IMG/VR virus record: IMGVR_UViG_3300009285_003503
Location: 1-21,538 of that record
Strand: one strand, 5' to 3'
DNA from: a virus
Length of the DNA stretch: 21,538 bases
Within the stretch, counting starts at the first letter, position 1. The number at the start of each line of letters is the position of its first letter. The notes under the pieces were generated by a model. The model ran no database searches. It had not been told where the DNA came from and saw nothing but the letters and a program-made list of their open reading frames with translations. Positions 1-21,538 of this stretch are shown here, one piece after another. Position numbers and translations under genes: made by a program.

Positions 1-1
1 C

Positions 2-148
2 GGCGAGGCCGAGCCCGAGACGCCGGTCACGCGGTGGTATCGCGACGTGCGGCGTGTCGAGTGGCCGGAGCCCGGCGGCGCATGCGACCTCCCGGACGGC
101 GTCCCGGCGGCTGAGGTCGCGCGGTGGCGTCGCAGAGGAGGGAGGTAG
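2..148 (+). CDS. C-terminal end of an upstream phage gene (partial)
   Basis: An open frame enters from the left edge, starting at base 2, and stops at a TAG at 146-148, seven bases before the terminase ATG. The visible 48 or so residues are rich in Glu, Pro and Arg, contain a Trp-Tyr pair, and end in a basic Arg/Gly tail. Tight spacing to the terminase suggests the same operon. The position fits a small terminase subunit or another packaging gene, but nothing in the fragment identifies it, so this is inference from position only. Another frame is also open briefly but closes earlier with a TGA. Confidence 0.5.
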   Translation, partial: GEAEPETPVTRWYRDVRRVEWPEPGGACDLPDGVPAAEVARWRRRGGR

Positions 149-154
149 GTAGGG

Positions 155-1699
155 ATGCCTGGCTGCCCCAAGCGGCGGGAGCGCGAGCGGCGGGAGCGAC
201 GGATGTGGGCCTCGGCTGAGGGGACTGCCCCGGCCTCTGCGCCCGCTGAGGCTGCGCCGGCGTCGCCGTCGGTGTCGATGGGCGGTTTGGCGGGGTTCTC
301 GGCGCGGCAGTGGGATGCGGTAGACGCCATCGAGCAGGAGGGCGCGCGGTACGTGCTATATGGGGGAGCGATGGGAGGGGGAAAGTCATATTTGCTTCGC
401 TGGTATTGCGTTAGGCGACTGCTCTGGCTGGCTTCCCGCGGGCTGACGCAGGTGCCGGTGATGCTCGCGTCAGAGGACTACCCGACGCTGAGGGACCGGC
501 AGATCGCCAAGGTCGTGGCCGAGTTCCCGGCGTGGCTGGGGCGGCTGTATTCGGATCATCGCGCATTTGGGGCGGCGTTTGTGCTCGATGCGCGGTACGG
601 CGGCGGCGCGCTGTGCTTCCGCAACCTCGACGATCCGGCTAAGTACGCTAGCGCAGAATTCCCTTTGGTTTGCGTGGATGAGCTGACCAAAAACCCGCCG
701 GACGTTTTTGACGCGTTACGCAACCGCTTGCGGTGGCCGGGGCTGCCGGATCTTGACTGCGTTTTTCTGGCCGGCAGCAATCCTGGCGGGGTCGGTCATG
801 GGTGGGTCAGGGCGCTGTGGCTGGACGGTCTGTACGCGCCGGAGTGGGCCGGGCATGAGGGGGAGTTTGCGTTCGTCAAGTCTCTGGCGAGTGACAACCC
901 GCACGTTGACAAGGGATATACCGAGATGCTGGGGACGCTGCCGGAGGCACAGCGGCGGGCGTACCGGGACGGGGATTGGGATGTGTACATCGGCCAGGCG
1001 TTCCCGGAGTTTTCGACGGCGACGCATGTAGTGGACGGCGGGCCGGTTCCGGCTGGTGCGGCAGTGATTATGAGCTATGACTGGGGATTTGGCAAGCCAT
1101 ACAGCGTGATGTGGTGGTGGGTGGATGGCGACGGTCGGTTGTGGGGGTGCGGCGAGCTGTACGGTGCTGTGCCTGGTGGGCGTGATATCGGATTGCGGCA
1201 GAGCGATAGTGAGGTAGCGGCGTGTGTGCTGAGGGAGGAGCAGCGGCTGGGTGTTGCTGGGAGGGTGGGGTTAAGGCTGTGCGATCCGACTAGTTTCAAC
1301 CGCCAGGCTGACCCGCAGGGCGGGGGTCAGCGTCCGAGCACTGCGGAGACGTGGGCCAGGTCCGGGCTGATTTTGACACCTGGCGATCCGTCGCGGCGTC
1401 AGAAATTGAGGCAGATGCACGAGCGGTTGCGGCGTCCGCGTGATGGGTCTCTGCCGATGCTGGTTGTGTACCCGTGCTGCCGGGATTTCATCCGGACACT
1501 GCCGGTGATCCCTGTGGACCGGAACGACCCGGAGGAGATAGACACGAAGAGCGAGGACCACGCGGTCGACAGTGCATGTCTCGTGGTCCAGTCGCGTCCG
1601 TTGCTGGTGTCTGGTATGGTTGGCGGTGTTGGGGTGGCGGGTGTAGGTTCTGGTGTGTGTGTTGGTGGTGGCGGTCTGGCGGAGTTGGGCTCGGTGTAG
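155..1699 (+). CDS. terL: Phage terminase large subunit (ATPase plus nuclease)
   Basis: This is the DNA-packaging motor: the ATPase drives DNA into the prohead through the portal, and the C-terminal RNase H-like nuclease cuts the concatemer. Of 514 residues, a Walker A loop GGAMGGGKS is at about 70-78, Walker B LVCVDE at 171-176, and the coupling motif SNPGG at 208-212. The nuclease half shows acidic metal ligands in SYDWG (D309), LCDP (D377) and the DHAVDSA motif (468-474). The length is usual for the family. The first 45 residues are basic then Ala/Pro-rich, and the last 30 are a Gly/Val tail, both probably disordered. The ATG at 155 follows a purine-rich GGAGGGAGG stretch. A start at 203 is possible because the N-terminus carries no motif. 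The small subunit is not in the window unless it is the partial gene upstream. Confidence 0.95.
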   Translation: MPGCPKRRERERRERRMWASAEGTAPASAPAEAAPASPSVSMGGLAGFSARQWDAVDAIEQEGARYVLYGGAMGGGKSYLLRWYCVRRLLWLASRGLTQVPVMLASEDYPTLRDRQIAKVVAEFPAWLGRLYSDHRAFGAAFVLDARYGGGALCFRNLDDPAKYASAEFPLVCVDELTKNPPDVFDALRNRLRWPGLPDLDCVFLAGSNPGGVGHGWVRALWLDGLYAPEWAGHEGEFAFVKSLASDNPHVDKGYTEMLGTLPEAQRRAYRDGDWDVYIGQAFPEFSTATHVVDGGPVPAGAAVIMSYDWGFGKPYSVMWWWVDGDGRLWGCGELYGAVPGGRDIGLRQSDSEVAACVLREEQRLGVAGRVGLRLCDPTSFNRQADPQGGGQRPSTAETWARSGLILTPGDPSRRQKLRQMHERLRRPRDGSLPMLVVYPCCRDFIRTLPVIPVDRNDPEEIDTKSEDHAVDSACLVVQSRPLLVSGMVGGVGVAGVGSGVCVGGGGLAELGSV

Positions 1700-1714
1700 G
1701 CGGAGGGTCAGGCG

Positions 1715-1879
1715 ATGAGTAAAGGTGTGTTGGTTTCGCCGCGGCGGTCTGTGGAGTTGGTCACGGCTGAGTCTCCGAAGATTGGGAAGTGTTCTGATGC
1801 GAAGTGCCGGCGGTGTGCGCGTCGTGTGGAGTGTGCGGCGCTGAATCGTGCGGCTGGGCATATGAAGGGCGGTGCGTGA
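1715..1879 (+). CDS. Small cysteine-rich protein, putative zinc finger
   Basis: This 54-residue ORF starts at an ATG 15 bases after the terminase stop, with GGAGG upstream. Residues 26-40 hold four cysteines spaced C-X4-C-X2-C-X5-C amid Arg and Lys, which could bind one zinc ion and nucleic acid. The gene ends in TGA overlapping the next ATG by one base, so translation of the two is probably coupled. I do not recognise a family. Support comes from the ribosome binding site, the gapless arrangement and the cysteine spacing. Small zinc proteins are common beside phage packaging genes, but the role here is unknown. Confidence 0.6.
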   Translation: MSKGVLVSPRRSVELVTAESPKIGKCSDAKCRRCARRVECAALNRAAGHMKGGA

Positions 1880-2178
1880 TGGCTGGTGAAATCGGTTTGG
1901 ATGGTGTTCGTCGGTATACGCGCGATTGTGTACGGCGGTTACTGTGCGATGGCTGCAGGTGCGGGTGTCTGGTGGTGTCGGATGCGCTTGGGCGTCAATG
2001 TCACAAGCTGAACGATGAGATGGTTTTGTGTAATTCGTCGCGGTGGATGAAGATGACAGAGGCTGATGCGGAGATGGAAGAATCCATACGCTCCACGGCT
2101 GAACTAGAGGCTACGGTAAAAGGCCTTCGTGGCGTTGTGTGGGATACGGCGAAGTGTGCCGGGAAGGGCGGTGCGTGA
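1879..2178 (+). CDS. Small cysteine-rich protein of unknown function
   Basis: This is a 99-residue ORF. The start at 1879 overlaps the preceding stop by one base and has a GGGCGGTG ribosome-binding-like stretch; an in-frame start at 1804 would run 75 bases back into the previous gene. The N-terminal part is cysteine-rich, with CDGCRCGC at about 23-30 plus further cysteines around 17, 44 and 55, suggesting a zinc-binding or redox site. The middle is acidic and Met-rich (about 57-72) and probably helical. Its stop shares one base with the next ATG, continuing a coupled run of tiny genes. No family is recognised. It may be part of the DNA-handling gear around the terminase, but that is inference from position. 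Confidence 0.65.
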   Translation: MAGEIGLDGVRRYTRDCVRRLLCDGCRCGCLVVSDALGRQCHKLNDEMVLCNSSRWMKMTEADAEMEESIRSTAELEATVKGLRGVVWDTAKCAGKGGA

Positions 2179-2411
2179 TGTCGAAGCGGAAGCGTTACAC
2201 GTTGGAAGGGGTAGCTGTGATGCTGGAGGGTGCGAAGTGGGAGGTAAAGACGACGCAGGACGCTGGCGGGGGAGTGCGTCAGTATTTGGCGAAGGACGGG
2301 GAGTTGGTGTGCGCGTTTCAGGTTCAGGCTGGGAAAGCCGCGTTGCTTGTGGGTGATGGGACGGTGTTGGCGCCGTTGATGGTTCGGGCGTTGGACAGGA
2401 GCAAGACATGA
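2178..2411 (+). CDS. Small basic phage protein of unknown function
   Basis: This is a 77-residue ORF whose ATG overlaps the previous TGA by one base, preceded by GGGAAGGGCGG. A longer frame from 2139 would overlap the upstream gene more deeply and is less likely. The N-terminus is basic (SKRKRY). The body alternates hydrophobic and polar residues, consistent with a small beta-rich domain, and there is no signal peptide or membrane segment. Its stop TGA overlaps the ATG of a 10-codon ORF at 2408. No family is recognised. It belongs to the same coupled run as its two upstream neighbours. Confidence 0.65.
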   Translation: MSKRKRYTLEGVAVMLEGAKWEVKTTQDAGGGVRQYLAKDGELVCAFQVQAGKAALLVGDGTVLAPLMVRALDRSKT

Positions 2412-2440
2412 CAGATACGAAGTGGACCTGCAAAGTGTGA
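2408..2440 (+). CDS. Ten-codon ORF with strong ribosome binding site, possible leader peptide
   Basis: The ATG at 2408 sits in a 4-base ATGA overlap with the previous gene and has a well-placed AGGAG seven bases upstream. It encodes only MTDTKWTCKV before TGA at 2438-2440, nine bases before the next gene's ATG. It could be a leader that delivers ribosomes to the phosphoesterase start, or a relic of a longer gene. The ribosome binding site is as good as those of the real genes around it, but a product this small cannot be supported by sequence alone. Confidence 0.3.
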   Translation: MTDTKWTCKV

Positions 2441-2448
2441 GGTGCCCC

Positions 2449-3297
2449 ATGAAATGTTTTCATCACAACGATGCGGATGGTCGATGTGCGGCGGCGATTG
2501 TGGCAAGATTCAAGGGGGGAATGGCCAAAGACTTCATTGAGATGGACTACAAGACGCCGGTCAATTTGACTATGGTTGGCCCGGGTGAAACGGTGTACAT
2601 CGTGGACTTCAGTTTCAAGCCCGATGATTGGTGCGCATTGAAGGAGCGCACGCAGGATGTTGTCTGGATCGACCATCATAAGACGTGCAAGAACTATCCA
2701 TATGCGTCTGAAAACATTCCCGGGGTAAGGGACTTCACCGACATGGGTCCGGCGGCATGCGCGTTGACATGGGACTACCTGGCGCACGACACCCACGTTC
2801 CTCGTGGGGTTTGTCTGATCGGGGACTATGATTCGTGGCGTATGGCAATGGCCCCGGACTCAACACTGTTCAGGGTTGGCGTGGAACTTGAGGATCAATC
2901 CGTAACGTCTCTATTCTGGCCGGCGCTGTTTGACGAGGCAAACGGGTGGGAACGGGCGTCCGATGTAATTGAGGCTGGGAGGGTTTGCATCCGCTACCGC
3001 GACCGCTACTGCTCGGACATGTGCAAGGCGTTTGGTTTTGAGACCGAGATTGCCGGTGTTGAGGCGTATGCGTGCAACTTGTTTCGGTTTGGGTCGCAAC
3101 AGTTTGGCGAGCGCATGAAGCGGTACGAGGTCTGCATCGCGTTCGCGTTTGACGGTACTACCTTCACGTGTTCGGTGTACTCGGAACGCCCGGAAGTGGA
3201 TTGTGCCGCGATTTGCCAGAGATTCGGCGGTGGCGGTCACAAGGGCGCAGCAGGATTCACATGCAGCGCGCTTCCGTTTTTGCGCAAGACGGAGTGA
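2449..3297 (+). CDS. DHH-family phosphoesterase (NrnA/NrnB-like, possible oligoribonuclease)
   Basis: DHH/DHHA1 proteins are Mn-dependent phosphodiesterases acting on nanoRNA, cyclic dinucleotides, pAp or single-stranded DNA ends. The 282-residue product has the family motifs in order: HHNDADG (5-11), VDFS (52-55), DHH in WIDHHK (74-78), GDYDSW (125-130), and the substrate-binding DHHA1 glycine loop GGGGHKGAAG at 260-269. Metal ligands therefore look intact and the length is ordinary. I chose the ATG at 2449 because GAGGTG precedes it and the protein then begins directly on the first strand of the DHH domain. A GTG at 2422 adds nine residues and has no ribosome binding site. Lying between terminase and portal, it probably serves nucleotide recycling or destruction of signalling nucleotides; the substrate cannot be read from sequence. 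Confidence 0.88.
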   Translation: MKCFHHNDADGRCAAAIVARFKGGMAKDFIEMDYKTPVNLTMVGPGETVYIVDFSFKPDDWCALKERTQDVVWIDHHKTCKNYPYASENIPGVRDFTDMGPAACALTWDYLAHDTHVPRGVCLIGDYDSWRMAMAPDSTLFRVGVELEDQSVTSLFWPALFDEANGWERASDVIEAGRVCIRYRDRYCSDMCKAFGFETEIAGVEAYACNLFRFGSQQFGERMKRYEVCIAFAFDGTTFTCSVYSERPEVDCAAICQRFGGGGHKGAAGFTCSALPFLRKTE

Positions 3298-3301
3298 TAC
3301 G

Positions 3302-3967
3302 ATGCCATTCCCTGCCCCCGAGAGGAATGCGTTCGACAGTGAGCGTCGCGTGTCTGTGGTGACGTTTCCTGCGGTTGGGCACAGTTACCCGTCGTCGGTA
3401 CTGCCGGATGGTGAATGGGTGATGCGCGGCGCGGTGAGCTGGCCGGTGTACGAGACCCAGGCGGTTGGCGGTGTAGCGCTGTTGTGCGGGATGAGCGTGG
3501 CGCTTGGGCATTGGCTGGTGTTTCGGGAGCAGGCCTTCATGGTGATTGACCCGGTGTTGGGTCAGAAGCCTGACGGTGGCGGTGCGCGTGCGATAGTTCA
3601 CGAGGGGTTGGGTGGCTGGTTGAATAAGGCCTGGTCGGCGTGGTATTGTACACAGTGGTACTGGTCGCAGGCTGAAGACGTAGCGCGTCCGTTTCGGCTG
3701 GCGGTGATTCGAAGCGAGAGTATCAAGCCTCAGCCGGTATTTGTGGAGGTTGTGGGGTTTGACCGTGCGGCGGCGTCGATGCAGATGGTTGAGTTGATCG
3801 GGAAGGGGCGGTTGCGGTTTGTGCGGGACGGTTTGGTCGCGCAGGGTCTGGCGCAGTGGCAGTCTAGCGGTGGCGGGTCAAAGGTCGGCGCGCCCGCGGC
3901 GGTGCATGCGCTGATGTGCTTGGTTGCAGGGGTTGGTCGCGCGCCGTGGCGGGACCAGAGCGAGTGA
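3302..3967 (+). CDS. Hypothetical phage protein
   Basis: This is a 221-residue protein starting four bases after the phosphoesterase stop, with GGAG eight bases before the ATG. An in-frame start at 3149 would overlap the phosphoesterase by 150 bases and encode a shadow of it, so it is rejected. The product is rich in Trp, Val and Gly. A Trp/Tyr cluster (KAWSAWYCTQWYWSQ) lies around residues 104-118, and the C-terminus has a Gly/Ser linker followed by an Ala/Val-rich segment. There is no clear membrane helix, signal peptide or catalytic motif. Its place just before the portal suggests a morphogenesis or virion accessory role, but I do not recognise the family. Confidence 0.75.
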   Translation: MPFPAPERNAFDSERRVSVVTFPAVGHSYPSSVLPDGEWVMRGAVSWPVYETQAVGGVALLCGMSVALGHWLVFREQAFMVIDPVLGQKPDGGGARAIVHEGLGGWLNKAWSAWYCTQWYWSQAEDVARPFRLAVIRSESIKPQPVFVEVVGFDRAAASMQMVELIGKGRLRFVRDGLVAQGLAQWQSSGGGSKVGAPAAVHALMCLVAGVGRAPWRDQSE

Positions 3968-4005
3968 GTTGCGACGGCAAGGACAGACATAGGAGCGGCT
4001 ACACC

Positions 4006-6048
4006 ATGACGCCTGACACAACCGATGTTCGCGTGACTGAGCTTGCGCAGTGGATCGAGACCGAGCTGTACAAGCCGTGGGTCGAGAACCGCTGGTCGCT
4101 GGAGGAGAAGTGGCAGCGGAACATTGACGACTTCCGTGGGCTGAGTGCGGAGACCTGGAAGGCCGGCGAGGGCGAGGACTGGCGCAGCAAGACGCAGTTC
4201 AACATCGCGCGGACGAAGATGATAAGCGCGTTTGCGCTGGTGTGCGACCTGGTGTTGCAGGGCGGGCGGATACCGTTTCGTCTGGACCCGGACGAGGGCG
4301 AGAAGGCGCGCGCTGAGGCGTCCGGGCCGGGCGGGGTTGAGGAACTGGACAACCGCGTTGAGGCGATGACGGCATTGATCGTGGATCAGTTGAGCCGGTG
4401 CGCGGCTGATCGTGAGATGATGAAGGCGATTCTGAGCGGGTGCGTGTACGGCGAGATGTGGCTGAAGCGGTACGCGAAGACGTTCAAGACGCGACGGTTC
4501 CAGATGTCAGAGGGCACGGTCGGGGAAGGCGCGCCGGTGGAGTCGCGGCGGTACGAGGAAGTGCAGCAGGACGAGCCGGGGCTGGCGGTGAAGTACATCA
4601 CGCCATGGAACCTGTTTTGGGACATGGAGGCCGAGGACTGGCGCGATGACGGCGAGGGCGTGATTGAGCGGCACTACCTAACCACGCACCAGTTGCGGAA
4701 GAAGATCGGGGACGCGTTCTACAGTGAGGACGCGATAGAGCGTGCGATAGCGAGTGCGGAGAAGCGCTGGGAGACCGGGGACACGTCGCATGTGGATGAC
4801 CGGTCGCGGCAGTCGCCGCGCGAGACCGAGACGCGGAAGCGCAGCAAGACGATCAGGTTTCTTGAGTGCTGGGTGAGCGCGCCACGTAACGTGGTCGAGA
4901 ACTTCGAGCGGCAGTTGATGGAGGGCGGCCTGGACCCGGTGCAGTTGCCGTTGAGCCTGGATAGCAACGAGACTCAGAGCGGGAAACAGGTGTGGGTGCA
5001 CGTGTGTTTGGCGGACAACGAGGTAGTGCGGTACACGCAGATTGAGCAGGCCGACATACCGTACTACCGTAGCGTGTGGGAGATGGAACTTGACACCGCT
5101 GAGGGGCGTGGCGTAGCGGACAACGTGCATGACCTGTCGATAGCGCTGCGTGGTGCTGCGCGTGCGTTTGAGGACAACAAGAAGCTGTCTGCGAACGTCG
5201 AGACGGCAATCATCCCGATGTACTTCGAGACGATACCGAAAACGCGCGTGCCTGGCGGCATTTACAAGCTGAGCGACGCGTGTTCGGATGTGCGTCAGGC
5301 TATGATGCCGATTGTGACGCCGGACGTAGGCCAGAGTCTGCTGCTGGCGATTGAGCTGTTCCGGCAGTTGCTGGACGAGGTAAGCCAGGTTCCAAAGATC
5401 AGCCAAGGATTGAGCCCTATCGGTCAGGCCCCGGACACGGCGTACGAGGTCAGCAAACTGGCCGAGGCCAGCGGGAAGTACATTGGCAACATCACGATGA
5501 ACGTGGATAACGGATTGATCGAGCCGCTTGTGATGGATTATCTGCGCTGGAACATGATGCAGGGCGGTGCTGAAGGCCAGGGCGCGTACACGGTGCAGGC
5601 GCTCGGGTTCAGCAGCTTCCAGGATCAGGTGTTGCAGACGCAGCGTTTGGTCCAGTTCTTCGGCTTGGCGATGTCGAACCCGGTCGCGTTGCAGGAGCTG
5701 AAGGTGCGCGATATCCTGGTTAGGATCGCGAAGTCGATGCGTCTGGACCCGGACGAGGTGCTGTTGACGGTGCAGGAGAAGCAGGCAGCGCAGCAACAGC
5801 AGCAGCAGACGCAAGACCCGATGGTGCAGTTGGCAATGGCCGAGAAACAGGCTGGGATACAGAAGCAGCAGGCTGAGGCCGAGAAGACGAAGATCGACGG
5901 CGGGGTCGCTGTGGAGCGCCTGAAGCTGGACCGCGCCAAGGCGGTACATGAGATGGTGCGGAACACGCCGCCGATAGATTACGGCGGGAACGGTGGCAGG
6001 AACGGCAGGAAACCCGGGATGGCAATGCCGGGAATGGTGCAACAGTAA
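4006..6048 (+). CDS. Phage portal protein (P22/T7-like, short-tailed phage type)
   Basis: The portal forms the dodecameric ring at one head vertex, where terminase docks and the tail attaches. The 680-residue length, the opening helix-rich segment (WIETELYKPW at 11-20) and the block from TPWNLFWDMEAEDW onward fit portals of short-tailed phages. So do the downstream segments around VADNVHDLSIALRGAARAF and the long helical part with LFRQLLDEVSQVPKISQG. The C-terminal 100 residues are a coiled-coil, glutamine-rich tail (six consecutive Gln near residue 600) resembling a barrel or disordered extension. AGGAG lies ten bases before the ATG at 4006; an in-frame start at 3916 would overlap the upstream gene. 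Its position after the terminase supports the call. The exact portal family is inferred by eye. Confidence 0.88.
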   Translation: MTPDTTDVRVTELAQWIETELYKPWVENRWSLEEKWQRNIDDFRGLSAETWKAGEGEDWRSKTQFNIARTKMISAFALVCDLVLQGGRIPFRLDPDEGEKARAEASGPGGVEELDNRVEAMTALIVDQLSRCAADREMMKAILSGCVYGEMWLKRYAKTFKTRRFQMSEGTVGEGAPVESRRYEEVQQDEPGLAVKYITPWNLFWDMEAEDWRDDGEGVIERHYLTTHQLRKKIGDAFYSEDAIERAIASAEKRWETGDTSHVDDRSRQSPRETETRKRSKTIRFLECWVSAPRNVVENFERQLMEGGLDPVQLPLSLDSNETQSGKQVWVHVCLADNEVVRYTQIEQADIPYYRSVWEMELDTAEGRGVADNVHDLSIALRGAARAFEDNKKLSANVETAIIPMYFETIPKTRVPGGIYKLSDACSDVRQAMMPIVTPDVGQSLLLAIELFRQLLDEVSQVPKISQGLSPIGQAPDTAYEVSKLAEASGKYIGNITMNVDNGLIEPLVMDYLRWNMMQGGAEGQGAYTVQALGFSSFQDQVLQTQRLVQFFGLAMSNPVALQELKVRDILVRIAKSMRLDPDEVLLTVQEKQAAQQQQQQTQDPMVQLAMAEKQAGIQKQQAEAEKTKIDGGVAVERLKLDRAKAVHEMVRNTPPIDYGGNGGRNGRKPGMAMPGMVQQ

Positions 6049-6060
6049 GGAGTGACGCCG

Positions 6061-6369
6061 ATGGCCAAAAAACGCAGCCGGAAGAAGCTTCTGACCGATG
6101 TTGTGCTCGACGCCATCGAGCGCGTGCTTGAACATGACGCGGTGAGAGTCGAGAAGTTGACAGGACGCCAGCTTGCGGCCGCCGTGCGTCAGGCGATTGA
6201 GTGCGGGGACTTCATGCGGTTCGTGGACACCAGGGCCGGCGGCGGGACACGGATTGACTACGTGCCGCGGCGCGAGCATGACAGCATGTTGAAGTTCATC
6301 AAAGACCTGAAGGTTCAGGTGTTGACGCTTCAGGCGCTTGTGGACGAGGGCGGCGAGGCCCTGACATGA
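6061..6369 (+). CDS. Small basic phage protein of unknown function
   Basis: This is a 102-residue ORF following the portal by 12 bases. The ATG at 6061 is preceded by AAGGAG with good spacing; a GTG at 6052 is in frame but sits on the ribosome binding site. The N-terminus is strongly basic (AKKRSRKKLL), the middle looks helical, and the C-terminal 25 residues look like a short coiled coil (MLKFIKDLKVQVLTLQAL). It might bind DNA or portal, but no family is recognised. Its last bases overlap the next ATG (ATGA), starting a chain of five translationally coupled small genes. Confidence 0.7.
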   Translation: MAKKRSRKKLLTDVVLDAIERVLEHDAVRVEKLTGRQLAAAVRQAIECGDFMRFVDTRAGGGTRIDYVPRREHDSMLKFIKDLKVQVLTLQALVDEGGEALT

Positions 6370-6593
6370 CTACAGGCGAGGCTGAATATCTCCTGGCCAA
6401 GTTTGCGGCCGAACTCGGTGAGCACTTCGAGGCCGTGCAGATACTGGCAACATGGCGTGATGGAGACCTGACGCACACACGTCACTCTGGTAATGGCAAC
6501 TGGAATGCCAGGATGGGAATGTGCCACGAGTTCATTGTTGACGACGAAGCGAAGACTACGGCATACAGAGTGAAGCAGGAAACCGGGGAATGA
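6366..6593 (+). CDS. Small phage protein of unknown function
   Basis: This is a 75-residue ORF whose ATG lies inside the previous stop (ATGA) and whose own stop overlaps the next start the same way. The N-terminal 25 residues are a probable amphipathic helix (EAEYLLAKFAAELGEHF). The rest resembles a small beta domain with WRDGDL and HSGNGNWNARMGM, and it holds several His and Trp residues. It encodes no recognisable motif. Coupled translation with the HExxH protein downstream suggests they act together or need matched amounts. Confidence 0.65.
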   Translation: MTTGEAEYLLAKFAAELGEHFEAVQILATWRDGDLTHTRHSGNGNWNARMGMCHEFIVDDEAKTTAYRVKQETGE

Positions 6594-6976
6594 AAACGCC
6601 GTTGACGCCAATCGAACGGCAGACAATGGACCGCCTGTTCTTTGACGTGCGTATGCGGGTGTCGGGGCCGGTGTCGTCGCTGGCCGGGCTGGACCTGCTG
6701 TGGGATGACCGGTACAACACGGAGAACGGGATACTGGGCTCGTTTTGGTGGGGCCGTCCGAACGAAATCTGCCTGAGCCCGGTAGGGAAGACAACCCCGG
6801 AACTGCTGCTGGGCGTACTGTTCCATGAACTGCACCACCGCTGGCAGTGGCAGACGTATGGTGTCGGGTACATACTGGCGCTGGCCCCTGGCGTTCGGCA
6901 ATGGTTGCTTGAGCCGTCGGCGTACATGATTGAAGCAGAGGTTGACGCGTTGCTGGAAAGGGACGGTGCGCGATGA
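6590..6976 (+). CDS. Small HExxH-motif protein, putative zinc metallopeptidase
   Basis: This 128-residue protein carries HELHH at 79-83, matching the HExxH zinc-binding signature, in a predicted hydrophobic helix (LLLGVLFHELHHRWQWQ). About 32 residues later EAEVDALL (115-122) offers acidic residues in the place where a gluzincin would supply its third ligand. Residues 50-66 (GSFWWGRPNEICLSPVG) form a Trp-rich strand segment before it. This layout resembles compact phage and plasmid peptidase-like domains, but the protein is short and HExxH alone occurs by chance. No secretion signal is visible, so it would act in the cell or virion. It is ATGA-coupled at both ends. Alternative: an inactive structural fold. 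Substrate unknown. Confidence 0.7.
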   Translation: MKTPLTPIERQTMDRLFFDVRMRVSGPVSSLAGLDLLWDDRYNTENGILGSFWWGRPNEICLSPVGKTTPELLLGVLFHELHHRWQWQTYGVGYILALAPGVRQWLLEPSAYMIEAEVDALLERDGAR

Positions 6977-7188
6977 CGAAGCGTGCGAAGGTGACGCCGT
7001 TGCGGATGCTGCCGGCGCTGTGGCTGTCTTCGGCGCGTGAACTGGAGAGGACGCTTGGCGTCGTCCGTGCGGAAAGCGTCAACCTGCGCGTTTGTAGGCG
7101 TCAACTGCTGCGTGCCTTGCGTGACTTGCCGCTGACGCGTAGCACGGCTGTTGAACGGCTGGTGAAGGCGCGGGAGGCTGGACGATGA
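6973..7188 (+). CDS. Small basic phage protein of unknown function
   Basis: This is a 71-residue, strongly basic ORF that is ATGA-coupled to the HExxH gene before it and to the membrane peptide after it. It is almost entirely helix-forming, with Arg and Leu at regular spacing (RQLLRALRDLPLTRSTAVERLVKA is the general pattern in its second half) and no Asp-rich or Gly-rich loops. Such proteins may bind nucleic acid or a partner helix. No family is recognised, and the main support is its place in the overlapping chain of genes. Confidence 0.6.
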   Translation: MTKRAKVTPLRMLPALWLSSARELERTLGVVRAESVNLRVCRRQLLRALRDLPLTRSTAVERLVKAREAGR

Positions 7189-7283
7189 TACCGTTGCTGC
7201 TCGGGGCTGTGGTGGTGCTGGTGTTTGTTGCGGGCGTCGCGCTGGCGTGGTCGCGGGCGTACGGCGAACTGGATACGAAGTAG
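7185..7283 (+). CDS. 32-residue single-pass membrane peptide
   Basis: This tiny ORF is ATGA-coupled to its upstream neighbour and reads MIPLLLGAVVVLVFVAGVAL then AWSRAYGELDTK before TAG. Residues 2-21 form one clean hydrophobic helix, with a positively charged flank afterwards, which predicts a single-pass inner-membrane peptide. Phage peptides of this size include holin-like and spanin-like factors, but no lysis enzyme sits beside it, so that role is only a guess. It closes the coupled run that begins after the portal. Confidence 0.6.
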   Translation: MIPLLLGAVVVLVFVAGVALAWSRAYGELDTK

Positions 7284-7289
7284 CGCGGC

Positions 7290-7318
7290 TTGACAACTCC
7301 CCGGAATAGGTGTAGGTT
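7290..7318 (+). promoter_or_regulatory. Sigma-70-like promoter candidate
   Basis: A perfect -35 box TTGACA (7290-7295) is followed by a 17-base spacer and a weaker -10 box TAGGTT (7313-7318) preceded by TG. It lies directly after the stop of the membrane-peptide gene. Transcription would begin near 7325 and run into a structured leader. The second island promoter at 8671 has the same TTGACAA -35 region and the same 17-base spacing. The -10 match is only fair. Confidence 0.5.
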
Positions 7319-7324
7319 CTGTGG

Positions 7325-7432
7325 TGTTCTGAAACCTTTAGCTCACAAAGGTATGAACATCACCACCAGCCAGAATCAACCTCGACAGTGCCAGCGGGTC
7401 TTGCCCGTTGGGTGAGCCACTGTCGGGGTTTT
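7325..7432 (+). ncRNA. Candidate structured leader or small RNA before the nuclease gene
   Basis: From the predicted start near 7325 to the T-run at 7432 there is no good ORF, but there are two hairpins. The first is built from GTGGTG (7321-7326) pairing with CACCAC (7361-7366), TTC with GAA, and a perfect inner ACCTTT (7334-7339)/AAAGGT (7347-7352) stem with a 7-base loop. The second is the terminator-like hairpin at 7380-7432. The product would be an RNA of roughly 110 nt, or the attenuated leader of the nuclease gene. Both readings are inferred from base pairing; no RNA family is recognised. Confidence 0.4.
7380..7432 (+). terminator. Terminator-like or attenuator hairpin
   Basis: CCTCGACAGTG (7380-7390) pairs with CACTGTCGGGG (7418-7428) as 11 base pairs with one G-T wobble, and TTTT follows at 7429-7432. 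Inside the large loop GCGGG and CCCGT make a second short stem. This has the form of a Rho-independent terminator, although the loop is long. It would end either the upstream operon or the short transcript from 7290. Because the nuclease ATG at 7445 lies just downstream, it may also act as an attenuator. Confidence 0.55.
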
Positions 7433-7444
7433 CCATTCTACACC

Positions 7445-8143
7445 ATGGACACAGACTCCGCCCCCCTTGAGCCGATTTACATGAAGCCGCTACGGTGGCC
7501 GACAACCTCCCAAGAATCGGCATACCTGAATATGCGACAGAACCAGAACCGGGTCATGTCCCGCACGAATCCAAATGAGAATTGGCTCGCAGACAAACTC
7601 AAAGAAGCCGGACTGAGGTTCAAGCGTCAGCGGCGATGGGGATACCGCATCTTCGATTTCTGGTCTGCGCACCTAGGAATAGCCGTTGAAAGCGACGGTC
7701 CTGAACACGACAAGGATTACGATGGATACCGGGATGAGTACAACTACCGTCGCAGCGGCATCATTGTGTTGCGGGTTCGGAACCGGAACGAAGAAGACAC
7801 CGCCAAGGTAATCGAGAAAATCAAGAAGGCTCGCACGTGGAAGCAACGCAGAGAAGCAATGGGGCTACATGCTACGTCTCAACAAGAACGACGAAAATGG
7901 GTTACCGATTCTGACCATCCAGCCCCACTAGACCGATTCCCCCATATCGAACGTCCGTATTGTGCTCTATGCCGAGCGCGCCGACGCCTTGAGCCTGGAA
8001 CGACTTTATGCCAACGCTGCGGACGTATCGTGAGGGAAGCAGCCAAGGTTAGGTTTACCATGGACCCGGCAAACCCTAACTATACCCTCAACAGGTTCAA
8101 GAAGGGCGCAAAACGCGCACGAAAGGCAGCGCGTAGGCATTAG
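7445..8143 (+). CDS. DUF559/Vsr-like PD-(D/E)XK endonuclease with C-terminal zinc ribbon
   Basis: The 232-residue product has a very-short-patch-repair-like nuclease core at about 40-130. It contains NENWLADKLKEAGLRF, the strand GYRIFDFW with D71, the catalytic-type VESDGPEH (E82, D84, H88), and a closing SGIIVLRVRNRN. Residues 173-192 are a zinc ribbon with C173, C176, C189 and C192, and the tail is highly basic, suiting DNA binding. Such proteins act as DNA nicking or cutting enzymes, including free-standing homing endonucleases in phages. Unlike nearly every neighbour, no start has a convincing ribosome binding site: 7388 (GTG inside a hairpin), 7445, 7481, 7532 and 7556 are all possible. 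I chose 7445 as the first ATG after the hairpin. Promoter before and terminator after the block suggest an acquired cassette. Confidence 0.8.
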   Translation: MDTDSAPLEPIYMKPLRWPTTSQESAYLNMRQNQNRVMSRTNPNENWLADKLKEAGLRFKRQRRWGYRIFDFWSAHLGIAVESDGPEHDKDYDGYRDEYNYRRSGIIVLRVRNRNEEDTAKVIEKIKKARTWKQRREAMGLHATSQQERRKWVTDSDHPAPLDRFPHIERPYCALCRARRRLEPGTTLCQRCGRIVREAAKVRFTMDPANPNYTLNRFKKGAKRARKAARRH

Positions 8144-8189
8144 ACCCCATCGCCCCCCGGCCCACCCGAAGAACAGGAGACAGACTTCC

Positions 8190-8234
8190 ATGACGGACAT
8201 CCAGACTGCCGACGTTCGGGAGGATAAACGATGA
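8190..8234 (+). CDS. 14-codon ORF coupled to a membrane peptide
   Basis: An AGGAG nine bases upstream and an ATGA overlap with the next ORF support translation of this tiny frame (MTDIQTADVREDKR). It lies 46 bases after the nuclease stop. Its leader GAACAGGAG is repeated in front of the ORF at 8336. It may be a coupling leader rather than a functional peptide; the sequence offers nothing further. Confidence 0.35.
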   Translation: MTDIQTADVREDKR

Positions 8235-8317
8235 TGACTCTAGTGTGTATGCTTTTGGTGGCGGTGGGTATGGCGGTCGCCTTTTTTGCCTTTCTGCGGA
8301 GTATCCCTCGGTCGTAA
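8231..8317 (+). CDS. 28-residue single-pass membrane peptide
   Basis: The start ATGATG overlaps the previous stop and is preceded by GGGAGG at good distance. The product MMTLVCMLLVAVGMAVAFFA followed by FLRSIPRS is a single hydrophobic helix with a short basic end, predicting an inner-membrane peptide. It resembles the peptide at 7185 in design but not in sequence. Whether it works with the nuclease block or with lysis or entry cannot be told. Confidence 0.55.
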   Translation: MMTLVCMLLVAVGMAVAFFAFLRSIPRS

Positions 8318-8335
8318 GAACAGGAGCCCGATCCC

Positions 8336-8578
8336 ATGACCGATAACCAGCTCGACGGCGACCCCTGCGAGGCTGAGGCCCGATCCGACATGCCGGCGCC
8401 ATTGCCGCCACCGGACGATAACCGTGGCGTGGCGTACTACCAGCTTGTGGCTACGTCGTTGGTGCGGGCGTTGCGGCCTGACCTGGCGGGGATGCGTCTT
8501 CAGTGGGAAGACCTGCGCCATGTTGACCCGAACGGGATAGTCCGCGCGTTCATCCGCCAGCAGACGAAGAACCGGTAG
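8336..8578 (+). CDS. Small phage protein of unknown function
   Basis: This is an 80-residue ORF with AGGAG well placed before the ATG. The first 30 residues are acidic and Pro-rich (probably disordered), and the remainder is helical (GVAYYQLVATSLVRALRPDL). It is the last gene before the strong terminator at 8609. No family is recognised. Codon use with G or C at third positions matches the phage core rather than the nuclease gene. Confidence 0.65.
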   Translation: MTDNQLDGDPCEAEARSDMPAPLPPPDDNRGVAYYQLVATSLVRALRPDLAGMRLQWEDLRHVDPNGIVRAFIRQQTKNR

Positions 8579-8608
8579 AGTCCGCAATACTTTGCGAAGC
8601 ACACATGA

Positions 8609-8634
8609 AGCCCCTGACTATCCAGGGGCTTTTT
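8609..8634 (+). terminator. Rho-independent terminator
   Basis: AGCCCCTG (8609-8616) and CAGGGGCT (8623-8630) form a perfect 8-bp GC-rich stem with a 6-base loop ACTATC, followed immediately by TTTT. It lies 30 bases after the stop of the 8336 gene and would end transcription of the nuclease block. Confidence 0.88.
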
Positions 8635-8670
8635 CGTGTCTGCCTTCTGGCCACATCTCCCCAACCTGAC

Positions 8671-8699
8671 TTGACAATACTCGCCAACCGTATTACTGT
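8671..8699 (+). promoter_or_regulatory. Sigma-70-like promoter candidate
   Basis: A perfect -35 TTGACA (8671-8676), a 17-base spacer and a -10-like TACTGT (8694-8699) lie 37 bases after the terminator at 8609-8634. The expected start is near 8706. It would drive the non-coding stretch up to 8879 and, by read-through, the head operon beginning at 8929. It shares TTGACAA and spacing with the 7290 candidate. Confidence 0.55.
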
Positions 8700-8705
8700 C
8701 TCTGT

Positions 8706-8879
8706 CGTAGGCGCAGCGGGTACACTGGTTGTACAGGCTGTGTCCACATAGCACGGGAGAACAAGGACCGGGCAACAAGACGGGCTAGCTACCCGGTGTG
8801 TTGCTGAGCAAAGTCAACCGTCCTGCAACCTAAGCGCGACTGATGGCGGCACCGCCCCGTCCATTGGTCGCGCTTTTTG
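8706..8879 (+). ncRNA. Candidate phage small RNA with four hairpins
   Basis: Between the 8671 promoter candidate and the terminator at 8833-8879 there is no supported ORF, yet the sequence is full of stems. GTACA/TGTAC lies at 8720-8734 (5 bp, 5-base loop). GCTGTG/CATAGC lies at 8737-8752 (6 bp with one G-U, loop TCCA). A two-part stem GCAACA...TGTTGC enclosing CGGG...CCCG lies at 8772-8804. The terminator stem closes it. This gives a transcript of about 170 nt. It does not fold as a tRNA and I recognise no RNA family. It could be a regulatory RNA, a structural or packaging RNA, or a leader controlling the head genes. Confidence 0.45.
8833..8879 (+). terminator. Strong Rho-independent terminator
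   Basis: AGCGCGAC (8833-8840) pairs perfectly with GTCGCGCT (8867-8874), and the stem extends inward through TGATGG/CCATTG with two wobbles to about 14 bp. A TTTTT tract follows at 8874-8878. It sits 50 bases before the next gene's ATG, so it closes the short transcript from 8671 rather than a protein-coding operon. Confidence 0.85.
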
Positions 8880-8928
8880 TTTGCCCGGTTCTCTCCCCTG
8901 CCGTTCAGCACCAAGCACACAGGAACGA

Positions 8929-9261
8929 ATGAACATCGACGTTAAGCACTACGCCAAGAGCAACAGCGACCGCATTCTGTCGCTGGCGAAGGCGCGTGAG
9001 ACCGGGACGGGGCGCGCGCTGCTTGAGGCGGCTGACCTGAAGATTTCAGAGGAACAGAACTCCGTGGTACGGCGTCCGCGTCGGGACGAAGCGGATATCA
9101 CAAACGACCTGTACTTCCGCCTCGGCTTCATCGCCGGTATCACCTGGGTTCTGGACCTGGAAACGTCCGCGCGGCGGCTGATGCAAGGAATCGCCGGCGA
9201 GGACGCTTCCGAAGACGAAGACTACAACCCGACGCGGGAGAAGCAAGGTCTACCGGCGTGA
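8929..9261 (+). CDS. Small acidic phage protein of unknown function
   Basis: This is a 110-residue ORF, first gene after the terminator. The ATG at 8929 has AGGAA upstream; an in-frame extension to 8881 would start inside the terminator T-run and is rejected. The N-terminal half is helical with mixed charge, the segment DLYFRLGFIAGITWVLDLE (about 63-81) is hydrophobic-aromatic, and the last 25 residues are very acidic (GEDASEDEDY). It may be a head-assembly accessory; no family is recognised. Confidence 0.7.
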   Translation: MNIDVKHYAKSNSDRILSLAKARETGTGRALLEAADLKISEEQNSVVRRPRRDEADITNDLYFRLGFIAGITWVLDLETSARRLMQGIAGEDASEDEDYNPTREKQGLPA

Positions 9262-9304
9262 GCGAACCCCATGCCGGTGGTGTGTGAGCAAGGAGACCTG
9301 AACC

Positions 9305-10303
9305 ATGAGCCGCCCGACATTCCCGAACCGCGAAGAGACGGTGAACGCAGACTGGACGTTCAAGAAGAACGTGGCCGTGAAGGGCACACTGACCGGCGGC
9401 AACGTCGGCTACAAGGGCCAGGGCAAGGAGTTCTACGTAGACGCCGTGAGCGGCAGCGACGGCTACGACGGCCTGACAGCGAAGACGGCCAAGGCCAGTC
9501 TCGCCGCGGCGTACGCACTGACGACCAGCGGCAAGAACGACACCATCTACCTGCTTTCCAGCACGAGCATGATGAACCTCGCCGCGACCCTCACCTGGTC
9601 CAAGTCGGAGACGCATTTGGTCGGGGTCGGATCACCGAGCCGGATGGCGCAACGCGCCAGGATCGGGCATTCCGCCAACTTCAGTCCGCTCATCACGGTG
9701 TCCGGGGATGGGTGCTTGTTCAGCAACCTGTACATCAGCCATGGCCGTGGCAGCGCGACGAACCTGATTGCTGTCACGATCACGGGCGGGCGCAACGCAT
9801 TTGAAAACGTGCACTTTGCCGGGCCGCAGCACGCTACGGAAGCCGCTGAGGCAACGTACATGACGGTGAACATCAGCGGAGCCGATGCCGCGGAAAATAC
9901 GTTCGTCGGCTGCGTGTTAGGCAACAACACCATTGCTCGTTCTGCCGCGAACTGCGCAGTGAACTTCACGGGCGGCGCGCCCCGGACGTTCTTCGAGGAC
10001 TGCTACTTCGTGATGATGTCCAGCGCGGCAACCCCGGTGCACGTCGCAATCGACGCCACGGGCATTGACCGATTCGCGATCTTCAAAAACTGCTTCTTCC
10101 ACAGCCACGGCACGACCCTGACCCAGGCCATTGACTCGAACATCAGCGATACGACGAACCGGCAGGTGTTCATCCTCGGTGATAGCGTGTCGGTCGGTGC
10201 GACTGACATTGCGGACGCGACCGGGGACGGCACGATTTGGTTCAAGCCGGACACGGCTACCGCGAACGTGGCATTGCTCGGCGTGAACGTGGCCGTGGCG
10301 TAA
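9305..10303 (+). CDS. Beta-helix (pectate-lyase-like) virion protein, possible head fibre or decoration
   Basis: This is a 332-residue protein with AAGGAG before the ATG. Residues 43-66 (FYVDAVSGSDGYDGLTAKTA region) match the opening of right-handed parallel beta-helix proteins, where a signal of the form YVD-GSD-DG-T precedes the solenoid. After it come repeated short rungs with Asn, Gly and Phe/Val at intervals (LFSNLYISHG, AFENVHFAG, NTFVGCVLGNN, TFFEDCYFVM, AIFKNCFFHS), the usual look of stacked turns. Its place upstream of the scaffold and capsid genes argues for a head-surface fibre or decoration more than a tail spike. No catalytic residues can be assigned by eye, so glycan cleavage is not claimed. 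Confidence 0.7.
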   Translation: MSRPTFPNREETVNADWTFKKNVAVKGTLTGGNVGYKGQGKEFYVDAVSGSDGYDGLTAKTAKASLAAAYALTTSGKNDTIYLLSSTSMMNLAATLTWSKSETHLVGVGSPSRMAQRARIGHSANFSPLITVSGDGCLFSNLYISHGRGSATNLIAVTITGGRNAFENVHFAGPQHATEAAEATYMTVNISGADAAENTFVGCVLGNNTIARSAANCAVNFTGGAPRTFFEDCYFVMMSSAATPVHVAIDATGIDRFAIFKNCFFHSHGTTLTQAIDSNISDTTNRQVFILGDSVSVGATDIADATGDGTIWFKPDTATANVALLGVNVAVA

Positions 10304-10320
10304 GCGGGGAGGAACCGACG

Positions 10321-10512
10321 ATGGCCAAGAAAATTGTCAAGGCGAAGATGTTCAAGACGTGCCAGTTCTGCCAAGGCAGCGGCAAGGAGCCGGTGCGCGC
10401 CGAAGATGGCACGCCGACTGAAGACGAACAGGATTGCAGCCAGTGTCTTGGAACCGGCGGCAACGAGACCGGCTGGGTTGAGATTCCCAAGGATGTTCTT
10501 GCGGAACCCTAA
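10321..10512 (+). CDS. DnaJ-type zinc-finger-like small protein
   Basis: This is a 63-residue protein with GGAGG upstream of its ATG. It holds two CxxCxGxG elements, CQFCQGSG at 14-21 and CSQCLGTG at 39-46, the repeated unit of the DnaJ cysteine-rich domain that binds zinc and unfolded protein. Here only two of the usual four units are present and there is no J domain. Such mini zinc proteins are frequent in phage genomes and may act as a chaperone or nucleic-acid binder. Its location just before the scaffold gene makes an assembly role attractive but unproven. Confidence 0.75.
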   Translation: MAKKIVKAKMFKTCQFCQGSGKEPVRAEDGTPTEDEQDCSQCLGTGGNETGWVEIPKDVLAEP

Positions 10513-10546
10513 GCACGACAAAGCCACAAAAACAACGGAGGCGCAG

Positions 10547-11608
10547 ATGGACGCCCAGGACAAGGCTGACAAGAACACGGAGAAAGACACCGACACCGCA
10601 GAGGCACCCGCAAGCCTGATCGACGGTAATGATGACGAGCAGGACGTAGTGACCGACGCATCCTTCGGTGACGGCTTCGACGAGGCGGCGGCAAAGGACA
10701 CACCGGCAGTAAAACCGCCCAAGAGTGCGACGAAGAAAACCGCCGCGAAGAAACAGCCAGCCATGCCTGCGGCGGCTGAGGACGCGGAGCCCGAACAGGA
10801 AGACGAGGACGCAACCGGAGAGGAGGGCCAAGCAGAACCCACAGAAGACCCGACAACTGAACAGCAGACCGCAGATGCGGCGGCGAAAGCCGAACCCAAG
10901 CCAACTGCCGAAGAAGCCAGCGCCAACGAGCGCGCCGAACAGGAGTACGAGCGGCAGATGGCCGAACGCGGCACACCGGTAAAGAAGCCGGTGCCGGCCC
11001 CCGTGAAGCCGCCAGAGACCGAGAAACCAGCGGCCCCAGTCGCGCCCGCGGCAGAACCGCAGCAGGGCTTTGTCCTACCGTCCAAGTTCAAACTCGGGGA
11101 CGTGGAAGTTGACTTGGAAGAAGTCAAGCGCGACTTCCCGGAAGCCGCCGCCTATGCCGAGGCCATCAAGGTCGCCGCGGAGCAAGCGATAGCCAAGCAA
11201 CACGACGAACTTGTGGCGCTTCGCTATCACGTGTTGCAGCAGCAGCAGCAGGTGGAACTGGCTGAGTTCAGGCGCGCGATTGAATCGAAGCATCCCGGCG
11301 CCATTGAATTAGTGCGCACGGCCCCGTTCCAGGAGTGGATGAAGTCGCAGAAAGACTCGACCAAGTTCCTGTTCGAACAGGGTGGCGAACCCGGCGCGGA
11401 TGCAGTCCTAGCGCTCTACACGGTGCATACGTCTAGGACGGCCGCCGCGGTGCATGACACCAAGGCAAAGGCCAAGCTGGACCGCCAGCAGCAGTTGCAC
11501 TCCGGGACGGTCCACAGCCCCTCGACAGTGAAGACTGGCAAGACGCGGAAACCTCAAGAGGACTTTGACGATGGGTTCGACCTCGCCGCAAGTGATGACC
11601 GCCGGTGA
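10547..11608 (+). CDS. Probable capsid scaffolding protein
   Basis: The start ATG at 10547 has GGAGG six bases upstream; an earlier in-frame ATG at 10493 would overlap the zinc-finger gene. The 353-residue product has a long, acidic, Ala/Glu/Lys/Pro-rich disordered half (1-180). It then has a helical and coiled-coil part with Gln-rich LRYHVLQQQQQVELAEFR, and a charged C-terminal tail (DDGFDLAASDDRR). Composition, acidity and place directly before the capsid gene are typical of scaffolding proteins, which template the prohead and then leave or are cleaved. No sequence motif is diagnostic, so the call rests on composition and synteny. Its 3' end overlaps the next start by about 38 bases in another frame. 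Confidence 0.75.
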   Translation: MDAQDKADKNTEKDTDTAEAPASLIDGNDDEQDVVTDASFGDGFDEAAAKDTPAVKPPKSATKKTAAKKQPAMPAAAEDAEPEQEDEDATGEEGQAEPTEDPTTEQQTADAAAKAEPKPTAEEASANERAEQEYERQMAERGTPVKKPVPAPVKPPETEKPAAPVAPAAEPQQGFVLPSKFKLGDVEVDLEEVKRDFPEAAAYAEAIKVAAEQAIAKQHDELVALRYHVLQQQQQVELAEFRRAIESKHPGAIELVRTAPFQEWMKSQKDSTKFLFEQGGEPGADAVLALYTVHTSRTAAAVHDTKAKAKLDRQQQLHSGTVHSPSTVKTGKTRKPQEDFDDGFDLAASDDRR

Positions 11609-11780
11609 TATGACGTTCCTGCCACAGTATGGCGGCGCGACGTTCACCGTTGACACGAACGCGGAAACGCGTTGCCCGGTCTGCGGTATGAAGTTTTTCA
11701 CCGGACATCTTGCGCCTGGCAGCGTGATTGAGATCCGTTGTCGCAAGTGCAAGACGTTCACGAAGTACAAGGCGGTGTAG
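11571..11780 (+). CDS. Com-like zinc-ribbon protein
   Basis: This is a 69-residue protein with two CxxC pairs, CPVCGMKFF at 35-43 and IRCRKCKTFTKYK at 55-67. The pattern RCxxCxKxF-(G-rich turn)-IEIRCxxCKTxT resembles Com, the small RNA-binding zinc finger of Mu-like phages that activates mom translation. I chose ATG 11571 because AGAGGA precedes it inside the scaffold gene; starts at 11595 or 11610 also keep the whole zinc ribbon. No mom-like gene is in the window, so an RNA-binding regulatory role for the neighbouring capsid genes or a plain zinc-binding role are both open. Confidence 0.7.
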   Translation: MGSTSPQVMTAGDMTFLPQYGGATFTVDTNAETRCPVCGMKFFTGHLAPGSVIEIRCRKCKTFTKYKAV

Positions 11781-11897
11781 TACCACCGACAAACCAGACC
11801 ACTCGCCTGAAGACCACCGAGTCTCCGTGCGTTGCGACGCTGGAAACAGCAACCCGACAGCAGACGCTGCCGGGGCAAACCACAAGGAGACTCGAAC

Positions 11898-12908
11898 ATG
11901 GCAACGCTCAACACAACGGGAACCATCAGTTTCCGTACCAACGGGTATGCCGTTGGTCGCCTGCTCAAGCGCGCACAGCCGAATCTCGTCACTGAGCGGT
12001 TCGGTCAGATCGACCCGCAGGGCGAGAAGAAAACCAAGACGCGCAAGTTCCGCCGCCACGAGGCCATCTCGCCGGCTATCGCGCCCGTCGCCGAGGGTAT
12101 TGTACCCAGCGGCGCGCAGCTCAACGTGACCGACCTTGAATGCTCGCTGGAGCAGTACGTCCAGGTCATCTGGATCACGGACCAGGTGCAGGACTTCTGC
12201 GAAGACAACGTGCTCCAGGACTCGGTGGACAACCTGAGTGTCGCGTTCAGTGAGACCATTGAACTCATCCGGTTCGCGGTACTCAAAGCCGGTACCAACG
12301 TCTTCTACGCCAACAACGTGACCAGCCGCGCCACGGTTAACAGCCCGCCGGTCCTTGGCGACATTCGTCGTGTGGTGCGCAGCCTGCGGAAGAACCGCGC
12401 GCAGACCATCAGCAAGGTGGTTGACGCCAGCGTGAAGTACGGCACGACCCCGGTCGAAGAGGCGTACTTCGCAATCATCCCGACCGAGCTTGAGTCCGAC
12501 GTGCGCAACATCACCGGGTTCAGCCCAGCGAGTGAGTACGGCAATGCCCTGCCGCACGAGCTTGGCAAGGTCGAGAACGTGCGGTTCATGCTCAGCAACG
12601 TACTCACCGGCTGGTCTGCGGCTGGTGCAAGCGGCACGGTCTACCTGTCCGGTGGCGTTGCGGTCTCAACTGCGGCGTCGTGCGACGTGTATCCGATCCT
12701 GGTCTTCGGCCAGAACGCCTACGGCATTGTGCCGTTCAAGGGCAAGAACGCGGTCAAGATCATGGTCCAGAACCCCGACACGCCGAGCGTTGCCGACCCG
12801 GCCGGCCAGAAGGGCTTTGTGTCTGGCAAGATGTACCAGACGGCGATCATCACGCAGGACTTGTGGATGGCGCGGGTTGAGTGCGCGGCCACCGCGAACC
12901 CGACCTAA
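11898..12908 (+). CDS. Major capsid protein, N4-gp56 family
   Basis: This is the main building block of the icosahedral head. The 336-residue product shows the signature run of the N4-gp56 family. A P-V-A-E-G-I-V-P stretch (about 56-63) is followed by LEQYVQVIWITDQVQDF, then the helix with NLSVAFSETIELIRFAVLKAG, TNVFYANN, and the C-terminal YPILVFGQNAYGIVPFKG block. The length is near that of the family. The ATG at 11898 has AAGGAG nine bases before it; the upstream in-frame extension to 11832 has no support. The roughly 117-base gap before it carries no other ORF and may hold its strong translation signals. Position after the scaffold is as expected. Confidence 0.92.
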   Translation: MATLNTTGTISFRTNGYAVGRLLKRAQPNLVTERFGQIDPQGEKKTKTRKFRRHEAISPAIAPVAEGIVPSGAQLNVTDLECSLEQYVQVIWITDQVQDFCEDNVLQDSVDNLSVAFSETIELIRFAVLKAGTNVFYANNVTSRATVNSPPVLGDIRRVVRSLRKNRAQTISKVVDASVKYGTTPVEEAYFAIIPTELESDVRNITGFSPASEYGNALPHELGKVENVRFMLSNVLTGWSAAGASGTVYLSGGVAVSTAASCDVYPILVFGQNAYGIVPFKGKNAVKIMVQNPDTPSVADPAGQKGFVSGKMYQTAIITQDLWMARVECAATANPT

Positions 12909-12975
12909 CCCACCGCAACCCAAGCATGAACACCTGAGCGAATAGGACGAACAAGGACAAAGGAGAAAAAGACAC

Positions 12976-13698
12976 ATGAAGGTCATGGCAACATTCAACG
13001 GCACCGGTGCTGGCGTTTACCTGTGCCTCGGCTTCCTCCCGGAAGCCGCAGAACTTCGCGCCATTGAGGACGCCGATGAGGCGTACGTTGTGTACAGCAA
13101 GGGGATGCGCGCGGCGGAGCAGTCGGACGGCGTGTATTACGTCGGTTCATCTGGCGCGTTGCAGACGGCCGCCGCTACGGCAGGCACCTACCTGCAACCG
13201 TACTACGGCAACGACCTGCTCACCGCAGCGTTGCAGACCAGTGTTGGCTACGGCGAGGGCGTTTACCTCGGCTGGGACGCCATCCAGGACTACCGCGCGA
13301 ACCTCACCTACGGGTGTCTCTCCACGCTGATCAACACGTGGACGCTCGGCAGTGCCGCGAACCGCACCGGGAACGTCAACGACGACACGGTGTCCAGCGG
13401 GAACCGTATCGGCGAAGGCTCGCGTATCACCATTCGCGAGACGGCGACCGGGCTGGTCAAGACCGCGACCGTTGAGGCGTGGACCGCCGGCCAGGGAATT
13501 GCCGCCAACGAGGTCACCTTGAGCGTCTCGATTTCGAGCGGCACGGTGCTCCGCATCACCGGCATGTACGACCTGGTTCCGATTGCCATCGGGAAGGTCA
13601 CGCCGCAAGGCATCTACTGCGCCGGCAGCACCGGGGTCAACGTCAACGATGAGATTCAGATGCTCATCGCGGAGACGTACGACAACGCCACGGCGTAA
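12976..13698 (+). CDS. Virion protein, possible head decoration protein
   Basis: This is a 240-residue protein, 67 bases after the capsid gene, with AAGGAG well placed before the ATG. It is rich in Gly, Ala, Thr and Tyr, with alternating polar and hydrophobic residues suggesting an all-beta fold (GVYYVGSSGAL, VTLSVSISSGTVLRITGMY). It has no signal peptide, no membrane helix and no enzyme motif. Small beta proteins immediately after the capsid gene are commonly decoration or head-completion proteins, and that is the basis of this call. A strong hairpin follows at 13717. Confidence 0.65.
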   Translation: MKVMATFNGTGAGVYLCLGFLPEAAELRAIEDADEAYVVYSKGMRAAEQSDGVYYVGSSGALQTAAATAGTYLQPYYGNDLLTAALQTSVGYGEGVYLGWDAIQDYRANLTYGCLSTLINTWTLGSAANRTGNVNDDTVSSGNRIGEGSRITIRETATGLVKTATVEAWTAGQGIAANEVTLSVSISSGTVLRITGMYDLVPIAIGKVTPQGIYCAGSTGVNVNDEIQMLIAETYDNATA

Positions 13699-13716
13699 GT
13701 TTTCCGCCCCGCCCTA

Positions 13717-13747
13717 CCTGACCGTCGGTCTTTGTCCGGCGGTCGGG
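13717..13747 (+). terminator. Strong intergenic hairpin after capsid genes, weak T-run
   Basis: CCTGACCGTCGG (13717-13728) can pair with CCGGCGGTCGGG (13736-13747) over 12 bp with two wobbles and a 7-base loop. Only TTC follows, so it is not a classical terminator. It may act as a partial terminator or as a 3' stabiliser that lets capsid mRNA accumulate above the downstream tail messages. Confidence 0.5.
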
Positions 13748-13787
13748 TTCAGGGCCAACAACCACCAAGAGCACAAGGATCAAGCCA

Positions 13788-14351
13788 ATGAGCCAGAACA
13801 GCAATGGCCAGGCGTCGAAGAATCCGCAGCAGCCACAACAGAACACAGACGCAGACCGGGAGTTCCTCAGAACCTTGCATGACGGCAAAAGCAAGACGGC
13901 ATCCGTGGCGGTGGCCGAGACCGTCAACGTTCAAGCGGCACAGCCGCCAGAACCGCCGCAAACGGTTGCCGCGCCGACGCGCCCCGTTGCGCCAACACCG
14001 CCGCCAGTAGCGCAGGAGAAGGTTTGGCTCGTCAGGTTCCACGCCAAGTCACACCCGAACGACACTGACGATGTTGCGTTGCCGGTAAACGGCGAGATTT
14101 TCTTGGCGCGCCGTGACGAAGAGTGCCCATGCCCGGAACGGTTCCTCGAAGCTGCGGATCATGCCATGTATCCGCACTACAAGCAGGAGCCAGGCAAACA
14201 ACGCAAGATCGCGGCATTCATCCGTCGCTTTCCGTATACCAGAGGCAGCGAGAGTTCGTGGGAAGAGTATCAAAAGTGGAAGACGCAGGGCACGAAGCGG
14301 AACCAAGAGCACCTTGACAAGTGGGGCATGGAACGACCGACAGAGGGGTAA
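13788..14351 (+). CDS. Hypothetical phage protein with proline-rich N-terminus
   Basis: This is a 187-residue protein. Residues 1-75 are Gln/Ala/Pro-rich and probably disordered. A compact C-terminal domain begins at about 78 (KVWLVRFHAKSHPNDTDDVAL) with mixed beta and helix, and a Cys pair occurs in EECPCPERF. AAGGAT lies before the ATG. The gene sits between the capsid and adaptor genes, where a head-completion or linker role would be expected, but I recognise no family. Confidence 0.7.
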   Translation: MSQNSNGQASKNPQQPQQNTDADREFLRTLHDGKSKTASVAVAETVNVQAAQPPEPPQTVAAPTRPVAPTPPPVAQEKVWLVRFHAKSHPNDTDDVALPVNGEIFLARRDEECPCPERFLEAADHAMYPHYKQEPGKQRKIAAFIRRFPYTRGSESSWEEYQKWKTQGTKRNQEHLDKWGMERPTEG

Positions 14352-14360
14352 CACCCAACC

Positions 14361-14723
14361 ATGACGGCTTCCGATATCATCACCCCGGCTAGAAAACTTC
14401 TGGCGGATGAGACGGCGACGTACCGCTGGGCGAATACGACGTTGTGGGACCAGTACGGGACCGAGGGGATGCAGGATATTTGGGAGAAGCGGCCAGACGC
14501 CAGGTTCACGTCTGCCGGGGTGTACACGACCAGCCTGACGCTGCCGGTGTGTTCCGGCGAAACGTTGCCAACGACCACGCTGGACCTGCAAAACGTCTGG
14601 CGCAAAGCCTTGACGGATTACGTGTGCTACCGCGCGTTTTCGCAGGATGCGGATGATGTGCAGAATCTCACCCGCGCGGCTGGGCACAAGATGTTGTACG
14701 ACGCGGCGCTTGCCGGGGGTTGA
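14361..14723 (+). CDS. Putative head-tail adaptor protein (DUF6682-like)
   Basis: This is a 120-residue protein, nine bases after the previous stop. The opening ASDIITPARKLLADE, then YRWANTTLWDQYGTEGMQDI and KRPDARF, follows the pattern of small phage adaptor proteins of the DUF6682 type. Those begin with a helix-turn of this kind and are found beside connectors in short-tailed phages. The C-terminal half is helical (VWRKALTDYVCYRAFSQDA). It would bind under the portal and help join the tail. The family is assigned by eye; the position supports a neck role. Stop and next start are two bases apart. Confidence 0.6.
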   Translation: MTASDIITPARKLLADETATYRWANTTLWDQYGTEGMQDIWEKRPDARFTSAGVYTTSLTLPVCSGETLPTTTLDLQNVWRKALTDYVCYRAFSQDADDVQNLTRAAGHKMLYDAALAGG

Positions 14724-14725
14724 AC

Positions 14726-15808
14726 ATGACCACGTTCCGGCTCATCAGCGACTTGGAAGAGGAGGTAGCCGAGTATGTACCTCAGTGTCCCCGCGCGCGT
14801 GTTCTTACTGCGTTGCGCCGTGCCGCGCGTCAGTTCGCCCAGGAGTCCAGGGCCTGGGTCGAAGAATTGCCCGTCATCGATGTTGTCGCCTACCAGCTTG
14901 AGTACAACCTGCTGCGGGGAACCGAAACGGACCCCGTCAGCAATGGCACATTCGCCACAGGCGACCTGACCGGCTGGTCGGGCGCGGGCTGGGCCTACAA
15001 CGCTGGGCTGCCGAAGCAGGCGCTGCACTCGTCCGGTACAACGGCGCTGAGCCAGACCATCAGTCCGGCGCTGATCGTAAACGATACGTACCTGCTGACG
15101 TTCACTGTGACAAGCTGCACGACAGGAACCGTGACGCCGGGGCTCGGCGGCGTGTCCGGGAACGCGCGCAGTGCGAACGGCACTTACACCGAGTACCTGA
15201 CCCCGACCGCCGCGACCACGTTGACGTTCACGCCCACAACCGGGTTCAACGGCGGCGTGTCCGGGATCACCTTGTACCGGCTGCCGTACAACTTTGTGAT
15301 CGACCGGCTCGTGAGCGTGGTCAACGAGAGCGTAACATTGGACCGGGACGATTACGACCTGATCAACGGCAACACGCTCAGATTCACGGACGCCGGGGTA
15401 CCGGCGACCGCCACGGACACCATCTCGGCGTACAGCACCACGGCAACGTACGCCGTTGCTGCCCAAGCGAAGCAGGACGGCAAGTACTGGGACTGCATCA
15501 CGGCCATCAGTGCCGGGGAGAACTTCACGCAGTCCAAGTGGAGCCAGGCGGTGGACGGCATGTACGTGAAAGTGTTGGCACGGCCTCGTGCCGACAGCGC
15601 CTACCTTCCAGAATGGATGATTGACCGTTGGGGCGAAGGCATCGCGGCCCTGGCCGCGTACACCCTTCTGATGGTCCCCAAGAAGCCGTGGACGGACCCA
15701 ATGTCCGCGGCGGAGCGTCGTTCGGTATACCGCCATGTCCTGAACATGGCTTCCGGCGACGTGAACGTGAGCGACATGAAAGACGGCCCTGACTCGTTCA
15801 CCGCCTGA
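14726..15808 (+). CDS. Connector or tail-tubular-like protein carrying two inserted binding modules
   Basis: This is a 360-residue protein whose ATG lies two bases after the adaptor stop; a TTG at 14720 is less likely. Residues 1-63 and 187-235, with the C-terminal helices (WMIDRWGEGIAALAAYTLLM), look like the core of a gatekeeper or tail-tubular protein that sits below the portal. Between them, residues 70-186 read as a galactose-binding-like beta sandwich (NGTF-DLTGW start, ending SGITLYRL). Residues 240-275 (YAVAAQAKQDGKYWDC, then KWSQ) look like a small CBM5/12-type chitin-binding fold. Both kinds recur in the 15932 product. Removing the insert would rejoin a YNL...PYNFVIDRLVSV segment. 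Virion location is likely; glycan binding is inferred. Confidence 0.68.
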   Translation: MTTFRLISDLEEEVAEYVPQCPRARVLTALRRAARQFAQESRAWVEELPVIDVVAYQLEYNLLRGTETDPVSNGTFATGDLTGWSGAGWAYNAGLPKQALHSSGTTALSQTISPALIVNDTYLLTFTVTSCTTGTVTPGLGGVSGNARSANGTYTEYLTPTAATTLTFTPTTGFNGGVSGITLYRLPYNFVIDRLVSVVNESVTLDRDDYDLINGNTLRFTDAGVPATATDTISAYSTTATYAVAAQAKQDGKYWDCITAISAGENFTQSKWSQAVDGMYVKVLARPRADSAYLPEWMIDRWGEGIAALAAYTLLMVPKKPWTDPMSAAERRSVYRHVLNMASGDVNVSDMKDGPDSFTA

Positions 15809-15931
15809 CCGGGAACGTATGGTCGCACGCACGCACGACGGGACTGGTTGACCTGACGCCCGGCACGGAGCCGACGCATGTTCGAACTCTTTGCACGCCT
15901 TTTGGCGCTGCTGGCGCGTAGGAGACACGGG

Positions 15932-18900
15932 ATGTCGAAACTCGACTTCAGAACGTTCGGCGGGCTCATGCCCAAGGTGGCGCCGCAACTGCTGCCCGAC
16001 CCCGCCGCACAGACCGCGACCAACGTGGACGTGCGCCGCGGCGACCTGCGCCCGGTGAACACGGTGTCTGCGAATTCGTATGAAATGACAGTGCTTGTTT
16101 GTGGAACCGCCGGGACGGTAATCGCGACGTGGGCAGCTATTACCGATGGCCATTTTGACATTTCTATTGATGGTACGCCGGCATCAACGGCGGCCATTGA
16201 CTTCACGGGGGTTACATCAATGGTTCAAGTGTCTGAGAAAATATCCGACCGCCTTTTGTCTTTGGAGATAAAGTGCTATTGGGATTCTACAAACACACGT
16301 TTCGTTTTTTTGGGATACGATATTTTAGGACCGTTAACAGTTACCGGTTCTGGAACTGACATTTCTGGGGTTGGTTACATAAATGGCTTGTCGGCAACCG
16401 CCGCCGAAGTTAACACTCTTCGGACAATAACAAGCGTTGGAGGCGGCAAGTATGGTTGGTTTCGCGATCCATTTGTGAAACGTGTAGCAAACAATATTAT
16501 CACGAATGACACATACGAAAGATTGTTCATGGCTGGGAATGGCAAACCACAGCAGTTCTATTCCGAGTCCAGTGTTTATACGATCTACTCTAATTTGCTT
16601 GGCATTCAAGTCCCAACGGCAACCCCAATCGCGACTGCCGTTGCCAAGGGTTCTGTCACTTGGACCCGGACATGGTACGCGTACTACGAGGAACCAGACG
16701 GTACGCAGGTTGACGCGTTTACGGAAGGTGTTGACTTCACGGTCTCCACCACGACAGCCGGAAGTGTGTACTACACAAAGGTTGGCGGTGTACTTGCCAT
16801 TCCTGCCAAGGTCACGGCCACGGCAAACGCGGTGTTCGTCCTGTACTTCGACGCGTACGATGCTGACGGGGCGTTGCTGGGACGGTTGTACCCGCAGCAC
16901 AGCGCGTACAAGGACAACTCTGACTTGTTCATCAACGGCGCGGAAGTAACCGGCAATCAGCTCAACACGAATACAGCGATAATGGACTTGACGTACGACA
17001 CCAGCCGTGTGTCGGACTACAGCATTGACCGAAAGTACGTCTACGCATACCTGAACTACCCGTTCGACCAGGAGAGCGCACCATCCCCGGCGTCCGCTAC
17101 CATATCGGTATCGCCGGCGCAGAATGCATCAGTAACCAACCTTGGAATTTACGATCCGAACACGACATACGACACCGGGGACATTACCGTGTTTGTGCCG
17201 TATTTGTTGTCAGCGTCAAACTTCTATGTATATACAATACAGCAATATAGGTGTAATTCCGACGCGACAACTGGAAACTGGGACGCTACCCGGTGGGATA
17301 GAGTTGAAGACACTAAAGATGGCAAAGTTCGTGGGTCCGTAGATACCATTCGACTGTACAGGACTGTCACTACATCCGCTGGGACTCAATATCAGTTTGT
17401 TGCCGATATTGACTGGGAAACACTGCAACCGAAAAAGTACATAACCAGCGAGGACGTTGGGCGGTGGCATCTCACCACCGGCGCCGCTGTTGATCTAGGA
17501 GGAGGACTTGTCCGAATATCGTGCGGATCAAATCCGTTTGTGGGCGGAGATTATGTATCGTTTTACGGTACGACAAATTACACCGGAAACTACTATCTCC
17601 ACAGGACAACCACGTCAAGCAACTTAGTCATTACGGCTACGTATGTAGCGGAAACGTTTAATGAGACAAACAACTACGTTTCTAGCCGTGTCGGTCAACA
17701 CCAGATGAATCTTGACAACTCGGCCGTGGTTGATAACGGGGACGGAACTGTTGACATAGCCTGCACGTCCCATGGATTTCTTGACGGCGAGGGAATAACG
17801 ATAGCCGGAACGACAAACTACAACGGTGCCTACACCGCCTTGGCCGGCACGACTGGTTCAAACATCATCGTCATCACAAAGGCATACGTTGCAGAAACGC
17901 CACTGGCAACGGCAACTGCCAGATGGACAACCTTGGTTGGCATTACGGTTGAAGGACACGGCCTGTTGGCAGGCGAAAGGTTAGACATAAGCTCGCAAGG
18001 GTGCTCGTCGTATATTGGTTCGGTAGTCTCGTCGTCCACAACGACTAACAGAGTGGTGTTTACTGCTACGCATGTTGAAGCGTTGGTCCTTGAAGGGGTG
18101 GTACGGCCATATTCGCCGCGCGCCTACGTAGACAGCATCGCGGACGCGGACTGTGGCGACGTGCTGGCGACGGCACTCTGGGAGCCGCCCCCGGACACGC
18201 TCGATGGGCTGGTGAACGCGCCCGGCGGCTTTCTGGCCGGGTTCGTAGGAAACACGGTCTACTGTTCGGAGCAGTACTACCCGCACGCATGGCCGTACCA
18301 GTACACTGTGCCGCATGCCGTGGTCGGGCTCGGCATCAGCGGAAACATGATCGTGGTCCTGACCGAAGGCGACCCGTACGGCTTGGTCGGCGACGCGCCT
18401 GGCGCGCTGTCCCTGATCCGTATCCCGCTCAAGCAGTCGTGCGTGAGCATCAGCAGTATCGTCAGCCACCTTGGCAAGGTCTACTACGCCAGCCCGGACG
18501 GCATGGCGGTGATTGCCGGCGGCGAGGGCGCGCTGTTGACCGGGAACCTTTGGACGCGTGCGCAGTGGCAGACACTCGGGCCGACAACGTTGAAGTGTGC
18601 CATACATGATGAACAGCTCTACCTGAACTTTGGCACGGCGAGTACGTACATCCTGGACCTGAGCGGGGTTGCCGGTGGCCAGCTCACGTTCACCAATGAG
18701 ACCATCAACGCACTCTACTCGGACCCGGTAACCGACCTGCTGTACACCACAGCGGCGGGCTACCTGAAGACGATCAACGGCGGCTCAACGGCAAAGGTCG
18801 GTACGTGGAAGTCGAAGGACTTTCTATCGGCCAAGCCGGTGCGCTGGTCCAGCGGGAAGGTGCTGGCGGAGTCGTATACGGTCGGAGCCAATGTCGTGAC

Positions 18901-19450
18901 GAACGGAACGTTCACCACTGACCTTACGGGGTGGTCGGTAACAAACTGGCTTTGGTCTTCGGGTAGGCTATACTGCAATAATTCAGCAGGACAAGTGGCT
19001 AGTCAAACAATTTCATCGTTGGTTGCCGGGCGAGCGTACAGGGTAACCTTTGACGTGTTGTTCCACATTGAGGTGGGTGCTTCTGCGACGGTTACCGTAT
19101 CTTTGGGCGGCACGTCTGGGACAATCCGTGTCGGGCCGATATGGGCAACGTTTAGTGAGACCATCATTGCTGGTAGCTCTAACACCCTGTTGACGTTTAC
19201 CCCTTCAGTGGATTTCTACGCATCGAGGATTGACAACGTAATCGTTGAGCCTCTTGACGTGACTCTGTCTCTTTACGCCGATGGTGCGTTATCTGTCACG
19301 ATCCCGGTGCTGTCCGCGGCGCCGTTCCGCATTCCGAGCGTGACGCCGAAACGGCGCTGGTCCGTTGAGCTTGTGACCGTTGCCGTAATCAACCAGGTCT
19401 GCCTGGGCACGTCCATGGGTGCGATGATCCAACTGGAGCCGCAAGTCTAA
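15932..19450 (+). CDS. Large modular tail protein of a short-tailed phage
   Basis: This is a 1172-residue tail component. The N-terminus (KLDFRTFGGLMPKVAPQLLPD) and later blocks (YVYAYLNYPFDQESAPSPAS, and AGFVGNTVYCSEQYYPHAWP at about 769-788) match the non-fibrous tail protein found downstream of connectors in podovirus-like genomes. Added modules can be seen: a beta domain at 48-165, with GHFDISIDGT and GTDISG, like the Ig-like domain of DUF3383 sheath proteins; a CBM5/12-like module at 405-460; three tandem repeats at 518-722; and a galactose-binding-like sandwich at 985-1110. Several lie in AT-richer DNA. I prefer ATG 15932 because AGGAG precedes it; an upstream in-frame ATG at 15878 also has GGAG. 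The stop overlaps the next ATG. Confidence 0.82.
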   Translation: MSKLDFRTFGGLMPKVAPQLLPDPAAQTATNVDVRRGDLRPVNTVSANSYEMTVLVCGTAGTVIATWAAITDGHFDISIDGTPASTAAIDFTGVTSMVQVSEKISDRLLSLEIKCYWDSTNTRFVFLGYDILGPLTVTGSGTDISGVGYINGLSATAAEVNTLRTITSVGGGKYGWFRDPFVKRVANNIITNDTYERLFMAGNGKPQQFYSESSVYTIYSNLLGIQVPTATPIATAVAKGSVTWTRTWYAYYEEPDGTQVDAFTEGVDFTVSTTTAGSVYYTKVGGVLAIPAKVTATANAVFVLYFDAYDADGALLGRLYPQHSAYKDNSDLFINGAEVTGNQLNTNTAIMDLTYDTSRVSDYSIDRKYVYAYLNYPFDQESAPSPASATISVSPAQNASVTNLGIYDPNTTYDTGDITVFVPYLLSASNFYVYTIQQYRCNSDATTGNWDATRWDRVEDTKDGKVRGSVDTIRLYRTVTTSAGTQYQFVADIDWETLQPKKYITSEDVGRWHLTTGAAVDLGGGLVRISCGSNPFVGGDYVSFYGTTNYTGNYYLHRTTTSSNLVITATYVAETFNETNNYVSSRVGQHQMNLDNSAVVDNGDGTVDIACTSHGFLDGEGITIAGTTNYNGAYTALAGTTGSNIIVITKAYVAETPLATATARWTTLVGITVEGHGLLAGERLDISSQGCSSYIGSVVSSSTTTNRVVFTATHVEALVLEGVVRPYSPRAYVDSIADADCGDVLATALWEPPPDTLDGLVNAPGGFLAGFVGNTVYCSEQYYPHAWPYQYTVPHAVVGLGISGNMIVVLTEGDPYGLVGDAPGALSLIRIPLKQSCVSISSIVSHLGKVYYASPDGMAVIAGGEGALLTGNLWTRAQWQTLGPTTLKCAIHDEQLYLNFGTASTYILDLSGVAGGQLTFTNETINALYSDPVTDLLYTTAAGYLKTINGGSTAKVGTWKSKDFLSAKPVRWSSGKVLAESYTVGANVVTNGTFTTDLTGWSVTNWLWSSGRLYCNNSAGQVASQTISSLVAGRAYRVTFDVLFHIEVGASATVTVSLGGTSGTIRVGPIWATFSETIIAGSSNTLLTFTPSVDFYASRIDNVIVEPLDVTLSLYADGALSVTIPVLSAAPFRIPSVTPKRRWSVELVTVAVINQVCLGTSMGAMIQLEPQV
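17483..18097 (+). repeat. Three tandem protein repeats inside the tail protein
   Basis: Residues 518-575, 596-656 and 666-722 of the tail protein share a unit of about 60 residues. Each has GG or DG-T-V-x-I, then HGF or similar, a G-D/E turn, I-GTTNYxGxY, and a closing xSNxxVITxxYVAET. Copies one and two are close; copy three is diverged (HGLLAGERLDIS, FTATHVEA). The HGF-DG-ITI-GTTNY pattern resembles the FCCH-like domains seen in other phage tail proteins. The underlying DNA is AT-richer than its flanks. Confidence 0.7.
18884..19261 (+). other. Inserted galactose-binding-like module in the tail protein
   Basis: Residues 985-1110 of the tail protein begin VVTNGTFTTDLTGWSVTNW and end with RIDNVIVEP, the start-to-end pattern of a beta-sandwich carbohydrate-binding module. 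It interrupts what would otherwise read VLAESY joined to VTLSLYADG. Its DNA has more A and T at third positions than the sequence on either side. A related module is at residues 70-186 of the 14726 product. Confidence 0.6.
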
Positions 19451-20355
19451 TGGCGAAGCGTATCCCAACCACGATCCCGAGCACCGCGCTGATCCGCGAC
19501 GAGAACTTGCGCCGGATCATCGAATCGTTGCGCGTTGACGTGGAGACGCTGTACCGCGAGCGCGGCAACCGCCGGGACAGCGCTGTACTGGCCGGTGAGC
19601 TTCAGGACGCCGGGTTGATCGGGTTCAGCGACGCCGGGGTGATGTACGGCCGCACGCTGGACACCACCCCGGAGTTCGACTCCACGGTGTTTGGCGCGCC
19701 ACCCAAGCCGGTCTGGAGCGGGCTCACGGTGTCCGGGGCAAACATCGTGGCCGCCTGGACCGCACCGTCGACCTACGGGCTTTGGAAGAGTACGGAAGTC
19801 TGGACCTCGGCCACGGCGGCGTTTACCGACATGGTGCGGTTGAGCGAGGTCATGGCGTCAACCGCCACGGCGAACGTGCCGTTCACGCCAGGGACCGATA
19901 TTTTCATCAAGGTCCGATTCACCGGCACGAATGGCCGCGTGGGACCGTTCTCAGAGGTTGCCGCGCACGTGACCGACACGCTCGACGCAACCGCAGGCCT
20001 GGCAACCGGCACGCACGCCCTGACCGAAACGTTGCCGGACAACTGCATTGTGACGTACGCCTACTACGATGTAGGGACCACGTTCACCTCGTTCTTGGAC
20101 CTGGCGACGATTGCGCTGGGCATTGCAACAGATGACGCCAGTGGTATCAAAGCTGCGGTCGCCATCAATGACGCCGCGAACCCATGGGACGCCGGGGCCG
20201 GCAAGCCGACCGACGTTGACGGGACCGCACCGAACTACACCACACAGACCACGGCGGCCCGCGCCGTACAGGCTATAGTAGGCGTAGAAAACCTAACGGC
20301 CGGCGTCCTGACGCTGTACCTGTTCTACAAGGTGCCCGCGCCGTACAGGCTATAG
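19450..20355 (+). CDS. Tail-associated protein with FN3-like domain, C-terminus altered by duplication
   Basis: This is a 301-residue protein whose ATG shares a base with the previous stop. The N-terminus (RDENLRRIIESLRVDVETLYRE) is a predicted coiled coil. Residues of about 84-180 look like a fibronectin type III or similar beta sandwich (PPKPVWSGLTVSGANIVAAW ... NGRVGPFSEV), and the rest is a Thr/Ala-rich beta domain. It is probably a tail or fibre-attachment protein. A 77-bp tandem duplication at 20257-20410 hits its 3' end. The first copy encodes the original end up to LYLFYKV, then the frame slips into the second copy and stops after PAPYRL. Without the duplication it would end LYLFYKVT at the TGA at 20415-20417. 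Confidence 0.75.
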   Translation: MAKRIPTTIPSTALIRDENLRRIIESLRVDVETLYRERGNRRDSAVLAGELQDAGLIGFSDAGVMYGRTLDTTPEFDSTVFGAPPKPVWSGLTVSGANIVAAWTAPSTYGLWKSTEVWTSATAAFTDMVRLSEVMASTATANVPFTPGTDIFIKVRFTGTNGRVGPFSEVAAHVTDTLDATAGLATGTHALTETLPDNCIVTYAYYDVGTTFTSFLDLATIALGIATDDASGIKAAVAINDAANPWDAGAGKPTDVDGTAPNYTTQTTAARAVQAIVGVENLTAGVLTLYLFYKVPAPYRL

Positions 20356-20410
20356 TAGGCGTAGAAAACCTAACGGCCGGCGTCCTGACGCTGTACCTGT
20401 TCTACAAGGT
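20257..20410 (+). repeat. 77-bp perfect tandem duplication
   Basis: Bases 20257-20333 and 20334-20410 are identical 77-base copies, beginning GCCCGCGCCGTACAGGC and ending CTACAAGGT. Because 77 is not a multiple of three, the second copy is read in a new frame. Perfect identity implies a recent event or an assembly artefact. Confidence 0.95.
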
Positions 20411-20418
20411 GACATGAC

Positions 20419-20889
20419 ATGGCCAAAGAACTGACAGTTAAGCCACTTGTGATCGATGACATTCCGACCATCATTGAACTGGCGCGCGAGCTACATTCTG
20501 AAGTGGAAAGGGAATGGCCGGAATGTCCGGCGTTCAACCCAGAACTGGTCGAACAGCAAATTTTCCAGTGCATGTACATCCATGTCTTGTTTGCGTTTGG
20601 CCTGTTTGCCAGTGAGAAGTGCGTCGGTATGATCGTGTTTACAGTCTACCCGTGTTTTGGTATCGGTTGTGTGTTGGGCAAAGAAGCGATGTGGTACGTG
20701 CAACCAGAGTACCGCAGCGGCGGACTACAGCTTTTGACGGCGTTCGAGAAGATGGCAAAAGAGAAGGGCGCGGCACAGCTTGAGATCGGGCACTTCCCAA
20801 TGATTAACGGGGAACGGATGGCGAAACTCTACGCGGGACTCGGCTACAAACTTCAACAGATGCGATATCTCAATCCGATTGGAGAGTGA
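20419..20889 (+). CDS. GNAT-family N-acetyltransferase
   Basis: This 156-residue protein has the GNAT order. An N-terminal substrate arm begins LVIDDIPTIIELARELHSE, a central strand gives FASEKCVGMIVFTVYP, and GKEAMWYVQPEYRSGG leads into the acetyl-CoA-binding turn and helix (motif A, with GGLQLLTAFEKMAKEKG). Strand-helix LEIGHFP ... MAKLYAGLGYKLQQMRY closes the fold. The pyrophosphate loop (RSGGL) is intact in outline. It would transfer an acetyl group from acetyl-CoA to an amine. Genes of this kind are often found between tail and internal-virion genes of short-tailed phages; the substrate is unknown. No strong ribosome binding site is seen, since the upstream bases are the end of the duplication (CAAGGTGACATGAC), which gives only AAGGTG. 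Confidence 0.85.
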   Translation: MAKELTVKPLVIDDIPTIIELARELHSEVEREWPECPAFNPELVEQQIFQCMYIHVLFAFGLFASEKCVGMIVFTVYPCFGIGCVLGKEAMWYVQPEYRSGGLQLLTAFEKMAKEKGAAQLEIGHFPMINGERMAKLYAGLGYKLQQMRYLNPIGE

Positions 20890-20892
20890 GTT

Positions 20893-21507
20893 ATGTGTAT
20901 TGGTGCCATTGCCGTCGTTATCGCCGCCGCCGGCTCTGGATATTCCATCTATTCCAGCGAGCAGCAGAAGTCAGCCGCCGAAAAGGCGCGCAAGAAGGCG
21001 AAGGACGCGCTGAACGCGCAGCAGCAGCTTAGCGGCGAACAGTGGGCGCACTATCGCGACACCTACAAGCCCATGCTGACCGGGCTCGTTGACTTCTCGA
21101 AGAAAGACGAGTACGCGGGCAACATCGAAGGCTCGATTGCCGGGATGGCCAAGCAGGAACAGGGGATACTTGGTGGCGCTGCTGTTGGCGCGGGCACAGG
21201 ACGTGGGCTTGATCCATCACAGTTCCAGCAATCTTCTACCCTGGCAACCCTTGGTGGTCTGGCTGGCGCTGAAACGGCGCAGCGGCTTGCTTCCGTGCGG
21301 CCGTCCCTTGAGGAAACGGCATGGAACCGGCGCGTGGGCCTGGTCCAAGTCGGACGCGGCATGCCTGGACAGATTGAATCCGGCTACGGTGCTTTGGCTG
21401 GGCAGTATGGCCAGCAGGCTGCACAGAAGTACCAGCAGTCCGCGCAGAGCGCGCAAACAGCCGGGAAGTTTGTGGGCATGGGGTTAAGTGCGGCGTCATA
21501 CATGTAA
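20893..21507 (+). CDS. Internal-virion-like (DNA ejection) protein
   Basis: This is a 204-residue protein, three bases after the GNAT stop. It opens MCIGAIAVVIAAAGSGYSIY, a short Met-Cys start and small-residue hydrophobic segment typical of internal virion proteins of short-tailed phages. A charged helix (EQQKSAAEKARKKAKDALNA), Gly/Gln/Ala-rich linkers and a glutamine-rich helical end (QQAAQKYQQSAQSAQTAGKF) follow. Such proteins lie inside the head core and form a channel for DNA entry. Composition and position after the tail genes support the call, but there is no diagnostic motif. It might instead be a tail-assembly or injection accessory. Confidence 0.65.
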   Translation: MCIGAIAVVIAAAGSGYSIYSSEQQKSAAEKARKKAKDALNAQQQLSGEQWAHYRDTYKPMLTGLVDFSKKDEYAGNIEGSIAGMAKQEQGILGGAAVGAGTGRGLDPSQFQQSSTLATLGGLAGAETAQRLASVRPSLEETAWNRRVGLVQVGRGMPGQIESGYGALAGQYGQQAAQKYQQSAQSAQTAGKFVGMGLSAASYM

Positions 21508-21525
21508 TTCTTTGAGGATACGTAC

Positions 21526-21538
21526 ATGCCAGAGACCA
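21526..21538 (+). CDS. Start of the next gene (partial)
   Basis: An ATG at 21526, 18 bases after the previous stop and with GAGGA eight bases upstream, opens a frame reading MPET to the window edge. By position it is likely another internal virion or ejection protein, but four codons cannot identify it. Confidence 0.5.

Follow-up and report, generated by a model that had tools for sequence, protein, structure and literature searches.

Does the gap between a promoter-like site and a strong terminator, just ahead of the head genes of an uncultured phage, encode a small RNA, or does it serve the genes that follow? The window analysed here is the whole of an IMG/VR contig of 21.5 kb (21,538 nucleotides; 60% G+C), in which all major genes lie on the + strand (Table 1). 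The head operon begins with p8929 and continues with a decoration/fibre-like gene (9305), a scaffold-like gene, a Com-like zinc-ribbon gene and the capsid gene. The promoter-terminator unit lies within a block of accessory genes that separates portal from p8929. Our best reading, held with middling confidence, is a promoter-leader-terminator unit that would throttle the head operon.

The block between the portal gene and the head operon also encodes, at 6590-6976, a small protein with an HELHH motif. It is weakly SprT-like (PF10263, E 0.01) and is a candidate accessory metallopeptidase. No tRNA or tmRNA was found.

Table 1. Positions of genes, regulatory sites and RNA elements in the window.
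Feature	Position	Strand	Remarks
Terminase large subunit	155-1696	+	
DHH phosphoesterase	2422	+	
Portal	4003-6045	+	
Small accessory genes	6052-7283	+	
Second promoter-terminator unit	7290-7433	+	TTGACA-17-TAGGTT (7290-7318), hairpin 7378-7430, T4
DUF559 endonuclease-like gene	to 8143	+	
p8336		+	gene between DUF559 gene and p8929
Intrinsic terminator	8608-8632	+	stem AGCCCCTG/CAGGGGCT and T-tract; -17.6 kcal/mol
Sigma-70-like promoter	8671-8699	+	TTGACA-17-TACTGT; 9/12 match; -35 perfect, -10 weak
Predicted short terminated non-coding transcript	8706-8879	+	~172 nt; predicted start and end
5' hairpin	8710-8744	+	8 bp, internal loop, 5 bp; z -2.8 for 8706-8750
Long-range helix, 5' side	8755-8777	+	partner 8881-8897; only in read-through RNA
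Second hairpin	8771-8805	+	7 bp outer stem; region not above chance
Strong intrinsic terminator	8832-8878	+	hairpin and T5; -28.3 kcal/mol
Long-range helix, 3' side	8881-8897	+	downstream of terminator; partner 8755-8777
p8929	8929-9261	+	first gene of the conserved head operon
Com-like Cys4 zinc-ribbon gene	11619-11780	+	adjoins capsid leader
Capsid gene leader	11781-11897	+	upstream of capsid start
Com-box hairpin	11811-11824	+	AGAC-CACCGA-GTCT; form GA-NNN-CC-(N)n-GAG-N'N'N'
N4-gp56-type major capsid gene	from 11898	+	

Promoter-like site, terminators and RNA fold

The TTGACA box described in the sequence-only reading is present at 8671-8676 and is followed, after a spacer of 17 bases, by TACTGT at 8694-8699. 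Calling this -10 "fair" was generous. It agrees with TATAAT at three of six positions, and for this reason the site is missing from a stricter promoter scan. The window has two matches to the pattern TTGACA-N16..18-TANNNT, where 0.18 would be expected. The window contains 14 TTGACA boxes, and its non-coding DNA (7.7% of the total) holds only those at 7290 and 8671. Both pattern matches, at these same two positions, lie on the + strand. Downstream of each, a very strong terminator comes within ~110-170 nt, with a gene behind it. Such -35/-10 rules presuppose a host sigma-70.

The same recurrence bears on the claim that a promoter paired with a strong terminator, and nothing coded between them, is unusual in so compact a region. 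The pair is not unique, as a second one occupies 7290-7430. That unit is non-coding and lies directly upstream of the DUF559 gene. Its hairpin reaches -34.7 kcal/mol (z -4.2 for 7325-7434), and its promoter activity is uncertain because the -10 is poor. Comparison of the units at 7290 and 8671 revealed no meaningful shared repeat. Repetition of the pattern at 7290 argues against one special small-RNA gene.

Both terminators proposed around the gap are real. The upstream one, which had been placed at 8609, closes the upstream accessory genes. The downstream one consists of a hairpin at 8832-8875 and a T5 tract at 8874-8878 (z -5.4 for 8829-8880). The absence of a coding frame also held: there is no plausible ORF between promoter and terminator, and no relic of coding was detected in 8579-8928 against the proteins of ~170 related loci (best E 0.08). 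Given this anatomy, it is fair to predict a short non-coding RNA of ~172 nt.

The series of three successive stems suggested for this transcript was not confirmed. Only the hairpin at 8710-8744, moderately, and the terminator, by a wide margin, rise above chance. The stem at 8720-8734 does pair, as the tip of that one long hairpin. The stem at 8737-8752 has a pairing probability of ~0.005; it competes with the same hairpin, which uses its bases. Between 8750 and 8828 the RNA folds no better than chance (z -0.6).

No homologue of the RNA was found by blastn in phage and plasmid collections, by an exact 22-mer scan of IMG/VR, by word-7 blastn and nhmmer in 133 related loci, or by blastn in 39 further related loci. 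The covariance models of Rfam 15, including those of phage sRNAs and packaging RNA, gave no match, and matches at low threshold were chance only.

These results bear on the idea of a dedicated gene for a trans-acting small RNA, a non-coding accessory "moron" whose 172-nt product would target RNA or protein of the host or of the phage. Such a gene would account for a promoter and a terminator of its own, the upstream terminator, the lack of an ORF, the setting in an accessory block and the stable 5' hairpin. However, the RNA has neither an Rfam match nor a homologue in any collection searched, its middle part is not more structured than chance, and the unit lies right against the head operon, at a place where promoters or terminators are retained in relatives. 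We consider a dedicated gene unlikely. What stands of the proposed small regulatory RNA is the predicted short transcript itself, and as a leader or attenuator of the head operon that follows, the unit would fit its position at least equally well. A packaging RNA like the pRNA of phi29, also proposed, found no support. The element does lie in the head gene region, but the terminase is of the ordinary large-subunit type, Rfam pRNA models do not match, nothing similar occurs in ~170 related loci and the gap itself is absent from the closest relatives. That this is a packaging RNA is extremely improbable.

The fold does not stop at the terminator. The whole leader, 8706-8928, is more stable than any of 500 shuffles (z -4.1), so the structured unit extends beyond the terminator, as expected of a 5' leader. 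Once transcription passes 8879, the two sides of the long-range helix are predicted to pair and to enclose the terminator. With the true tail added the energy is -99.4 kcal/mol, compared with -90.2 ± 2.9 for shuffled tails (4/500 as low). The energy of the duplex alone is less striking (93/2000 shuffles as stable), and the helix is thus suggestive only. We regard as distinctly unlikely the more far-reaching proposal, in which an RNA structured across its own terminator (8706-8899) would control head-operon read-through in cis as a new type of leader switch, or the short form would be a new trans-acting phage sRNA with no relative in the databases.

An insertion bounded by 8755-8777 and 8881-8897 as terminal inverted repeats was considered and not adopted, as inspection revealed no target-site duplication. 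A 13-nt near-repeat at 8597 and 8913 is, roughly estimated, no more than chance would give.

The junction between portal and p8929 in relatives

IMG/VR and genomes were scanned with capsid and terminase to gather relatives. Single-sequence scans with p8929, portal and the DUF559 gene product yielded none, and the matches of the terminase scan were phages with unrelated head modules. The nearest relatives, L029 and L030, have a capsid identity of ~55%. Of 134 loci, 55 have a homologue recognised by an HMM of p8929; apart from a few, these homologues lie between the portal and capsid genes.

Many relatives have p8929 overlapping the portal stop or directly behind it. In L029 and L030 it abuts or overlaps that stop, with no leader and no gap. 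The block 6052-8880 is therefore an insertion relative to both, and the unit is not generally needed.

Other relatives keep signals at this junction. Promoters directly upstream of the p8929 homologue beat shuffles in L005, L009, L019, L048, L053, L070 and L086; at p ≤ 0.05, junction promoters occur in 7 of 41 distinct loci against 2 expected. The one in L019, TTGACA-17-TACAAT, was equalled by none of 100 shuffles. A strong terminator lies just before the p8929 homologue in L067, L080 and L090/L091. In L067 and L090 the promoter matches are weak and do no better than shuffles. In L080 the junction reads promoter, ~70 nt, terminator, then p8929.

Some further observations were made in these contigs. 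Near-perfect TTGACA-17-TACAAT sites stand directly before the p8929 homologue, with another ahead of portal in L006, L009, L019 and L024 (L005:2191, L006:4624 and 7349, L009:1366 and 4075, L019:4645 and 7367, L024:1820 and 4529). L080 has two promoter-terminator units (5210-5304 and 7974-8075), each directly before a gene, one of which is the p8929 homologue. The two L080 terminators are alike (ATCGGTACA..TGT.TCGGT, T8, GAGAAAA); the units of the window have no sequence in common with those of L080. In L090, a phage contig of the same group, a tmRNA (3200-3594, Rfam 120 bits) and a tRNA lie side by side (3110-3594 together), just upstream of the portal gene.

The junction could also hold no functional unit at all. 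The hairpin at 8832-8878 would then be a second terminator after the one at 8608, the promoter-like site would be inactive, and the head operon would be transcribed from a phage-specific promoter in 8880-8928 or by read-through from far upstream. The -10 with three of six matches, the absence of the site from the standard scan, the relatives that have terminators alone at the junction and the many in which portal and p8929 run as one unit all agree with this. Against it, both promoter-like sites fall in the small non-coding part of the window, are oriented with the genes and have a terminator close behind, and no candidate promoter is recognisable in 8880-8928. We judge an empty junction possible, on the doubtful side.

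The lack of a recognisable sigma-70-like promoter between the terminator and p8929 makes read-through from 8671 or upstream the simplest supply for the head genes. In the leader model that we prefer, host RNA polymerase would start near 8706 and transcribe a leader of ~172 nt. Most transcripts would end at 8832-8878, giving the short RNA as a by-product. A fraction would escape the terminator, through leakage or regulated antitermination, and extend into the genes for p8929, the scaffold and the capsid. Together with the terminator at 8608-8632, the unit would insulate the head operon from the accessory genes between portal and p8929. The signals that recur at this junction in relatives, the two units of L080 included, speak for this model. 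The evidence against it is the weak -10 (3/6), promoters at shuffle level in L067 and L090, the leaderless junctions of L029 and L030, the failure to find a Q-type antiterminator in the window contig and 15 relatives (mostly fragments), and the reliance of the promoter call on a host sigma-70. If the model is right, uncultured phages with N4-gp56-type capsids would throttle their head operon through promoter-terminator leaders at a fixed place, between portal and p8929.

A candidate Com-type switch before the capsid gene

A larger gain than the promoter-terminator unit lies at the other end of the head operon. The leader of the capsid gene contains a hairpin, which is also present in L003, L006, L009, L042, L056, L063, L071, L076, L077, L084 and others. 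It lies at a median of 29 nt downstream of the zinc-ribbon gene and ~51 nt before the capsid start. The hairpin is not in Rfam 15.

Its invariant CC and GAG are those of the published recognition motif of Com, 5'-CC(N)2-3GAG-3' in a hairpin loop closed by C-G, for which the natural Mu target is GAAUGCCUGCGAGCAUC (PMC6483171). Among 29 distinct sequences, 97.4% of cells pair, 30 cells are changed on both sides, and the covariation score reaches 0.711, where shuffles give 0.186 and sliding the partner gives ≤0.062, figures that are inflated because the instances were chosen partly by pairing. When anchors only were used, with no pairing, the 15 best zinc-ribbon-positive leaders averaged 3.9 of 4 pairs; at the lowest threshold all 37 leaders averaged 2.7 pairs, compared with 2.0 for swapped partners. 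A high motif score was found in 38 of 55 loci with a zinc-ribbon gene versus 1 of 21 without one.

The zinc-ribbon proteins themselves match Com families: PHROG 6417 "translational regulator" in 15 of 20, PHROG 13819 gpCom in 11 of 20 and PF10122 in 10 of 20. The protein of the window gives a weak match only (PHROG 6417, E 0.008) and none to PF10122. The Com-box hairpin and a helix that masks the Shine-Dalgarno of the capsid gene are predicted to exclude each other. The helix of the window is predicted to join CGAGTCTCC (11819-11827) to GGAGACTCG (11885-11893) at a probability of ~1, and pairing that covers the Shine-Dalgarno reaches p ≤ 0.05 in 20 of 34 distinct leaders.

On these sequence comparisons, a Com-type translational switch likely controls capsid synthesis in this phage group. 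The logic of Com and a translation-inhibition structure would be that of Mu mom, here applied to the major capsid gene. If so, the Com family would have, besides its part in DNA modification in Mu, a second role in controlling the major capsid protein. A search of the literature returned no report of a Com-type switch on a major capsid gene, which is not proof of novelty.

Comparison with known leaders and cassettes

PeSL cassettes, as Comeau et al. reportedly described them in 2014, combine a sigma-70-like promoter with a stem-loop terminator, are non-coding and stand beside accessory genes in early regions of T4-type phages. The window units resemble them in the combination of sites, in being non-coding, in standing beside accessory genes and in the presence of more than one per phage (7290 and 8671 in the window, two in L080). 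Unlike PeSL, they belong to a podovirus-like head cluster, and no shared cassette sequence that could mediate recombination links the units at 7290 and 8671.

In Gifsy-1, a phage promoter gives, from one start, the short terminated RNA IsrK and a read-through mRNA (PMC4825925). The output predicted for the window unit is the same in kind, with no relation in sequence. The IsrK short RNA acts in trans, whereas a trans role of the short RNA of the window is only hypothetical. Because IsrK shows that such an RNA can gain a trans role, a small-RNA function of the unit retains some probability.

A further parallel is with late control in lambda, where the pR' leader contains a terminator and read-through with Q gives the downstream mRNA (PMC6606751). 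The window differs in that its unit lies between portal and head operon and not upstream of lysis genes, and in that 8700-8715 (CTCTGTCGTAGGCGC) shows no clear -10-like pause element by inspection. No Q antiterminator of PF06530 or PF03589 was found in 16 records (the window contig, itself a 21.5-kb fragment, and 15 relatives), most of which are fragments; other Q types exist. Control by the leader would be comparable to that of lambda, apparently without a Q family protein, and would be a modest finding on its own. The arrangement is that of lambda pR'-tR' (6S RNA, Q-dependent) and of 21 pR'-tR': a constitutive sigma-70 promoter, in the window a sigma-70-like site of predicted strength, then a short leader, an intrinsic terminator and the late structural genes.
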